Assembly (NCBI GenBank): GCA_023249105.1
Contig: JAHFDG010000010.1
Coordinates: 62,001-126,000 of the forward strand
DNA length: 64,000 nucleotides
From: Candidatus Methanoperedens sp.
GTDB lineage: Archaea; Halobacteriota; Methanosarcinia; Methanosarcinales; Methanoperedenaceae
Direction: 5' to 3'
The translations under genes were made by a program, and so were the position numbers. Below the pieces are notes generated by a model. The model was not told where the DNA came from, searched no databases, and saw only the letters and a program-made list of their open reading frames with translations. Shown one piece after another: positions 1 to 64,000 of the stretch. The first letter of the stretch is position 1; every line of letters begins with the position of its first letter.

Positions 1-2
1 CT

Positions 3-116
3 CCATCTCCCTTGCCTGCAATTGATATCGCTGTGAAAGATGGCGCGGTTTATGCGCTCAAGTGGAAAGACCCGGACTACGTAAAGTCCATATCATTCTA
101 TGCGGGAGCGGCGTGA
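3..116 (+). CDS. Rieske iron-sulfur protein, C-terminal end (partial)
   Basis: This is an open frame of 38 codons that enters from the left edge of the window and ends at TGA 114-116. The visible residues include a PSPLPAIDIAV stretch followed by GAVYAL. That fits the proline-rich segment and last beta strands after the cluster-binding loop of Rieske proteins. The gene lies 9 bases before a cytochrome b6-type gene, the usual partner of a Rieske subunit, so it is probably the Fe-S subunit of a membrane quinol oxidising complex. The cluster ligands lie outside the window. The call rests on a short tail plus context. Confidence 0.6.
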   Translation, partial: PSPLPAIDIAVKDGAVYALKWKDPDYVKSISFYAGAA

Positions 117-125
117 GGTGTTTAT

Positions 126-788
126 ATGACTCTGAATGAAAAGATTTACAAATGGCTCGATGACAGGTTTAAATTAAGTGAACTCCTGCCTCCGATAGTC
201 AAGCATCCTGCGCCCCTGAATGTAGTTTCCAACCCTCTATATTGCCTCGGAGGCACTGCGTTCCTGTGTTTCCTGATTCTTGTTGTTACGGGAATCTTCC
301 TGGCAATGTACTACAAGCCAACCCCTGCTGAAGCGTACAAGAGTGTGGAACATATCATGACGGCGGTTCCAATGGGAAGCCTCATCAGGAGCGTACACCA
401 CTGGGCAGCGAATACCATGATAGCGGCAGTGATGCTCCACATGATGAGAATATATTTCATGGGCGCTTACAAGAAACCGCGAGAATTGAACTGGGTCGTA
501 GGCATCTCTTTGTTATTGATTACCACCACCTTTGGTTTTTCAGGATACCTGCTCCCGTGGGATCAGCTTGCATTCTGGGCAACGAAAATAGGCACCGGTA
601 TTGCAGGTTCAATACCGGTTATTGGCGGATACATATCCTTAATCCTTGTAGGTGGAAACGATATCGGCGCCGAGACGCTGACACGCTTCTTTGCAATCCA
701 TGTAATGATTCTTCCCATTGCTATTGCGACTCTTCTTGGGCTGCATTTCCTGATGGTGAGGATACAGGGCATTTCAGGGAGGCTTTAA
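126..788 (+). CDS. Cytochrome b6-type subunit (cytochrome b N-terminal half)
   Basis: The 220-residue membrane protein carries both b hemes and part of the quinone sites of a Rieske/cytochrome b complex. It has four main hydrophobic helices. Heme ligand pairs are H91/H105 (13 residues between) and H192/H207 (14 residues between). The 14-residue spacing in the second pair is typical of cytochrome b6 rather than bc1-type cytochrome b, and the length is close to b6. A GYLLPWDQ segment at 140-147 matches the conserved loop after helix C. It follows the Rieske end and precedes a subunit IV-like gene by one base, so the three form an operon. The b/Rieske complex is known from Methanoperedens-type archaea; which quinone it uses is inferred only. 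Confidence 0.93.
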   Translation: MTLNEKIYKWLDDRFKLSELLPPIVKHPAPLNVVSNPLYCLGGTAFLCFLILVVTGIFLAMYYKPTPAEAYKSVEHIMTAVPMGSLIRSVHHWAANTMIAAVMLHMMRIYFMGAYKKPRELNWVVGISLLLITTTFGFSGYLLPWDQLAFWATKIGTGIAGSIPVIGGYISLILVGGNDIGAETLTRFFAIHVMILPIAIATLLGLHFLMVRIQGISGRL

Positions 789-789
789 C

Positions 790-1248
790 ATGGCATTAAT
801 AGAAGTTGAAAAACATGAAGTCGAGGAGCAAAAGCCGGAACCTGTACGTGTGCGTGGACTTCCGTTTTTCCCGCATTTCCTGCTCAGGGAAGTAGTGGTG
901 ATGTGTCTTATTGCTGGCGGGCTGATAATGCTGGCTTCGATATACCCCGCAGGTCTGCTCAAGCCGGCTGACCCATTCGATACGCCGTCGCCGATATATC
1001 CTGAATGGTACTTCCTGTACGTTTTCGGCTTCCTGAAATTCTGGACATGGAATATCGGACCTATACCTGCAAAGATGATAGGCGTAACATTGCCCATGGT
1101 TCTGTGGTATGGTCTCCTGATATTGGTGCCTTTCATTGACAGGAACCCGTCTTCTGACATCAGGAAAAGAAAGGTTGCAGTAGCACTTGGTGTCATTGCA
1201 CTGATTGGCATATTGTATTTCACGTACTTCAGCATTGTTCACCATTGA
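790..1248 (+). CDS. Cytochrome b C-terminal half (subunit IV-like)
   Basis: The 152-residue protein has a polar N-terminus, then hydrophobic segments around residues 30-53, 75-87, 98-118 and 128-149. The quinol-site signature PEWY is at residues 71-74, in the context SPIYPEWYFL. This is the ef-loop motif of cytochrome b C-terminal domains. The split from the preceding b6-like gene is the organisation of cytochrome b6f and of some Gram-positive and archaeal bc complexes. It starts one base after the b6-type gene stops, so translation is almost certainly coupled. Its last codon overlaps the next small gene at TGATG. Confidence 0.9.
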   Translation: MALIEVEKHEVEEQKPEPVRVRGLPFFPHFLLREVVVMCLIAGGLIMLASIYPAGLLKPADPFDTPSPIYPEWYFLYVFGFLKFWTWNIGPIPAKMIGVTLPMVLWYGLLILVPFIDRNPSSDIRKRKVAVALGVIALIGILYFTYFSIVHH

Positions 1249-1427
1249 TGAAAGTGTCGAAATCAAAATATGAGAAGATAGACGCCGCATCGAAGATAAT
1301 AGGGCTGATACTGCTGGCAATCAGCATAGATAATGTATCAAAGGGCAATTATTATATTGCCCTTGCCCTTTTTGGCATAGGCGGGATAATAAGTATTGTG
1401 CCTGTGTTCATTGAGGTTGAGATTTGA
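1248..1427 (+). CDS. Small two-helix membrane protein
   Basis: A 59-residue protein whose ATG at 1248 overlaps the stop of the cytochrome b C-terminal gene (TGATG), the reason for choosing this start over TTG at 1245. It has a charged N-terminus and two hydrophobic segments, near residues 14-25 and 35-55, separated by a short polar turn with DNVSKGN. I do not recognise the family. Its translational coupling to the Rieske/cytochrome b genes suggests a small accessory subunit or assembly factor of that complex, but nothing in the sequence proves this. Its 3' end overlaps the convergent glutaredoxin-like gene by 20 bases. Confidence 0.6.
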   Translation: MKVSKSKYEKIDAASKIIGLILLAISIDNVSKGNYYIALALFGIGGIISIVPVFIEVEI

Positions 1428-1659
1428 GTTTAAGAATGGTTTTTAATTCAGCCTCGTTTACTTTGTAAGTGAAGACTTTTTCGCCGTTTATTTCGATTAC
1501 GGGTATCAGATACTTGTATTTTTCAAATATCTCTTTGTCTTTTTCAATATCCACTTCTATTAGCGAAAATGGAAATTCTTTCCGGGTTTTTAGAAGTGTT
1601 TCCATGGCAATATCGCACAGATGGCAGTCTTTTTTGGAGTAAATTGTTATTTTGACCAT
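1408..1659 (-). CDS. Glutaredoxin-like thiol-disulfide protein
   Basis: The 83-residue protein has a thioredoxin fold pattern: a first strand KITIYSK, then the redox motif C11-H-L-C14, an alpha helix, and the strand SLIEVDI. A cis-proline segment LIPVIEING follows near residues 51-59. This matches small glutaredoxin/DUF836-type proteins that reduce disulfides or pass electrons to cytosolic targets. It is a single gene, convergent with the Rieske/cytochrome b operon and diverging from the phosphohexomutase gene. The substrate cannot be told from the sequence. Confidence 0.82.
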   Translation of the reverse strand: MVKITIYSKKDCHLCDIAMETLLKTRKEFPFSLIEVDIEKDKEIFEKYKYLIPVIEINGEKVFTYKVNEAELKTILKLKSQPQ

Positions 1660-1712
1660 AAAGGATTAGATTTTAGTTACCCTTTAATACATCAAAAACC
1701 TATCCGAGAGTT

Positions 1713-3113
1713 ATGGTATGCGAAGAATTCACAAGGAAATTTGATGATTATAAAAAAATCCGCAAACAAAAAAAACTTTTCGGGACATTCGGTTTCCGTG
1801 GTGTCGTGAACGATGGAATCGGGACTGAAAAAGCAAAACGAGTAGGCGGCGCTTTAGCAGCATATCTTGGGGAAGGAAAAACAATTGCTATTGGAAAAGA
1901 CCCTAGAATCTCGTCTCCCATGCTTGAGGAAGCGCTTGTGGAGGGAATAATAAATAATGGCTGCAATGCACTTACACTCGGGATAATAACCCCGAACACG
2001 CTCTCGCTTGAAGTAGGCAGGCAGGCAGATGCAGGCGTGATGATTACAGCTTCGCACAATCCTCCTGAATATAACGGAATAAAGTGCCTGAGCAAAAGAG
2101 GAATGGGTTTTTCTCCCGAGGAAGACCTTGCGCTTGAGAAAATATATTTCGGCGAGATTAAGAAGACAGCAAAAAAAGGAAAAAAACTGACCGACAGCGG
2201 CGCAGGCGAGAGATACCGCGCCCACATAGTGCAGTATGTAAAGAAGCTCTTTCCCGCAAAGCCATTGAAAATTGTGGTTGACGGCGGCGGCGGCTCAGCA
2301 TCAACCGTGACACCTGAAACCCTTGAAAGTCTAGGCTATGAGGTGGTGAGGTTCAACTGCAAATACGACGGCATGTTCAGGGAGAGAAATCCTGAGCCCA
2401 CGGATGCAAATCTTGAGAAGCTCAAAAAGCTCGTCGTCAAAGAGGGCGCGGATTTCGGCGTGGCGCATGACGGCGACGGCGACAGGACGGCTTTTGTTGA
2501 TGGGAACGGGAAATTCATCCAGGGTGATTTTTCTGCATCAATAATCGCAGACCATGTGCTGCGGCAGACTAAAGACAGGAAAAAGATAATCGCTGTGACG
2601 ATTGCATTCTCCAACATCATTGAACACGTTGCAGGGACACTCGGCGCCAAGGTTATTTACACACCGGTCGGCGAGCCGTATCTTGCGCAGGCAAAACTGC
2701 TGTGCGGGGCACAGGTCGGGCTTGAGGAGCACGGTTCGGTGCTTCTTGAGTGGAGCCGCGAGGGGCCGATGCTTGCAGGAGTGATGGCAGGGATACTGGC
2801 GAAAGAAGAGATGACGTTTTCGGAGCTTGTTGCTTCGTATCCCAAATATCACCAGATAAAGGATGCAAAGACGCTTCCTGCTGGTAAGGATACGGAGGCG
2901 ATTCTGGACAGGTTGAAGCAGGAGATTCCGCAGGATTATGAAAGGCTCAGCGACATGGACGGCGTTCGCGTGGATTATACCGACGGCTGGTTCCTTGTGA
3001 GGGCAAGTGGGACAGAGCCAAAGGTAAGGGTTTTTTCAGAAGGGAAAACTGGGGCGAGGGCGCAGCGGTTGAATAAAATTGCGATGGAGGGGCTGGAGAG
3101 GGCGATGGGGTAA
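1713..3113 (+). CDS. Phosphohexomutase (phosphoglucosamine/phosphomannomutase family)
   Basis: The 466-residue enzyme interconverts hexose 6-phosphate and 1-phosphate, for nucleotide-sugar supply. Alpha-D-phosphohexomutase signatures are complete. The phosphoserine loop TASHNP is at 112-117 (S114), the metal loop DGDGDR at 253-258, and the phosphate-binding loop RASGTEPKVRV is near the C-terminus. The N-terminal FGTFGFRG (23-30) is a variant of the usual FGTSGIRG. The sugar-specificity loop, normally GGExSGH, reads GLEEHGS here, so GlcN versus Man/Glc preference is uncertain. The length is normal for the family. The first 20 residues precede the conserved core, and a start slightly downstream is possible. 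Confidence 0.9.
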   Translation: MVCEEFTRKFDDYKKIRKQKKLFGTFGFRGVVNDGIGTEKAKRVGGALAAYLGEGKTIAIGKDPRISSPMLEEALVEGIINNGCNALTLGIITPNTLSLEVGRQADAGVMITASHNPPEYNGIKCLSKRGMGFSPEEDLALEKIYFGEIKKTAKKGKKLTDSGAGERYRAHIVQYVKKLFPAKPLKIVVDGGGGSASTVTPETLESLGYEVVRFNCKYDGMFRERNPEPTDANLEKLKKLVVKEGADFGVAHDGDGDRTAFVDGNGKFIQGDFSASIIADHVLRQTKDRKKIIAVTIAFSNIIEHVAGTLGAKVIYTPVGEPYLAQAKLLCGAQVGLEEHGSVLLEWSREGPMLAGVMAGILAKEEMTFSELVASYPKYHQIKDAKTLPAGKDTEAILDRLKQEIPQDYERLSDMDGVRVDYTDGWFLVRASGTEPKVRVFSEGKTGARAQRLNKIAMEGLERAMG

Positions 3114-3114
3114 A

Positions 3115-3576
3115 TCAGTACTGTGTTATTTTCACATCTTTAATCCCATTCTCCCACACATACGCCCTCATTCCATCGGCGCCTGCGATAAGCCACACAG
3201 AAGTATCATTTTGCATAGTCTCCCTGTCCCACAGCGAAGGCACAGCAGAAGAGACGGGATGAGTGTGATAAATCCCAACAACCTCTTTTCCAGTATTCTC
3301 GGCTTCGTTCCACGCATCATAGTGCTCTTTCGGGTCAAGCTCAAAACTTGTCCTAGTGCGCTTCACGTTGGTTACAGGCAGGGCTTTTTCCACAAGCGCC
3401 GTGCTGCCGTTTATGGTGCCTATGAGCACGCCGCAGGCTTCGTAGGGCTTGTTGGCTTCAAGTTCAGAGTGGATGAGGTCGATGTCTCTATGGGAGATTT
3501 TGAGTTCGGAAATCATAAATCTGCGTTCATCCGCGTTTATCTGCGGTTCGTTTTTGTTTATCCTCATATTGCTCAT
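3115..3576 (-). CDS. JAMM/MPN-domain metalloprotease-like protein
   Basis: A 153-residue protein with the JAMM zinc-isopeptidase pattern: a Glu in PYEACGVLIG, then HTHP, then Asp 11 residues after the second His (WDRETM). Archaeal members cleave ubiquitin-like SAMP conjugates or act in cysteine/molybdopterin metabolism; the target here is unknown. The ATG at 3576 overlaps the stop of the upstream radical SAM gene (ATGA), suggesting coupled translation. Residues about 6-18 (reading NEPQINADERR) are encoded by an intergenic-type repeat. The conserved domain starts only after M21 (ATG at 3516), which lacks a good Shine-Dalgarno site. Either start gives a complete JAMM domain. Confidence 0.85.
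   Translation of the reverse strand: MSNMRINKNEPQINADERRFMISELKISHRDIDLIHSELEANKPYEACGVLIGTINGSTALVEKALPVTNVKRTRTSFELDPKEHYDAWNEAENTGKEVVGIYHTHPVSSAVPSLWDRETMQNDTSVWLIAGADGMRAYVWENGIKDVKITQY
3519..3550. repeat. Phased short repeat inside the JAMM gene start
   Basis: Three units of the form ATCTGCG / ATCCGCG / ATCTGCGG recur about every 11 bases. The same motif, in reverse complement, appears at 58769-58794 and 53377-53393 between genes. Here it is in frame and supplies the N-terminal residues of the JAMM protein. Confidence 0.7.
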
Positions 3577-4547
3577 AAATCGATATGCGGGTTCAGGTCA
3601 CACCCTGTACACGGCAGGCACATGGTCTTTGATATGCTTGCGTCAAGTCCGTATTTGTCCAGAATCCGCCGCGCCATTTTCGCAAGTTTAAGTAGCCTTT
3701 CCGCCGTTGGTCGCTCAGCTTCCAGTTCACCAAAACGCAGGGGGTGCACGCCCACGGCTCTTATTATCGGGATGACGCCCATCTTTGCCAGTTCTTCATA
3801 ATATTTCTCAACCGTTTCATCTGTCTCCCCAAGCCCGACAATGAAATTCGTAAACACATGGTTCTTCCCGAATATCCTGACTGCATCTTTCAGGCACAGA
3901 AGTGTGAAGTCAAGCGGCGGCTTCTTGCAGTATTTATCGTAAAGCTCCCTGTCCATTGTCTCCACATTGTATTTTATCTCACTCGCGCCCGCCTCTTTCA
4001 AGAGGCGCGATGAGTCTTTTGTGGGATACACAGAAACGCCTATGGTAACATTATATTTCCGCAAAGCTTTGACAAGTTCCACCGCTCTTTCCACTTCTTT
4101 TTCAGGCGACACCTCAACCCCCGATGTAATCGAAATTCCTTTCATCTTCCCGAGATTGTACGCTTCTTCTACCAGCGCCAGGAGTTCCTCAGACGATTTT
4201 ACCTTCCCACCAAGTTTCGGGACCGGGCAGAATTTGCAATCGTAAATGCAGCGCTCGCTCATGGTGATATATGCCTGCTCGGGGCAGTGGATGAGCTCTT
4301 CCTCGATGGTACCCCGAACAAATTCCTTCCCGCCTTTCAATATCACAATCTCGCCGTTTTCTTTTATCGCGCGCAGGGGCGAGCCGGAATCGACAACAAG
4401 CCTTACCCTGTGCTTTCCTGACCTGAAGAAAAATGCCTTGCCGCCGGCGCCTGGCCCGGCAGTTGGGATTGTTAGCCTGCCAAGAAGAGATGAGTCGATA
4501 TCGATTGCGCCGATTGAGATAAGCTCGGCTTTTATCGCTGCGTTCAT
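3573..4547 (-). CDS. Radical SAM protein of unknown function
   Basis: The 324-residue protein has the radical SAM cluster motif C100-x3-C104-x2-C107 (RCIYDCKFC), then a TIM-barrel pattern with ITSGVE and NVETM segments. The first 99 residues form an extra domain before the barrel. A C-terminal C310-x2-C313-x2-C316 suggests a second Fe-S cluster. The arrangement resembles archaeal BioB/elongator-like radical SAM proteins, but I cannot name the substrate. The downstream JAMM gene overlaps by four bases, so the two are probably co-transcribed and may act together. The start codon sits at the edge of a double-hairpin repeat that fills the upstream region. Confidence 0.82.
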   Translation of the reverse strand: MNAAIKAELISIGAIDIDSSLLGRLTIPTAGPGAGGKAFFFRSGKHRVRLVVDSGSPLRAIKENGEIVILKGGKEFVRGTIEEELIHCPEQAYITMSERCIYDCKFCPVPKLGGKVKSSEELLALVEEAYNLGKMKGISITSGVEVSPEKEVERAVELVKALRKYNVTIGVSVYPTKDSSRLLKEAGASEIKYNVETMDRELYDKYCKKPPLDFTLLCLKDAVRIFGKNHVFTNFIVGLGETDETVEKYYEELAKMGVIPIIRAVGVHPLRFGELEAERPTAERLLKLAKMARRILDKYGLDASISKTMCLPCTGCDLNPHIDL

Positions 4548-4620
4548 AAAGCGACACCTCGCTTTATGCGGTGTTCAGGTATGCCTGCGGGCATACCTGT
4601 CGTTTGATAAACCTTTTCCA
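4546..4620. repeat. Double-hairpin intergenic repeat, copy 1
   Basis: Two adjacent perfect hairpins lie just upstream of the radical SAM gene. Stem 1 is ATAAAGCG 4546-4553 with CGCTTTAT 4560-4567. Stem 2 is CAGGTATGCC 4576-4585 with GGCATACCTG 4590-4599. Bases 4546-4572 are identical to 54365-54391, and the second stem differs there by compensated changes. A TTTGATAAA tail follows in both copies. Confidence 0.85.
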
Positions 4621-4675
4621 TACACTTTCACCATGCTTTCATTACATTTAATATTTAGGCAGCTAACCTCCAGTT

Positions 4676-4800
4676 ATGCGTACCGGTACTGTAAGCCTGC
4701 CTCTTCATGGAGGAAAAGCCCCTGCATGGCTCTTTAAGAGAATGGTGAAATTAGCCGGAGGAATATCCGGGGCGCTTATTTATGAATACGGTCAGGATAT
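4676..4800 (+). pseudogene. Truncated DUF763 gene remnant
   Basis: From ATG 4676 the frame reads MRTGTVSLPLHGGKAP then AWLFKRMVKLAG and a segment ending EYGQD. This closely matches my memory of the N-terminus of DUF763 proteins, archaeal proteins of more than 300 residues. The similarity stops at about codon 42. The frame then runs into the 3' end of the convergent AIR synthase-like gene, so the rest of the protein is missing. A deletion or rearrangement next to the hairpin repeat at 4546-4620 would explain it. The fragment is too short to function. Confidence 0.72.
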
Positions 4801-4811
4801 CAAATTGAGGT

Positions 4812-6128
4812 CTATTTACTCCTTAATCTGCCTACTACACTTCTTTTCTTCTCAACAGCCTGCGCCGCCGCCTTATCCACAGCCTTCTTCATAGCCTCAA
4901 AATTCCGCGGCGTCTTCTCGCCCACAAGTTTCTTGATAGGCGTATATGCTGATTCCCTGAAGCGGGGCGTAAATTCGCTGGTTTCCCCATCAACAATCAA
5001 TTCCGCGCCTTTTCCCTTTTTGACCTTCCCAACAATGTCGATAGCTACGCCTTTATTCCTCACGCACCCAAGAATCTCATCCGCATACTCCGGCGGCGCG
5101 ATAATCAAAAGAGCATCCAGCGACACGCCAAGATAATCTATCTCAAGTTCATCCAGCATCGCGAGCACTTTTTTATTCACAAGCCCTCGCATCTTTCCTT
5201 CCTCAAAAACCAGTTTAACGCCTGCCGTCCTTGATATCTCCTTCGCATCCCCGCGCACGCCGCCGTTTGTCACATCGGTCATTGCATGGATTTTCCCGAC
5301 CAGCCCGGCGTCGAACAGCGCTTCGCAGGCGTCGATGAACTTAAGGTTAATCGTTTCATCCACGATATCGTGCATCCCGAAGTAAAGCGCTGTCGTGGAC
5401 ACCGTCCCGCCGCCAGCGCCTTCTGTCATAAGTATCACATCGCCGGGCTTTGTCTGGATGCGCGCGGTCAGGCTCTCGGCCATGCCCACTGCGCCCACGC
5501 CGCCGGTCATCCGCTCCCCAATGACCATGTCGCCGCCGATGCGCAGCGTGCTGCCTGTTATCAGGGGTATGCCTGTCAGTTCAGATACCGTTGTGATGCC
5601 TGCTATATGGTCGAATATCTTTGCCACATCGCCGTCATCAGCCACATGGATATCGGAGAGCATCGCAACCGGCCGCGCGCCCATGACATACACGTCCCGA
5701 AGTGCAGCGCGTGCGACATGGAAACCTGCAAGAAAAGGGAAATCCGACAGGCGTGAGTGCATCCCGTCGATGGTGACCACAAGATACTGCCCGCCCGCGC
5801 GTACAACGCCCGAATCGTCAAGATGCGATGAATCCACAACAGCCGAGGTTTTACCTATTACCTCAGCAATCTTCTCATGGGTATAAAAGTCACCAGCGCC
5901 CCGCGAGCCGACACCGAATTCTCCCATTGTCACGCCTGAGCTTAAAGGCTTTAGCAGCTCACCTTGCGGATTGATTGTGGCTTTTGCCTCTACGATAACC
6001 GCGTTGGCAATCTCTTCAGCGTGTTTTTGCGAGATGTTTTTTATCTCAAGTATCCTTTCGGCAAGCTTTTCTTTAAGTTTTTTATCATCACGCAAAAGAC
6101 CGCGTTTTGCATAGCCTTCAAGGTCCAT
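4812..6128 (-). CDS. AIR synthase-related protein (PurM/HypE/SelD superfamily)
   Basis: The 438-residue protein has the superfamily layout. A Gly-rich N-terminal loop (GVGSRGAGDFYTHEKI) is followed by the AIRS domain, with DDSGVV and an IDGMHSR segment near 100-125. The C-terminal ATP-binding domain contains TEGAGGG and MTDVTNGGVRGDA. These enzymes use ATP to activate an amide or acid. The archaeal subgroup resembling HypE and methanogenesis-marker proteins has no assigned reaction that I can name. A Lys/Ala-rich tail ends the protein. The start overlaps the 3' end of hisH by 11 bases, and it is the last gene of an aminotransferase-hisH-AIRS operon. Confidence 0.85.
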   Translation of the reverse strand: MDLEGYAKRGLLRDDKKLKEKLAERILEIKNISQKHAEEIANAVIVEAKATINPQGELLKPLSSGVTMGEFGVGSRGAGDFYTHEKIAEVIGKTSAVVDSSHLDDSGVVRAGGQYLVVTIDGMHSRLSDFPFLAGFHVARAALRDVYVMGARPVAMLSDIHVADDGDVAKIFDHIAGITTVSELTGIPLITGSTLRIGGDMVIGERMTGGVGAVGMAESLTARIQTKPGDVILMTEGAGGGTVSTTALYFGMHDIVDETINLKFIDACEALFDAGLVGKIHAMTDVTNGGVRGDAKEISRTAGVKLVFEEGKMRGLVNKKVLAMLDELEIDYLGVSLDALLIIAPPEYADEILGCVRNKGVAIDIVGKVKKGKGAELIVDGETSEFTPRFRESAYTPIKKLVGEKTPRNFEAMKKAVDKAAAQAVEKKRSVVGRLRSK

Positions 6129-6729
6129 AACTCTCCACGAAATTCGAAAGCATCCGAAGCCCGGTAGCGCCGCTTTTTTCAGGGTGGAACTGCGTGCCTA
6201 CGACGTTTCCGGCTTCGTTTGTGATAATAGCCGGGAAATCTATGCCGTAATCGCACATTGCGACCTCGTATTTCTCATCGGTATTTACATAATATGAATG
6301 AACAAAATAGACATAAGAACCATTCCGGATATTTTTTAACAGTGGGATATTCTTTTTGGCATCAATTGAATTCCAGCCCATGTGCGGGACTTTTAATTCT
6401 GAGGCTGCAAATCGTATTACTCTTCCGGGGATGATATCGATGCCCCTGTGCAGTCCGCCTTCTTCGCTCTCCGAAGCAAGCATCTGCATGCCGAGGCATA
6501 TCCCGAGAAGCGGCTTGCCTTCATTAACGGCATCCTTCACCACGCGCTCAAGCGTTGAAAAATGCATCATCGCATCGCGGAATGCCCCAACGCCCGGAAG
6601 TATCAGGGCGTCTGCACTGTCGATTGCCGAGGGGTCGTTTGAGATTTCAACTTCTGCGCCCACGTACTGGAGCGCCTTTTCGATGCTTCGCAGGTTTCCG
6701 AGTCCGTAATCGATTATGACAAGCTTCAT
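6118..6729 (-). CDS. hisH: Imidazole glycerol phosphate synthase, glutaminase subunit HisH
   Basis: The 203-residue class I glutamine amidotransferase makes ammonia for HisF in histidine synthesis. The nucleophile is C78 in GICLGMQ, and the other triad residues are H182 and E184 in QFHPEKSG. The N-terminal DYGLGNLRSIEKAL and PGVGAFRDAM segments are typical of HisH rather than other glutaminases. The length is normal. It lies 17 bases after the aminotransferase gene and overlaps the AIR synthase-like gene. No hisF is visible in the window. Confidence 0.95.
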   Translation of the reverse strand: MKLVIIDYGLGNLRSIEKALQYVGAEVEISNDPSAIDSADALILPGVGAFRDAMMHFSTLERVVKDAVNEGKPLLGICLGMQMLASESEEGGLHRGIDIIPGRVIRFAASELKVPHMGWNSIDAKKNIPLLKNIRNGSYVYFVHSYYVNTDEKYEVAMCDYGIDFPAIITNEAGNVVGTQFHPEKSGATGLRMLSNFVESYGP

Positions 6730-6746
6730 TTTGCTCTAATTGGTTT

Positions 6747-7892
6747 CTAAATACTTAAACCCTCAAGCCGCCGCGCCGCTTCCATGAGCGTCTCGTCCTT
6801 CTTTGAGAACGTAAACCGAAGCTTGTGCTTCCCCGCCTCGCTCCTGAAAAAGCTGCTTCCCGGGACAGCGGCGACCCCGACCTCGCTTACCATGTACCTG
6901 GCGAAGGCCATGTCGTCCATGTCTATGCCTTCTGGTATATCTGCCAGTATGTAATATGCGCCTTCTGGCATCATACATTTGAATCCGGCTTTTATCAGGG
7001 CATTATAAAGTAACTTTCTTTTCCCGTCATACATCTTCGCAAGCTCTTCATAGTACGAATCCGGGAACCTAAGCGCACTGGCGCAGGCATGCTGAAGCGG
7101 CGCAGGCGCGCCCACTGTAAGGAAATCATGCACCTTCCTGATAGCTGATGTGAGGTTTTTCTCTGCAAGCGCATATCCTATCCTCCAGCCCGTGACGCTG
7201 TATGTCTTTGAGAACCCGCTTATGGTTATCGTCCTGTCTCCCATTCCATCAAGCGAGCCTATGCTGACATGCTTTTTATTGTCATACAGGATGTACTCGT
7301 AAATTTCATCAGTCACAACGGTAACATCATGTTCAATGCAAAGGTCTGCTATCAATTTCAGCTCCCTTTTCGTGAATACCTTGCCGCACGGGTTATTCGG
7401 GGTATTCAGTATAAGCGCTCGTGTTTTTTTATTAAATGCAGAGGATAGCGCTTCTTCGTCGATGCTGTTGTCCTCATTCAGTGGAACAAGACGCGGAATT
7501 GCACCTGAAACTGCAGCGTCAGGCCCGTAGTTCTCATAGAAAGGTTCAAAAACCACAACCTCATCACCTTCATTGATTATCGCAAGCATTGAGGCCATCA
7601 TGGCTTCAGTCGCGCCGCATGTTACCGTTATCTCGCTCTCCGGGTCAGCTTCAATATGATTATATTCGCTGGCTTTGCGTGAAATCTCGTCACGCAGGTC
7701 TTTTGCGCCCCATGTGATAGAGTACTGATTGTAATCATCCATAATTGCAGAAGCTGCGGCGCGCTTTAGCTCCGGTGGCGCAGGGAAATCAGGGAATCCC
7801 TGGGCAAGGTTGATAGCATTGTGTTTTATAGAAAGCCGCGTCATATCGCGAATGACGGACTCGACAAAATGGTCAACTCTTCTTGATAACAT
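6747..7892 (-). CDS. PLP-dependent aminotransferase, class I/II
   Basis: The 381-residue fold-type I aminotransferase has Schiff-base lysine K229 in SGFSKTYSVTGWRIGYA. The PLP-binding NTPNNPCG is at 163-170 and the TDEIYEY segment at 194-200. The N-terminal LAQGFPDFPAPPEL is typical of aspartate/kynurenine/methionine-type archaeal aminotransferases. The adjacent hisH suggests a role in amino acid synthesis, but substrate specificity cannot be read from the sequence. It is the first gene of the three-gene minus-strand operon, and its start is near an AT-rich promoter region at 7893-7960. Confidence 0.88.
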   Translation of the reverse strand: MLSRRVDHFVESVIRDMTRLSIKHNAINLAQGFPDFPAPPELKRAAASAIMDDYNQYSITWGAKDLRDEISRKASEYNHIEADPESEITVTCGATEAMMASMLAIINEGDEVVVFEPFYENYGPDAAVSGAIPRLVPLNEDNSIDEEALSSAFNKKTRALILNTPNNPCGKVFTKRELKLIADLCIEHDVTVVTDEIYEYILYDNKKHVSIGSLDGMGDRTITISGFSKTYSVTGWRIGYALAEKNLTSAIRKVHDFLTVGAPAPLQHACASALRFPDSYYEELAKMYDGKRKLLYNALIKAGFKCMMPEGAYYILADIPEGIDMDDMAFARYMVSEVGVAAVPGSSFFRSEAGKHKLRFTFSKKDETLMEAARRLEGLSI

Positions 7893-8042
7893 AGACCTTC
7901 AAAAGACATTGGTATATATTTAGACTTCTATTCAAAAATCCAGTGTCATCACACGGTCTCCAGTGGAAACGAAGGGGTTATGATAATGATGGAACTTTAT
8001 TCTGTAATAATTATGTCCAAAACAATTAACTAAACCGTTACG

Positions 8043-8079
8043 TTTATATTTCACTTATTCAATGGTAGGCAAAAGGTGA
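8043..8079 (+). promoter_or_regulatory. Promoter and Shine-Dalgarno site of the ferredoxin gene
   Basis: A TATA-like TTTATATT lies at 8043-8050, and AAAGGTGA (8072-8079) sits 5 bases before the ATG at 8085. The spacing places transcription start near 8070-8075, giving a very short leader. Confidence 0.6.
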
Positions 8080-8084
8080 CCTAA

Positions 8085-8258
8085 ATGGTAGCAAAAGTAA
8101 ACACTGAAGAATGTACAGGCTGTGGAATATGCGTCGATGAATGCCCCGCAACTGCAATCCAGCTCAAGAACGACAAGGCAAAAGTAGATGAGGAAGAGTG
8201 CACCGAATGCGGCACATGCGTTGATTCATGTCCTAACAGCGCAATCACGATGGAATAA
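8085..8258 (+). CDS. 2[4Fe-4S] ferredoxin
   Basis: A 57-residue protein with two complete clusters of CxxCxxCxxxCP type: C10, C13, C16, C20 and C39, C42, C45, C49. It is a soluble low-potential electron carrier, of the type used in archaeal carbon and energy metabolism. The start is supported by the Shine-Dalgarno sequence AAAGGTGA five bases upstream and by a TATA-like box at 8043. It lies 47 bases before aspartate-semialdehyde dehydrogenase on the same strand, but a functional link is not obvious. Confidence 0.94.
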
Positions 8259-8305
8259 CCAGAATCAAAACAAACACAAAACGATAAAAACCGGTAAGGA
8301 AATCT

Positions 8306-9334
8306 ATGGCAAAAATAAAGGCAGGAGTACTTGGAGCAACAGGCAACGTAGGTCAGAGATTCATCGAGTTGTTAAGCAAACACCCGTGGTTTGAATTGGC
8401 ATCGCTTGCAGCCTCGGACAGGAGCGCAGGCAAGAAATACGGCGATGCGGCGAGCTGGAGGCTTGAAAGCAAAATCCCGCAAGAAGTAACTGACATGACA
8501 GTGGTCCCGGTTGACCCGAAAAAAGTTGATGCTGATATTGTTTTCTCAGCCCTTCCTACCGACCTTGCAAAAACTGTGGAACCGGAGTTTGCAAAAGCCG
8601 GTTTTGTTGTGGCGAGTAACGCCAGCGCGCTTCGCATGGTGAATGACATACCGCTTGTTATCCCTGAAGTGAACCCCGAGCATCTTGGTCTTATTGATAT
8701 CCAGCAGGACAAGCGCAAATGGGACGGATATGTGGTCACGAATCCCAACTGCACCACTATCATGATGACTGTGACCCTGAAACCGCTCATGAAGTTCGGG
8801 ATTGAGAAAATCTACTTGGCTTCGATGCAGGCAATCTCTGGCGCAGGATACGATGGAGTGCCTTCGATGGCGATTCTGGATAATGTGATTCCTTATATCG
8901 GCCAGGAAGAGGAGAAAGTGGAGACCGAAACCAGAAAGCTTCTCGGTGAGTTTAACGGCAGTGAGGTAGTTGATGCGCCCTTCAAGGTAAGCGCAAGCTG
9001 TAACAGGGTTATGGTTATGGACGGTCACACAGAGGCTGTCTGGGTTGAAATGGCAGATAATCCTTCAACAGATGAGATTAAACAGGCTTTCCTTGATTTT
9101 GACCCGGGGCTTTCGGACTTGCCCACAGAACCCACGCCGGTAATCGAGGTCAAGGAAGAAAAAGACCGTCCCCAGCCGCGCATGGACAGGAACATTGGCG
9201 GCGGCATGACTGTATCGGTTGGTCGCATCCGCCCCGGGATACGCTATATCTGCATGGGGCATAATACTATCAGGGGCGCAGCGGGCGCGAGCGTGCTGAA
9301 TGCCGAGCTTTTGAAGAAGATGGGGAAGCTTTAA
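8306..9334 (+). CDS. asd: Aspartate-semialdehyde dehydrogenase
   Basis: The 342-residue enzyme reduces aspartyl phosphate to aspartate semialdehyde, the branch to lysine, threonine and methionine. The NADP-binding [10 protein letters not shown] is at 10-19, catalytic C149 in TNPNCTT, and the catalytic-region histidine H241 in MDGHTEAVW. The length and a C-terminal [13 protein letters not shown] segment fit the archaeal/fungal-type subgroup. The start ATG at 8306 follows AAGGAAAT. It is the second gene after ferredoxin. Confidence 0.95.
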
Positions 9335-9449
9335 ATTTTTTACTAACAAGGCTTAGATGGGAACTGCTCTGGTGTAAATTACTCAGGGCATTTTTCAGAT
9401 AGAAAACTGTAATGCATAAATTTATAAACTTTTGTGCAGTATAATACAT

Positions 9450-10736
9450 ATGATGATTCGGGACATTCTTCTCATTCAGAAAAGAGAGCTTGAAAGCCGG
9501 CTCAGGGAAAAATATGTGGAAAGGGCGGGCGATTCAAGAAAGCTTAGCAGTGCCCTTATAAACGTCATAATAGGCCCAAGGAGAGCCGGGAAATCCTTTT
9601 TTGCAGTTCATGCGCTAAGCAAGCAGGGCGCTTTCGGCTATGCAAATTTTGACGACGAAAAACTTGTAGAAACAAAAGACTATAACGAGATAGTCGATGC
9701 AATAAATTCGCTCTACAATAACCCAAAATACCTCCTGCTTGACGAAATTCAGAATCTGGACAAATGGGAACTGTTCGCCAACAGGCTACAGCGGCAGGGA
9801 TATGCTCTTGTTATTACAGGAAGCAACTCAAATTTACTGAGCAAAGAGCTTGCCACGCACCTCACGGGCAGATACTCGCTCATAAACATATTTCCCTTTT
9901 CCTTCAAAGAATATCTGAATATCGAAGAAAAAGAATTAACAGAAAACGAAATTAAAGAAAAATTATTCAATTATCTGACTTACGGCGGCTACCCCGAACC
10001 GCTTCTAAAGAAAGCAGAATACAAAGAGTATCTTTCCACGTTGTTCGGCTCCATAATTTACAAGGACATAGTAAAAATATTCAGGATACGGTATGTTCAG
10101 GCAATAGAAGACCTTGCGGTTTATCTGATTTCAAACACCGCACAGGAATTCTCTTACAATACGTTAAGCAAAGTAACAAAATGCAAAAGCGTTCATACTG
10201 TCCAGAAATATCTGGGTTATCTGGAAGAATCCTTTATATTTTTCAAAATAGACCGGTTCTCGTTCAAGGTCAGGGAACAAATATCTTCAAATAAAAAAAT
10301 ATACTGCATTGACAACGGTTTTATTCACGCCAAGGCATTCAAATTCAGCCCCGATATCGGAAAATTATACGAAAATGTCGTGGCTGTTGAACTTAAAAAA
10401 TTGGAAATGAACGGAATTGCAAATGTTTATTACTGGAAGTCAGAACAGCAGGAAGAAGTGGATTTCATTGTCAAGCAGGGGATAAAAATCAAGCAGTTAA
10501 TTCAGGTTTGCCATGATATCGGCGACATTAAAACAAAAGACAGGGAAGTAAGAGCATTATTAAAGGCAAGCAAAGCACTTGGATGCAAAAATCTTTTGGT
10601 TCTCACAGAGGATTATGAAGGCGAAGAAGATATAAACTGGTTTGGGATAAAAGAAATAGTCAGGTTTATGCCCCTTTGGAGATGGTTATTAGAAGCGCCG
10701 TACAATATTAATGCAGGAAATGCCTCATCCCTGTGA
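9450..10736 (+). CDS. AAA-family ATPase with DUF4143 domain
   Basis: From ATG 9450 the protein is 428 residues; upstream TTG 9432 is less likely. A Walker A motif GPRRAGKSFF is followed by Walker B YLLLDEIQNL and a sensor-like ITGSN. The C-terminal half contains a winged-helix-like part and then the DUF4143 nuclease-like segment with YYWKSEQQEEVDFIV. This large archaeal/bacterial family is found in variable copy number and its role is undefined; some members have been linked to mobile or toxin-like behaviour. The gene is AT-rich relative to asd and overlaps the 3' end of purH by 29 bases on the opposite strand. Confidence 0.88.
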   Translation: MMIRDILLIQKRELESRLREKYVERAGDSRKLSSALINVIIGPRRAGKSFFAVHALSKQGAFGYANFDDEKLVETKDYNEIVDAINSLYNNPKYLLLDEIQNLDKWELFANRLQRQGYALVITGSNSNLLSKELATHLTGRYSLINIFPFSFKEYLNIEEKELTENEIKEKLFNYLTYGGYPEPLLKKAEYKEYLSTLFGSIIYKDIVKIFRIRYVQAIEDLAVYLISNTAQEFSYNTLSKVTKCKSVHTVQKYLGYLEESFIFFKIDRFSFKVREQISSNKKIYCIDNGFIHAKAFKFSPDIGKLYENVVAVELKKLEMNGIANVYYWKSEQQEEVDFIVKQGIKIKQLIQVCHDIGDIKTKDREVRALLKASKALGCKNLLVLTEDYEGEEDINWFGIKEIVRFMPLWRWLLEAPYNINAGNASSL

Positions 10737-12312
10737 ACACAAGCGACACGCCCAGCCTGTTCGCAGTAGCAATAACTTCTTTGTCCCTTATCGAACCGCC
10801 CGGCGATACTATGTACCTGATATGATTCTCAGCCGAGTGAATGATGCTATCATCGAACGGGAAGAAGGCATCGGATGCAAGTACACACTCACTCATGATA
10901 TTTCTGGCAAATTCATCCTCGCTAATGAGCGGTTTCTCCCTCTCATACAGCAGTTTCAGGTTCTCCCGGGCTTTCGTGGCTGCAAGTTTCCGTATAGAAT
11001 CCACCCTGTTGGGCTGCCCTGCGCCCATGCTGAGTATCTGGTAAAATCCCTTTTCATACTCCCATGCAATGACCACTGCATTGGATTTTGTATATTTGCA
11101 AGCATTCAATGAAAACTCTGCAAGCCCCTTTTTCTCATCCGGGAACTGATGCTGTGTAACCACATCCCATTTTGCATACAATCCCCTGTTGCGCGACTGG
11201 ACAAGCATGCCGCCAACGATATAATGATACGTGTTCTCAAGCGGCGTCCCATTATCCATGGACAATTCAAGAATCCTGAGGTCTTTGCTCTTGTTCTTCA
11301 AAAATAGAAGCGCATCCTCATCGTACCCCGGAGCAATTATCAATTCCACGAATTTTCCCTTAAGGAATTCAAGGGTCGCAAGGTCGGGTTTTCGCGTCAT
11401 GCAGATTATGCTGCCAAACGAGGAAACCGGGTCGCCGTCCCATGCCTTTGAAAGAGCCTCGGCGAGTGTCCTTCCGGTTGCAAATCCGCACGGGTTGCTG
11501 TGTTTGACCACAGCCACTGCGATGCTGTCCCTGTATTCAAGAACCACATTCAATGCAGCCTCGGCATCCACGTAATTATTATACGACAGCGCCTTTCCAT
11601 GAAGTTGTTTTGCGTTAGCGACGGAAGGTTCGGTAACACTCGGTTCCTTATAGAATTTAGCGCCCTGATGCCAGTTCTCTCCATATCGCAGCGTCCTGCC
11701 TTCCACAAATTTCAGGCGCAGGATATCTTCATTTGTAAGCTTATTACTCAGGTATGTATCAATCGCGCAATCATAATCGGCTATTCTCCTGAACGCCTTG
11801 ACAGCAAGAAGCTCTCTGGTTTTCTGGCTGATTGTTCCGTTTTTAAGTTCCGAAAGTATTCCGGGATAATCAGCAGGGTCGGTTATTACAGCAACATGCC
11901 TGTAATTTTTTGCAGCTGCCCTGACAAGGGCAGGGCCCCCGATATCTATATTTTCAATGGCTTCTTTGAGGTTTCCACCCCCGGCCACCGTTTTTTCAAA
12001 GGGATAAAGGTTGACAGCAACGATATCGATGAACTCGATACCCTGTTTTACCGCTTCTTCTACGTGTGTCGGATTATCCCGCAGCGCGAGAATGGCGCCA
12101 TGTATTTTCGGATGGAGCGTCTTAACCCTGCCCTCCATCATCTCAGGGAATCCTGTAATATCCGAGACATCCCTCACTTTTATACCTGCATTTTTTAAAA
12201 CACCGGATGTCCCGCCTGTTGAAATTATCTCAAAACCAAGTTGAACAAGCCCTGTTGCAAAATCGATTATTCCGGTTTTATCAGAAACGCTGATTAAAGC
12301 TTTCTTGGGCAG
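10708..12312 (-). CDS. purH: Bifunctional purine protein PurH, apparent non-AUG start
   Basis: PurH carries out the last two steps of IMP synthesis: AICAR formylation and IMP cyclisation. The N-terminal IMP cyclohydrolase part contains ALISVSDKTG, STGGTSGVLK and a GRVKTLHPKIHG motif. The transformylase part has a VKHSNPCGFATG segment. The conserved protein extends 45 codons upstream of GTG 12177 to an in-frame stop at 12316-12318, with no ATG, GTG or TTG in that stretch. The likely start is CTG (12312-12310) or ATT (12315-12313), behind a strong Shine-Dalgarno GAGGTGAT. With CTG the protein is 534 residues, a normal length. The gene is convergent with the DUF4143 ATPase. Confidence 0.9.
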   Translation of the reverse strand: MPKKALISVSDKTGIIDFATGLVQLGFEIISTGGTSGVLKNAGIKVRDVSDITGFPEMMEGRVKTLHPKIHGAILALRDNPTHVEEAVKQGIEFIDIVAVNLYPFEKTVAGGGNLKEAIENIDIGGPALVRAAAKNYRHVAVITDPADYPGILSELKNGTISQKTRELLAVKAFRRIADYDCAIDTYLSNKLTNEDILRLKFVEGRTLRYGENWHQGAKFYKEPSVTEPSVANAKQLHGKALSYNNYVDAEAALNVVLEYRDSIAVAVVKHSNPCGFATGRTLAEALSKAWDGDPVSSFGSIICMTRKPDLATLEFLKGKFVELIIAPGYDEDALLFLKNKSKDLRILELSMDNGTPLENTYHYIVGGMLVQSRNRGLYAKWDVVTQHQFPDEKKGLAEFSLNACKYTKSNAVVIAWEYEKGFYQILSMGAGQPNRVDSIRKLAATKARENLKLLYEREKPLISEDEFARNIMSECVLASDAFFPFDDSIIHSAENHIRYIVSPGGSIRDKEVIATANRLGVSLVFTGMRHFLH

Positions 12313-12497
12313 AATTTATCACCTCATCTGAATAGAAAAAGGAAGTTATAAGTTTTTCTCATGTTGGCAACAGTGTGGACGTAACAACGAAACAACAGAA
12401 ACTCGTATGAACTCCGGTGGAATGAGTTCATATCAGTTCGCACAAGTTGTAGCGTAGCTCTTAATTTCCGCAGTTTATACGGCGCATCAGTTGGCAA

Positions 12498-12569
12498 TCA
12501 CCGCAAAGAGCGCGAAGGTCGCAAAGTAAATATTGCGCTGCTTTGCGTTCTTTGCGTCCTCTGCGGTGA
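12498..12569. repeat. Palindromic intergenic repeat in the purH/ade gap
   Basis: The arms begin TCACCGCA and end TGCGGTGA and are built from GCAAAGNNCGC-like units spaced about 10-12 bases. The same termini occur at 22379-22496. The rest of the 12313-12651 gap contains only AT-rich sequence and the purH leader; I see no gene in it. Confidence 0.8.
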
Positions 12570-12651
12570 ATTATTCAGCAGTGAATTCTTCATTTTTCAA
12601 GTACAAATACGGGTATTTAGAGCTTCACTATAGTTGTTCATAATATTTTCA

Positions 12652-14373
12652 TCATCTTTGTATCGGCTCGATTATTTTAAACGCATCCACATCGACAAGC
12701 CCTTTATCTGTTATCTTGAGGGACGGGATAACGGGAAGCGACAGGAACGACATCTGGATAAAAGGCGCATCAAGTTTGCACCCCATCTTTGTGACCTCGC
12801 TATGAAGCTCTTTCAGTTTCTTATCCACATCGTATGCGCTTTCTGTACTGAGAATACCCGCAAAAGGAAGATGAAGGTAGTCTATGACCCCGTCTTTTGC
12901 AAGCACTATTCCCCCTTGCAGTTCCCGGAGCTTATTCGCACAGAGCGCCATGTCTTCAAAATTCGTACCCACAAGGATGACATTATGCGAGTCGTGGGCA
13001 ATGCTCTGCCCTATCGCGCCTTCTTCCAGGTTAAAGCCGCGCACAAATCCCCTACCCATGCTCCCCGACTTGCCGTGCCTTTCTATCACAGCTATGGCAA
13101 GAATGTCGCGCTCTATGTCAGGCATGACGGTCTTCCTATCGGTTTTTAATTCCTCAATGCTCCTGTTCGTAATAAGCCGACCCGGCACGAGCTCTATGAT
13201 ATGAGCAAAAACCGTCTTTTGCCCGGAGGTGAGTTTCAAGTCGTCAGGTTCTATTTTTTTATACTTCACAGTCCGAAAGACATAGCCGGGGTAATCGATT
13301 CCGTTTATTTTTGGTTTCATCCTGCCGCGCACCATCACGTTTTTTATCTTAAACGCCTGCAGGTCGTCAAGTATTACCAGGTTCGCCCGCCTGCCGATGC
13401 TTATCGAGCCCACGAGCTGGTCTATCCTGTAATGGCGCGCCGTGTTTATGGAAGCCATTGAAATCGCCTGGATTGGCTCTAATCCAAGCCTGATTGCTGC
13501 CCTGACTATGACATCCATATGCCCTTTTATGAGGTCGGCTGGTTGTTTGTCGTCGGTAACGAAGAAAAAGTTTTCAAGCGAAATACCATCACGAACCAAT
13601 GCGGGGATAAATTCCTGAAGGCTTTTTGCTGCCGACCCTTCCCGTATCATGACCTTCATGCCAAGGCGCGCCTTTTCAAGCGCTTCATCGTATGTTACGG
13701 ATTCATGGTCTGTTGAGATGCCGGCGCTCATGTACCCGAATAATTCCTTGCCGCGGACGCCGGGGCAGTGGCCGTCAACAACGAGTTTTCTTTCAAGTGC
13801 GGCTGCAATCATCGCAAGTTTTTCAGGATTCCCGCGAAGGATTCCGGGGTAATCCATTACTTCCCCGAGCCCGACAACGAATTTCTTATCAAGGAACTTT
13901 TTGATTTCCAAAAGACCCAGTTTTGCCCCGGATGTTTCAAGAGGACTTGAGGGCACACATGATGAAAGCGTGATAAAAACATCAATAGGCAGCCTTTTTG
14001 CCTCCAGCATAACAAGTTTGATGCCTTTTATGCCAAGGATATTTGCAATCTCATGCGGGTCGATGACGATGCCGGTTGTCCCGTGGAGTATGGATTGTTT
14101 TGCAAATTGTGTAAGCGTCACCATGCTTGACTCAAAATGCACGTGCCCGTCTATTAAGCCGGGGCATACGCAGGCGTTTTTTAAATCAAGTATCTCAGTT
14201 TTCCCGCCAATGAGTTCATCCACATCGCCCATGCCTGAGATGAAACCAGAGCTTATTGCTATGTCGCCTTTTGTAATCTCTTTTGTGTTGACGTTCACAA
14301 TCCTGCAGTTTGTAAGTACCGTGTCAGCCTTGATTTCGCCTTCCCCTGCGAATATCTTCTCTCTTAAGGACAT
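12652..14373 (-). CDS. ade: Adenine deaminase
   Basis: The 573-residue metal-dependent amidohydrolase converts adenine to hypoxanthine in purine salvage. The metal-binding GLIDGHVHFESSM follows the N-terminal beta-sandwich. Further metal-site histidines occur in VDGHCPG and STDHES, and a SMASINTARHYRI segment is typical of Ade. The C-terminal domain contains AHDSHNVILVGTN, also conserved in adenine deaminases. The length agrees with bacterial and archaeal Ade. It is a single gene, next to purH but separated from it by a repeat-bearing gap; both act on purines. Confidence 0.93.
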   Translation of the reverse strand: MSLREKIFAGEGEIKADTVLTNCRIVNVNTKEITKGDIAISSGFISGMGDVDELIGGKTEILDLKNACVCPGLIDGHVHFESSMVTLTQFAKQSILHGTTGIVIDPHEIANILGIKGIKLVMLEAKRLPIDVFITLSSCVPSSPLETSGAKLGLLEIKKFLDKKFVVGLGEVMDYPGILRGNPEKLAMIAAALERKLVVDGHCPGVRGKELFGYMSAGISTDHESVTYDEALEKARLGMKVMIREGSAAKSLQEFIPALVRDGISLENFFFVTDDKQPADLIKGHMDVIVRAAIRLGLEPIQAISMASINTARHYRIDQLVGSISIGRRANLVILDDLQAFKIKNVMVRGRMKPKINGIDYPGYVFRTVKYKKIEPDDLKLTSGQKTVFAHIIELVPGRLITNRSIEELKTDRKTVMPDIERDILAIAVIERHGKSGSMGRGFVRGFNLEEGAIGQSIAHDSHNVILVGTNFEDMALCANKLRELQGGIVLAKDGVIDYLHLPFAGILSTESAYDVDKKLKELHSEVTKMGCKLDAPFIQMSFLSLPVIPSLKITDKGLVDVDAFKIIEPIQR

Positions 14374-14433
14374 AATACAAGATTGTCCTGTATTGGTAAA
14401 AAAGTTCGCTGCTTAATCGGGGTTAAAGTCAGG

Positions 14434-14538
14434 ATGGCATTACCTCAAGAGCCAGACGAAATTATTGTGGTTATCCGTACCCATTTTGAGGCCAAAACAC
14501 TGCGCGAGGAGATTGCGGGGTATGAAGAAAACTATTAA
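14434..14538 (+). other. Possible short ORF or gene fragment, 34 residues
   Basis: ATG 14434 to TAA 14536-14538 encodes an acidic peptide with VVIRTHFEAKTLREEIAGYEE. It has no clear Shine-Dalgarno site and I do not recognise it. It sits 32 bases before the radical SAM/SPASM gene. It may be a small leader peptide, a remnant or a chance frame; the codon pattern alone does not decide. Confidence 0.2.
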
Positions 14539-14570
14539 TACTTTAAAGAAGCGCTAAATCAAGATGTCAT

Positions 14571-15734
14571 ATGGCTTTCCACGTAATGCTGATCCCAACT
14601 TTAAGCTGTCCTGCTAATTGCAGTTATTGCTGGAGTTCCGATAAAGGCTCCCCAATAATGAGCATTGAAACCATCAAAGAAGTAGTAGAATGGCTCAAGG
14701 ATTTCCGCAACGATCAAGTTACCTTTACCTTCCATGGCGGTGAGCCGCTAATGGCCGGAGTTGATTTTTACCGTGAGGCTCTACCATTACTGGCTAAGAA
14801 TCTCAGTCACTTGAAACCGGCTTTTGCACTTCAGTCGAATCTCTGGTTAATGACCCCGGAAATGGCCAGAGTCCTTGCAGAGTATAATATTCCAATCGGT
14901 TCCAGTCTTGATGGCCCAAAAGAACTTACTGATCTCCAGAGAGGAAAAGGATACTTCGATAAGACTATGAAGGGTTTTCAAATTGCCAGGGAAAATGGCC
15001 TTAAGGTGAGCTTTATTTGCACATTCACCTCCCATTCTGTAAAACAGAAAGAGGAGATCTTTAATTTTTTCCTTGAGAATGGCATAACCCTAAAATTACA
15101 TCCTGCCCTTCCATCAATTCGTGATGAAACTCCGGAAAAATTTGCACTTTCCCCGGAAGAGTATGGGGAATTGCTGGTTTATCTCCTGGATAAATACCTG
15201 GAAAACATGGGCAGGATTGAAATCATGAATATTGACCACCTGTGCAAATGCATGTTCACAAGCCGGGGCACTGTCTGTACTTTCGTTGATTGTATGGGAG
15301 ATACCTTTGCGGTTGGGCCTGATGGGAGCATCTATCCCTGCTATCGGTTCATAGGCATGCCGGAATATGTTATGGGTAATGTAAAAGAACATCCCCGGAA
15401 GGAAGACCTTGCACAGTCTGATGCATGGAAGAAAATGTTCCAATTTAAGGATTATGTGGACCAGAATTGCAAGGAATGCAGCAACATCAAATTCTGCCGG
15501 GGCGGATGTCCGTATAATGCCATAGCGCCTCATAATGGCGAAATAAAGGGCGTGGACCCGCACTGTATTGCTTATAAGAGGATATTCAAGGAAATAAAAG
15601 ACCGGTGGGAGAATGAGTTTTTTGGCTCACCTGATATGCCGATGTTCGGTCTTCCGGGAGAACCAAAAAAGAATGCAAAGCCCGGAATAATGCCCCTAAT
15701 GATGAAACGCATTCAATCCCATGATTCGGGTTAA
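14571..15734 (+). CDS. Radical SAM/SPASM peptide-modifying enzyme (Mhun_1560-like)
   Basis: The 387-residue enzyme carries the radical SAM cysteines C13, C17 and C20 in SCPANCSYC and the FHGGEPL motif. Its C-terminal SPASM region has cysteines in YPCYRF, NCKECSNIKFCRGGCPYNA and DPHCIAYK, which would hold two auxiliary Fe-S clusters. The N-terminal FHVMLIPTLSCP and WSSDKGSP match my memory of the family described as putative peptide-modifying radical SAM enzyme, Mhun_1560 family (TIGR04083). A 56-residue Cys-rich ORF lies 24 bases beyond its stop on the opposite strand, a plausible substrate. The modification itself is unknown. Confidence 0.87.
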   Translation: MAFHVMLIPTLSCPANCSYCWSSDKGSPIMSIETIKEVVEWLKDFRNDQVTFTFHGGEPLMAGVDFYREALPLLAKNLSHLKPAFALQSNLWLMTPEMARVLAEYNIPIGSSLDGPKELTDLQRGKGYFDKTMKGFQIARENGLKVSFICTFTSHSVKQKEEIFNFFLENGITLKLHPALPSIRDETPEKFALSPEEYGELLVYLLDKYLENMGRIEIMNIDHLCKCMFTSRGTVCTFVDCMGDTFAVGPDGSIYPCYRFIGMPEYVMGNVKEHPRKEDLAQSDAWKKMFQFKDYVDQNCKECSNIKFCRGGCPYNAIAPHNGEIKGVDPHCIAYKRIFKEIKDRWENEFFGSPDMPMFGLPGEPKKNAKPGIMPLMMKRIQSHDSG

Positions 15735-15758
15735 AAAGTCTTGAATTCCCCAACAGCT

Positions 15759-15929
15759 TCATGTTTCGGGAAGCGAATACCCTTCAAGTCTCGATGGACA
15801 AATCCCTGAACCAACTGTCATGACTGAACCGCAGTCAGGACACTCGATCTCAAGTGAGCCGGAATCGGTCAGGCTCAGTTGCATTCTGTTATTCCCGCAA
15901 GGGCAGGCTAATCTCTTCTTCTCGGTCAT
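15759..15929 (-). CDS. Small Cys-rich protein, candidate radical SAM substrate
   Basis: A 56-residue protein with cysteines C9, C11, C30, C33 and C44, in CPCGNN, CPDCGS and GICPSR. The first four could bind zinc as a CxC...CxxC ribbon. The tail GSGICPSRLEGYSLPET carries a lone Cys and could be the modified part. It is convergent with the SPASM radical SAM gene, 24 bases apart. I recall a methanogen family of small modified Cys-rich peptides (TIGR04165) encoded beside TIGR04083 enzymes; this ORF fits in size, Cys spacing and position. A plain zinc-ribbon protein is the main alternative. Confidence 0.65.
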   Translation of the reverse strand: MTEKKRLACPCGNNRMQLSLTDSGSLEIECPDCGSVMTVGSGICPSRLEGYSLPET

Positions 15930-16049
15930 AGTTATATTTTAACCTTGATGGTATATTTCACAGTTTCGGTTATTCACCATTGGGTACGTCAACTGAAAAG
16001 CTTAATTACTTCCAATACATTAAAAAAGCTGTTTCTTTTAGTACAGAAA

Positions 16050-16099
16050 CGGGCGATGGAGTTCGCCTTTAACCGCCTGAAAGCTGATAACTCCTACCA
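16050..16099 (+). ncRNA. Fluoride riboswitch (crcB motif)
   Basis: The segment reads GGGCGATGGAGTTCGCC, then TTTAACCGCCTGAAAG, then CTGATAACTCCTACC. This matches the crcB/fluoride aptamer: a first stem GGGCGATG...CGCC, an apical GGAGTT that pairs with downstream AACTCC as a pseudoknot, and the conserved GCTGAT...CTCCTAC end. It lies 30 bases before the start of a cation:proton antiporter, a gene class known to be controlled by this riboswitch. The only notable variant is A for G after GCTGAT. Confidence 0.92.
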
Positions 16100-16128
16100 A
16101 TTAACCTTAGTTTGAATGGAGACAGGAC

Positions 16129-17277
16129 ATGAGAGCGGACATAATAGCGATTGCAGGTATATTGGTTTTCATTTCAAGTTTAATTTCCTTGAAACTCGGG
16201 CTATCAGTAGCGATAATTGAAATTCTCCTCGGGGCGATTGCCGGGAATTTCGGGGTTCAACCGGACGATTGGATGCTGTATCTGGCAAGTTTTGGCGGGA
16301 TTCTCCTGACTTTTCTTGCGGGGACTGAAATCGATACAAATTTAATGAAGGAAAAATTTAAAGAGACCTTTCTTATTGGCATTTTTTCTTTTTTAACACC
16401 TTTTATCGGAGTTTTCCTTTATACATACTATATTGAAAATTGGAGTCTGTTTGCATCTTTAATTGCTGGGACAGCCTTGTCTGAAACATCTCTGGCTGTA
16501 GTCTATTCGGTTCTTGTAGAAACGGGATTATCAAAAACTGAGATTGGTAAATTAATAATGGCATCTACCTTTATGACTGATATGGGCACTGCGATTGCAT
16601 TAAGCGTATTGTTTGTCAAGCCAACGCTCTATACAGCCATCTTTATTTTAGTTTCATTATGCGTGATTTATTTTGCAGGAAATTTCTCTCATTACGTTTT
16701 CCATAATCCGAAATTGAAGAACAAAGTAATCGAGCCTGAAATAAAATATATCTTCCTGCTTTTGTTTATGTTTATGTTTTTCGCAAATATAGGTGAGGGG
16801 CAGGCGGTCTTGCCTGCATTTGTCCTGGGACTTGTGATGTCAAAACATTTTACTGAGACATCAGTGACGAAGGATGTAAGGAACAGGTTGAGAACAGTTG
16901 CCTATGCGGTTATTACCCCGATATTTTTTATTGTTGCAGGACTAAAGGTTTCATTGCCGCTGATTGCATCTGCATTTGGGATTTTTGTTGCTATTTTTAT
17001 TGTTAAACAGTTGAGTAAGTTCATCGGTGTTTATTTTCTTGCAAAAAAATATATTCCCGAAGGAAATATTTATACAACGCTGTTAATGAGTACAGGTTTA
17101 ACTTTTGGGCTGGTGGCAAGCCTGTTTGGTTTGCAGTCAGGTTTAATAAACCAGGTGCAGTATTCTGTTTTGACCGGGGTGCTCATAGCAAGTGCTGTAA
17201 TCCCGACTATCATAGCACAGAAATGGTTTATGCCGGTTCATTCTGAGGATCTGGTTGATTTGAATAATGGGAATTGA
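16129..17277 (+). CDS. Cation:proton antiporter (CPA2 type), fluoride-riboswitch controlled
   Basis: The 382-residue membrane protein has about 11-12 hydrophobic segments with no large soluble domain. It resembles the Na+/H+ exchanger domain of CPA2 transporters: a FLAGTEIDTNLMK segment near residue 62 and TFMTDMGTAIALS near 148 carry the acidic and polar residues expected in the ion pathway. The start ATG follows GGAGACAGG. The upstream fluoride riboswitch suggests expression when fluoride accumulates. The protein may help expel fluoride or correct the pH load of HF entry; direct fluoride transport is not shown by the sequence. It is a single gene. Confidence 0.88.
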   Translation: MRADIIAIAGILVFISSLISLKLGLSVAIIEILLGAIAGNFGVQPDDWMLYLASFGGILLTFLAGTEIDTNLMKEKFKETFLIGIFSFLTPFIGVFLYTYYIENWSLFASLIAGTALSETSLAVVYSVLVETGLSKTEIGKLIMASTFMTDMGTAIALSVLFVKPTLYTAIFILVSLCVIYFAGNFSHYVFHNPKLKNKVIEPEIKYIFLLLFMFMFFANIGEGQAVLPAFVLGLVMSKHFTETSVTKDVRNRLRTVAYAVITPIFFIVAGLKVSLPLIASAFGIFVAIFIVKQLSKFIGVYFLAKKYIPEGNIYTTLLMSTGLTFGLVASLFGLQSGLINQVQYSVLTGVLIASAVIPTIIAQKWFMPVHSEDLVDLNNGN

Positions 17278-17462
17278 AAGGGATAGCTGGTTTGATGGGA
17301 TGGACTGTGCTCGCCCAAAATGCTCCACAACTTCGCAAACAGCAGACTGCTATGCTCACCGCACCATTCCTTGAGGCAGTGATACCGTATTCCTATCGTG
17401 AAAATCAAGTCTAAAAAAAAGTAAAATTGGATACTCCAATGGAATATCCACAAAAAGCCAGT

Positions 17463-19359
<1,897 letters not shown>

Positions 19360-19410
19360 TGAGTCACCTTCCCATATAAAATTCTTTTAAATGAATTTGT
19401 TGAACGATTT

Positions 19411-19440
19411 ATCATGTTTGCAGTTCTATAAATATTTTTC
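19411..19440 (-). promoter_or_regulatory. groES promoter with shared chaperonin element
   Basis: On the minus strand the region reads an AT-rich box into TTATAGAACTGCAAACATGA. The thermosome promoter has TTATAGAACTATAAACATGA, differing at two positions. The element includes the TATA box and reaches toward the expected transcription start. The palindrome TTTATAG-AA-CTATAAA, perfect at the thermosome, is partly conserved here. Confidence 0.7.
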
Positions 19441-19518
19441 GTAATCAATTTTTAAAATGTCTATCGCCCCCATATGCTCTCTACGGTAATCAGGCAAGCA
19501 GGAAATGATATGATTATT

Positions 19519-20568
19519 TCAGGATATTTTCACTCTTTTCAAATAAACATACAAAGGAATTGAGAAAGCTGCATATGCAGCGCAGTAAGCAAGCGCTTCA
19601 TTCCCCATAGCTCCGGCTGATAATCTTGTGACTAAATTAAAAGGCGAGTCCGCAAAGAGATATCCTGCGAGAAACATCAGGATGAGAATAAGGGAATATA
19701 GATACTGCGAGATTAATCTTTTCTTGTATTTAACTGCAATAATCGCTCCTAAAACAACAACAATAATCGTAATTATGCTTACCAATAGCAGGATAATTGC
19801 AATATTATTTATGGCAACACCGTTAAAACTCACAAGCGCCAGCCATAAAAAGGCCTGGAGAGGAACAATAAGTACGGCAGTAAGTATTTTGCCGTTCAAT
19901 ATTTCTCCGAACGATGCAGGAGAAACCAGCAGCAGTTCCATGGTCTTTCGTTCAAATTCTTCGGTGAACATATCAATGATTAAACCGCCTGAAATGAAAA
20001 CAGGAGTGAAAACAAGCAATGGTATAAGTATCCCGTATATGAATTCAAAATAAGTGGACGTTTTTTTGGTAACGGAATCAACATAAAGCCTGACCGGTTC
20101 AAAACCGATTCTCTGGCTCCTTATATCCCGGACAAAGGCTTCATAATCCTCAAGGGGTTTTTTTAATTGAAGCGTTACAAATGTGCCTCTAATATCGGAT
20201 TTTGGAAGATAGATATCTATCTGGATTAGCCCTGTCCCTGATGAGCTTTCGCCCGGGATTACAACAATCCCGTCAATCTTGTTATTATTAAAATCAGAAA
20301 GCGCCAAGGCAAGGTCCTGGTAATAATAAACTTTCACCTGGCTTTTTTCAATGAAATTTCTTAATTCCCCGTCACCAACGACTCCCACGTTTGCAGTCTT
20401 TTCATCGTAATTCGAAAGGGCGGACGGGTCAAAAAACGAGGCAAGGCCGATTACAAGCAACGATGAAAAAGACGCTATAAGCAACTGGACTATGATGGCC
20501 AGGATAAGTGTCCTTTCGTTAAGAAGGGAATTCATCTCCTTCTTTGCGATTACAAAAGTATTAGCCAA
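19519..20568 (-). CDS. ABC-2 type exporter permease
   Basis: The 349-residue permease resembles NatB/YhaP-type ABC-2 exporters. It has a first membrane helix near 20-45, a large extracytoplasmic loop to about 165, then five hydrophobic segments. A FERKTMELLLVSP motif near 210 is the usual cytosolic coupling segment (ERKxGTxExLLxxP-like). Its start overlaps the end of the larger permease gene by 8 bases, and the ATPase is encoded divergently at 22583. The three probably form one exporter; the substrate is unknown. Confidence 0.87.
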   Translation of the reverse strand: MANTFVIAKKEMNSLLNERTLILAIIVQLLIASFSSLLVIGLASFFDPSALSNYDEKTANVGVVGDGELRNFIEKSQVKVYYYQDLALALSDFNNNKIDGIVVIPGESSSGTGLIQIDIYLPKSDIRGTFVTLQLKKPLEDYEAFVRDIRSQRIGFEPVRLYVDSVTKKTSTYFEFIYGILIPLLVFTPVFISGGLIIDMFTEEFERKTMELLLVSPASFGEILNGKILTAVLIVPLQAFLWLALVSFNGVAINNIAIILLLVSIITIIVVVLGAIIAVKYKKRLISQYLYSLILILMFLAGYLFADSPFNLVTRLSAGAMGNEALAYCAAYAAFSIPLYVYLKRVKIS

Positions 20569-22327
20569 AAATGACCCCCCTGACCAGGTAAAGATTATAT
20601 GCTGCGTGTATTATCGATGCCAGGACAATAGATGATAGATAATTCCTTGTTCCAAGATATCTCATACTAAGGGAAGCAACAGTCGTTGAAGAGATATGTA
20701 AAAGCAAAGGAAATATAAGAAGCCCTATCCCCATCACAGACCCGAAGACAGAGCCTGCGATACTGGCTATCACCACAAGCAACAATACTTTTTCACCAAC
20801 AAAAAATCCGGCGCCGGATAGAATCCCGAATTTCAGGGCATTGGCAGTTGAGACTGTTGCTATCTTCTTTGAAAAAACCGTATAAATCCCGACGGATTTG
20901 ACCACTTCTTCTATTAAGGCGGCACATGCTATAAAAACAAGAATCCCGATACGTAAAGGAACATTGAACATCAATACAATCAGCATCAACTGGATTGAAA
21001 ATGCAAGCGGAAGAAGCGCTATGCTTAGAAAGAAAAGCGGGGTCGGGACACGGGCTATGAATTCCTGGATTGAATCCAGTAATTTCCCCTTGATTGATTT
21101 CTGGGTGAAAAGGTCTTCTTCACGGTAAATGAAAATACCGAACATGAAGACAAGGCTGGATACAAGATAGAACGGTGTCGTTGAAAAAAGGTATTCACTC
21201 ATCGAAACAGGTTCGTTCTCAAGCATTTTTACCACAAGAGTGATGGGTGAGATTATGCTGATTGCATGGATGTTGGCAAACATAGCAGGAAAGAAAATAT
21301 ATCCTGAGAGAAAAACAGAGAGGAAAATCAATACAAAACTGAGTTCTTTAAAGCTTCGCGCTATTATTGCGCCAAAGAATGCAGTTGAGAGGAACATCAA
21401 CGAGACCGGAAGCAGAATTAGGATTATCCAGGGGCTTCCCCCCAGTTTGAAGGTCATGCCCGCCACCATCACAAGCGTGATTACAAGATAAGGTAAAAGC
21501 TTGCCAAGGACAATCTCATAGGAGCTAAGCGGGGATACAAGTAATAGTTCACCTTTGCGCTTCACTCTTTCTTCCATTATGCTTGATGAAAAGAACTGTG
21601 CTATGAAATATATAGGGAAGATGAAAATGAAACTCAGGACGACTGATTTAAAAGGGATGGGCGGGTTAAAATGCGACGGGGTTGCAAGGGTCTGTTCTTG
21701 TAGGGAAGAGCTTTTTTTAAGTTCGGTGAAATCCTTTATTGAAGGAAGCTGAGTGTTTTCCTCAACAGCTTTTTCTACGGCTGGTTTTTCTATGGGAGCG
21801 TTTGCCGTATTCTCCTGGATTTTTTCAAATTGAGGTAGCGTTTGTAAGGACACTGGCTGGAATGCCTGTACTCTCTCTATATTTTTCACGTTTAGCCAGA
21901 CCGGGAACGTATCATTCAGGTCATTATAAGACAAAAGCCTTGCCTCATCGTATTTTTTGATTGCTTTATCCAGCGCATCGAGTGCGGATATTGATTTTTC
22001 CGAATCATAGGAATATGAATCATGGTAAAAGATTCTTGAGTCGAGTATGAGAATATCAAAACCCTTCAGTTCAAATAGGTCTTTTGCATTTTCCTTATTT
22101 GTGACAAACACATCGAATTTATTATCAGTGCGTAATACCTTGGCAAGTTCGGGGTCTGTTAAGACAACCTTGTAAATATTATCATTAATATGAAGCCCGG
22201 ATTGCGATACAAAAAAGGATGTCACTCCGATTAAGATGAGGATTATAACTGAAAGGATACGGGTTTTCAGGCTGAAACTTAATCGCGTTTTTCGAAATTC
22301 CCATTTTGAGATTGTTAATAAATCCAT
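20561..22327 (-). CDS. ABC-2 permease fused to a PrsW-like membrane protease domain
   Basis: The 588-residue protein has two parts. Residues 1 to about 415 form an ABC-2 permease with one N-terminal helix, a long loop and a membrane block; its coupling motif is ERVKRKGELLLVSP near 265. From about 430 a second membrane block carries PrsW-type signatures: EEVVK at 473-477, FFVGE with E512, and histidines H544 and H574 in separate helices. PrsW proteins are intramembrane metalloproteases that cut anti-sigma factors or other membrane proteins. The residues look intact, so the domain may be active. Fusion to the exporter suggests cleavage of an exported or sensing protein. It is the first gene of the operon. 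Confidence 0.85.
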   Translation of the reverse strand: MDLLTISKWEFRKTRLSFSLKTRILSVIILILIGVTSFFVSQSGLHINDNIYKVVLTDPELAKVLRTDNKFDVFVTNKENAKDLFELKGFDILILDSRIFYHDSYSYDSEKSISALDALDKAIKKYDEARLLSYNDLNDTFPVWLNVKNIERVQAFQPVSLQTLPQFEKIQENTANAPIEKPAVEKAVEENTQLPSIKDFTELKKSSSLQEQTLATPSHFNPPIPFKSVVLSFIFIFPIYFIAQFFSSSIMEERVKRKGELLLVSPLSSYEIVLGKLLPYLVITLVMVAGMTFKLGGSPWIILILLPVSLMFLSTAFFGAIIARSFKELSFVLIFLSVFLSGYIFFPAMFANIHAISIISPITLVVKMLENEPVSMSEYLFSTTPFYLVSSLVFMFGIFIYREEDLFTQKSIKGKLLDSIQEFIARVPTPLFFLSIALLPLAFSIQLMLIVLMFNVPLRIGILVFIACAALIEEVVKSVGIYTVFSKKIATVSTANALKFGILSGAGFFVGEKVLLLVVIASIAGSVFGSVMGIGLLIFPLLLHISSTTVASLSMRYLGTRNYLSSIVLASIIHAAYNLYLVRGVIFG

Positions 22328-22378
22328 GGTGCTGTTAACTTAATGTAAATCTCCATCAGCATGTTGTGTGAATATCAC

Positions 22379-22496
22379 TCACCGCAGAGTACGCAAAGTT
22401 CGCAAAGAAATCCACGTATGCCCTGTCGGGCATATGTGTGTGCGCCCTTCCGAGGCGCAACTCGGGCTTAAGCGTTCTTCGCGCTCTTTGCGGTGA
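22379..22496. repeat. Nested palindromic repeat between ABC transporter genes
   Basis: The outer arms begin TCACCGCA and end TGCGGTGA, as at 12498-12569. Inside are two smaller hairpins, ATGCCC-TGTC-GGGCAT and GCGCC-N7-GGCGC. It fills the divergent gap between the permease operon and the ATPase gene. Confidence 0.82.
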
Positions 22497-22582
22497 TTTA
22501 TCTATTCCACCTCATTGGTTAACCTATAATCGAATCCATCATGATTATGTTTATTATAGTGAATATACAAATAAGTGTTTCT

Positions 22583-23464
22583 ATGTATGAAATTGAAGTA
22601 ACGGCTCTCAGGAAAGAATACGATAATTTCATAGCAGTCGAAGCCCTGAGTTTTAAAATCCAAAAAGGTGAGATTCTCGGCATCGTGGGGCCAAACGGCG
22701 CAGGTAAAACCACCACTCTTAAAATGTTAAGCGGTCTTGTTACGCCGACACAGGGAAGTATAAAAATACAGGGCATGGATATTAAAAAGGATACGCAGAA
22801 GATAAAAAAGAAGCTTGGCTTTTTGCCGGAGGAAAGCCCCCTGTACGAAGGGATGACAGCAAATGATTACCTTTTGTTTTTCGCTGAAATTTACGGGATT
22901 GAAAAAAAAACAGCGGCCGAAAGAATAAAAGACTTGCTCAACGCTCTCAGGCTTGATGCAGGGGATAAGAAGATAGGCGAGATGTCAAAAGGGATGCAGC
23001 GCAAAGTTGCCATAGCAAGGGCATTGATAAATGACCCTGAATACCTTGTTCTTGATGAAATGACCTCGGGTCTTGACCCGACGACCTCGAAGTATCTTTC
23101 GGATTTTGTGCTGGAACTGAAAAGGCAGGGAAAAACGATAGTGTTCAGCGCGCATAACCTTTACCAGGTGGAAAGCTTATGCGATCGTGTCCTTATAATG
23201 AACAAAGGAAAAGAAATAGCGATAGGCACATTGCCTGAGATAAAGAAAATGTGCGGGGCTGTCCAGTATACAATCGAATTTGAGGTTGAGGGAGCAGTTG
23301 ATTTCAAGGTTGTAAAAAATAACGGGAACCTGGTAGCGCAAACGAACAGCTTGGATGAATTCAACATGATTACCGGCTGGGTAGCAAAGCATAATGGGAA
23401 AATAATTGATATTAAAACCGCCGAGACTTCGCTTGAGGAGATTTTCCTCAAATTAATGAATTAA
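22583..23464 (+). CDS. ABC transporter ATP-binding protein
   Basis: From ATG 22583 the protein is 293 residues; upstream frames add only a hydrophobic stretch with no start signal. Walker A is GPNGAGKTTT, the signature is MSKGMQRKVAIARAL, Walker B is YLVLDEMTSGLD, and the switch His is in FSAHNL. The C-terminal 80 residues resemble the regulatory tail of NatA-type exporters. A TATA-like TTTATTATA at about 22549-22557 lies about 25-30 bases before the ATG, so the mRNA may be leaderless. It is encoded divergently from the two permeases it probably serves. Confidence 0.93.
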   Translation: MYEIEVTALRKEYDNFIAVEALSFKIQKGEILGIVGPNGAGKTTTLKMLSGLVTPTQGSIKIQGMDIKKDTQKIKKKLGFLPEESPLYEGMTANDYLLFFAEIYGIEKKTAAERIKDLLNALRLDAGDKKIGEMSKGMQRKVAIARALINDPEYLVLDEMTSGLDPTTSKYLSDFVLELKRQGKTIVFSAHNLYQVESLCDRVLIMNKGKEIAIGTLPEIKKMCGAVQYTIEFEVEGAVDFKVVKNNGNLVAQTNSLDEFNMITGWVAKHNGKIIDIKTAETSLEEIFLKLMN

Positions 23465-23467
23465 AAA

Positions 23468-24163
23468 TTACTTTCTTACATCCTTTTCCATCAGTATGCG
23501 TTTTTTCTTAAGTTTATTAATGTTCCACATATAATAACCCATGACAAAAATAAAGAAGATAAAAAGTGAAAAAAAGAAATAGAACAATAATGTCGGGGCA
23601 TCTTTTTGCTGGTATTTCACTGTTATTTGCCCATATTCGGGATCGGGTTTTTCCCAGATAATCACTTCTCTTCCCGATGCATCCTGCGTGATGTTATCAG
23701 GAGGCGGCTGGATGACGCCTAAAAATTTGGATGTTGCAGTGTAATTTAAAGGTAAAACCACCCAAATAGTATCATTTTTGGTTATCGTGTAAATAAAATC
23801 CGCGCCGCCTGCCTGTGTATATGCAACCCATCCTGAAAAGGGTGAGCTAAAGTTCATCTCGATGTAACTTTTTCCAAAAACCGGCCCCATTGAAGCATTG
23901 AATGAAACAGTTTTACCTGAATAATCCACAGCTACCGGATTCCTGAAATTGGTCTGTGCATTGCCATCAATAATGAAATCAACAGAAGTTTTATTGATGA
24001 CATTTTCCACAACCTGCAATGAAGAATCCGTCAGGTAAAAAATAGTGGTATTAGTAAGCCCCGGAAGTTCATATTCTGCGGGATTCCCGGCCTCTATCTG
24101 CGGGTAAATGCATCCTGATACGAGTATTAAAAGCAAAATGCCAAGGAATAATTCTGGTTTCAT
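23468..24163 (-). CDS. Membrane-anchored lipoprotein-like protein (DUF5803-like)
   Basis: The 231-residue protein starts with a signal peptide ending LVSGC, a lipobox with Cys at residue 18. A beta-rich extracytoplasmic domain of about 165 residues follows, with several N-glycosylation-type NxT/S sites, then a C-terminal membrane helix near 193-215 and a short Lys-rich cytosolic tail. This layout matches my recollection of the archaeal DUF5803 family, whose role is unknown. It is convergent with the ABC ATPase gene, the stops being 4 bases apart, so it is not part of that operon. Confidence 0.7.
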   Translation of the reverse strand: MKPELFLGILLLILVSGCIYPQIEAGNPAEYELPGLTNTTIFYLTDSSLQVVENVINKTSVDFIIDGNAQTNFRNPVAVDYSGKTVSFNASMGPVFGKSYIEMNFSSPFSGWVAYTQAGGADFIYTITKNDTIWVVLPLNYTATSKFLGVIQPPPDNITQDASGREVIIWEKPDPEYGQITVKYQQKDAPTLLFYFFFSLFIFFIFVMGYYMWNINKLKKKRILMEKDVRK

Positions 24164-24214
24164 TAGTGTACGGGCATAATATCCGCTTCAATCTTAACTA
24201 TTTCCATGCCGTTT

Positions 24215-26731
24215 TTATAAATACGAAATATACTCATCGAAAGTGGGTATCCTTCCTAAAATAGCGATAACAGCTGCAAGTTCAGCAGAGCCGAGATACA
24301 CCTTTGCATTTTTACCCATCCGGTTATCAAAATTGCGCGTGGATGTTGAGAACACTACTGCATTATCAGCAACCCTTGCCTGGTTGCCCATGCACAGGCT
24401 GCATCCGGGTATTTCCATCCGTGCCCCTAGTTCTTTTAACTTTGAATAATCGCCCGTATCTTTCATGTGTTTTTCTATGAGCCTTGTGGGCGGGGCAATC
24501 CATACTTTTGATGCGAAGCGGTTTGCCTTCCTGAGTATCCCGGCAGCCCTGTCATATTGTTCAAGCCCTATCATGCATGAGCCGATAAATACCTCACCGA
24601 TTTTTTCGCCGGCTGCGAGAGAGAGCGGTTTTATGTAGTCAGGGTCGTTGGGGCATGCAAGCAATGGTTCGGTTATTTGCGACAGGTCGATTTCAATAAT
24701 GTCGGCATATTCCGCATCGGCGTCTGCGTGGAGGAGCGAAGGCTGCTTTATCCATTCTTCCATTGCCCTGATGCGCATTTCAAGCGCTTTTGATGAATAT
24801 CGCTCGCTAACAAGCGATTTTAGTATAGAAATATTAGTCTTGAGGTAAGACACCACCCGTTCCTGCGACAGGTCGATTACCGCTGCCTCAGCCGAGCGCT
24901 CGGCAGAGGAATCCGTAAGTTCAAAAGCCTGCTCGACAGTGAGGTCGGGAAGTCCTTCTATCTCTATTATCCTGCCGTTAAAGATGTTCTTTTTGTTTTT
25001 CTTTTCAAGGCTGAGCTTGCCCTGTTTTAGCGCAAAATACGGAATGGCATTAACAACGTCCCGTAAAAAAATACCTTTACCGGTCGTGCCTTTAAACCTG
25101 ACAAGCACACTTTGCGGCATATCAAGCGGCATGACGCCAAGGGATGCGGCAAAAGCCACAAGACCGCTTCCTGCGGGGAATGAGATACCTATCGGGAAAC
25201 GCGTATGGCTGTCGCCCCCGGTTCCCACGGTATCGGGGAGGAGCATCCTGTTCAGCCATGAATGGATTATGCCGTCCCCGGGTTTTAGCACAACTGCTCC
25301 CCTTTCCCTGAAAAACCGGGCAAGCTCCTTATGCATCACCCTGTCGGCGGACGTGGGATAGGCTGCTGTATGACAGAAAGACTGCATGACTAGAGGCGCT
25401 TCGAATTCAAGGCAGACAAGCTCTTTTATTTCGTCTGCGGTCATGGGCCCTGTGGTGTCCTGTGAGCCAACCGTTGTGATTTTTGGAAGATATGCCTGAC
25501 CCGGACGCACACCCGGAAGACCGCATGCCTTGCCTACTATTTTCTGGGCAAGAGTATAACCGCTGCCTGACTGCGGCGGCTCGGCAGGTTTAATGAAAAT
25601 ATCATATTTTACTCCAAGGGCATCCTGCGCTTTTCGTGTCAGCTCTTTCCCGATTATCAAAAGAAGCCTCCCGCCAGCTCTGTATTCATCGGGAAGAGTT
25701 TCGGGTTCAAGTTTAAATGTTGTCAATACTCGCCCGTTTTCACCGCAAATACTTCCGTTCGCGAAATCTATCGTAACAACCATGCCTTTCTCAAGCCCTG
25801 ACACATCGCATCTTATGGGAAGAGCGCCGCTGTCTCGTGCCGTGTTAAAGAATATGGGCGCTATCTGGCTCCCCAGGACCACCCCCCCTTTGCGTTTATT
25901 CGGAACGCCTGGAATGTCTTCCCCTATCCACCAGATAAGGGAATTTGCCGCGGATTTCCTGCTGCTGCCTGTGCCGACCACATCTGCCACGAATACGACC
26001 GGATAACCCCGCTTCTTAAGGGCACTGAGTTCCGAAAGCGCGCCGGGATAGCGGGATTCAAGCATGGAAAGTGCGTGGAGCGGGATATCAGGACGGGTTC
26101 CCGCATGCGAAGCAGGTGATAAATCGTCAGTGTTGACCTCGCCCGGCACTTTAAAAACTACCACTTTTTGTTCTTCAGGGATTCCAGGTGAGTTCGTGAA
26201 CCACTCTGCCTTTGCCCAACTTTGCAGGACTTTTTTGGCTTTAGGATTAGTACGGGCAAGCTTGTTGATTTTATCAAAGAAGCCGAATATTAAAATCGTA
26301 TTGGACAGGGCAAGAACAGCCTCATCCGCAAGTTCCCTGTCATCAAGTAATTCAATAAGCGTCTCGATATTATATCCGCCTTTCATCATGCCAAGAAGCC
26401 TGACAGCTTCACGGGGCGCGAGTATAGGGGATGATTTCTCGCGAAGCGCCAGATGCCTTAAGAGCTTTGCTTTTTCAAGCGCTGCAGGGTCAACGCCAGG
26501 CGGGATATGTTCTTTTAAGAGTTCCAGGATGAAGTTTTCCATGCCTGCGGGAGGGGTAATCACTAATTCGGAGAGGTCTTTTGCCTGTTCTGCATTCAGG
26601 GGCAGGGGCGGGATTCCGAGGTTTTGCCTTTCGGTAATGTGTTTTTTGTAATTGTTTAGAACTTCGGGGAACATTTCGTGCCTGAAGAGGTTTGCTATGT
26701 CTATTAATTTAACGCCGAAGCAATATTGCAT
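24215..26731 (-). CDS. acnB: Aconitate hydratase B (AcnB type)
   Basis: The 838-residue [4Fe-4S] enzyme interconverts citrate and isocitrate; some AcnB proteins also hydrate 2-methylcitrate derivatives. The N-terminal HEAT-like part carries GIPPLPLNAEQ. The catalytic region has GGDSHTRFPIG and the cluster cysteines in GSCMIG and CSLCMGNQA. AcnB is typically bacterial (about 865 residues in E. coli), so this gene was probably acquired. The first 19 residues precede the usual AcnB start, and M20 (ATG 26674) may be the true start, but neither has a clear Shine-Dalgarno site. It provides the aconitase step next to succinate dehydrogenase elsewhere in the window. Confidence 0.93.
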   Translation of the reverse strand: MQYCFGVKLIDIANLFRHEMFPEVLNNYKKHITERQNLGIPPLPLNAEQAKDLSELVITPPAGMENFILELLKEHIPPGVDPAALEKAKLLRHLALREKSSPILAPREAVRLLGMMKGGYNIETLIELLDDRELADEAVLALSNTILIFGFFDKINKLARTNPKAKKVLQSWAKAEWFTNSPGIPEEQKVVVFKVPGEVNTDDLSPASHAGTRPDIPLHALSMLESRYPGALSELSALKKRGYPVVFVADVVGTGSSRKSAANSLIWWIGEDIPGVPNKRKGGVVLGSQIAPIFFNTARDSGALPIRCDVSGLEKGMVVTIDFANGSICGENGRVLTTFKLEPETLPDEYRAGGRLLLIIGKELTRKAQDALGVKYDIFIKPAEPPQSGSGYTLAQKIVGKACGLPGVRPGQAYLPKITTVGSQDTTGPMTADEIKELVCLEFEAPLVMQSFCHTAAYPTSADRVMHKELARFFRERGAVVLKPGDGIIHSWLNRMLLPDTVGTGGDSHTRFPIGISFPAGSGLVAFAASLGVMPLDMPQSVLVRFKGTTGKGIFLRDVVNAIPYFALKQGKLSLEKKNKKNIFNGRIIEIEGLPDLTVEQAFELTDSSAERSAEAAVIDLSQERVVSYLKTNISILKSLVSERYSSKALEMRIRAMEEWIKQPSLLHADADAEYADIIEIDLSQITEPLLACPNDPDYIKPLSLAAGEKIGEVFIGSCMIGLEQYDRAAGILRKANRFASKVWIAPPTRLIEKHMKDTGDYSKLKELGARMEIPGCSLCMGNQARVADNAVVFSTSTRNFDNRMGKNAKVYLGSAELAAVIAILGRIPTFDEYISYL

Positions 26732-26779
26732 CGATAATTTTATCTATGATGAATCCTTCTTGATTAAAGGTGATAATTC

Positions 26780-26854
26780 ATGGGCGGAGTAATCGGTCCA
26801 GCAGAAATGGAAAAAATCAAGAAAAACCAGGAAAAAAAGAAGAAAAGCCAGTAA
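26780..26854 (+). CDS. Lys-rich microprotein, 24 residues
   Basis: ATG 26780 to TAA 26852-26854 encodes MGGVIGPAEMEKIKK followed by a Gln/Lys-rich end. A strong Shine-Dalgarno AAAGGTGAT lies 5 bases upstream, as good as those of the annotated genes. A T-rich stretch at 26883-26911 follows and could end the transcript. The family is unknown. The good initiation signal is the only reason to propose it; conservation would decide. Confidence 0.45.
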   Translation: MGGVIGPAEMEKIKKNQEKKKKSQ

Positions 26855-26882
26855 TTATTATGTAAATCCGGGAACCCTGTTA

Positions 26883-26911
26883 ATGTTTTTTTATTTTTTT
26901 AATTTTTATTA
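26883..26911 (+). terminator. T-rich archaeal-type terminator
   Basis: Runs of T (8, 7 and 5 bases) after the 24-residue ORF match the poly-T signals that end archaeal transcription. The next gene starts at 26930. Confidence 0.45.
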
Positions 26912-26929
26912 CAAGCTCAGGTGATATTA

Positions 26930-27262
26930 TTGAGTGAACCCAAAAAGAAGAAGAAAGAATTTAAACTTACAGCCTTTAATTCCAGTAATGACATCGTTGA
27001 AATTACGGTTGAGGAATGCCAGCATTGCAGGGAACTTATTCCCAGGGTCGGGAACTGTACGAAATGCGGCGCGCAATATTCCCACTTAAATACAGTTGAG
27101 AATTTCCAGACCGGCTTCCTGCATTATATTTATGAATGCGGCTGTCCCCCTTCCGAACGAAGAGCCCAGAAAATCCTCAAAATCACTGACGTTGTGGATG
27201 AAAGCAGGATAAACATCAGGAAAAATCTTGCAGACGATTTCTTAAAATCCGGAGGATATTAA
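26930..27262 (+). CDS. Small zinc-ribbon protein
   Basis: TTG 26930 is chosen as start because GGTGAT ends 4 bases upstream; GTG 26921 would lie inside that site. The 110-residue protein begins with a Lys-rich stretch. A zinc-ribbon pattern follows: CQHC near residues 31-34, CTKC near 44-47, then a lone ECGCP near 71. The remainder is helical and ends in SGGY. It may bind nucleic acid or a partner protein. I do not recognise the family. It lies upstream of the thermosome gene but is separated from it by that gene's own promoter. Confidence 0.6.
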   Translation: MSEPKKKKKEFKLTAFNSSNDIVEITVEECQHCRELIPRVGNCTKCGAQYSHLNTVENFQTGFLHYIYECGCPPSERRAQKILKITDVVDESRINIRKNLADDFLKSGGY

Positions 27263-27318
27263 AGGAAAAGCATTATCAGCGCAAGTGGCTACTTTTTTTA
27301 ATTTTCCAGAACGATATG

Positions 27319-27345
27319 TTTTTATAGAACTATAAACATGAAACA
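27319..27345 (+). promoter_or_regulatory. Thermosome promoter with palindromic element
   Basis: TTTATAG-AA-CTATAAA forms a perfect inverted repeat with 7-base arms overlapping the TATA box. It is followed by CATGAAAC. The 20-base core matches the groES promoter at 18 positions. The start codon lies about 80 bases downstream. Confidence 0.72.
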
Positions 27346-27424
27346 ACAGAAAGTCAAGGCTAAATCCAATATTGGAAAAAGCCTGTGGCGTGATTCATTT
27401 AATTAATTATAAAGGAGAATATCT

Positions 27425-29041
27425 ATGGCAGGTCAAATGGGCGGGCAGCCGATTATCATTTTAAGACAGGGAACGCAAGAGACAAGAGGAGAAGAAGCAA
27501 AGAGAAGCAATATTATGGCAGCTAGGGCAGTTGCAGAAGCCGTGAGAACCACGCTTGGTCCAAAAGGACTGGATAAGATGCTCACAGACCCGGCAGGACT
27601 TGTAATTATCACAAACGACGGCGCCACAATACTTGATGAAATGCAAATCAAGCACCCGGCAGCAAAGATAGTAGCCGAGGTTGCAAAGACCCAGGATGAT
27701 GAAGTAGGGGATGGGACAACAACGGCAGCAGTATTGACCGGCGAGTTTTTAAAAGGTGCACAGGAACTGATGGAAATTGGCGTTCACCCAACGACTATTA
27801 TTCACGGATATAACCTCGCTGCTCACAGGTCAAAAGAAATTCTTACAGATATTGCAGTGGACTCAACCGATGAGCAGCTTCGTAAAATCGCCCAGACTGC
27901 GCTTACAGGAAAAGGCATCGAATTCTCAAGAGAAAAACTTTCTGACCTTGTTGTCAGGGCTATTAAATCGATAGTAAAAACTGAGAACGGGAAAAAGAAA
28001 GTGAACATCAAGGACATATCAATCGAGCGGCGCGGGGAAGGAAGCGTTGAGGACAGCGAGCTAGTTCCGGGGATAATCCTGGACAGGACAAAAACGCACC
28101 CGAGCATGCCATCCCGGATAGAGAATGCGAAAATAGCAATCCTTGCGACACCTATCGAGGTCAGGAAAACGGAGACAAAATCCGAGATATCCATTGAAGC
28201 GGTCGGGCAGACCCGCATGTTCCTTGAGCAGGAAGAAAAACAGGTGCGTGAAGCTGCCGATAAAGTAATCAAAGGCGGCGTGAACGTAGTATTCTGCCAG
28301 AAAGGCGTGGACGACATGGCACGGTATTTCCTTGCAAAAGCGGGTATTTTCGTGACTCACAGGGTAAAGAAGAACGACCTTTTGAAATTATCACGGGCAA
28401 CGGGCGGCAAAATAATTACAAGCCTGGATGAGATAAGACCTGAAGCTCTTGGTCATGCAAAGCTTGTCGAAGAGAGAATGGTCGGGAACGGGGAAATGAT
28501 CTTTATCACAGGATGCAAGAATCCTGATACTTATTCAATCTTGCTGCGGGGCGGAACTGAACATGTCGTCACAAGCCTTAACAGGGCAATGCATGATGCG
28601 TTGCGCGTGGTGGGCGTGGCAATCGAGGATGAGAAAATACTGGCAGGCGGAGGTTCACCTGAAATGGAACTTGCGCTACGCCTCAGGGAGTATGCTTCAA
28701 CACTGGAAGGCAGGGAACAGCTTGCAGTGAATAAATTCGCCCAGGCGCTTGAAATCATCCCCAAGACACTGGCTGAGAATGCGGGTCTTGACGCCATAGA
28801 TATGCTTGTGGAATTGCGAAGAGAGCATGAACAGGGGAATACGAATGTCGGTCTTGATGTGTACGAAGGCAAGCCTGTGGACATGATGAAGAACGGCGTT
28901 ATCGAACCGCTTCGAGTGAAAACGCAGGCGATCACATCGGCTACTGAAGCAGCTTGCATGATATTGCGCATCGATGATGTGATATCCTCTGCAAAGGAAG
29001 CGAACCCAAAGAAAAAGCCGGATTTAAGCGACCTTGATTAA
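27425..29041 (+). CDS. Thermosome subunit (group II chaperonin)
   Basis: The 538-residue archaeal chaperonin subunit folds proteins in an octameric-type double ring with a built-in lid. Signatures include [16 protein letters not shown] near residue 36, ITNDGATIL near 60, [10 protein letters not shown] near 95 and an [17 protein letters not shown] segment near 400. The Gly/Met-rich tail of some thermosomes is absent; it ends in a charged [11 protein letters not shown]. The start follows a clear AAAGGAGA. Its promoter shares an element with groES, so the two chaperonin systems may be co-regulated. Confidence 0.97.
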
Positions 29042-29063
29042 AGTTATATTATAGCGCACTTAA

Positions 29064-29131
29064 TGCTTTGCGTACTTAGCGTCTTTGCGGTTTCGTTTCA
29101 ACCACCGCAGAGGGGCGGAGGTCGCAAAGAG
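29064..29131. repeat. Palindromic repeat downstream of the thermosome gene
   Basis: CTTTGCG...GTCTTTGCGGTTT is followed by ACCACCGCAG...GTCGCAAAG, inverted copies of units seen at 12498 and 22379. The 29042-29428 gap also has a weak hairpin, GCAGTGCA 29232-29239 with TGCACTGC 29271-29278. I see no gene in this gap. Confidence 0.75.
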
Positions 29132-29428
29132 TTATTTTTAGAATGGTTTTTAATATAAAACAGCGAAAGGGTATGAATATTTGGTATTGTCCTGCGATAG
29201 ACAGCATAATTTCTGAAAAGCAGGAATTTTAGCAGTGCAGCGATGCAATTTCTTATTTTGCTGTCGATGTTGCACTGCATAATTAAGTGGTCTAATCTGG
29301 CACAATGCCGAATTTTTTATATGATTCTGTTTCATGTCATTGTGAAATCAACAAAAGGATATTTATGTGACAGAGTCTATAATACTTTGACAGAAGATTT
29401 TCCAAAACCAAAATAAAATATCCTGAAT

Positions 29429-29668
29429 ATGAATAAAAAAATAACTGATAAAAATTGGCAGGCTTTTTCAAAATGGGAAAGGGTGTATAAAAAAAATTTT
29501 CTCAAAGCTCTCACCATAGATTCTGCCTTCTCGATGTTTTCAGAACTATGGGATGCGCAAACTAAATTTATGACAAAAGAAATTGAAATATTCAGAAGAA
29601 GAAAAATTGAAGATCTCATAACGCTTCGTAAATCTTTCAATTTAATCCAAAAAAGGTTGCATGCATGA
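29429..29668 (+). CDS. Small protein paired with a nucleotidyltransferase
   Basis: A 79-residue basic, helical protein (FSKWERVYKKNFLKA near the start, FRRRKIEDLITLRKSF near residue 55). Its stop overlaps the ATG of the following nucleotidyltransferase gene (ATGA), so the two are translated together. The AT-rich composition differs from the neighbouring thermosome gene. It could be the partner or antitoxin of the nucleotidyltransferase, as in many two-gene accessory modules, but I do not recognise the family. Confidence 0.55.
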   Translation: MNKKITDKNWQAFSKWERVYKKNFLKALTIDSAFSMFSELWDAQTKFMTKEIEIFRRRKIEDLITLRKSFNLIQKRLHA

Positions 29669-30243
29669 ATAAATTGGAAGATGCTTTAAAAGATATCCAG
29701 AATTTTTTAAAATCCCGGGACGTCCCATACATGATAATAGGAGGAATTGGGAATCTCGTATGGGGCGAGCCTCGATTGACAGTAGATATTGATCTCACCA
29801 TTCATATCTCTCCATTGAAGGAACAGGATTTTATAAAACAAGCAGGGTCCAGATTCAGAATATTAGTAAATAACCCCGAAGATTTTGCCAGAAAAACAAG
29901 AGTCCTGCCAATTGAAATAACAAAAAACGTAAAAGGAGATATAATTTTTGCAGGACTTGATTATGAAAAAATGGCAATCGAACGCGCTGTTGAGGTTGAG
30001 ATATCGAAAAATAACACCGTTAGAGTATGCACAGCCGAGGATCTGATTGTCCATAAAGCGCTATCTGAGCGAGAAAAGGATTGGCAGGATATAGAAGGCA
30101 TTCTTTTGAGAAGAGGTGGTCTGCTTGATAAGAGTTATATTATAAATTGGCTTTCACAGTTTGCTTCAGCACTTGATAAGCCAGGCATTCAGAGCCGTTT
30201 TGAAAAACTATGGAAAGAATTAGTTGAAAACTCAGAAAATTAA
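29665..30243 (+). CDS. Nucleotidyltransferase-fold protein (MNT/DUF6036-like)
   Basis: The 192-residue protein has a nucleotidyltransferase-like core. MIIGGIGNLVWGEPRLTVDIDL (residues about 22-43) carries the GG start and a DID acid pair, with a further acidic strand near 80-90. Such proteins occur as AbiEii-like or MNT toxins that modify tRNA or partner proteins, and as antitoxin-type adenylyltransferases for HEPN proteins. The target here is unknown. It overlaps the 79-residue partner gene by four bases. The pair is AT-rich and lies between a repeat-bearing gap and a radical SAM gene, consistent with an acquired module. Confidence 0.7.
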   Translation: MNKLEDALKDIQNFLKSRDVPYMIIGGIGNLVWGEPRLTVDIDLTIHISPLKEQDFIKQAGSRFRILVNNPEDFARKTRVLPIEITKNVKGDIIFAGLDYEKMAIERAVEVEISKNNTVRVCTAEDLIVHKALSEREKDWQDIEGILLRRGGLLDKSYIINWLSQFASALDKPGIQSRFEKLWKELVENSEN

Positions 30244-30309
30244 AAATCCAGACCGTAAAAAAGTTTCTAATTATAAAAATATAATAAATATATCAATTTT
30301 ATCGAAAGC

Positions 30310-31392
30310 ATGCACTATCACATAATCCTGACAAAAGAATGCAACCTCAACTGCAATTACTGCGGAGGAGGAAGCGATACTCCTCCAAAAGAAATCCGGT
30401 ATTCGATTGCAGATCTCAAATCGTTCTTATTGCGGGACAGCAATCCGGTTATCGAATTTTACGGCGGCGAGCCTCTCCTTCGCATAGAAACCATGGAAAA
30501 AATCATGGATGCGATACCTGCGCGTTTCGTTATCCAGACAAATGGCCTGCTTTTAGATAAAATCGAACCAAAGTATCTGGAAAAATTCCACTCCATCCTC
30601 GTATCACTCGACGGGACAAAGGAAGTTACGGACAAAGAGCGGGGAAAGGGAGTATATGAACGCATAATACATAATTCAAAACTCATAAAACAAAGAGGCT
30701 TTTGCGGCGACCTCGTTGCAAGGATGACGGTGGCGCAAGGTACGGATATCTACGAAAACGTGCGGCATCTTCTGGGCATTGGGCTTTTTGACCATGTTCA
30801 CTGGCAGCTCAGTTTTGATATGTTCTGGGAAGCATGGGAAAATACAGAACCCGGACTTGTGGAATGGATTTCTGAATATAATTCCGGTATCTCTTTGCTT
30901 GTGGACTGGTGGGTGGACGAGATGTCGCGTTCAAATCGCGTTTTCGGGATTGTTCCATTTATAGGGATTATGAACTCCCTGCTCAATGATGCTCCTTCGC
31001 GCCTGCGATGCGGTTCAGGGATTGATTTTTTTTCAGTTATGCCCGACGGCAGGATTTCTGCGTGCCCGGTGTCTATCGATTTTGATTTTTCAGTAATAGG
31101 CTCGATATTTGACAATACTCCAGGCTCGCTATGCGATAAAGCCGCGGTTGGCGAACCATGCATAACATGCGACATATTCCATATCTGCGGCGGCAGGTGT
31201 CTTTTCGTGAACAGGTCGCAGGAACTGCTAAGGGAAAACGGATATGCTCTGATATGCACGACTGTAAGGCATCTGGTGCGTGAATTACAGGAAGCAGCGC
31301 CGCGGGTTCAGGCGCTGATTGAAAACGGGTCTGTAAGCAGGTCGGATTTTGAATATCCTGAATTCAATAACGGGTGCGAGATTATACCTTGA
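30310..31392 (+). CDS. Radical SAM enzyme, AF1577-like peptide-modifying family
   Basis: The 360-residue protein has radical SAM cysteines C11, C15 and C18 (ECNLNCNYCGGG), then FYGGEPLL near residue 52 and SLDGTKEVTD near 100. C-terminal cysteines in ACPVS and CITCDIFHICGGRC suggest one or two auxiliary clusters of the SPASM/twitch type. The N-terminal MHYHIILTKECNLNC matches my memory of a family named putative peptide-modifying radical SAM enzyme, AF1577 family (TIGR04084). Its substrate is unknown and no short peptide gene is visible next to it. It ends 17 bases before the convergent DedA-like gene. Confidence 0.85.
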   Translation: MHYHIILTKECNLNCNYCGGGSDTPPKEIRYSIADLKSFLLRDSNPVIEFYGGEPLLRIETMEKIMDAIPARFVIQTNGLLLDKIEPKYLEKFHSILVSLDGTKEVTDKERGKGVYERIIHNSKLIKQRGFCGDLVARMTVAQGTDIYENVRHLLGIGLFDHVHWQLSFDMFWEAWENTEPGLVEWISEYNSGISLLVDWWVDEMSRSNRVFGIVPFIGIMNSLLNDAPSRLRCGSGIDFFSVMPDGRISACPVSIDFDFSVIGSIFDNTPGSLCDKAAVGEPCITCDIFHICGGRCLFVNRSQELLRENGYALICTTVRHLVRELQEAAPRVQALIENGSVSRSDFEYPEFNNGCEIIP

Positions 31393-31409
31393 ATATACAG
31401 GGGGAAGTT

Positions 31410-31862
31410 TCAAAGAACAGTAGCAGCAAGGTATGCCACAGCCAGATAACGTAAAAATTTTCCTGTAAAAACAAGAACTGAAAAAATCCAGAACTTAAAT
31501 CGCAGTAATCCGCTAAAGACAGTAAAAGCATCTCCTATAACTGGCAGCCATGTAAATAGAAGCACGCTTGCTCCGTATTTTGAGAAATATTTTTCTGCTT
31601 TTTCAAGATTCCCGGGGTCAATAGAGAGATACCTTTCAGCAAAACTTCTTCCTTTTAAACCGATATAATAACTTGTGCATGCGCCGAGGTAGTTTCCAGC
31701 CGATGCGACAAGCACCAGGGCCGGGATATTAAATTTCTCGTAAACAAGGAATACAAGAATCCCCTCGCTTCCAAAAGGCAATATCGTAGATGCAAGAAAA
31801 CTTGCAAGAAAAAGGCCAAAGTAACCGTAATTTAGCAGGACGTCCTGAAGGGATTCTAACAT
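31410..31862 (-). CDS. YqaA/DedA-like membrane protein (VTT domain)
   Basis: The 150-residue membrane protein has about four or five hydrophobic segments. The conserved VTT-domain parts are visible: LPFGSEGIL near residue 28, GNYLGACTSYYIGLKG near 56, and a LLFTWLPVIGDAFTVFSG segment near 100. The short length fits the YqaA subgroup. DedA-type proteins are implicated in lipid scrambling and membrane homeostasis; the role here is inferred from family only. It is a single gene. Confidence 0.82.
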   Translation of the reverse strand: MLESLQDVLLNYGYFGLFLASFLASTILPFGSEGILVFLVYEKFNIPALVLVASAGNYLGACTSYYIGLKGRSFAERYLSIDPGNLEKAEKYFSKYGASVLLFTWLPVIGDAFTVFSGLLRFKFWIFSVLVFTGKFLRYLAVAYLAATVL

Positions 31863-31958
31863 ATACCTGAAATATACATACCAGCTATAAAAACACTGAG
31901 TTCAATTAAAGATAAATACTCATGTGCTCAATCATCTTGTAAAAACGGAGGACTGAAT

Positions 31959-32363
31959 TTGGAAGTTGAAGAAATAATCCGTTTATTAAACGAGGATTAT
32001 ATGAAGGAAATCGAAGCTACCCTGATTTATGTCAGGAATGCTTTTATCATGCCCAGGTGCGACCCGAGCAGGGTCACAGAAGCGATTGCAATTGATGAGA
32101 TGAGGCACATGAACTGGCTTGCCGAGCTTATCGTGAAACGTGGCGGGAAACCGAGTATGGAGCATCAAGAGCTTGATTTCGGGGGAGATGACCTCAAGGG
32201 GCAACTGGAAAAGCAAAAAGCGCTTGAAACGGAAGCTATAGACAGATACAAAAAACATATAGAAATGATAGACGATGCCGAAGTGGTCGGAGTCTTAAAA
32301 CATATACTGGATGAAGAAAAAAGGCACAGGAAAGAGTTCAGGATAAGGCTTGAAAAGTTGTGA
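31959..32363 (+). CDS. Ferritin-like diiron protein
   Basis: TTG start at 31959, supported by GGAGG centred about 9 bases upstream. The 134-residue four-helix protein has the ferritin/rubrerythrin iron ligand pattern: Glu in DYMKEIEAT, ExxH in IDEMRHMNW, Glu in LETEAIDRY, and ExxH in LDEEKRHRKE. This suggests a bacterioferritin- or rubrerythrin-like diiron centre for iron storage or peroxide handling. No rubredoxin domain is present. It lies 3 bases before an unknown gene and is probably co-transcribed with it. Confidence 0.85.
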   Translation: MEVEEIIRLLNEDYMKEIEATLIYVRNAFIMPRCDPSRVTEAIAIDEMRHMNWLAELIVKRGGKPSMEHQELDFGGDDLKGQLEKQKALETEAIDRYKKHIEMIDDAEVVGVLKHILDEEKRHRKEFRIRLEKL

Positions 32364-32366
32364 CTT

Positions 32367-32855
32367 ATGTTATTAAATGGTTTTGAGGAAGTCGTTGTTG
32401 ATAAGCAGCATTCTGAGATTAAATTGCCGATAATGCATGTAGAATTGTCTTTCAATGTCAGGTATTTCCTGGGTAAAGAAGTGGGATACTGCGGGTTATT
32501 GATTAATGGCGTTAATGGAAATGGTTTGAGGGGATGTATAGAGGCGGCAGCGGCAAAGTCTTATGTCGGAAGGACGATTTTTGTTTTCCTGTCAGAACTC
32601 GATGATGGGAAGAAGTTAATCACAGTGCCTGCCCTATTTGAAAAAGAACCCTCCTTTGACGGAAAAGTGGATTTAAGCGAGCTTATTATAAACACGTATT
32701 ATCACGATGAGTTCAAAAAGACGGCGCAGGATGTCTATAAGGAGCATACTGGCGCCATAATAGGTAAAAAAATTTGTAATGATAAGGATTGTCTTTGCAG
32801 GGATATTCTTGAACTTCCAAAAAAAGGGATTGAGATATTAAAGGCGTACAGGTAA
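32367..32855 (+). CDS. Conserved-looking protein of unknown function
   Basis: A 162-residue soluble protein. The N-terminal 80 residues look beta-rich (EVVVDKQHSEIKLPI, HVELSFNVRYFLG), with ISxL-type helices later. A Cys cluster CNDKDCLCRD near residue 138-147 may bind metal or form disulfides. It starts three bases after the ferritin-like gene and so probably belongs to the same transcript, hinting at an iron or oxidative-stress role. I do not recognise the family. Confidence 0.6.
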   Translation: MLLNGFEEVVVDKQHSEIKLPIMHVELSFNVRYFLGKEVGYCGLLINGVNGNGLRGCIEAAAAKSYVGRTIFVFLSELDDGKKLITVPALFEKEPSFDGKVDLSELIINTYYHDEFKKTAQDVYKEHTGAIIGKKICNDKDCLCRDILELPKKGIEILKAYR

Positions 32856-32882
32856 ATCTATATCAGTAATGGGTATTCTTGC

Positions 32883-34589
32883 TCAATATTCTCTTGACTT
32901 AGGTGGATACATCGTTATATTTACAGGCTTGTACTCCACGCGCGTTCCCTCTGGCGCAAAAGTAACAAGCGTATGCTTGAGCCAGTTCGCATCATCCCTT
33001 TCGGGGTAATCAAGCCTGAAATGGGAACCACGGCTTTCTTTCCGCTCAGACGCACCGATGCATATCGTTTCAGCAATATCCAGCATACCCTCAAGCTCAA
33101 TTGCGTTCACAAGCTCCTGATTGAAAACCTTACCTTTATTCCTGACATATACATTCCTGTAACGCATCTTGAGTTCCCTGATTTTACCAAGCGCCGCCTT
33201 CAGGTTCTCTTCATCACGGAATATCCCGACTTTTTCATCCATGACTTCCTTCAGCTCATCGCGGATTTTGAAGAACGCTTCGCCTTCGTTCTTGCCCAGA
33301 AGTGCTAAAATCCGCTGTGATTCCTCATACACCGCTTTTTCCACTATATCCGTTGCATCAAAGTCTGTTTTATTCACGAACTTCGCCGCGTTTTCCCCGG
33401 CAATTTTCCCGAAAACTATCGTCTCAAGTAAAGAATTCCCCCCAAGCCTGTTCGCGCCGTGTACGCTGATGCAGGAGCATTCACCGCACACGTAGAATCC
33501 CGCAATCGATGTCTCGCAGTTTTTGTTTGAAGCAATCCCTCCCATGGAATAATGCTGCGCCGGCTGGATTGGTATCGGCTCGCAAATAGGGTCGATATTC
33601 GCAAAATCCATAGCAATCTGCCTGATTCCGGGCAATCGTTCTTTGATCTTATCGGCGCCGAGGTGCGTAAGGTCAAGGTGAACATATCCTCCCTCAAATC
33701 CCCTGCCCTCGTTTATCTCGGTCTGGATAGCGCGCGCAACGATATCCCGCGGCGCAAGGTCTAGCAAATGGGGAGAATAACGTGCCATAAACCGCTCGCC
33801 AAGTTTATTCGTGAGGAATCCCCCTTCACCGCGCGCACCTTCTGTAATAAGGATATTCGTGCCGTAAAGCGTGGTGGGATGGAACTGCACGAATTCCATG
33901 TCCGAAAGTGCAACGCCGCTTCGGTATGCCACAGCGCATCCGAATCCCGTGTTTATTACCGAGTTCGTTGAGCGCCTGTATATCCTTCCGTATCCGCCGG
34001 TGGCGAAAATCACTGCCTTTGCAAGAAAGCCCTCTATTCTCCCGTCTGCGATATTGTATCCAACAACGCCTGAGCATCTGCCGTTATTAGTCCCCGTATT
34101 TAAATACGGGGTCTTTACGACAAGCCGTGTTACCAGCCATTCTTCATAGAACTTGATGCCGCTTTTAAGCGCCTGCTCATACATCGTATGAAGCAATGCA
34201 TGACCCGTCCTGTCTTCGGCGTATGCAGTCCGTGGAAATCCGGCGCCTCCGAAAGGGCGCTGGGCGATCATCCCTTCATTAGTCCTTGAAAAAAGCGTCC
34301 CCCATTTTTCCATCTCGATAACCCGCTCCGGCGCATCCTTACATAACACTTCCACAGCGTCCTGGTCTGCAAGATAATCGCTTCCTTTTATCGTATCAAA
34401 AGCGTGGTCTTCCCACCTGTCGGTTTTCCCAAGTGCGACATTTATACCGCCCTGGGCAGCCACAGAATGCGAGCGTAATGGGTGTACTCTTGATATGACT
34501 GCCACATCAGCTCCCCTGATGGCTAAAGCGGCGCGCAAGCCCGCTAAACCTCCGCCCACTATTATGATGTCGTGCTTGAACATACTCAT
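32883..34589 (-). CDS. sdhA: Succinate dehydrogenase/fumarate reductase flavoprotein subunit
   Basis: The 568-residue FAD protein oxidises succinate to fumarate or the reverse. The dinucleotide fold is at the N-terminus ([14 protein letters not shown]), and the covalent-FAD histidine H41 is in [11 protein letters not shown]. Active-site segments [11 protein letters not shown] and HYSMGGI with the capping-domain Arg are visible. The C-terminal helical domain ends with [15 protein letters not shown]. It is encoded divergently from sdhB with a 74-base shared promoter region. A role in the oxidative TCA direction with AcnB is plausible, but direction cannot be read from sequence. Confidence 0.95.
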
Positions 34590-34663
34590 ATTATATACGT
34601 TTCTTATATTACTTTACCATGCGTTTTATATAATCAGGAAAAGAAACTATTGAACGCTGGATT

Positions 34664-35410
34664 ATGAGATTCAAGATAAAAAGATTTGACGGGGAAAAGT
34701 CGTGGTTCGATACTTTTGAAGTAAAACCCAAACCGCAAATGTCAGTTCTTGAAGCGCTTTTCCAGATACAGGATGAGCAGGACGGCTCCCTTGCATTCAG
34801 GTATTCATGCCGCGGCGCTGTCTGCGGCTCCTGCGCCATGCTCATAAACAAGAAACAAAGGCTTGCATGCCGGACGCAGGCATCTGAAATCGCAGGTGAA
34901 CTGGTATTGGTCATTTCATCGTATGGCCCGGTTGCCAAACCTGAATTAAAAACAGGCGATGAGATACTTATTGAACCTCTCCCGAATCTTCCTGTAATCA
35001 AAGACCTGATAGTTGATTTAAGACCTTTTTTCAGGCATTATGAGGGTGTACATCCCTGGTTTGAGGAAGGCGGGGATATGTCAATGTCGCAGCAGGATGT
35101 CAGGAAAGTCGATAAGTATGCGGCGTGTATCCTTTGCGGTCTTTGCTACGGGGCTTGTCCTGTTGCAGCAAGGGATAGAGATTATTCAGGACCTGCGGCG
35201 CTTGCAAAGGCATGGCGTTTTTATGCAGATACCAGGTACAATGACGCTGCCGGGATGCTAAAACGGGTAGATACGCAAAAAGGCGTCTGGGCATGCGATG
35301 AGGTTTTCCGGTGCGTCGAGGTATGCCCCAAAAAAGTGCCACCCACCAATGCCATCACGGGTTTCATGAGAAAAATTATCTTACATAGAATTAAACATAT
35401 AATCAGGTGA
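34664..35410 (+). CDS. sdhB: Succinate dehydrogenase/fumarate reductase iron-sulfur subunit
   Basis: The 248-residue protein transfers electrons from the flavoprotein to quinone. [2Fe-2S] ligands are C49, C54, C57 and C69 (SCRGAVCGSC...LAC). A [4Fe-4S] motif CILCGLCYGACP is near residue 150, and a third-cluster region CVEVCPKK is near 222. The length is standard. It diverges from sdhA and is followed two bases later by a small membrane anchor. A TATA-like TTTTATATAA lies at about 34622-34631. Confidence 0.95.
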   Translation: MRFKIKRFDGEKSWFDTFEVKPKPQMSVLEALFQIQDEQDGSLAFRYSCRGAVCGSCAMLINKKQRLACRTQASEIAGELVLVISSYGPVAKPELKTGDEILIEPLPNLPVIKDLIVDLRPFFRHYEGVHPWFEEGGDMSMSQQDVRKVDKYAACILCGLCYGACPVAARDRDYSGPAALAKAWRFYADTRYNDAAGMLKRVDTQKGVWACDEVFRCVEVCPKKVPPTNAITGFMRKIILHRIKHIIR

Positions 35411-35412
35411 CC

Positions 35413-35721
35413 ATGGAAAAAGAAAGGGCTTACGGAACAGGGATGTGGGCATGGCTTCTCCAGCGCGTCACGGGGTTGCTGCTTGTGTTCTACCTGTTCA
35501 TCCATATCGTGTGGGCGCATGGTATTAAAACGCCATTTGATTTCATGTTCGTTGAGTTCAAGACAGCAGTTTTTATACTGCTTTTGCTTGTTCTTCCACA
35601 CGCTTTGAACGGGTTCAGGGTATTCGCAATCGACTTCGGGATCGAGGACAGAACGCAGAAGCTCTTATTCTGGGCGCTTGTTATCATAGGAGTCCTGGTG
35701 ATAATCTGGGGTGTACCTTAA
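35413..35721 (+). CDS. Succinate dehydrogenase membrane anchor (single subunit)
   Basis: ATG 35413 is preferred over GTG 35407, because AGGTGA, which contains the sdhB stop, serves as Shine-Dalgarno site. The 102-residue protein has three hydrophobic helices near 13-35, 50-68 and 82-99. QRVTGLLL near residue 17 resembles the SdhC quinone/heme entry motif. H31, H36 and H63 (PHALNGFR) are candidate heme b ligands. Only one anchor gene is present here, where SdhC and SdhD are usually separate; a homodimer or a distant second gene is possible. Confidence 0.85.
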   Translation: MEKERAYGTGMWAWLLQRVTGLLLVFYLFIHIVWAHGIKTPFDFMFVEFKTAVFILLLLVLPHALNGFRVFAIDFGIEDRTQKLLFWALVIIGVLVIIWGVP

Positions 35722-35749
35722 ACACGTTTGTCGATTAATTTTATAAAGA

Positions 35750-35780
35750 TTGTTCACCTTATTGAATAAAAAGTTTACAA
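35750..35780. promoter_or_regulatory. BirA-type biotin operator before bioY
   Basis: TTGTTCACC (35750-35758), 13-base spacer, AGTTTACAA (35772-35780). The known bacterial/archaeal consensus is TTGTTAACC-N14-16-GGTTAACAA. Arms and spacer length match the site before bioB. It lies 14 bases before the bioY ATG. Confidence 0.72.
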
Positions 35781-35793
35781 TTCAAGGTGAACC

Positions 35794-36432
35794 ATGTCAG
35801 AATTCAGAAACGAGTTTAAAAACATTCTTGAAAAATACGACTCTGCAAGATACAATTTCTTCAAATGGCGGTTTGAATCCACGTTTGCGAACAAGCTGGT
35901 AATGGCACTGGTCTTTGCATGTTTAACTGGCGTGTTTGCACAGCTTCGGTTTTATCTTCCATATACACCTGTGCCTGTAACAGGTCAGGTTTTCGCAGTC
36001 CTTCTCTCAGGCGTTATCCTCGGCAGATGGTATGGCGGGATGAGCCAGGGATTGTATGCAGTTCTTGGCGTGCTGGGCGTGCCATGGTTCGCAGATGGGA
36101 AAGCCGGCATGGAAATTCTCACAGGTGTTTCAGGCGGGTACATCCTTGGATTTATAGCCGCTTCGCTGATTATAGGATGGTTCACAGATATGTATGTCAG
36201 GTCACGGAGCTTTGCGTGGATGTTCAGTCTAATGCTGCTCGGAATTGCTGTTGTTTACCTTTTCGGCGCGGTTCAACTGGCATTTGTGCTTGGGGTAGAT
36301 GCGCCGAAAGCAATCGAGCTTGGGGTTATTCCTTTCATAGCTGTTGACCTGTATAAGGCGCTTATCGCCTCAGCCATAGCAGCAGCAGTGGCTCCAAGAA
36401 GTGCATACGGGAATGAGGTTGATTCGAGGTAA
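35794..36432 (+). CDS. bioY: Biotin transporter substrate-binding subunit BioY
   Basis: The 212-residue membrane protein imports biotin, alone or with ECF energising subunits. It has about six hydrophobic segments. The BioY signatures PYTPVPVTGQVFAVLLSG near residue 55, GLYAVLGVLGVPWFADG near 85 and SGGYILGF near 110 are complete. The N-terminal 30 residues are an extra cytosolic extension. A Shine-Dalgarno AAGGTGA precedes the ATG. The BirA-type operator upstream indicates repression by biotin, as for the bio operon 6 kb away. Confidence 0.93.
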   Translation: MSEFRNEFKNILEKYDSARYNFFKWRFESTFANKLVMALVFACLTGVFAQLRFYLPYTPVPVTGQVFAVLLSGVILGRWYGGMSQGLYAVLGVLGVPWFADGKAGMEILTGVSGGYILGFIAASLIIGWFTDMYVRSRSFAWMFSLMLLGIAVVYLFGAVQLAFVLGVDAPKAIELGVIPFIAVDLYKALIASAIAAAVAPRSAYGNEVDSR

Positions 36433-36544
36433 TTATTACTGAATATTACTGGAAGCGCAGGGTTACGTTGCGTTTTAGTGGAAAGGGGTTACGTAACATT
36501 ATGGTGGAAACACATATATAGAAATGTTTTTATTATAAGTGATT

Positions 36545-37483
36545 ATGGATTCTGGTGCGCTAAATTCTACATTAAATTGGGTGAATTCTTCGATGGATTT
36601 GAAGGGATTGGAAATTTGGGTGGTGAATAATGTGGGGCAAGTAATTGTAGGGGTGATTATAAGTGTGATAGCTTTGCTGTTTGCTTTTCGGTTTATACAG
36701 CCAAAAACAGATGCAAAGCGGATACAACTAGAGAAGGAAGCAGACCAAGAAGCAAAGCGAAAAGAAAACTATATCTTAAAACTAATAGATAACGCACGAA
36801 AATGGAAGGAACTTTTGCCAGAAATCCCACCAACGGAAGAAACAAGAAACCTCGATAGATTTGATGGATTTGATACTAAATTTATTGGAGTTATAAAGAA
36901 TCTCTTTTATTTTCAGGCTATTTTAGACCAATATCCGTTACTTAAAAAAATCTGGAAAGATTTTGAATTATTATGTAATGATTACAGTTTGGAAAAACAA
37001 GGTTTGTTTGATTCAATAGATAAAGATGTTGAGCAAAAATTGGAAAAACAAAATATTAACGTTGAATCAATTAAGGACGGGTTTTCAGTATCAATTTGTA
37101 GAGACGTTACTATTGAAGCTAAAGGCAAGAATGGGGGATATGATTATTTTTGGGATGGGGTACTTGTTAAAGGCGTTCTAATAACTCATTTAAAATATTG
37201 CAAGAAGTGGAGAAGTGGTCAAATTTTGAATCATACAGATGTTAACGAATTTGACACGAGGTTTTGTAGTTCTTTGGCGTGGACGGATGAACCAAAAGAG
37301 ATAGAAGATATTCATAAAAAACTAATTATAGAATGTAAGGAAAAATATGCTAAAAAGAGTAAAAATCTAATTATACACGAGGGTAAACTAAGAGATTGTA
37401 AGAATGAGTTGAATCGCAGTTTAGAAACAATTTTTGAAAAGCTCTCTCTTGAAGTGGATTTTAAGTCTATTAAAGGGGTATAA
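36545..37483 (+). CDS. AT-rich gene for a membrane-anchored protein of unknown function
   Basis: From ATG 36545 the protein is 312 residues. One membrane helix lies near residues 31-51 (VIVGVIISVIALLFAF). A charged, coiled-coil-like helix follows (about 58-80), then a mixed soluble domain with Trp/Tyr-rich YDYFWDGVLV near 198. The gene is clearly more AT-rich than its neighbours and uses A/T-ending codons, suggesting recent acquisition. A TATA-like CATATATA about 25-30 bases upstream fits a leaderless or nearly leaderless transcript. I recognise no family; a defence or phage-related effector is possible but unproven. Confidence 0.6.
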   Translation: MDSGALNSTLNWVNSSMDLKGLEIWVVNNVGQVIVGVIISVIALLFAFRFIQPKTDAKRIQLEKEADQEAKRKENYILKLIDNARKWKELLPEIPPTEETRNLDRFDGFDTKFIGVIKNLFYFQAILDQYPLLKKIWKDFELLCNDYSLEKQGLFDSIDKDVEQKLEKQNINVESIKDGFSVSICRDVTIEAKGKNGGYDYFWDGVLVKGVLITHLKYCKKWRSGQILNHTDVNEFDTRFCSSLAWTDEPKEIEDIHKKLIIECKEKYAKKSKNLIIHEGKLRDCKNELNRSLETIFEKLSLEVDFKSIKGV

Positions 37484-37567
37484 ATGAATGGCAAATCATA
37501 AAGAAATAACCACAATCGAGCGAGATATAACCTGTCGGAGGATCTATCAGATAGAATAATAATAGTT

Positions 37568-38296
37568 TCAACTATGATGCCACGTAACCGAAGCGCAGGA
37601 AATTATTTTCTCTAAATCCACGTTTTTTTCCACAAGCGACATGATGTTACCTGTAATTCCGCTTTCCACATTTATTGTGGGGTCATGAGGGATAATTCCA
37701 AGAATCGGCAAGCCGGTCTGTTCTGCTATTACCTTTGGGTTCGTTTCCTCGGCTCTCCCGCCCCTGTAGTTGTTTATGATTGTCCCTATCACCCGTATCC
37801 CTGAGAGCTTTGCATGCTCGATTGTAAGAACGGTGTGATTTATCGTTCCAAGTCCTGCGCGAGCCACGATTATGGCAGGTATGCCGAGGCAGGTAATTAA
37901 ATCAGAAATAAGAAACCGTTTTCTTAGAGGCACTGCAATTCCTCCCGCGCCTTCCACAATCACCAGGTCATGGCGTTTCTCAAGCTGCAAGTATGCGTTT
38001 TTTACATGTTTTAAATCTACGGTCTTTCCTTCAATTTCCGCCGCCACACCCGGAGCCAGCGCTTCCCTTAAAAGCACAGGGCATACCAGTTCAGGCTCAT
38101 CATGTTTATCCAGGGCTTTCATCAAAAACTCCGCATCCTGGGAATACAGTTTACCATTTCTTACCAGTGCGCCGCTCTGTACAGGTTTCATTACTCCAAC
38201 GCTATACCCTCTTTTTTTAAAGGCTCCTGCCAGTCCTGATGCAATTGCGGTTTTCCCTATTCCCGTATCCGTACCAGTTATAAATATCCCGGTCAT
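37568..38296 (-). CDS. bioD: Dethiobiotin synthetase BioD
   Basis: The 242-residue P-loop ATPase closes the ureido ring of biotin. The nucleotide motif GTDTGIGKTAIASGL is at residues 7-21, MKPVQSGA near 36 carries substrate contacts, and VEGAGGIAVPL near 114 is the conserved ATP/substrate loop. In this operon it would act on the carbamate made by BioU, so it may not need to carboxylate diaminopelargonate itself. It is last in the bioB-W-U-F-D operon and its ATG overlaps the bioF stop (ATGA). Confidence 0.95.
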   Translation of the reverse strand: MTGIFITGTDTGIGKTAIASGLAGAFKKRGYSVGVMKPVQSGALVRNGKLYSQDAEFLMKALDKHDEPELVCPVLLREALAPGVAAEIEGKTVDLKHVKNAYLQLEKRHDLVIVEGAGGIAVPLRKRFLISDLITCLGIPAIIVARAGLGTINHTVLTIEHAKLSGIRVIGTIINNYRGGRAEETNPKVIAEQTGLPILGIIPHDPTINVESGITGNIMSLVEKNVDLEKIISCASVTWHHS

Positions 38297-39447
38297 AACC
38301 TGTATTTTTCCTTAATTATCGAAATGGCAGAAAGCGCTTCTTTTATGTCAAGTTCGGTATGCGTAGCCATAAGGGAAGTCCTGATTCTTCCCTTGCCCTC
38401 AGGCACGGTCGGGGGGCGGATTCCCTGCGCAAAAACCCCAAGTCTCTCAAGCTCGCTGGCTGCTTTTATCGTATTTCCTGTTTCTCCTGTCATAAGGGGA
38501 ATAATCTGGGTCTCGCTTTTTACTGTGAACCCCATGCCTGCAAGCCCTTTTTTATAAATCGCGATGTTCTGCCAGAGTTTTTTCGCGGGATTCTCTATTT
38601 CTATGATGTCAATGGCAGCCTTTGCAGCAGCGACTGCAGGCGGGGGAAGCGCTGTTGAGTATATGAAAGGACGCGCCCTGTTGCGAAGGTAATCAATCAG
38701 TTCACTGCTTCCCGCAACATAGCCTCCCATGCTCGCAAGCGCCTTGCTCAATGTCCCCATGTTTATATCCACATTTACATTAAAATAATCAGAGGTTCCA
38801 CCGCAGTGCTTTCCAAGGACTCCTGTGGCATGTGCATCATCCACCATGACCATAGCATCGTATTTTTTTGCAAGTTCGACTATTTCTTGCAGCGCGGCTA
38901 TGTCTCCGTCCATGCTGAATATTCCATCTGTAACTATGAGCTTCCCGAGGTGTTTTGATTTTCGAAGCGCTGTTTCTATGCTCGAAACATCCTTATGCGG
39001 ATAGACCATAACCTCAGCACGGCTCATCCTGCATCCATCGATTATGCTTGCGTGGTTCAGTTCATCGCTAAGAATCAGGTCGCCGTTTTTCATCAACGAG
39101 GATATTGTTCCGGTATTAGCCATGTACCCTGTGCTGAATACCAATGCATCCTCGGCGCCCTTGAATTTCGCGATTCTTTCTTCAAGGCTGTTATACAATT
39201 CGGTGTTGCCTGTGGTAAGGCGCGAACCCCCGGCGCCTGTGCCGTAATTCTCTATGGCTTCCAGCGCTGCTTTTTTTACTTTCGGATGGGTGGTTAATCC
39301 CAGGTAGTTGTTGGAGGAGAGAAGTATAAGCTCCCGCCCGTCTTTTATTATCCTTGGCGTCTGGGCGCTTTCGATGGTGGAAAGCCTTCGATACAATCCC
39401 TTATCTTTTATAGAAGCAAGCTCGTCTGCAAGCCAGTTCATCTTCAT
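38293..39447 (-). CDS. bioF: 8-amino-7-oxononanoate synthase BioF
   Basis: The 384-residue PLP enzyme joins pimeloyl-CoA and alanine to give 8-amino-7-oxononanoate. The alpha-oxoamine synthase signatures SNNYLGLTTHPKV near 45, GTGAGGSRLTTG near 71, DDAHATGVLG near 203 and the PLP lysine in GTLSKALASMGG near 235 are present. Glycine C-acetyltransferase belongs to the same family, but the operon position between bioU and bioD settles the role. It overlaps both neighbours by four bases. Confidence 0.94.
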   Translation of the reverse strand: MKMNWLADELASIKDKGLYRRLSTIESAQTPRIIKDGRELILLSSNNYLGLTTHPKVKKAALEAIENYGTGAGGSRLTTGNTELYNSLEERIAKFKGAEDALVFSTGYMANTGTISSLMKNGDLILSDELNHASIIDGCRMSRAEVMVYPHKDVSSIETALRKSKHLGKLIVTDGIFSMDGDIAALQEIVELAKKYDAMVMVDDAHATGVLGKHCGGTSDYFNVNVDINMGTLSKALASMGGYVAGSSELIDYLRNRARPFIYSTALPPPAVAAAKAAIDIIEIENPAKKLWQNIAIYKKGLAGMGFTVKSETQIIPLMTGETGNTIKAASELERLGVFAQGIRPPTVPEGKGRIRTSLMATHTELDIKEALSAISIIKEKYRL

Positions 39448-40448
39448 TGCACAAATCTCGGCATTATCTCGGCAGACCCGAATACGCCGTATATGCCCCG
39501 CGAATGGAACTCAAGTCCTGCCTTCATCCAGCCAAGCGCCGGACCAACCACATTTGCAGCCATTGTAGTCTCATCACCGAGGATGAACCTGTGGCTTGAA
39601 ACTGCGCCGTCAAACGTCCTGCCTGTAAGCGTCATTGTGGTGCTTATTGGCTTTCCGGGATTCCTTGTATCCACAACCCCTCCTACCTTTACTTTTTCAC
39701 GGGAGACTATTCCAGCCCTTTCAAGAATTACATCATCAGCATGTTCCATATTGTGCAGGTGAAGTATGCCTTTCCTGTTGTCGAGTTCTTCCTTGATATC
39801 TGCGCATGTCATTTCAGCCGCTTTTTTGAGATTGAAGCCCTCAAGATGCGCTATGTCCTCGCGTATTGTTGCGCGGTAGGATTCCCAGTTGGCTACGCCA
39901 ACACCGAAATTGATGTCCACGCCTGTTACTTCCATAAATGAATTGGCTGCAAGTGCAGCGGCGCATGTGAGTAATCCTGGCGTGGCGCCCGCTCCTGTGA
40001 TGTATGTAATTCCAGCATCCTTTATAATCTCATCCAGCCCGAAAATCATCTCAACCGCCTTTGAGCGTTTCAGCGCGTCCACCATCACGCCATTGTAACC
40101 GTGCCCTGCGAACCTGGACACAACCTCAGGGATAAACTCGTTTGTGAGGTTTGGGAGGGCAATAAAAATGCCATCGAAAGCGTCTGAGTTTCTTATCATC
40201 GCACCTATCGCATCATCTGTTTTCTCTCCCACATCGCCCGGCTTTTTATCCAGAAGGCGCCGCGGGTCAATTCCTTCGGAATCAACCAGATAGCCGCCTT
40301 TGTCTGCAATAGCTACAAGTTTCATCTCTTTTTTCCCTGCGATCATTTTTGCGGCTGCCATCCCGATACCGCCTGCGCCAAGAACAGCTATATTTGCTGT
40401 CTGGTTTTTTATTGGCTTTTTTAATTCCAAAATCTGCTCTTGTTTCAT
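39444..40448 (-). CDS. bioU: BioU-type suicide enzyme replacing BioA
   Basis: The 334-residue protein has an NAD(P)-binding Rossmann start AVLGAGGIGMAAAK (21-34) and a saccharopine-dehydrogenase-like fold. No BioA aminotransferase is in the operon, and this gene sits exactly where BioA function is needed. BioU of cyanobacteria and haloarchaea uses its own active-site Lys as amino donor, then adds CO2 to yield a carbamate for BioD. K127 in VDALKRSKAV aligns by position and context with the sacrificed Lys124 described for the cyanobacterial enzyme. The assignment is from memory of that family plus operon logic. It overlaps bioW and bioF by four bases each. Confidence 0.85.
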   Translation of the reverse strand: MKQEQILELKKPIKNQTANIAVLGAGGIGMAAAKMIAGKKEMKLVAIADKGGYLVDSEGIDPRRLLDKKPGDVGEKTDDAIGAMIRNSDAFDGIFIALPNLTNEFIPEVVSRFAGHGYNGVMVDALKRSKAVEMIFGLDEIIKDAGITYITGAGATPGLLTCAAALAANSFMEVTGVDINFGVGVANWESYRATIREDIAHLEGFNLKKAAEMTCADIKEELDNRKGILHLHNMEHADDVILERAGIVSREKVKVGGVVDTRNPGKPISTTMTLTGRTFDGAVSSHRFILGDETTMAANVVGPALGWMKAGLEFHSRGIYGVFGSAEIMPRFVQ

Positions 40449-41239
40449 ATTTTTCCTCCTGTATATCTGCTAAAATTCATTTCTTTTAATCCGCCGAACT
40501 TATTGACCAGAATCGGAACCGTTTCCATTTCATGAATGTAATTATTCATGTCGATACCGTTTACAAAAAATACCCTTCCACCGTTGCAGTCTTCTTCAAG
40601 TTTAAGATGCGGTATGCGCACATAGCCCAGTTTCTTTGACGCAACGTAACCGGCCGTATATGATGGGTCATCAGACCAGCAGAGTTCAGCAATGGTTCCT
40701 TCAACCGAAGCTACTTTTGTAGCCAGTACAAGCGCCTCGCTTATATGCGTGAAATAGCGGGTTAGTCCTGCTCCCTCGATTGCGCAGGCAAGCTCTCCTG
40801 AAGCTTCTTCCGTAATATCCATGCGTGAGGCTCTTATGCCGCGATATTTGTCGGGTTCAAGGCGCTCACCCTGCATATTCATTATCATTGCACCCCTCAT
40901 ACTCTCACCGCCAGCAGCGCCTTTTTCAAGAAAAGCTATCGCAGTTTCTATGCAGAAAAGCGGTATTCCAAGATTAAGCAAAAGACTAATGGCAAAAGCC
41001 CTGCCTTCTGCTGCATTATCAATATTCGTTAAAGTAAGCGGAAGCGAGGTTGTGTTTTTGATGGGCTTTTCCAATGCTTCAATTGATATATTTATAAAAT
41101 CAGGTGTTCCCCGTTCGTGAAACATAGCCCTGTCTATCAATGACAGGGCGGCGGTTGGTATGCCATGGTCTTCAATTAACTTCTCGGCTCCGGAGATATG
41201 TTTTCCGCCTCTGGACGCACGCATTCGCACGCTAAACAT
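40445..41239 (-). CDS. bioW: 6-carboxyhexanoate-CoA ligase (pimeloyl-CoA synthetase) BioW
   Basis: ATG 41239 is chosen because GGAGG lies 5 bases upstream; the frame could extend to 41269 but the family starts here. The 264-residue enzyme activates pimelate with ATP and CoA. The N-terminal FSVRMRASRGGKHISGAEKLI is the BioW signature, and GGRVFFV near residue 210 is also typical. Using BioW means the pathway starts from free pimelate; no bioC/bioH pair is present. It overlaps the bioB stop by 8 bases and the bioU start by four. Confidence 0.95.
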   Translation of the reverse strand: MFSVRMRASRGGKHISGAEKLIEDHGIPTAALSLIDRAMFHERGTPDFINISIEALEKPIKNTTSLPLTLTNIDNAAEGRAFAISLLLNLGIPLFCIETAIAFLEKGAAGGESMRGAMIMNMQGERLEPDKYRGIRASRMDITEEASGELACAIEGAGLTRYFTHISEALVLATKVASVEGTIAELCWSDDPSYTAGYVASKKLGYVRIPHLKLEEDCNGGRVFFVNGIDMNNYIHEMETVPILVNKFGGLKEMNFSRYTGGKI

Positions 41240-42206
41240 GAACGCCTCCGGGAACGAGCCCAAGGTCATGAATCATCTGGATATCCTCACGGGGAGTTCT
41301 TCCCGGGGTTGTGAGATAGTTGCCCAGGAGCAAGCCATTGGCGCCGGAAAGCAGGCAGAGGCACTGTAAATCTCTCAGGTTTTTTTCCCTGCCTCCGGCT
41401 ACACGTATATTTTTTCGGGGAAGGATGAGGCGGAATACCGCTATTGTTTTGAGTATTTCCATCGGAGTTAGCGGCTCTGCGCCGGAAAGAGGCGTGCCTG
41501 CTATGGGAGCCAGGATATTGAGCGGTATGGAATCGACATCCAGTTCGCGAAGCGTGAAAGCAAGCTCAACTCTATCCCTGGCTGATTCTCCCAACCCTAT
41601 TATCCCGCCGCAGCACACGTCAAGTCCTGCATCTCCTGCAATTTGTATTGTTCTTATTTTTTCAGCATAGGTATGCGTGGTGCATATATTTTTGAAAAAA
41701 TTTTCTGACGTTTCGAGGTTGTGGTGTATCCTTGTGGCGCCTGCATTTTTAAGCTCGCGTGCACTTTCTGTCGTGAGGATTCCCAGGGAAATGCAGATTG
41801 ATAGCGAAGTTTCTTTTCGTATTCTCCTTATGGCGCCCAATATCCTTTCAAAATCCTCTTTTGCAGTATCTTTTCCGCTGGTAACGATGCAGAACCTTTC
41901 TGCGCCCTCTTCCTGCATCATAAGAGCCATATTAAGTATTTCTTCCTCGTCCATTAGCGGATAGGGAGTTATGCCGGCATCGTTGTGAACCGATTGGGCG
42001 CAGAATTTGCAGTCCTCGGGGCACAAGCCGCACTTTGCATTGACAATCGAACAGAGGTCAACCCTGTCCCCGAGCTTTCCGCGCACGTTATTTGCCAGTG
42101 AAAAAAGTTCCATGCATTCGCTGCCTTGAAGAGCCATAAGCTCAATGGCTTCTGGAAAATTGATGTGGCAGCCGTTTTCGAGCTTTGATTTGATGTTTTG
42201 GAGCAT
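41232..42206 (-). CDS. bioB: Biotin synthase BioB
   Basis: The 324-residue radical SAM enzyme inserts sulfur into dethiobiotin. The radical SAM motif is C62-x3-C66-x2-C69 (LCPEDCKFCAQS). The auxiliary-cluster region is supported by CIVTSGK, SICISLG and HHNLETS segments, and GMESTPL-like residues appear as DVDSIPLNILAPIAGTPL. It is the first gene of the biotin operon and a BirA-type operator overlaps its promoter 12-42 bases upstream of the ATG. Confidence 0.96.
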   Translation of the reverse strand: MLQNIKSKLENGCHINFPEAIELMALQGSECMELFSLANNVRGKLGDRVDLCSIVNAKCGLCPEDCKFCAQSVHNDAGITPYPLMDEEEILNMALMMQEEGAERFCIVTSGKDTAKEDFERILGAIRRIRKETSLSICISLGILTTESARELKNAGATRIHHNLETSENFFKNICTTHTYAEKIRTIQIAGDAGLDVCCGGIIGLGESARDRVELAFTLRELDVDSIPLNILAPIAGTPLSGAEPLTPMEILKTIAVFRLILPRKNIRVAGGREKNLRDLQCLCLLSGANGLLLGNYLTTPGRTPREDIQMIHDLGLVPGGVHV

Positions 42207-42217
42207 AACTTTAAAGA

Positions 42218-42248
42218 TTGTAAACTTTTATTATGTAATGGTTGACAA
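42218..42248. promoter_or_regulatory. BirA-type biotin operator before bioB
   Basis: TTGTAAACT (42218-42226), 13-base spacer, GGTTGACAA (42240-42248). It is near the published TTGTTAACC/GGTTAACAA operator and has the same spacing as the bioY site. It lies in the bioB promoter region. Confidence 0.7.
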
Positions 42249-42315
42249 TCTCTTAAAATTTGCGATTCAAATTTCAGGATATCTTTATCTAAGATAACTT
42301 AAGTATCGCTTCTAA

Positions 42316-42801
42316 ATGATCTACATCGCCGACTCCTCCCTCTTCATCATCAGAAAGCGCCTTGAAGGCAACATCATAACCACGCCATCCGTAGTCGAAG
42401 AACTCAGGGACGAGAACTCCCGCACGATAATGGAACTGATGAATGTGAGAGTAGAGCCACCTCTTGAGAGCTTCAAAAAAGAGGTCAGGGTAAAAGCGGG
42501 AATCACGAAGGACAGCGAAGAGCTTTCAAGAACTGATGTCGACATCCTGGCAAAGGCGCTTGAGTATTCAGGGCGCGAGGAGACCATTCTGGTCACTGAT
42601 GATTTCGCTGTCCAGAACACCGCCATACAGCTCGGCATCAAGGTCATGCCTGCGGGTCAGAGGAAGATAAAAGATGTTCTCATCTGGGAAAAGCAGTGCA
42701 TCGGGTGCAAGCGGCGGTTCCCGGAGGGGGATGAATGCCCTGTTTGTGGTTCTCCGATGAAAAAGAGGAGAAAGAGCAAGATTAGTCAATCTGGAGTGTA
42801 A
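42316..42801 (+). CDS. nob1: Nob1-type endonuclease (PIN domain plus zinc ribbon)
   Basis: The 161-residue protein is the archaeal homologue of the nuclease that trims the 3' end of 16S rRNA precursor. PIN-domain acids appear at D6 (IADSS), in RTDVDILAKAL near residue 75 and in LVTDDFAVQNTA near 92. The C-terminal zinc ribbon has CIGCKRRF and CPVCGSPM, then a basic tail. The length is typical of archaeal Nob1. A second partial copy of its C-terminal half lies at 44280-44528. The gene is divergent from the bio operon. Confidence 0.92.
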   Translation: MIYIADSSLFIIRKRLEGNIITTPSVVEELRDENSRTIMELMNVRVEPPLESFKKEVRVKAGITKDSEELSRTDVDILAKALEYSGREETILVTDDFAVQNTAIQLGIKVMPAGQRKIKDVLIWEKQCIGCKRRFPEGDECPVCGSPMKKRRKSKISQSGV

Positions 42802-42820
42802 CATAATAAAGCAACTGATG

Positions 42821-43276
42821 TCATATTCCCTTAACCGTATCGATTCCATCAAGATTGCAGACATCTTCAATGAACTTTTTAGCGGACATGAAGTTTACAT
42901 GCTCCTTTATCTTCATTTCTGTCAGCCTTCTATTTGCAGTCACAAAGTATTCTGCTTCGCCAGCAAAGTAGCTGCAAATATGTGGCAGGTCATCAATGTC
43001 TGCTACAAAGCTCTTCCAATTATTAACAAAAACACTCCACTCGAAATCGTTAATCATTTCTGATGATGGCAGAGACATCATATAAAGTCTCACCATAGAG
43101 GCGAAGTCCTTACCCTTATGTAGTTTAAACCATTCCAGCACTTCATCTATCAGATAGTCGCTCAGAATCACTTTGATCCTGTCCTTCTTGATTTCTTGCA
43201 GTATCAGCCGGCTGTTGCTCTTGGGCTGGAGTATGCCAATGATATATACATTCGTATCAAAATACGCGGTGGGCAT
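42821..43276 (-). CDS. PIN-domain toxin-like protein
   Basis: The 151-residue protein has PIN nuclease features: YFDTNVYIIG at residues 5-14 with Asp 7, LSDYLIDEVLEWF near 38 and a C-terminal FVTANRRLTEM with further acidic residues before it. These are typical of VapC-like RNases. The preceding 88-residue gene overlaps it by 20 bases and encodes a likely antitoxin, so the pair is a toxin-antitoxin module. RNA target unknown. It is convergent with nob1. Confidence 0.85.
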   Translation of the reverse strand: MPTAYFDTNVYIIGILQPKSNSRLILQEIKKDRIKVILSDYLIDEVLEWFKLHKGKDFASMVRLYMMSLPSSEMINDFEWSVFVNNWKSFVADIDDLPHICSYFAGEAEYFVTANRRLTEMKIKEHVNFMSAKKFIEDVCNLDGIDTVKGI

Positions 43277-43523
43277 ATCCTTCCCAGAGCTTCTTTCTGA
43301 TATCTTTTATTTCAGTTAAAAGTTTATCAACGTCTTTTTCAGCCATTTGCGGCGCTGCGCGGCTTTTTTCTTCAATTTCTTTTAGAATAACTTCGTTGAT
43401 GGCTTTTTTTACGGCATACGTGATAAATTCACTTTTGTTTTTGAACTCGCCTGCTTTTATAAAGTGATCTATTAAGGCGGAATCTTTTACCGGGAGCCTG
43501 ACAACGTCAACATCTGCATTCAT
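43257..43523 (-). CDS. Antitoxin of the PIN-domain toxin
   Basis: The 88-residue protein has an N-terminal VDVVRLPVKDSALIDHFI and a KNKSEFITYAVKKAI helix, the ribbon-helix-helix pattern of DNA-binding antitoxins. The C-terminal half is charged and helical and would bind the toxin. It overlaps the toxin gene by 20 bases on the same strand. This type usually represses its own promoter, which would lie in the AT-rich 43524-43560 gap. Confidence 0.75.
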   Translation of the reverse strand: MNADVDVVRLPVKDSALIDHFIKAGEFKNKSEFITYAVKKAINEVILKEIEEKSRAAPQMAEKDVDKLLTEIKDIRKKLWEGYAHRVF

Positions 43524-43561
43524 ATGAAATATTATTATATCTCATAGTATTTTAATCTTGT

Positions 43562-43741
43562 TTATTTCAAGAACCTCGTATATCCCGCGCCGCACGGCAG
43601 CCCGATGGCATGAGACTTGAGCCTGTGCAGGGCTTTGATAGGGAAAGCGCCGGGGTAAACAGAAAACACCTTTGAGAGTACGCCAAGTTTTGCCAGTGCC
43701 ATCAAAGGCCCGGAATCACAAACTGCTTTCACTTTTTCCAT
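43562..43741 (-). pseudogene. Truncated DUF3368-type PIN toxin
   Basis: The 59-codon frame begins MEKVKAVCDSGPLMALAKLGV, the N-terminal strand and helix of DUF3368 toxins, which are normally about 150 residues. After about residue 24 the expected acidic core is missing and the sequence changes to an unrelated Gly/His-rich stretch with HRLKSHAIGLPCGAGY before a stop. An internal deletion is the simplest explanation. The gene starts two bases after a complete UPF0175 antitoxin gene, the usual partner of DUF3368. Confidence 0.7.
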
Positions 43742-43743
43742 TT

Positions 43744-44028
43744 TTATAGCGTAACTGCCCTTTCTGGACTTATTTTGGATTTATCGAGTGATCTGTCGTA
43801 TTTAGGTTCTAATCCATGGGCATAGGCAACAGGCATCATTTCCCTGATAGAGATGCCTGCCAACTCCGCTACTTTTGCCAGCGACATGCCCCCTTTTTTA
43901 TATTTCTCTATTGCTTTTTCTATCTTCAATTGCTTCAACCCCAGTTTCAGGACATCAAATATTGAAGATTCATCTTCAGGGAGTTCCTTTACCAGATGGT
44001 CGGGCAATCGGAGTGTAATTGTTTTCAT
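43744..44028 (-). CDS. UPF0175-family antitoxin
   Basis: ATG 44028 is chosen because the frame upstream only translates a palindromic repeat. The 94-residue protein starts MKTITLRLPDHLVKEL, has a helical middle (KIEKAIEKYKKGGMSLAKVAELAGISIREMM, with HTH-like AKVAELAGIS), and ends near VTL. This fits UPF0175 antitoxins that pair with DUF3368 PIN toxins. Its toxin gene downstream is truncated, so the antitoxin is likely an orphan. Confidence 0.8.
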   Translation of the reverse strand: MKTITLRLPDHLVKELPEDESSIFDVLKLGLKQLKIEKAIEKYKKGGMSLAKVAELAGISIREMMPVAYAHGLEPKYDRSLDKSKISPERAVTL

Positions 44029-44099
44029 AGTTGTTGATTTATCTTTGGGGGATATAAATTTATTGAAGGGAAGCGCAGGGTACATCGTCAGGTTGAAAA

Positions 44100-44168
44100 A
44101 ACCACAGAGGGCGCAGAGGACACGGAGAAAAGCAACAACTCTCCGTGCTCTCTGTGTGCTCCGTGGTT
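44100..44168. repeat. Palindromic intergenic repeat upstream of UPF0175
   Basis: AACCACAGAGGGCGCAGAG... is matched by ...CTCTGTGTGCTCCGTGGTT in inverted order, with units spaced about 9-11 bases. It belongs to the same general class as 12498-12569 but with a CACAGAG/GTGCTC unit. Confidence 0.8.
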
Positions 44169-44279
44169 GATTTTTCTTTCGAGAGCACAAGGCTGTTGTC
44201 ACGGCTCTGCCGGGCAGGGATGGGAGGTCGGGGAGAGGTGCGTGGGCTCGCGGGGGTGTGATGAGGGGGGGGAGGCTTT

Positions 44280-44528
44280 GTGGCGAAGGCGCTTGAGTAT
44301 TCAGGGCGCGGGGAGACTATTCTGGTCACTGATGATTTCGCAGTACAGAATACCGCCATCCAGCTTGGCATCAAGGTCATGCCTGCGGGTCAGAGGAAGA
44401 TAAAGGATGTTCTTCTATGGGAAAAGCAGTGCATCGGGTGCAAGAGGCGGTTTCCGCAAGGGGATGAGTGCCCTGTTTGCGGGTCTCCGATGAAAAAGAG
44501 GAGAAAAGGCGCAGTCAAAAGCGGGTAA
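44280..44528 (+). pseudogene. Partial duplicate of the nob1 C-terminal half
   Basis: GTG 44280 opens an 82-codon frame that is nearly identical to the last 80 or so residues of Nob1 (42550-42782 region), including VTDDFAVQNTA and both zinc-ribbon pairs CIGC and CPVC. The N-terminal PIN half, with the first catalytic Asp, is absent. The unusually GC-rich 44190-44280 upstream stretch is not homologous. Between the two copies lie two toxin-antitoxin modules and a repeat. The fragment may still make a zinc-ribbon protein but cannot be a nuclease. Confidence 0.85.
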
Positions 44529-44675
44529 GGAAGAGCTTTTTATGGAAATATATTTGGGGAAAATTTAGCGTTTTTAGCGTCTTTGCAGTATGAGAATCGA
44601 TAGGCTCAAGTAATTGAGCTACCTGTTTACAAACTTGCTTTATTAATTAGTCTGTGAATTTCTTAGGAGCCTTTA

Positions 44676-45731
44676 ATGCCAGAATTGTCAGATGTATCCG
44701 AAAAAGAAATTGTAGATACTATTATGTCTATTATTGAACAGCTACCAAGTTTTCTTTCAAAACTAAGTATGGGAGAATTAGAACTGCAATTTAGTGAGAA
44801 AGATATAAAAGAAATGCGAGAACAATTGCCTGAAAAATTAACCAAAGGCTTGCAGATTGCTAAACAAATAGAAAGTATCCAGATAGAACCAATTTCAGAA
44901 AAAGAAAAAATCCTGCGTTCATATTCTCTTATTAATGAACTTTTTCATCTCACAAACATGGTCCCATCCGAACAAGATTGGTTAGATTTTGTCATTGATG
45001 AATTAGAACCTGTTCTTACGATACCTACCGATTTAAGTTATCTCCAAAATACAAAGTATTTAGAATATATATCAGCGATGAATAAATTGGGGTTAAAATT
45101 ATGTCAGAAAGGAAAGTATCCAGTGGTCAAATCATTTTTTTCAGATATCTCAATTACAGATGATGAGTATATTATTTTGCAGGGTTTTTTTAATTGTACC
45201 ATCAATCATTATAGTAATTTACAGAAAGGTCAGCATTACATCAGCAAACTTTGTGCGCTTCTGTTTTCTACACACCGCCAAACTGTTAGAAAGTCACAGA
45301 TAAATAAATATATTGAAATATATTTTGATTTAGCAGGGCACTATGAAAAATATTTAAGAGTTTTGGTAGGACTTTTAGAAATTTCAGAAAATAAAATGCC
45401 TGACTATTTTAATATAAGAAATAGAGGATTATCTAATAATCATAAAAGTGTTGGTAAAAAATGCAAGATTCTAACCGAGGACTTCGATGTGCATATCAGA
45501 AATTCTATTGCCCACAAATCATTTAAATTAGACCTTGATAATGAATCGGTTGAGTTTATAGATAAACAAGATAAAATTCAAATTTCCTACTCGCATTTTT
45601 CAAATAAATTTAAAGACTTGAGTGCTTTGGTTATAGCTCTTTTTCTTATGCAAGATATTATGAAACTTCATAATTTTATAAATTTTAAAAAACAACTTGA
45701 AAATTATGGAATTAAGGATACATTATCGTAG
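44676..45731 (+). CDS. AT-rich gene with HEPN-like C-terminal motif
   Basis: The 351-residue protein is largely helical and acidic at the N-terminus. Near residue 270-285 it has EDFDVHIRNSIAHKSFKL, in which RNSIAH fits the R-x4-H motif of HEPN RNases. The domain before it (about 100-250) has no motif I can name. HEPN proteins act in toxin, Abi and CRISPR-linked defence. The strong AT bias against neighbouring genes suggests acquisition. It is a single gene between a nob1 fragment and a small membrane protein. The HEPN call rests on one motif plus helical pattern. Confidence 0.6.
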   Translation: MPELSDVSEKEIVDTIMSIIEQLPSFLSKLSMGELELQFSEKDIKEMREQLPEKLTKGLQIAKQIESIQIEPISEKEKILRSYSLINELFHLTNMVPSEQDWLDFVIDELEPVLTIPTDLSYLQNTKYLEYISAMNKLGLKLCQKGKYPVVKSFFSDISITDDEYIILQGFFNCTINHYSNLQKGQHYISKLCALLFSTHRQTVRKSQINKYIEIYFDLAGHYEKYLRVLVGLLEISENKMPDYFNIRNRGLSNNHKSVGKKCKILTEDFDVHIRNSIAHKSFKLDLDNESVEFIDKQDKIQISYSHFSNKFKDLSALVIALFLMQDIMKLHNFINFKKQLENYGIKDTLS

Positions 45732-45799
45732 TCCTGATACATGAGATGCATGAGTTGGGCATAAAGCCCGACTTTTGCACTCAAAAAAACGATATTATA

Positions 45800-46075
45800 T
45801 CAAGTGTTTATACTGGGTTTTGTACTACTGATAGATGATAAAGTGTACCCCGTGATTGTACCAATCAACGTACCTGTTACTTCTCCAGTGATAACGCCCT
45901 CTAAAGCCAGAATAATAATAATCGGGAAAGCAAAAATCAAAACTGTATATTGAATAAAGCGTAATCCAATTCCTTTTGATTTCTCTTCTGAACCGACCTT
46001 AAGACGATTGTGAAACATGAGGATTAAACCAACTAACATAATCACAACCATAGCATATTCTATATAATCTTTCAT
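45800..46075 (-). CDS. Small membrane protein, two helices
   Basis: ATG 46075 is supported by AGAGGAGAG just upstream. The 91-residue protein has a first helix near 7-26 (YAMVVIMLVGLILMF), a basic loop and a second helix near 43-60 (FIQYTVLIFAFPIIIILA). A Thr/Gly/Ser-rich tail (TGEVTGTLIGTITGYTLS) follows. I do not recognise the family. Three copies of a 12-base motif lie upstream at 46175-46234 and may be its regulatory site. Confidence 0.6.
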   Translation of the reverse strand: MKDYIEYAMVVIMLVGLILMFHNRLKVGSEEKSKGIGLRFIQYTVLIFAFPIIIILALEGVITGEVTGTLIGTITGYTLSSISSTKPSINT

Positions 46076-46174
46076 AATACTCTCCTCTCTTATTAAACGC
46101 TGGATTTGATAATCCACAGTATCCTAATAGACATTTCTTCACTTCTATTTAATATTTCTTCCCGAAAAAACTTG

Positions 46175-46234
46175 TTGCACCTAAAGTCCTTCGTCTGCAC
46201 CTAAAGTCGTTCAAAAAAGGTACTTTAGGTGCAA
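46175..46234. repeat. Direct and inverted TGCACCTAAAGT repeats
   Basis: TTGCACCTAAAGTCCTTC (46175-46192) and CTGCACCTAAAGTCGTTC (46195-46212) are direct copies, 20 bases apart. TACTTTAGGTGCAA (46221-46234) is the inverted copy. The set lies between the divergent genes at 46075 and 46325 and could be an operator or form a hairpin. Confidence 0.7.
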
Positions 46235-46324
46235 AGCTGCTTTAACCCAAACATATTTAACTGATAATCATCAATCTTATTATGTTCGTAAATCTACGAA
46301 TAGAAAAACTGAGGCAAAAATCAG

Positions 46325-46846
46325 ATGGAAATCGAGACCAATAGAATGAATACAAACTTTAATAATAGGTTGGAAAGCGCAAAGACCCTCGCAGACATAT
46401 TCGAGGTCGTAAAAGCAGCCGTATGGGAAAGCCAGAGAAAAAGCCGCGCAGGTTTGATGCTCGGGCTTGCCAACCTCGGAAACCATCCGCAGGGATTTTT
46501 CGGAGCTTTCTATCCAGTGGGCTCAAACGTCATAGTAATGAATAAAATCCCGCTTGAGAGAATCAAGGAAACAAGACCTGAGCTTTACAAACCATATATT
46601 TTCCATGTGCTGCTCCATGAGTACCTGCATACGCTGGGTTACCTGAGCGAAAGCGGCGTAAGGCAAATGGCTCATGAGATTACAAAACAGGTCTTTGGCG
46701 AAGAGCATCTTGCCACAAAAATAGCAAAAGATACCACACTTTTCTTCAAGAATCTCGTATATCCAAATGCAGCGTGGCAGCCTGATGATATGAATCTTGA
46801 GCTTGTTGGTGGTTTTGACAGGGGAAGCACGAGTTATATAGGTTAG
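46325..46846 (+). CDS. Putative zinc metallopeptidase-like protein (HExxH)
   Basis: The 173-residue soluble protein carries HEYLH in FHVLLHEYLHTLGYLSE near residues 94-110. This is the HExxH motif of zincins, and a downstream Glu in YLSESG may be a third ligand. The N-terminal 60 residues include a Gly-rich LGLANLGNHPQGFFGAFY stretch. The size is that of small archaeal metallopeptidase-like proteins of unknown substrate. It is a single gene, divergent from the small membrane protein, behind the TGCACCTAAAGT repeats. Confidence 0.72.
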   Translation: MEIETNRMNTNFNNRLESAKTLADIFEVVKAAVWESQRKSRAGLMLGLANLGNHPQGFFGAFYPVGSNVIVMNKIPLERIKETRPELYKPYIFHVLLHEYLHTLGYLSESGVRQMAHEITKQVFGEEHLATKIAKDTTLFFKNLVYPNAAWQPDDMNLELVGGFDRGSTSYIG

Positions 46847-46903
46847 CTGTTTCCAGCGCTCCAGTCCTGACCTGAAGAATTACCGCATAACATCTGAAAA
46901 TAA

Positions 46904-47066
46904 ATCACGAATCACGCGAATATACAAATTTCACGAATATAAAATATATCAGATTGAAAGTTTGATGAACCCGTCTAAAAGAATTGAATATTATTGGGTT
47001 CATCAAAGTTCATCATGAACTGCATGGCTGAATTCGTGTCATTCGCGCATTCGTGAAATTCGTGAT
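46904..47066. repeat. Large nested palindrome between HExxH and TrmB-family genes
   Basis: The outer arms are ATCACGAAT units on the left and ATTCGTGAT units on the right, repeated about every 11 bases. An inner hairpin is TTTGATGAACCC 46961-46972 with GGGTTCATCAAA 46996-47007. The two layers share no sequence, so this is a composite element. Confidence 0.82.
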
Positions 47067-47096
47067 GAAAAAGAATCATATGTTTCGCGGGAGACT

Positions 47097-47936
47097 TTAA
47101 TTTTTATCGCAGCAATTGCCTGAAAAAGGCTCTGCCTTTTCCCATATAGCAAAGAATTTCTTCCGAAGTTCTCCTGCTAGCTTGGTATCCCTTATATTAA
47201 CAACCGCAAAAAGCTCTTCCGGGTTTATCGGGTTTTGCATCTTAAGCAATACATTTTCACCGTCTATTATATCAAAAGGCGTCGCAGGTATTTCAGCCAG
47301 CCTGCAATTAAATTTACTGCCCATGTGCAATAGCAGTTTTTTAACAGCAGGATGTTCCACAAGCTCACTGAAATCCATATCCCTGCTCATGATTACTTTA
47401 ACCTCTACACCTTTATCAAGTGAGTCATTAAGCGCGTTTAGAATTCCGGAATACAGCCCTTTTATCACCCTGTGTTTTATCCGCTCCGAAGTCATTCGCG
47501 ATGGCATAAAAAACAACACTTCATTTTTTGCGCCCGATATGCATTCACCTGCCAGTTCATGTGATTCGTCTCCAATTGCTACTGTCCAGAAGCTCTTAGC
47601 ATGCTGTTCTCCCCTGACGCCTGAAAGTTCGGAAGCCAGGTCAGAAGATAAAGTCTCCAGTTCAGAAGCCGCCTGTTTAAGTTCCTCATGCCTGTTTTTC
47701 AAAAGCCTCTCCATTGCCGCCGCAGGTTCAACGCATACGTATTTACGCGGTCGTGTGTCCTGCGCCCTTATTAAGCGGTATTCCTCAAGGTTGGAAAGCA
47801 CATTGTATACCCTTCCCATCGGTATCTTAGCAGCGCTTGCTATCTCATCAGCCTCGGCATCCCCAAGTTTGAGTAATGTGAGATACGCCTGCGCCTCATA
47901 GCTTGTAAGTCCGAGTTTCTTTAGTTTTTCAAGCAC
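47097..47936 (-). CDS. TrmB-family transcriptional regulator
   Basis: GTG start at 47936. The 279-residue protein has an N-terminal winged helix with LGLTSYEAQAYLTLLKLG and KIPMGRVYNVLSNLEE, typical of TrmB regulators. A coiled-coil region (about 70-105) and a C-terminal domain, possibly ligand-binding, follow (SRDMDFSELVEHP, LAEIPATPFDIIDG). It is divergent from the RND/MMPL transporter genes that start at 48066, so it may control them. The ligand is unknown; classical TrmB proteins sense sugars, but many archaeal homologues do not. Confidence 0.87.
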   Translation of the reverse strand: MLEKLKKLGLTSYEAQAYLTLLKLGDAEADEIASAAKIPMGRVYNVLSNLEEYRLIRAQDTRPRKYVCVEPAAAMERLLKNRHEELKQAASELETLSSDLASELSGVRGEQHAKSFWTVAIGDESHELAGECISGAKNEVLFFMPSRMTSERIKHRVIKGLYSGILNALNDSLDKGVEVKVIMSRDMDFSELVEHPAVKKLLLHMGSKFNCRLAEIPATPFDIIDGENVLLKMQNPINPEELFAVVNIRDTKLAGELRKKFFAIWEKAEPFSGNCCDKN

Positions 47937-48065
47937 ATCGGATAATTCAATGTTTGGCTATTTAAAAGTTTTGTAATTAAACCACTTTGGAGTTGTTTAG
48001 AAGCATAACATTTTAATACAGGCATGAATAAACTGGGAAGCACTGCGGAGAATAACGGAGAATAG

Positions 48066-49244
48066 ATGGCAAATTTTCTTGAAACGTATTTGATGAAACT
48101 TGCTGAAATACAGAAAAAGCATACAAAAATACTCGCAGTCATAGTTATAATTCTTACTATTATTTTAGGTATCGGGCTTAAGGATTTGACCATTAACTCT
48201 GATTTCAGGAAAGAGATGCCCAAGGAACTTCCCATTTTTCAACTCAATGACAAGGTATCAGGTAAATTCGGGGGCGAGGATACCGTGGTCATAGCTGTGC
48301 AAATTGATGAGTCTGTTGATTCAAAAGAGGCTGTAAGGGATATCCGGGACCCGAGGGTGATACAATCCCTGATTTTCCTTGACAGGGAATTGAGGGGTGA
48401 AACTACAGTTACGAGCGTAACATCTCCTGCAAGTTTTTTCAGGGGCAAAAATGCATATTCGGATGAGGAGATAACGCAAACCCTGCGGGATGGCGGTGCG
48501 GATGCATTCTTTAGCCGGAATTATAAAATGGTGCTCATGTATGTTATAGTGGATATAGGCTCAGGAGAAGACCAGATACAGAGGTTCAATAAACTTGCGC
48601 AGAAGCATATCGATTACACACCAAAACCGCCGGGTGTAAAATTCGGCATAACAGGACAGCCCATTCTCAGGATGACTATTTTCGATTTGCTCAAGAGGGA
48701 TGCTGTTTATACACTCATCGTTGCCGCAACTATCATTCTGCTCCTTCTTTTCATCATGCAGCGCTCATATACACAGGCATTTTTGATATTCGCCCCGCTG
48801 TCTATAGGATTAATCTGGACTATGGGAACCCTTGGTTGGCTGGGAATTCCCCTATCGGTTGCCACTGTGGCTCTTAGCTCAATGCTTCTGGGACTGGGCG
48901 TGGAATACGGCGTATTCGTGCTAAGCAGGTACAATGAAGAAAGGGCTAAAAATTACAGCCAGCTTGATTCCATGAAGACAACAGTGCATGCTATAGGCAC
49001 AGCCGTAATCGGGTCAGGGCTGACAACAATCGTGGGTTTTGGTGTTCTTTCCTTCGCATCCGTTCCGCTTATGCAGCACCTGGGACAGACACTGGCGCTT
49101 GGTATAGCTTATTGCCTTCTTGCTGCGCTCTTTGTAAATCCCGTGTTCATACTGCTTGAAGAGGACTACGAGTACTGGAATACACATAGGAAGCTTGCAA
49201 AACTCTCAAAGAAAAAGGAAGAGCATATCAAGAGGGAGAGGTAA
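48066..49244 (+). CDS. RND/MMPL-family transporter, first half
   Basis: The 392-residue protein has one N-terminal membrane helix (near 24-42), an extracytoplasmic domain to about 205, then five hydrophobic segments. The GLGVEYGVFVLSRYNEE motif near 277-293 is the conserved helix-4 region of MMPL/RND exporters. Such half-size proteins usually pair. A homologous half follows two bases later, and the two together equal one classical RND monomer. Lipids or hydrophobic compounds are the usual cargo. The start follows GGAGAATAG. It is divergent from the TrmB-family regulator. Confidence 0.88.
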   Translation: MANFLETYLMKLAEIQKKHTKILAVIVIILTIILGIGLKDLTINSDFRKEMPKELPIFQLNDKVSGKFGGEDTVVIAVQIDESVDSKEAVRDIRDPRVIQSLIFLDRELRGETTVTSVTSPASFFRGKNAYSDEEITQTLRDGGADAFFSRNYKMVLMYVIVDIGSGEDQIQRFNKLAQKHIDYTPKPPGVKFGITGQPILRMTIFDLLKRDAVYTLIVAATIILLLLFIMQRSYTQAFLIFAPLSIGLIWTMGTLGWLGIPLSVATVALSSMLLGLGVEYGVFVLSRYNEERAKNYSQLDSMKTTVHAIGTAVIGSGLTTIVGFGVLSFASVPLMQHLGQTLALGIAYCLLAALFVNPVFILLEEDYEYWNTHRKLAKLSKKKEEHIKRER

Positions 49245-49246
49245 AA

Positions 49247-50437
49247 ATGATTAAAGAACTCCTTGAAAAATATTCAGCATTTGTCACCACCCACCCGATT
49301 ACAGTGCTTTTAATCATGCTTGTCGTTTCATTTTTTGCCATCCAGATGGCAGGCACTATCGAAACAAAAAAATCGGATATAAAATCAATGCTTCCCCAGG
49401 ATGTTGAATCCATAAGCACCCTGAACAGCATTGAAAACGAGTTCGGAAGCACCAATGCAGTATTCTTTGCAGTCGAAATAGATCCTCAGTATAAAGGTTC
49501 TGACGAGGTGCGGGACATTCGCGAGCCGGAGGTCATACGGTATATAGACCAGCTTTCGGTGCTCGCGCAGCATACCGATAAAGTGATTGATGTTACAAGC
49601 GCAGCGTCGATTCTGAAAACGATTAATAATGGGCGGCTGCCCCAGTCTGTCAGGGAGATTTCGGAACTTACGGATAAAAACGGGCTTCTTGAGAGTTATA
49701 TAAGCAAGGATTATACACTCGCCCTGGTTAAAATCCGCACAACCGATGACGTTGACCTGATAGCGCTGGAAGTAGAACTTAACAAGATAATCATGGAACT
49801 CCCAAAGCCTCCCGGAGTTACGGCAGCTCTTGGAGGCACTGCCATGGAAAGTACAGTCATGCAAAAAAGCATCGGACCAGATATGGCAAAGACATCGCTA
49901 TATTCTCTTATCGGAATCCTGATAATAATACTGGTTCTTTTCCGTTCCATCAAATACGGATTCACGCCCATGACCACGATAATTTTCGGGACGCTCTGGG
50001 CTATGGGTTATGTCGGTTTAATCGGAATGGGAATGAGTTCCCAGACGTCCGGCGTTTTATCCATGATAATGGGCATAGGCATTGATTTCGGGATTCAGGT
50101 TGTCACGAGATACAGGTTTGAACTTCAAAACCTGTCAACATTGAAGGAGCATCACCCGCAACTTCAACTTTCCCCCAGGGAAGCAATGGAGGTAACCCTG
50201 AACAATGTAATAATCCCAATGTCCACGACAACACTTGCGGCGCTGATAGGATTCCAGGCAATGTCTCTTGGGAAATTGACTTTCCTTGGTGACATGGGGG
50301 CAATAATGAGCTATGGGGTTGCTGCAAGTATGGTAGCGGCTATAACCATCGTCCCTGCAATTATAATTATAGTCGATACTATGAATATAAAAGAATTATA
50401 TAAAAAAATAATATACAGATTTGAGGTAAGAACATGA
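49247..50437 (+). CDS. RND/MMPL-family transporter, second half
   Basis: The 396-residue paralogue of the preceding gene has the same layout: an N-terminal helix, a periplasm-side domain to about 205 and a membrane block. The helix-4 region reads GIGIDFGIQVVTRYRFE near 280. It starts two bases after the first half and overlaps the next gene by four. The three are one operon. The two halves probably assemble as a heterodimer or mixed trimer. Confidence 0.88.
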   Translation: MIKELLEKYSAFVTTHPITVLLIMLVVSFFAIQMAGTIETKKSDIKSMLPQDVESISTLNSIENEFGSTNAVFFAVEIDPQYKGSDEVRDIREPEVIRYIDQLSVLAQHTDKVIDVTSAASILKTINNGRLPQSVREISELTDKNGLLESYISKDYTLALVKIRTTDDVDLIALEVELNKIIMELPKPPGVTAALGGTAMESTVMQKSIGPDMAKTSLYSLIGILIIILVLFRSIKYGFTPMTTIIFGTLWAMGYVGLIGMGMSSQTSGVLSMIMGIGIDFGIQVVTRYRFELQNLSTLKEHHPQLQLSPREAMEVTLNNVIIPMSTTTLAALIGFQAMSLGKLTFLGDMGAIMSYGVAASMVAAITIVPAIIIIVDTMNIKELYKKIIYRFEVRT

Positions 50438-51681
50438 AGAACAGATTATTAACACAGATTGCAGCAATCGGTATAGTTTTGGCCTTTTTACTTTTAGTCT
50501 CAGGTTCGGCTCTTGGCGCCCCGCTCACGGGAGTACAGGGAAGCAGAATCCAGGCAAATTTCATGAGCCAGGACCCTGACCCTGCAGACGCCGGAAAAGA
50601 TGTGGATTTAAGATGGCAGGTTGTAAACACGCTGACAGGTACAACAGATATTTTGAGGTTCCACCTCGATGCCGGTTATCCGTTTTTATTCGAAGCCGGG
50701 GTTTTACCTGATAAGGATTTAGGCGCATCCGCAGGCACGAACGATAACAAGGTTTTCTATGTGCTGCACTACAAACTCAGAATAGCCGATAATGCAATCA
50801 AAGGCACATATAACGTGACATTGAACTGGTATACGGGAGAGGGGTGGACAAAGAAGGATTTTCCCATATACATCGACCCGAAAAGGGCTGATTTCGTAGT
50901 TGGCGCGCTTGTCACATCTCCTGAGAAATTGATAGCCGATACAAAAGAAGCAAAGCTGTCGGTGAATATCGACAATATCGGAAAAGGCAATGCAGAGAAT
51001 GTTAAGGTTAAACTCATAGTGCCCACGGGATTCAAACCGACATACAGTTATTCTGATGAGGACAGTCTTGGTATAATTGAAAAGGGCGGCAGTAAAAAAG
51101 CGGATTTTTATGTGGATACTGATGAGAACTTAAGGGAGGGAGATTACAGCGCAAAACTTGAGATTACATATAAGGATGAAAATGACGAGGCAAATACGTA
51201 CAGGACGAAAAACCTCACCCTCAATATCCCGATAAAGCCTGCGCCTTATCTCATAGTGGAATCGGTAACAACTACTCCTGAAAAATTAATACCCGGCAGC
51301 AAAGCCGAGTTCAGGATAAAAGTCGGCAACACCGGCAACGAAAAGGCTGAATCCGTTTCCTTACGCGTGTTCAAAGATGCATCACAGCCATTTGAATTCA
51401 ATGAAAAATCAGATTTCGTAGGGAAACTTGAACAGGGTGAAAACGGGGATGCAGTATTGAAAGTGACAGTCGATAAAAATGCCGCTGCCAAGAAGTACCT
51501 GCTGGATGTTGAACTAAGAGGCATAGATGAAAAGAATAACGTGGTGATTTTCAGGCGGACAGTCCCGATAACCGTGAATCCGGAAACACGTTCGACTTTC
51601 CCGCTGGCAACGGTGGGTATTTTTGCAGTCATCGGAGCGGTTATGGCAGGATATTATTTGAAGAAGAAAAAGGGATTGTAA
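50434..51681 (+). CDS. Secreted NEW3/CARDB-domain protein with C-terminal anchor
   Basis: The 415-residue protein starts with a signal peptide (LAFLLLVSGSALGAP). Repeated Ig-like domains follow, with VGNTGNEKAESVSL and DNIGKGNAENVKVKL segments characteristic of NEW3/CARDB (COG1361-type) repeats. A C-terminal helix near 390-410 and a short KKKKG tail anchor it. It overlaps the second RND/MMPL half (ATGA), so it is probably an extracytoplasmic adaptor of that transporter, linking it to the S-layer. Its exact partner is inferred. Confidence 0.85.
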   Translation: MKNRLLTQIAAIGIVLAFLLLVSGSALGAPLTGVQGSRIQANFMSQDPDPADAGKDVDLRWQVVNTLTGTTDILRFHLDAGYPFLFEAGVLPDKDLGASAGTNDNKVFYVLHYKLRIADNAIKGTYNVTLNWYTGEGWTKKDFPIYIDPKRADFVVGALVTSPEKLIADTKEAKLSVNIDNIGKGNAENVKVKLIVPTGFKPTYSYSDEDSLGIIEKGGSKKADFYVDTDENLREGDYSAKLEITYKDENDEANTYRTKNLTLNIPIKPAPYLIVESVTTTPEKLIPGSKAEFRIKVGNTGNEKAESVSLRVFKDASQPFEFNEKSDFVGKLEQGENGDAVLKVTVDKNAAAKKYLLDVELRGIDEKNNVVIFRRTVPITVNPETRSTFPLATVGIFAVIGAVMAGYYLKKKKGL

Positions 51682-51689
51682 TCTTCGGA

Positions 51690-53288
51690 TTATAATCCCA
51701 GTTCAAACCCTATGATGGGGTGCTCAAGCCCGAAATTCGAGATAACCCCGGGATGAATTTCCCCGAACACCCCGGTTTTCTCTCCTTTTATAATTATATC
51801 GGCGCGCCTTCCTTCGATGAATGCAGGGTCGTTTGATTCCGCCACCTCATATTCAATGCGCCTCTCCCTCAAAACGGCATCCACAACAGCCTGGATTTCC
51901 GTAAAATTTGCCTGCGGGTGGATGGCGACTGCGCCGAGGCGCTGCTCTGTCCTGCACGCCAGTACAACCTCACCTGCATCGAATATTCGCTGCGGGAGTT
52001 CGCGGTGCTTATTAATTGACAGGATTTCAAGCAGGTTGGGTAAAATCGTAGAACGCACGATGGTATGGTCTTCGCTTATCGGATACAGGATATGGGTGAT
52101 ACCTTTTTCTTTTTCGCGGCGCATCATGTCAAATTGAACCTTCTCGCTTGTAAGGGTGAATGGCATTACCTCAAAATAGCCAAGTCCAGTCATAATTTCA
52201 TTTATTGAGTCCTTGAGCTTTGAAATTGGATGGGATTTACCAGTTGTGGAAGTTGAAGGCAGTTCAGGCTGGATTTTATCAAAACCATAGCCTATCCCGA
52301 TATCCTCGATAAGGTCCCAGTTGTGCAGTATGTCGGAGCGGTAAGCGGGGACGGAGACTTCAATTGTCTTGCCAGAAATTCTTGCGCCGTACCTCATCTT
52401 ATGAAGACAGGATATGATTTCTTCATCTGTGAGAGCGAATCCAAGAAGTTCTGTTACCTCACTATTTTCAAGGTTCATGATAGCGGGCTCAAGCTGCGGT
52501 GTCTGCGACTTCCCATCAATTGTCACGGATTCGATTCTTCCTCCGCGCTCGGCAAGCGATGCGACTACGATGTTCAGGGCAACAGATACTGACCGGTCAA
52601 GACCGGTAACTTCAATGAACAGGTCGGTGGTTTCCTCTGTCACCCGCGTAAGTTCGCAGTTTATTATGGGCGGGAATGAGAGCACGTTGTCCTCTGCATC
52701 AAGAATAAGCGGGTATTTATCGAATTTTTCAAGGATATTCGCGAACTTGACGCCTTTTGGATGTTTTTCCAGGATTTCCCTCATCGTCATCGGCTCTGTA
52801 AAGTCAAGCGGTATGAATTTGAAATCAGGGTCCTGTGCTATGTATTTAAAAGGCGGTTTTATTCGTGCAAGGTCATGAACACCAATGGATACTTTTCTCC
52901 TGTTCCTGCCCACAGCCCAGTGAAGCGACTCCTGCAATGCCATCAGTGATTCGATGCTTCTTGAATTGAACTGCATTCCCCGGATTACCGCGCAGGCAAG
53001 GAAGGGGCGGATTTTTTCAATTTCCTTATCTTTTGTTATTTTGATACCGGATGGCGCGACCGCAAATTCCCGGATTCCTGTTTCAATGCCAAGAAATCCC
53101 TTGAGCGCCCTCGCCACACCCTCAGTGCTGTAAAGGTCAGGCCTGTTGGGGAAAAACTCGATATCGATGTGGTCATCCTCGATTCGTTCGATATCGCACC
53201 CCATCATGGGTATGCGCCGGATTACAGTTTTTTTATCGATTCCTGAAAGTTCTTCCAGGTCATCATAATATACGGTGATAACAGGCAT
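51690..53288 (-). CDS. pheT: Phenylalanyl-tRNA synthetase beta subunit
   Basis: The 532-residue beta subunit of archaeal-type PheRS has an N-terminal [13 protein letters not shown]-like start. The B3/B4 editing region carries [18 protein letters not shown] near 44-61, and a C-terminal core contains [20 protein letters not shown] near 315. It is about 250 residues shorter than bacterial PheT, lacking the tRNA-binding N-terminal extension and the C-terminal domain, as usual for archaea and eukaryotes. The alpha subunit is not in the window. It is convergent with the NEW3 gene, the stops being 8 bases apart. Confidence 0.96.
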
Positions 53289-53376
53289 TTTAATCGGGCT
53301 GAAAAATGAGCGGAAGATATATTAATTGTTCTGTTATAGTGTTATAGTATCATACTTATATTTTATAGTAATTTAT

Positions 53377-53393
53377 TAACCGCAGATGAACAC
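53377..53393. repeat. Short copy of the CGCAGAT repeat
   Basis: TAACCGCAGATGAACAC matches one and a half units of the phased element at 3519-3550 and 58769-58794. The following 53394-53510 stretch is GC-rich with no gene I can support. Confidence 0.5.
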
Positions 53394-53536
53394 CCCGAGG
53401 GCGCTCGGTGGCGCATAAGGAAGAGCCGCTGCTGCTGTTGCTGCACTGGGCTGATATGTGGATGGCGAGTGTGAACGAGAGGAAGGAAGGGCTGGGATTT
53501 TAATATTTATAACTCAAAAATTTAAATATGTTTGTC

Positions 53537-53947
53537 TTATATAAGTTTATCAGGAGTTAATCTTTCAACAAAATCAATATTGTCAAAATGGGCATCATAG
53601 GAAACAAGCTTCGAAAGACCATTTTCTATCATGCACTGGCACACAAGGGCATCATCAAAATCGAGATGATGTTTTTCCATTATCTCCGCAGCGCATATCT
53701 TTGTATCCAGTGAAGCCACTATTATTGAAAGACCACGATATTTCAATAAACTTGAGAGAAAAATTGCGATCTCTTCACCTTTTTTCCCATAATTCTCCAT
53801 CACAATAACAATAGAATCCACATGAAAGTCAGTAATATAACCTGTCAATTCACCTTTTTCGAACCTTTTCAGCAACTTCTTCGAATCAAAGCCCTTTTTC
53901 TGACCAAGTTCTACCTCTAAAAAGATATTAGCGTCAATCAGGTACAT
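53537..53947 (-). CDS. PIN-domain toxin-like protein
   Basis: The 136-residue protein begins MYLIDANIFLEVELG, a PIN start with Asp 5, and has HLDFDDALVCQCMIENG near 93-110 and VSYDAHFDNIDF near the C-terminus. These acidic positions form the VapC-like metal site. An antitoxin-like gene overlaps its start by 14 bases. It is an RNase toxin by family; the target is unknown. The pair is AT-rich. Confidence 0.85.
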   Translation of the reverse strand: MYLIDANIFLEVELGQKKGFDSKKLLKRFEKGELTGYITDFHVDSIVIVMENYGKKGEEIAIFLSSLLKYRGLSIIVASLDTKICAAEIMEKHHLDFDDALVCQCMIENGLSKLVSYDAHFDNIDFVERLTPDKLI

Positions 53948-54227
53948 TTCTATACTTCATCGCTCTTGAAGAACGGATCTTTTTTGCTTCATGCTGCAGC
54001 TCAACACCGGATTTTTTCACATCTGAAAGCATGCACCATATTGCTTCTACAGGGTCTTTTGGGGGTTGGTGCGAAACAAGGATTTTTTGGGTCTTCCTGA
54101 CCCACTCATCAACAGCTTTTGATACTGCTATATCAATAGCATCTGCTTTACTTCCAAAACATCCAGTCGCAATTGATTTAAGCTGATTCTCTATGTTATT
54201 GGGAAGACGTACTTTCAATTCACCCAT
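53934..54227 (-). CDS. Antitoxin-like DNA-binding protein
   Basis: The 97-residue protein has MGELKVRLPNNIENQLKSI and a CFGSKADAIDIAVSKAV helix pair, a ribbon-helix-helix pattern. The remainder is charged and contains a Trp-rich EAIWCMLSDV segment that may bind the toxin. It overlaps the PIN gene by 14 bases on the same strand, the normal antitoxin-toxin order. Its promoter would lie in 54228-54300, next to a palindromic repeat. Confidence 0.75.
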   Translation of the reverse strand: MGELKVRLPNNIENQLKSIATGCFGSKADAIDIAVSKAVDEWVRKTQKILVSHQPPKDPVEAIWCMLSDVKKSGVELQHEAKKIRSSRAMKYRNVPD

Positions 54228-54338
54228 AGCACTAACTTTATATTAAAAGTATAAATATGTTAGGAAATGGTGATTGAGTAAAATCCTTTGGTGTTGAAGT
54301 CGTTTTAAAGATTTTGCAGTGAAAGATGAATTGAGATA

Positions 54339-54510
54339 GAACACGGATTGCACGGATAAAGCGGATAAAGCGACACCTCGCTTTATGCGGTATAGGGGTA
54401 TGCAGCAGCATACCCCTTCTTTTGATAAAACTTTCTCAAAGTTTTACACGGCTGCTCACGGATAATGAAAAATCCGCGTAAATCCGTCCGAATCCGTGTC
54501 ATCCGTGTTC
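54339..54510. repeat. Nested palindromic repeat with double hairpin, copy 2
   Basis: The outer arms are GAACACGGATTGCACGG on the left and ...CCGTGTCATCCGTGTTC on the right. Inside is the double hairpin ATAAAGCG/CGCTTTAT (54365-54386) and GGGGTATGC/GCATACCCC (54395-54416), homologous to 4546-4599. The 343-base gap 54228-54570 holds no gene that I can support. Confidence 0.85.
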
Positions 54511-54570
54511 AAGTCGTCGTTATTCCAACACCAAACTTTTTTACAGCATCGATTATTTCAGAGTCTGACC

Positions 54571-57500
54571 CTAATCTTTTTTATTTCCTTTGCCGCTCAA
54601 ATAATCAATCATTGGCTGCGTAACCAGCGGCACCACATCATCAATCATATGCGGCATCAGGTTTTCCATCACCTTTGGCATAAGCTCAGGCATCTGCTCT
54701 GCCATGTAAGCAGGCATGGGTATCCTCTCGCCAACCCGCTCAAGCATTACAGGCATGACTTTTGGCATCATCTTCGGCAAAAGTATCGGGAACAGTACGG
54801 GGAACATGGGCTTCATCAATGTAAGCGCGCCGGGAACCTTTCCCATAACCCGCATCATCTTTCCCATTCCATAGGGCATGGCATCGATAAGCTCAGGCCA
54901 CATGGTTCCCATAAGGTCTGCAAAACCTTGCGGCGTCATCAGGGCTATCATCTTCTCAAAAACCGCCCATTGCGCCCGGACTTCAGGGTTGGGGTCAGGG
55001 AACTCATATCCCAGTGCAGATGCCGCAAAACGCGCAAGGTCAACCACTTCAACTGGCACGTTCTTCGCATCCGCGCTTACTCTTAACTGGAACTGGCAGC
55101 ACGGGCACAGCGCAAGCACCTTTTCCGCACCAGCCTCAACAGCCTCATTGAGCCTAATCTCACCGACATCGGCTGCAACAGGCGGGTCTTTGAGCAGTGT
55201 CAGCACCGACCCGCAGCAATGTGCCTTTTCCCTGTTGTGGCTCATTTCGACATAAGTAACGTTCGGAATAGCCTTTATCAGGTTACGGGGCGGTTCATAA
55301 ATACCTGATACCCTGCCCATGTGGCACGAGTCATGAAATGTTACAGTTACCGGTTTTTCGGCGCTTGATTTGAATTTGAACTCGCCGGATTTTATCTTCC
55401 CGGAAAGAATCTCGCTGTAATGTTTTGAGGTGATGCCATACTCAATCCCGAGTTTTTTTGCCCAATCCGGATACACATGCCGCCACATCATATCACAGGC
55501 AGGACATGAGGTTATAACAGTATCAGCGCCTGATGCCTTTACCGCACTGATGTTCTTTCTCATGGTTTCCTCAAACACATCCCACTTGCCTGCAACCAGC
55601 ATGGGCGTAGCGCAGCAGTTTTCCTTTGACCCAAGGTATGTAAAGTCAACACCCGCTTCGTCAAGCAGCCGCACACTTGCTATCCCGATATCCTTCTCAA
55701 CAAAACTTGCTGTGCAGCCTGCGAAATAAACATTCTTCGCTTTCGTGCCCGCGCCGTGCTTTTCTTTCAGGTCTTCAGGGAACCATAACGAGCGGTCTTT
55801 CCGGTAGCCTGCCCAAATATCACCCTCTGCGCGCAGTGCCTCGGTCATCATCTCAAACGGCGGGATGGTCATTCTCTTTTCCTCATTAATGAGAAGACCG
55901 CGCAATTTCATCCACGAAGGCTCAATAGGCAGCGCCGCAGAACACCGTAAATTACACAGTTCACAAGTCGTGCAGACAAGAATGGTATCCACCATCTTCT
56001 GGTTCCACTCTTCCCGCCCTTCCATGTACTCGCGCAGCCAGTACCATTTCCCCCTCGGGCTCTGGCTCTCCCAGCCCCGCCCGTAGAACTGGTCGCACTC
56101 ATCCACGCAGTAACCGCACTGGGAGCAGGAATAAGCGTACCATGCAATATCTGCGGGAATATCACGGATGGCTGATTGCGGCAGCTCGCCAATCCTTGTA
56201 GTCACGGCATTACCGAGAGGTCGAATTAATGGTTCAAAGCTGCTGGCAATGCTGAGGGCTGTACCCAGCATTCCCCCGCCCAGAACCTTGCCAGGATTCA
56301 TTATCCCTGCCTGGTCGATTTCGGATTTAAACGCGCGAAGTTTCTGGACACGGTCTTTGCCCAGTACCTCATCTGCTTTTTTGGGGAAATATAATCCTGT
56401 TGCATAAGGGCGCCCGCCATGCTTTTCGGCGATTTTCATGATCGTAAGTACCAGCCCGAACACGAAATTGTAGCTGAACTTGCGCTGGTCGCTTGGGATA
56501 AAACCAAGAATCACGGCTTCCGGTTCGCCATTCGCGCCGTTTCGGATAATGACGCCTTCTTTTACAACAGGCTGGTTAACCGTTTTTTCTATTTCTGCCA
56601 TAACATCGCCAAGTTTCGACAGCGGAACGATGACCTCGGCAGGCACCAGCGATGGTCCAAGCCGCTTTACGACCATTAACTTAAAACGGTGTTCCCATTC
56701 CTCCTTTGCAATGCTGTCACTTAATATCTCAGCCTTACACATCTTAACAAGTTGCGGCAAAGCAGTGCGAATTGTACCCGAATCACCTGTCCTGAAGGCA
56801 AGTGTCAGGATATAAGCCACCGGGAGAAGTACACGCTCCTCTCTGGGATGACCGTGTTCTTCCATCAACGGCGCCTTATTCTTTAATTCAGCCATGCGGG
56901 GGTTGATAAAAACCATTGACCATACAGGGAGCCGGGCTTCGATGATGGATTTCACCAGTTCCTGTGTATCATGGGCATCAGGACAGGCTATGGAAATTAT
57001 ATCCACTTCCTCATGCGGCTGGATACGCAGGGTCGCTTCGGTTATAAGTCCTGTCGTGCCTTCAGCGTCGGAAATCAAATTCATGTCGTCGCCTGTGAAA
57101 TTTCTGACATCGCCCGTTGGCAGCACAACTCTTGCCGAGACAACATTCTCGCGGAAGTATCCATATTCGTAACTTCCGATGCCTGCTCCTCCCTGTGCAA
57201 GCCAGCCGCCGACGGTGGATGATGGATAGCTGGTAGGATACAGGCGCAGGGTGAGATTGCTCTTCGTTAGTTTTTTATCAAGCTGCTCCCAGCTTATTCC
57301 TGGTTGTACGGTCACAGTTTGTTTATTACGGTCGATAGCCAGCACATCTTTCATCCTGTAAAAATCCACCACGACACCTTTTTTAACCGGGATTGCCCCG
57401 CCGTAGCCCGAAGTTGCCTTGCCGCGGGGTGTGAGTGGAATCTTCTCCCTATTCGCCCACCTGACAAGTTCAATAACTTCTTCCTCACTTGCAGGCTGCA

Positions 57501-57660
57501 CCACAGCCTCAGGAATGGTATTGCCTAATAGGGGCTTTACCATGCCGGGAATGGCTGCAATGTCATGCCCGTAAAGTTTGCGTTCAGTCCTGTCAAATGT
57601 AAGTCGGTCGCCGAATTTATCAATAAGATATGCCTGTTGGCCAGCGCTTAATTTAGCCAT
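54571..57660 (-). CDS. FAD-linked oxidase fused to CCG-domain iron-sulfur reductase
   Basis: The 1029-residue fusion has three parts. Residues 1 to about 480 form a GlcD/vanillyl-oxidase FAD domain (TPRGKATSGYGGA near 77, TVGGWLAQGGAGIGSYEYG near 149). Two [4Fe-4S] sites follow, CSQCGYCVDEC near 512 and CTTCELCNLRC near 568, then two CCG domains (ENCCATP, then AHCCGSVLTLLKD and CPCC) like HdrD/GlpC/GlcF. The last 110 residues carry repeated Met-Pro pairs (FPILLPKMMPKVMPVM). This resembles glycolate/D-lactate-type oxidoreductases of archaea that donate electrons to quinone or heterodisulfide. The substrate is unknown. A membrane protein gene is encoded divergently. Confidence 0.88.
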   Translation of the reverse strand: MAKLSAGQQAYLIDKFGDRLTFDRTERKLYGHDIAAIPGMVKPLLGNTIPEAVVQPASEEEVIELVRWANREKIPLTPRGKATSGYGGAIPVKKGVVVDFYRMKDVLAIDRNKQTVTVQPGISWEQLDKKLTKSNLTLRLYPTSYPSSTVGGWLAQGGAGIGSYEYGYFRENVVSARVVLPTGDVRNFTGDDMNLISDAEGTTGLITEATLRIQPHEEVDIISIACPDAHDTQELVKSIIEARLPVWSMVFINPRMAELKNKAPLMEEHGHPREERVLLPVAYILTLAFRTGDSGTIRTALPQLVKMCKAEILSDSIAKEEWEHRFKLMVVKRLGPSLVPAEVIVPLSKLGDVMAEIEKTVNQPVVKEGVIIRNGANGEPEAVILGFIPSDQRKFSYNFVFGLVLTIMKIAEKHGGRPYATGLYFPKKADEVLGKDRVQKLRAFKSEIDQAGIMNPGKVLGGGMLGTALSIASSFEPLIRPLGNAVTTRIGELPQSAIRDIPADIAWYAYSCSQCGYCVDECDQFYGRGWESQSPRGKWYWLREYMEGREEWNQKMVDTILVCTTCELCNLRCSAALPIEPSWMKLRGLLINEEKRMTIPPFEMMTEALRAEGDIWAGYRKDRSLWFPEDLKEKHGAGTKAKNVYFAGCTASFVEKDIGIASVRLLDEAGVDFTYLGSKENCCATPMLVAGKWDVFEETMRKNISAVKASGADTVITSCPACDMMWRHVYPDWAKKLGIEYGITSKHYSEILSGKIKSGEFKFKSSAEKPVTVTFHDSCHMGRVSGIYEPPRNLIKAIPNVTYVEMSHNREKAHCCGSVLTLLKDPPVAADVGEIRLNEAVEAGAEKVLALCPCCQFQLRVSADAKNVPVEVVDLARFAASALGYEFPDPNPEVRAQWAVFEKMIALMTPQGFADLMGTMWPELIDAMPYGMGKMMRVMGKVPGALTLMKPMFPVLFPILLPKMMPKVMPVMLERVGERIPMPAYMAEQMPELMPKVMENLMPHMIDDVVPLVTQPMIDYLSGKGNKKD

Positions 57661-57753
57661 TGTTTAACCCCCGATTCAAACTCATGGATTGAATTATTTT
57701 TGCCTGGTTTAAAGATGCATCTATATTCATATTAGTTTTTCTCCATTCATTGA

Positions 57754-57828
57754 ATTGTCAATAACAGTTTACCATAGTATTGACAATACAATGCATAACC
57801 GTTAATATAAAGATTATGGTTGACAATC
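57754..57828. promoter_or_regulatory. Inverted repeat between two divergent redox genes
   Basis: ATTGTCAATA (57754-57763), 14-base spacer, TATTGACAAT (57778-57787) form a perfect inverted repeat. A third half-site GGTTGACAATC (57818-57828) follows, matching the right arm of the bioB operator plus one base. It could control the FAD oxidoreductase and the membrane gene; the regulator is unknown. Confidence 0.6.
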
Positions 57829-57862
57829 ATTAGTTTGGCAATCTTCCGTAGAGGATGAAAAT

Positions 57863-58273
57863 ATGGTTTTTGGTGTAAAGACTCTCGCAATGGCAAACCT
57901 TGGAATCCAGATATTTCTTATTGTGTTTGTATTCTGTGCAGTATATTTTGTAAAAAAAGGAGACCCTATTAAGCACTGTTCCATGGTAAGAATCGCCGTT
58001 CCTCTACAAGTATTAGCTATAATTGCAGTTATGCTTCCATCATTGCTTGGCTATATCAAATTCGAACCTTTTGGAGTATTGTTTAATGCCGAGCTGCTCA
58101 TACACCATACGCTCGGGCTGCTGGTCATTGCGCTCTGGATTTACATAAACCTGGCATACGGCAACATAATTAGAATGACCCGTAATTTTCGAATATTCAT
58201 GAGAGCCGCGCTGGTCTTGTGGGTCATGGCGCTGGTATTGGGGCTGCATATATACATCAGGCTGTATGAATGA
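57863..58273 (+). CDS. Four-helix membrane protein, DUF420-like
   Basis: The 136-residue protein has hydrophobic helices near 9-30, 44-64, 78-99 and 113-131. Histidines occur at H38, H81-H82 and H129, a spacing that could bind heme b. The pattern resembles DUF420/CtaG-type membrane proteins, but I am not certain. It is divergent from the FAD/CCG oxidoreductase gene, and the shared region holds an inverted repeat, so it may be its membrane partner. The start is near AGAGGATG. Confidence 0.6.
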   Translation: MVFGVKTLAMANLGIQIFLIVFVFCAVYFVKKGDPIKHCSMVRIAVPLQVLAIIAVMLPSLLGYIKFEPFGVLFNAELLIHHTLGLLVIALWIYINLAYGNIIRMTRNFRIFMRAALVLWVMALVLGLHIYIRLYE

Positions 58274-58390
58274 AGACGTCATCTGATGAATAGAAGGGAT
58301 TATTTTATGGATATGAGACTCAAAGAAAAATTTTATGGACTCTGGAAAAGCAGAAAATTGTTTAAATGAGAATCTCAAGTAGGTGGTATC

Positions 58391-58705
58391 ATGGTAACGC
58401 TTGACCCATGTGAACGGCTAAAGACAATTAAGAACCAGTTAATACCTTCAATACTTTCCAGCGCCACTTTAGAAACTGATACTCTGGATATCAAAGCAGC
58501 CATTGAAGAAACCCTGCCTGAACTGGAAATGCAGTGCTACAAACTGGTGGACAGGTGTGAGAATAAATGGCCTGATTGCGGGAAAGAAATCGAGATTTGC
58601 AGCAGGGAGAAGATTAAAGATTTGTTCAAGGATACAAGGGAGAAGCTTGAAAAGATATGGTGGGATAAAGAGAAGATGGCGGGTGAAGGTGGAGAGGGGG
58701 TTTGA
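58391..58705 (+). CDS. Small Cys-containing helical protein, unknown function
   Basis: The 104-residue protein starts after AGTAGGTGG. It is helical (TLDIKAAIEETLPELEMQC, KIKDLFKDTREKLEKIWW), with cysteines at about 7, 49, 56, 62 and 70. The spacing does not match a known cluster motif. It lies between the DUF420-like gene and a repeat, without an operon partner. I do not recognise the family. Confidence 0.5.
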   Translation: MVTLDPCERLKTIKNQLIPSILSSATLETDTLDIKAAIEETLPELEMQCYKLVDRCENKWPDCGKEIEICSREKIKDLFKDTREKLEKIWWDKEKMAGEGGEGV

Positions 58706-58768
58706 GGAGAGGAAAAGCTGGTGGCGGCGCAGGCTGTTGAACTTTAAGGCGCCTAGAAAAAGGAACAC

Positions 58769-58794
58769 CAGATAAACGCGGATTAACGCAGATT
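58769..58794. repeat. Phased CGCAGATNAACGCGGAT repeat
   Basis: CAGATAAACGCGGATTAACGCAGATT contains three units spaced about 11 bases. It is the inverse complement of the element read as coding sequence at 3519-3550. Confidence 0.7.
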
Positions 58795-58821
58795 ATTCTC
58801 TAATGTGAGACTAATCTTTTC

Positions 58822-59307
58822 TTATCCCATCGCAGCAGCAGGAATATGCCATGAAGCTTTGCCTTTGTAAAGGCCGATTTTTTCGAGATCGTTGAGTTTA
58901 TCCTTTAAACCATTGAAATAATCTTCACCATACAATGGCACCCCTTCACGTACAGCATCAAGCGCGGTAAGCCTGAACGACATTAGCATTGTTTCAAACT
59001 CCGCTTCAGTATAACCAAGAGGTTCTATTGGAAGAGATGATGCATTGGCATCGATTAAATCTTTGATCCTTGACAGGAAATCCTGTTCAAAATTGCTGCT
59101 TATTACAATAATGTCAAAATCGCTGACGCCTGTAAAAGTTCCCTTAGCCCTTGAGCCATAGAGAATAATGCAGGCGGGCTTGAACCTCTTTATGACTTCC
59201 GTGCAGTATTCCTGAAGGGCTATCTTTATTGCATCAGGCTCTTTGCGAATTCTTTTATTTTTTTGGCGCATGTCAGCGTCTCCTTTGCTATTTTCAGGGA
59301 AATCCAT
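58822..59307 (-). CDS. MNT nucleotidyltransferase, second copy of the HEPN/MNT operon
   Basis: The 161-residue protein contains IILYGSRAKGTFTGVSDFDIIVIS near 48-71. This is the GSx10DxD motif of minimal nucleotidyltransferases that AMPylate or otherwise modify partners. Residues 1-30 are a basic extension (RQKNKRIRKE). It starts 7 bases after the HEPN gene and is the third gene of an MNT-HEPN-MNT operon. Compared with the 132-residue MNT upstream it is longer and has a larger C-terminal helical part. Two MNTs for one HEPN is unusual. Confidence 0.82.
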   Translation of the reverse strand: MDFPENSKGDADMRQKNKRIRKEPDAIKIALQEYCTEVIKRFKPACIILYGSRAKGTFTGVSDFDIIVISSNFEQDFLSRIKDLIDANASSLPIEPLGYTEAEFETMLMSFRLTALDAVREGVPLYGEDYFNGLKDKLNDLEKIGLYKGKASWHIPAAAMG

Positions 59308-59314
59308 CCATCTT

Positions 59315-59824
59315 CTATCTTAATTCTCTTATGAATTTATGATAATTATATACAAAGAATTGCTCTAATTCTTCTCTTTGTCTGGGTATCATCCTGCCGC
59401 TTTTATCTTCAACGAATTTAAAGCACAATTCCAAAAAATCCATAGATGACCTGCAAAGGTCTCTAACTTCTTTTTCATCGTATTTCCTGTAATGTATCTT
59501 GCCGAACCTGTCAACGCCATATCTTGAAGGTATGTAATAGGATTCAAGTTTATTAACATCAGGCAGCAGCTTCATGAAATCCTTATTCAGGTCTTTAGAT
59601 TCTGGGATTACGAATTTAACAAGATAATCCGTATAGATATGTTCATCCGTGATCAAAATATCAAGGAGCGATAGACATGCTTTTGCTGATTTTTCGGAAG
59701 CCTGCTGGGAGTGGAATATTGCCATAGAGTAAAGCCCCTCTTCCAATGCAGGTTCGATAATGGAGGCATCATTCACCGCATCCAGTAAATATCTGATAGC
59801 CCTTGCTTCTTTAATATCAGACAT
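59315..59824 (-). CDS. HEPN-domain protein of a HEPN/MNT operon
   Basis: The 169-residue helical protein has LYSMAIFHSQQASEKSAKACLSLL near residues 30-53, the typical PF05168-type HEPN start, and YYIPSRYG near 93. The usual catalytic R-x4-6-H is not obvious, so it may be a binding or regulatory HEPN. HEPN/MNT pairs are archaeal and bacterial toxin-antitoxin-like modules in which the MNT can AMPylate the HEPN. Its start overlaps the upstream MNT by 8 bases. Confidence 0.8.
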   Translation of the reverse strand: MSDIKEARAIRYLLDAVNDASIIEPALEEGLYSMAIFHSQQASEKSAKACLSLLDILITDEHIYTDYLVKFVIPESKDLNKDFMKLLPDVNKLESYYIPSRYGVDRFGKIHYRKYDEKEVRDLCRSSMDFLELCFKFVEDKSGRMIPRQREELEQFFVYNYHKFIRELR

Positions 59825-60215
59825 GATAGCCTACTGTATTGCCTTCCGCAATGATGGGTTTTATGTTCTCTACAACATTTTTGCACCTGAGCAGTACATC
59901 AGTTCCATAGAGAAGCCTGCTGGCATGGTATATTTCATAAAGGAAGGGAGAAGAATATTCCAGGTCATCCATGCCAATGAGCAGTATCTCAAGCGGTCTT
60001 TTTATTTTTCCAAGTAGGGAGTATCTTATTCTGGCTATTATATCCATATCTTTTTCAGGATATTCCCTTACTATTACCGCAATGTCGTAATCGCTTCTTT
60101 CGTTCTCTTTTCCTTTTGCGATGCTGCCAAATAGATATATTGCTTCGATGCCGTTTATTTCATTTAATATGGAATTGACTATTTTTTCAAGGTCTATTTT
60201 TTCGTTAGCGTCCAT
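59817..60215 (-). CDS. MNT nucleotidyltransferase, first gene of the HEPN/MNT operon
   Basis: The 132-residue protein has AIYLFGSIAKGKENERSDYDIAVIV near 25-49, the GSx10DxD motif. It is of normal MNT size. A Shine-Dalgarno GAGGT precedes the ATG. It overlaps the HEPN gene by 8 bases, giving the MNT-HEPN pair, and a second MNT follows the HEPN. In such systems the MNT acts as the antitoxin. Confidence 0.85.
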   Translation of the reverse strand: MDANEKIDLEKIVNSILNEINGIEAIYLFGSIAKGKENERSDYDIAVIVREYPEKDMDIIARIRYSLLGKIKRPLEILLIGMDDLEYSSPFLYEIYHASRLLYGTDVLLRCKNVVENIKPIIAEGNTVGYHV

Positions 60216-60330
60216 TATTTTACCTCATTGCAGCGGTAGAAATATGGCATGAAGCCTTAATAATCCAAGAACTCAATAATACCTCTTTTAGACATATTCA
60301 ACGTTCTTTTTAACATCTTCAGCAACATTT

Positions 60331-60864
60331 TTAAATTTTTATCCGCACACTTAGTCCTGAATTCGGGCCTTGGGGTAATCCGAGTACAGTGTCTACACCT
60401 ATATTAATTCTTAAATCATTCAATAACCTTTCTGGATCAATCGTTTTACCAATCATCATTTGGGATTCTGGCCTCGGAGTTGAGACATGTTTTGCTCGAT
60501 ATATCTCGAGAGTGCCTCTTTTATCTTCAATCACCTTGCAGCAAAGTGCTCTGATATAAAATCTGTTAAACTCACCTTCTGCCAATGTTTCGTTGGCAGT
60601 AACTGGAACACTAACAATTTTTATCCCTTGATTAGTTTTTCTTGGCTCAGTTGGGTTTAAGCAATTTTTAGTTTTCAAATTATTTGCGAGTGTAGTCTCA
60701 TTATTTTCCTGAATTGCATTTTTAAGTAATTCAGGATAGTGTTTTTTTCCAGTTTCAGAGAGTCTTGAGCTTAAATATAACCTCTTATTTTTTATGTCTA
60801 ATTCTATTTCATCCAACATTAATTGTCTTGTTTTAGAATCCAAATTTTCAAATTTAAATACCAT
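60331..60864 (-). CDS. Unknown protein downstream of the CBASS genes
   Basis: ATG 60864 is chosen because GGAGG ends 5 bases upstream; TTG 60876 lies over that site. The 177-residue protein has a helical N-terminus (DSKTRQLMLDEIELDI) and a compact C-terminal half with FYIRALCCKVI, PRPESQMMIGKTIDPE and GLPQGPNSGLSVRI segments. I do not recognise it. It lies 47 bases after the Cap15-like gene on the same strand and shares its AT-rich composition, so it may be a third part of the defence operon or a separate accessory gene. Confidence 0.6.
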   Translation of the reverse strand: MVFKFENLDSKTRQLMLDEIELDIKNKRLYLSSRLSETGKKHYPELLKNAIQENNETTLANNLKTKNCLNPTEPRKTNQGIKIVSVPVTANETLAEGEFNRFYIRALCCKVIEDKRGTLEIYRAKHVSTPRPESQMMIGKTIDPERLLNDLRINIGVDTVLGLPQGPNSGLSVRIKI

Positions 60865-60911
60865 TTTAACCTCCAATCTTATTTAAATCATATAATATAT
60901 AATTTATCATA

Positions 60912-61514
60912 TTAAATCTTCTTCTGAAAGCGCTCAAAATGCAGACTACCATAATTCTGCCTATCCCTTCCTGTATAATATTCCCCTTCAAACATTTCAC
61001 CACTTTTAACTAAAGTAAGCCAAGCAGTCCCCCTATGTATATGCATTGTTTTTTTAGCATTAGCTTTCGGTTCATTAAGGTATGCATAGCTAAGGATTAT
61101 TCCCCCAGGATTTTCAGTTGTTAAAGTTGCTATAATGCTATGAGACTCGGAATTCTCTGTTCTAAGTATTATACTGATTCGCGTCCAACTTTGAATTATT
61201 TCTATTCTCGCATCATATTTTGTGCTATGTTCATCAAATGATGAAAGCAAATATCCCTCCCAATTTCCATTCAAATTAGGGAGGTTCACAAGTCCAATTT
61301 TTTGTATAATCGGTATTCTCCACAACCTTCTGTCAAAAATGCTGTAAAACAATCCATAAAATCCCATTACTGAAGGAGCATCGAACCACCAAGGAATGGC
61401 AAGTTGCAACACTCCCAAAGCATTATAGAGAGCCCATGATGCCAATATGCTTACAATCGCCAAAAGGACGGGCACAAGCTTCCTTTCATTTGAGTCAGTG
61501 GCATAATGATGCAT
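60912..61514 (-). CDS. Cap15-like CBASS effector (2TM plus beta-barrel)
   Basis: ATG 61514 lies 5 bases after the CD-NTase stop; TTG 61535 is an alternative. The 200-residue protein has two N-terminal membrane helices (about 13-40 and 43-60), then a beta-rich domain. Key segments are PNLNGNWEGYLLSS, IIQSWTRISIILRTENSESHS, LSYAYLNEP and GEYYTGRDRQNYGSLHF. This matches my memory of the 2TM beta-strand-rich CBASS effector (Pfam S_2TMBeta, Cap15), which senses a cyclic oligonucleotide and disrupts the membrane. The CD-NTase neighbour supports it. Confidence 0.85.
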   Translation of the reverse strand: MHHYATDSNERKLVPVLLAIVSILASWALYNALGVLQLAIPWWFDAPSVMGFYGLFYSIFDRRLWRIPIIQKIGLVNLPNLNGNWEGYLLSSFDEHSTKYDARIEIIQSWTRISIILRTENSESHSIIATLTTENPGGIILSYAYLNEPKANAKKTMHIHRGTAWLTLVKSGEMFEGEYYTGRDRQNYGSLHFERFQKKI

Positions 61515-61519
61515 AGCTT

Positions 61520-62416
61520 TTACCAATTGTTCCAAAGGTTAATCAATGCAGAAATAAATTGTTTAGCTGCATTAATCGACCACTGCTCAGTTGAGTTTCC
61601 GAAGAGTAGTAGTTGTCCATTCTGGCACACAAAATTAGTGAAGTCTGATTTTGCAAGCCAATTGACAACATTACAAAATGTTTCTTGAAAGTTTCTTCCA
61701 AACTCATTGTTTGGAACGTTGTAAATCAAACATTCAATAAAATATGAAGGCGCTAGGCTTTCTTCAATGAGATTGTGTTTAATGAGATAAGTCCGAGCAT
61801 TCTTAAGAACTCGTACAGTCGGTTTATACCAGTCATTGGTGCTGGCATTTTTTTGCACTCCATTATCATAATGCGGTTTAGGAAAATTAATTACAGTGCG
61901 ATTCTCTCTGCGCGTATATAATATGATACCTTCGACATACTGCTCATAACTTAAGTTGAGAATACGTTGGTATTTACGATACTGAAGGCAAACAATAACA
62001 TCAGCAGGTAACCTTCCCGATGCGTCTCCGACTTTCAGGGATTTATTTCCTTCAGATATTTTTGATTCTCCACAGTAAGCCCTCAAAGCTGTGAGAACAT
62101 CAAATCTAAAATTATCCCATGAATAGATAGCAGAATTAGGATATATCTGTTTGAAGAATAAACTTTCATTTATTGGGAGAGCAGATAAATCATAATGAAA
62201 AGTAGAATTTAGTTGAACAACTATATCGACATCACTCTCGCCGTAAATATTGGTATCATTTTTATATGAGCCTTGGAGATATATCTCAAAATTTTTATCT
62301 TTGATCGGAGAACTATTTGCAACCAAAGCATTGCGAATGGATTCATGCGTTGTTTTTGAAGTTACTATAGCTCCTTGATGAGACCAAGTTTCAAATTGTG
62401 ATTCTGGAATTCCCAT
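61520..62416 (-). CDS. CBASS cGAS/DncV-like nucleotidyltransferase (CD-NTase)
   Basis: The 298-residue enzyme would make a cyclic oligonucleotide alarm signal on phage or virus infection. It has the G49-S50 start of the active site in IYLQGSYKN, the acid pair D62 and D64 in ESDVDIVVQL, and a third candidate acid D139 in RLPADVIVCLQYR. The OAS1-like C-terminal helical part contains PTVRVLKNARTYLIK. The length and pattern fit SMODS-type CD-NTases. It is paired with a Cap15-like effector, so this is a minimal two-gene CBASS. It lies 35 bases after the rpa operon on the same strand, perhaps read through from it. Confidence 0.9.
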   Translation of the reverse strand: MGIPESQFETWSHQGAIVTSKTTHESIRNALVANSSPIKDKNFEIYLQGSYKNDTNIYGESDVDIVVQLNSTFHYDLSALPINESLFFKQIYPNSAIYSWDNFRFDVLTALRAYCGESKISEGNKSLKVGDASGRLPADVIVCLQYRKYQRILNLSYEQYVEGIILYTRRENRTVINFPKPHYDNGVQKNASTNDWYKPTVRVLKNARTYLIKHNLIEESLAPSYFIECLIYNVPNNEFGRNFQETFCNVVNWLAKSDFTNFVCQNGQLLLFGNSTEQWSINAAKQFISALINLWNNW

Positions 62417-62451
62417 AGTTTTTCTCTACTTCTTAAAAAATAAGGGCACTC

Positions 62452-63024
62452 CTATCGTGCCCTCACCGACTCCAGCGCCTGCGCCACCATCGCCTTGTAA
62501 GCATCCACATTCGTAGAATAATGCTCCTTCGCCTTCATGGCAGCCGGCTCACTGCCCGCAAGCTTCTCAAGGCGCTTCGCGGTATGCATCGCAGCATCCA
62601 CAACCCATCTGTCCCTTGTAGCCGCATCCACGACATGCATGGACTCAGCCCTGATGGATGTAAGCACATTTCCTTCCTTGGTCGTAAATGTGGTGGGCTT
62701 TCCTATTACAGCAATGAACTCAGGCGGCGTTGTTTTTGCCAATACCTGCGCTGCCTCAGGCTGGTACTGCCCTGCGGTCACAAAGAACGCACCTGTGGGG
62801 TCGACGATGCGCCCGCGCCAGAATTCTGAATCCGTACCTACATCTTCCTTCTCCGTGAGCGTGCCTACGATGAACACGCGGTTGCATTTTGCCCCGGTCG
62901 GGGTGATTAAGTACTGGGGAGAATATTGATCCTGCCCTTCCTTTGCCTGGAGGTTTGATTCCTTAAGCTCTGCTGCGAATATGCGGTGCGCCACTTCCCG
63001 TGTGAAACCATTGTTATCTGCCAT
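62452..63024 (-). CDS. RPA-associated OB-fold protein (COG3390-type)
   Basis: The 190-residue protein has an OB-fold with RVFIVGTLTEKEDVG near 50 and FWRGRIVDPTGAFFVTAGQYQPEA near 68-91. A helical C-terminal half (AAMHTAKRLEKLAG) follows. It is the small partner of the archaeal replication protein A operon and would assist single-strand DNA binding in replication and repair. It starts two bases after the larger RPA gene, so the two are co-translated. A T-rich stretch before the CD-NTase ATG may end the operon. Confidence 0.88.
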   Translation of the reverse strand: MADNNGFTREVAHRIFAAELKESNLQAKEGQDQYSPQYLITPTGAKCNRVFIVGTLTEKEDVGTDSEFWRGRIVDPTGAFFVTAGQYQPEAAQVLAKTTPPEFIAVIGKPTTFTTKEGNVLTSIRAESMHVVDAATRDRWVVDAAMHTAKRLEKLAGSEPAAMKAKEHYSTNVDAYKAMVAQALESVRAR

Positions 63025-63026
63025 GA

Positions 63027-63980
63027 TTACGCCTCCTGTGCGATCGGCGCGGCAGATGCTGCCAGTATCCTCTTAATTTCTTCTTCTATCGGCCTGACAT
63101 CCTGTTTTATTGATTCTACGAGTATGAACCTGTCAAGCTTGGCGCCGCTTACCACAAAATACCTGCCCACAAGCTTGCTCTTTATCATATCGAGCACCAC
63201 AGCCTGGTCAAGAGCCTCTGTCGCCATGTCCTTTGCCTTCTCAAGGGTGATGCCTGTCAGGGCTTCTGTAACTTCCCTGTTCAGCAGGATGTCCTGCACC
63301 TTCTCGCCGTCGTCCATGACCGCTTTGACGCGGAGGTCGTATGTTCCTTCAACCTTCCCGTGTTCGCCGCATGCGCCCTTAACAAGCGCCCTGTTGCATT
63401 CAGGACAGCGCTTGATTAGACCTGAGCCGCTCTGTATATCAACGATTGCGCCGCTGAATTCAGTTGGCGTTGAGCCTACTTCGATATCTTCTGTTATCGG
63501 GATAATCTCGCTCGTCTTATTGAGTTTGATACTGAACTGCCCCTGCCACTCGGAAGTCGCTACATTTTTGAATATGTAGTTCTTACCCTCTTCCACAGCC
63601 GGCAGCGCCGCTTTTACCCATTTCGTGAATTTAATCGTGCCGGACTCGTCTCCAAACAATCCCACCTGCGAGATGGATTCCTGGTTGGCTTCCCACAACT
63701 GGACGATTTTACCACGCACAGTTACCCATTTTCCATCCTCTTTGATATCTGATACCTTTACCTGTGGGGTTTCACGTGGAGCGAAAAATTCACTCTTGGG
63801 AACATTATGTTTCTTTAAGAAAGAGTTTATCACGTTTCTGCGTGCTTCTTCAGGAGGCACCTTGAATTTATTTATCAACTGGTCCAGACTTGATTCTATT
63901 TCACTTGTCTCAACTTTAATGCCCAGTTCCATGAATCGGGCTTCGATTTGTTTTGCTATTTGTTTCATATCTTTCCTCAA
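63027..63980 (-). CDS. Replication protein A, single-strand DNA-binding subunit
   Basis: The 317-residue protein has an N-terminal helical region (KFKVPPEEARRNVINSFLKKH). An OB fold then carries VSDIKEDGKWVTVRGKIVQL near 74 and IKFTKWVKAALP near 112. A zinc-finger-like CPECNRALVKGACGEHG (near 197) follows, then a second nucleic-acid-binding part. This matches archaeal RPA of Methanosarcina type. It protects ssDNA during replication and repair. It is the first gene of the two-gene rpa operon; its promoter lies at the right edge of the window. Confidence 0.92.
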   Translation of the reverse strand: MRKDMKQIAKQIEARFMELGIKVETSEIESSLDQLINKFKVPPEEARRNVINSFLKKHNVPKSEFFAPRETPQVKVSDIKEDGKWVTVRGKIVQLWEANQESISQVGLFGDESGTIKFTKWVKAALPAVEEGKNYIFKNVATSEWQGQFSIKLNKTSEIIPITEDIEVGSTPTEFSGAIVDIQSGSGLIKRCPECNRALVKGACGEHGKVEGTYDLRVKAVMDDGEKVQDILLNREVTEALTGITLEKAKDMATEALDQAVVLDMIKSKLVGRYFVVSGAKLDRFILVESIKQDVRPIEEEIKRILAASAAPIAQEA

Positions 63981-64000
63981 GCCTCTTGTTTGAATTTTTT

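Follow-up and report, generated by a model that had tools for sequence, protein, structure and literature searches.

Haloarchaea, as seen in Haloferax volcanii, encode 43-49 C(P)XCG micro-proteins, which are shorter than 70 residues and carry two C(P)XCG-type motifs (PMC11241148, PMC10716476). Zinc was bound by 9 of the 14 that have been purified (PMC11241148), and most of the mutants obtained by deleting 16 of the genes were unlike the wild type (PMC10716476). AlphaFold2 is reported to be unable to tell whether such micro-proteins bind metal (PMC11241148).

A second group of small archaeal cysteine-rich proteins, TIGR04165 (methano_modCys), comprises peptides of about 50 residues with two paired cysteine motifs, and the first-pass annotation of the locus described here stated that such peptides sit beside radical SAM/SPASM enzymes of the family TIGR04083 (rSAM_pep_methan) in methanogens. 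In two Methanobacteriaceae genomes the two genes are indeed near each other, 1.9 and 3.6 kb apart, and each of these genomes has a second TIGR04165 copy elsewhere. A literature search found no paper naming TIGR04083 or TIGR04165, and we know of no reaction assigned to TIGR04083. The annotation went on to propose that a small cysteine-rich open reading frame (ORF) beside a TIGR04083 gene is its peptide partner. The pair lies in a 64,000-nucleotide stretch of a Candidatus Methanoperedens genome, hereafter the window.

A conserved cysteine-rich micro-protein in Methanosarcinales

The micro-protein ORF occupies positions 15759-15929 on the minus strand, starts with ATG, and encodes a product of 56 residues, MTEKKRLACPCGNNRMQLSLTDSGSLEIECPDCGSVMTVGSGICPSRLEGYSLPET. 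Re-reading of the sequence agreed with the annotated cysteines (C9, C11, C30, C33, and C44) and bore out the spacing and orientation of the neighbouring SPASM radical SAM gene, which lies at 14571-15734 on the plus strand, ends 24 bases from the stop of the micro-protein, and is convergent with it. The product has a zinc-ribbon-like CxCG...CPxCG arrangement followed by a GxG[IL]CP[ST]RL tail.

Clear homologues are present in 7 of 238 genomes of the class, all from Methanosarcinales, in a total of nine copies. Those in the six genomes besides the window's own show 56-87% identity, and 25 columns are invariant, including all five cysteines. Between the window and genome G001 there are 2, 4, and 11 differences at codon positions 1, 2, and 3. 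In all pairs tested dS exceeds dN, indicating purifying selection. Because homologues occur in seven genomes, the cysteines are invariant, and changes are concentrated at third positions, the ORF is, on this comparative evidence, a real gene; a lack of conservation, which the first-pass annotation named as grounds for abandoning it, was not what was found. TGA codons inside four homologue matches were considered as selenocysteine and rejected, as reading of the frames showed an ordinary stop at the peptide end. TAG-containing matches in G210, G215, and G218 were set aside as chance, their frames holding several stops. A search of the wider phylum returned only weak zinc-ribbon matches within longer frames, and no viral or plasmid carriage of the micro-protein was found when looked for.

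Putative promoter and translation-start signals lie upstream of the gene at 15940-15959 (minus strand), with a TATA-like GAAATATACC at 15950-15959 and AAGGTTA at 15940-15946, so that the TATA-like and AAGG elements together lie 10-30 bp ahead of the ATG. This stretch (GAAATATAYC...AAGG) is kept in G000 (the window genome), G076, G182, and G186 in unlinked contexts, and the promoter therefore appears to move together with the micro-protein gene.

By sequence, the micro-protein is like the C(P)XCG zinc-ribbon micro-proteins of archaea, to which it adds an invariant tail. It is shorter than 70 residues, has two motifs of the required type (C9-P-C11-G and C30-P-D-C33-G), and its CxCG-(18)-CPxCG spacing fits the H. 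volcanii proteins. HVO_2753 and HVO_0758 of H. volcanii likewise are archaeal, shorter than 70 residues, and combine paired CxCG/CPxCG cysteines with a predicted beta-ribbon metal site (PMC11241148, PMC10716476), but sequence homology above cut-offs is absent (the HVO_2753 model gives 14.3 bits against 80 for the G001 homologue), and unlike both proteins the micro-protein has a CxC first knuckle and a fifth invariant cysteine in a conserved tail. This GxG[IL]CP[ST]RL tail with its fifth cysteine is the distinctive feature of the micro-protein. Pfam and NCBIfam profiles gave zinc-ribbon matches only, all sub-threshold. Predicted structures show a beta-ribbon at low confidence (pLDDT 61-64), and the best Foldseek matches, none of them significant, are mostly zinc-ribbon domains (RPB9/C11, RNase P, initiation factors). 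Sequence matches of the micro-protein profile in the PDB were discarded as zinc-finger noise.

Membership of TIGR04165 did not hold up, as the ORF has no match to that profile at E<=1 (curated cut-off 60 bits); the profile also found no match in the window's genome, and the same tools reached up to 91 bits in the two Methanobacteriaceae genomes, which served as a positive control. The TIGR04165 peptides share with the micro-protein their length, paired cysteines, and proximity to TIGR04083, but they have CxxC-CxxC only, without the GxGICPSRL tail.

The TIGR04083 enzyme

The assignment of the neighbouring enzyme to TIGR04083 was upheld by a full-length match of 687.3 bits (profile 1-376 of 376, curated cut-off 300), and nothing about the window enzyme is unusual for the family. 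It has the radical SAM CxxxCxxC motif (C13, C17, C20) and the full set of eight SPASM cysteines (C236, C241, C257, C300, C303, C309, C313, C332), all of which are conserved in 118 of the 118 TIGR04083 proteins compared, namely those from the fetched loci. Close relatives of the gene include that of Methanoperedens strain BLZ2.

By profile, the enzymes closest to TIGR04083 are sulfatase maturases and peptide maturases, and the best solved relative of the window enzyme is the anaerobic sulfatase-maturating enzyme, anSME (PDB 4k36-4k39, E 8e-34), which shares the CxxxCxxC motif and eight SPASM cysteines. Asp277 is the catalytic base of anSME; its position is an invariant Tyr in TIGR04083 (118/118; Tyr258 in the window enzyme). 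From the invariant cysteines and this replacement, TIGR04083 probably carries two auxiliary clusters like those of anSME, yet is no sulfatase maturase. An anaerobic sulfatase maturase was also rejected by score for the window enzyme, at 189.5 bits against a cut-off of 349.45. The GMGT lipid synthase, likewise a radical SAM enzyme with SPASM domain from anaerobic archaea, was weighed as what TIGR04083 might be; it is longer and has an extra N-terminal domain (PMC11186832), and the idea was set aside.

Of 34 Methanoperedenaceae genomes, 30 have TIGR04083, as do 154 of the 238 class genomes (~65%), nearly always as a single copy and with strikingly even scores. Across about 120 loci it has no conserved neighbour gene, its context varying by genome. 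What is conserved is an upstream element, at 14528-14544 on the plus strand in the window (AAAACTATTAATACTTT), which may be a promoter or operator. It is near-palindromic (GGAAAACTATTAATAGTTTGAAGAA) and recurs before TIGR04083 at most of the loci compared, in very different gene contexts across Methanosarcinales. Across the 34 genomes searched, just one further site recurs clearly, in the promoter region of an SRP19-like gene, and as a shared operator the element points to no substrate of TIGR04083.

Linkage between micro-protein and enzyme

The first-pass annotation suggested that the tail cysteine of the micro-protein may be the modified site. Its pairing of peptide and enzyme is borne out in part, in that the two adjoin in one other genome. 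In G076, a Methanosarcinaceae metagenome-assembled genome (MAG), the micro-protein is 238 bp upstream of TIGR04083 and divergent from it, an adjacency that rests on a single 7.5-kb contig (JAFGOO010000134.1). This is the one case of adjacency among five independent contexts beyond the window, and simple gene counting puts the chance of it at ~0.3% (expectation ~0.003), our own estimate assuming ~3,000 genes, two neighbours each, and random placement. The enzymes of G000 and G076 fall in different parts of the TIGR04083 tree, which makes it unlikely that the two genes were transferred as one pair. Of all the evidence for linking the two genes, the G076 adjacency is the strongest, and because of it the link is not dismissed.

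The rest of the pairing fared less well. In five of the seven genomes (G001, G003, G009, G182, and G186) the two genes are apart, TIGR04083 lying elsewhere in each; precursor and maturase genes of a RiPP system would be consistently linked, and linkage here is seen in two of the seven. With neighbour genes named by eye, a trpCBA-like run in G001 and G003 ends in a trpA-like gene, and the micro-protein begins 2 bp beyond it; in G009 the micro-protein lies between acyl-CoA-synthetase-like and ribosomal L10e-like genes, and in G182 and G186 it is present in two copies each, at other places. The second copy in G186 and G182 (L111, L112) sits beside an AAA ATPase and HNH-like pair that by eye resembles a Septu-type defence system. 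The annotation had accepted that grouping with ordinary zinc-ribbon proteins outside radical SAM neighbourhoods would count against it, and the micro-protein does look zinc-ribbon-like, with radical SAM neighbours lacking in most of its genomes.

Viewed from the enzyme, the association is sparser still. All seven micro-protein genomes also carry TIGR04083, as does ~65% of the class at large, but within Methanoperedenaceae the micro-protein occurs in 4 of 34 genomes against 30 of 34 for the enzyme, and 26 of the 30 enzyme-bearing genomes are without it. In Methanosarcina acetivorans, which has a single TIGR04083 gene, the micro-protein was not detected. In the four closest relatives checked, TIGR04083 is 95-97% identical, with no micro-protein nearby and a 53-residue AbrB/MazE-like ORF after the enzyme gene. 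An initial enrichment of cysteine-rich micro-proteins within 500 bp of TIGR04083 was discarded: the first set, which contained the window itself, ferredoxins, one spurious ORF, and related genomes, gave 7 near against 7 far, and a fresh set of 40 loci had none beside the enzyme.

Other small proteins accompany TIGR04083 elsewhere. The AbrB/MazE-like protein (MGEVVKL...FTC[SG]GE.G.R) directly follows the enzyme gene at 12-46 bp in eight Methanoperedens genomes (L117, L118, L122, L128, L130, L133, L138, L139) and is thus a commoner small neighbour than the cysteine-rich ORF. Another cysteine-rich micro-protein, MCSVGDAFNIEITALNAKFYKCGDCKNEFRGVGKKVICPSCQSGNVSPMFKEE, is near TIGR04083 in two Methanoperedens genomes, ~120 bp upstream and divergent at L121 and 1.1 kb upstream at L119. 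In three genomes of one Methanosarcinaceae genus (g26, probably Methanosarcina), at L211, L212, and L292, a 46-residue protein containing the motifs CPKC and YCD[VI]C is encoded 0.3-0.9 kb downstream of TIGR04083 and convergent with it.

Gene order in the genus is heavily shuffled. The neighbours ade, TIGR04083, antiporter, and groEL, which together span 12631-19200 in the window, are spread over four separate contigs in the closest relatives, at ~91% identity, and adjacency in the window is for that reason weakly informative. A dispersed repeat of ~76 bp at 12500-12576 has many copies on both strands of the Methanoperedens genomes searched, and its overlapping both-strand matches suggest a palindrome.

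Roles of the micro-protein and the enzyme

The explanation that we favour, and consider probable, is that the micro-protein is a true C(P)XCG-type protein with a patchy distribution in Methanosarcinales, that it stands alone, outside any two-gene peptide-modification system, and that TIGR04083 targets something else. The gene is real and conserved, and its distribution and independence of location are read directly from the genomes. A small beta-ribbon would probably bind a single metal ion through Cys9, Cys11, Cys30, and Cys33, the metal being zinc, or possibly cobalt or nickel, and a partner, either protein or nucleic acid, is probably contacted by the tail that carries Cys44. The gene, with its own short promoter, would occupy different sites in different genomes, its place next to TIGR04083 in the window would be a result of the strong gene shuffling in the genus, and its function would not depend on an enzyme that most likely acts on another, widely shared target.

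That the micro-protein is itself the substrate of TIGR04083, with a residue of the invariant tail, perhaps Cys44, modified or a cysteine crosslinked to a neighbour, we regard as unlikely. The two different arrangements in which the genes adjoin, the enzyme's presence in all seven peptide genomes, and the sulfatase and peptide maturases among its nearest relatives are what such a substrate would lead one to expect. The invariance of Cys44 and its surroundings can be added, although it is compatible with a stand-alone protein as well, and an invariant tail is unlike the variable core of a RiPP. Most enzyme-bearing Methanoperedenaceae manage without the peptide, most peptide genes are unlinked, the adjoining genes are convergent or divergent and never form a single operon, and neither an exporter nor a leader peptidase gene directly adjoins the pair. 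A broader version, in which TIGR04083 modifies zinc-ribbon-like micro-proteins of families that differ by archaeon (TIGR04165 in Methanobacteriaceae), here at the Cys44 tail, appears a degree more doubtful.

The stand-alone explanation may be extended by supposing for TIGR04083 a common core-cell target, with the micro-protein irrelevant to the enzyme, although in this specific form it is improbable. It would account for a single-copy enzyme of very even score in 154 of 238 genomes with no conserved neighbour, and for a relative of the two-electron-oxidising anSME that nevertheless has Tyr at the Asp277 position throughout. A speculative proposal for this target is the didehydroaspartate in methyl-coenzyme M reductase (MCR), for which we know of no assigned enzyme. 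The residue is present in ANME-2d MCR (PMC12413448), but some genomes of MCR-bearing lineages are without TIGR04083. Equally improbable is that the micro-protein, itself unmodified, is a regulator or helper of TIGR04083, such as a chaperone for metal or cluster or a partner, a role that its zinc-ribbon-like look and the adjacency in two unrelated genomes would suit but that the absence of the micro-protein from most TIGR04083 genomes opposes.

Where gene order is as heavily shuffled as in this genus, neighbourhood alone is poor evidence of substrate choice. As it stands, the value of the locus is that it documents an undescribed family of micro-proteins; if the pairing were true, it would also provide a testable substrate for TIGR04083, a family that about two thirds of the class genomes searched encode.
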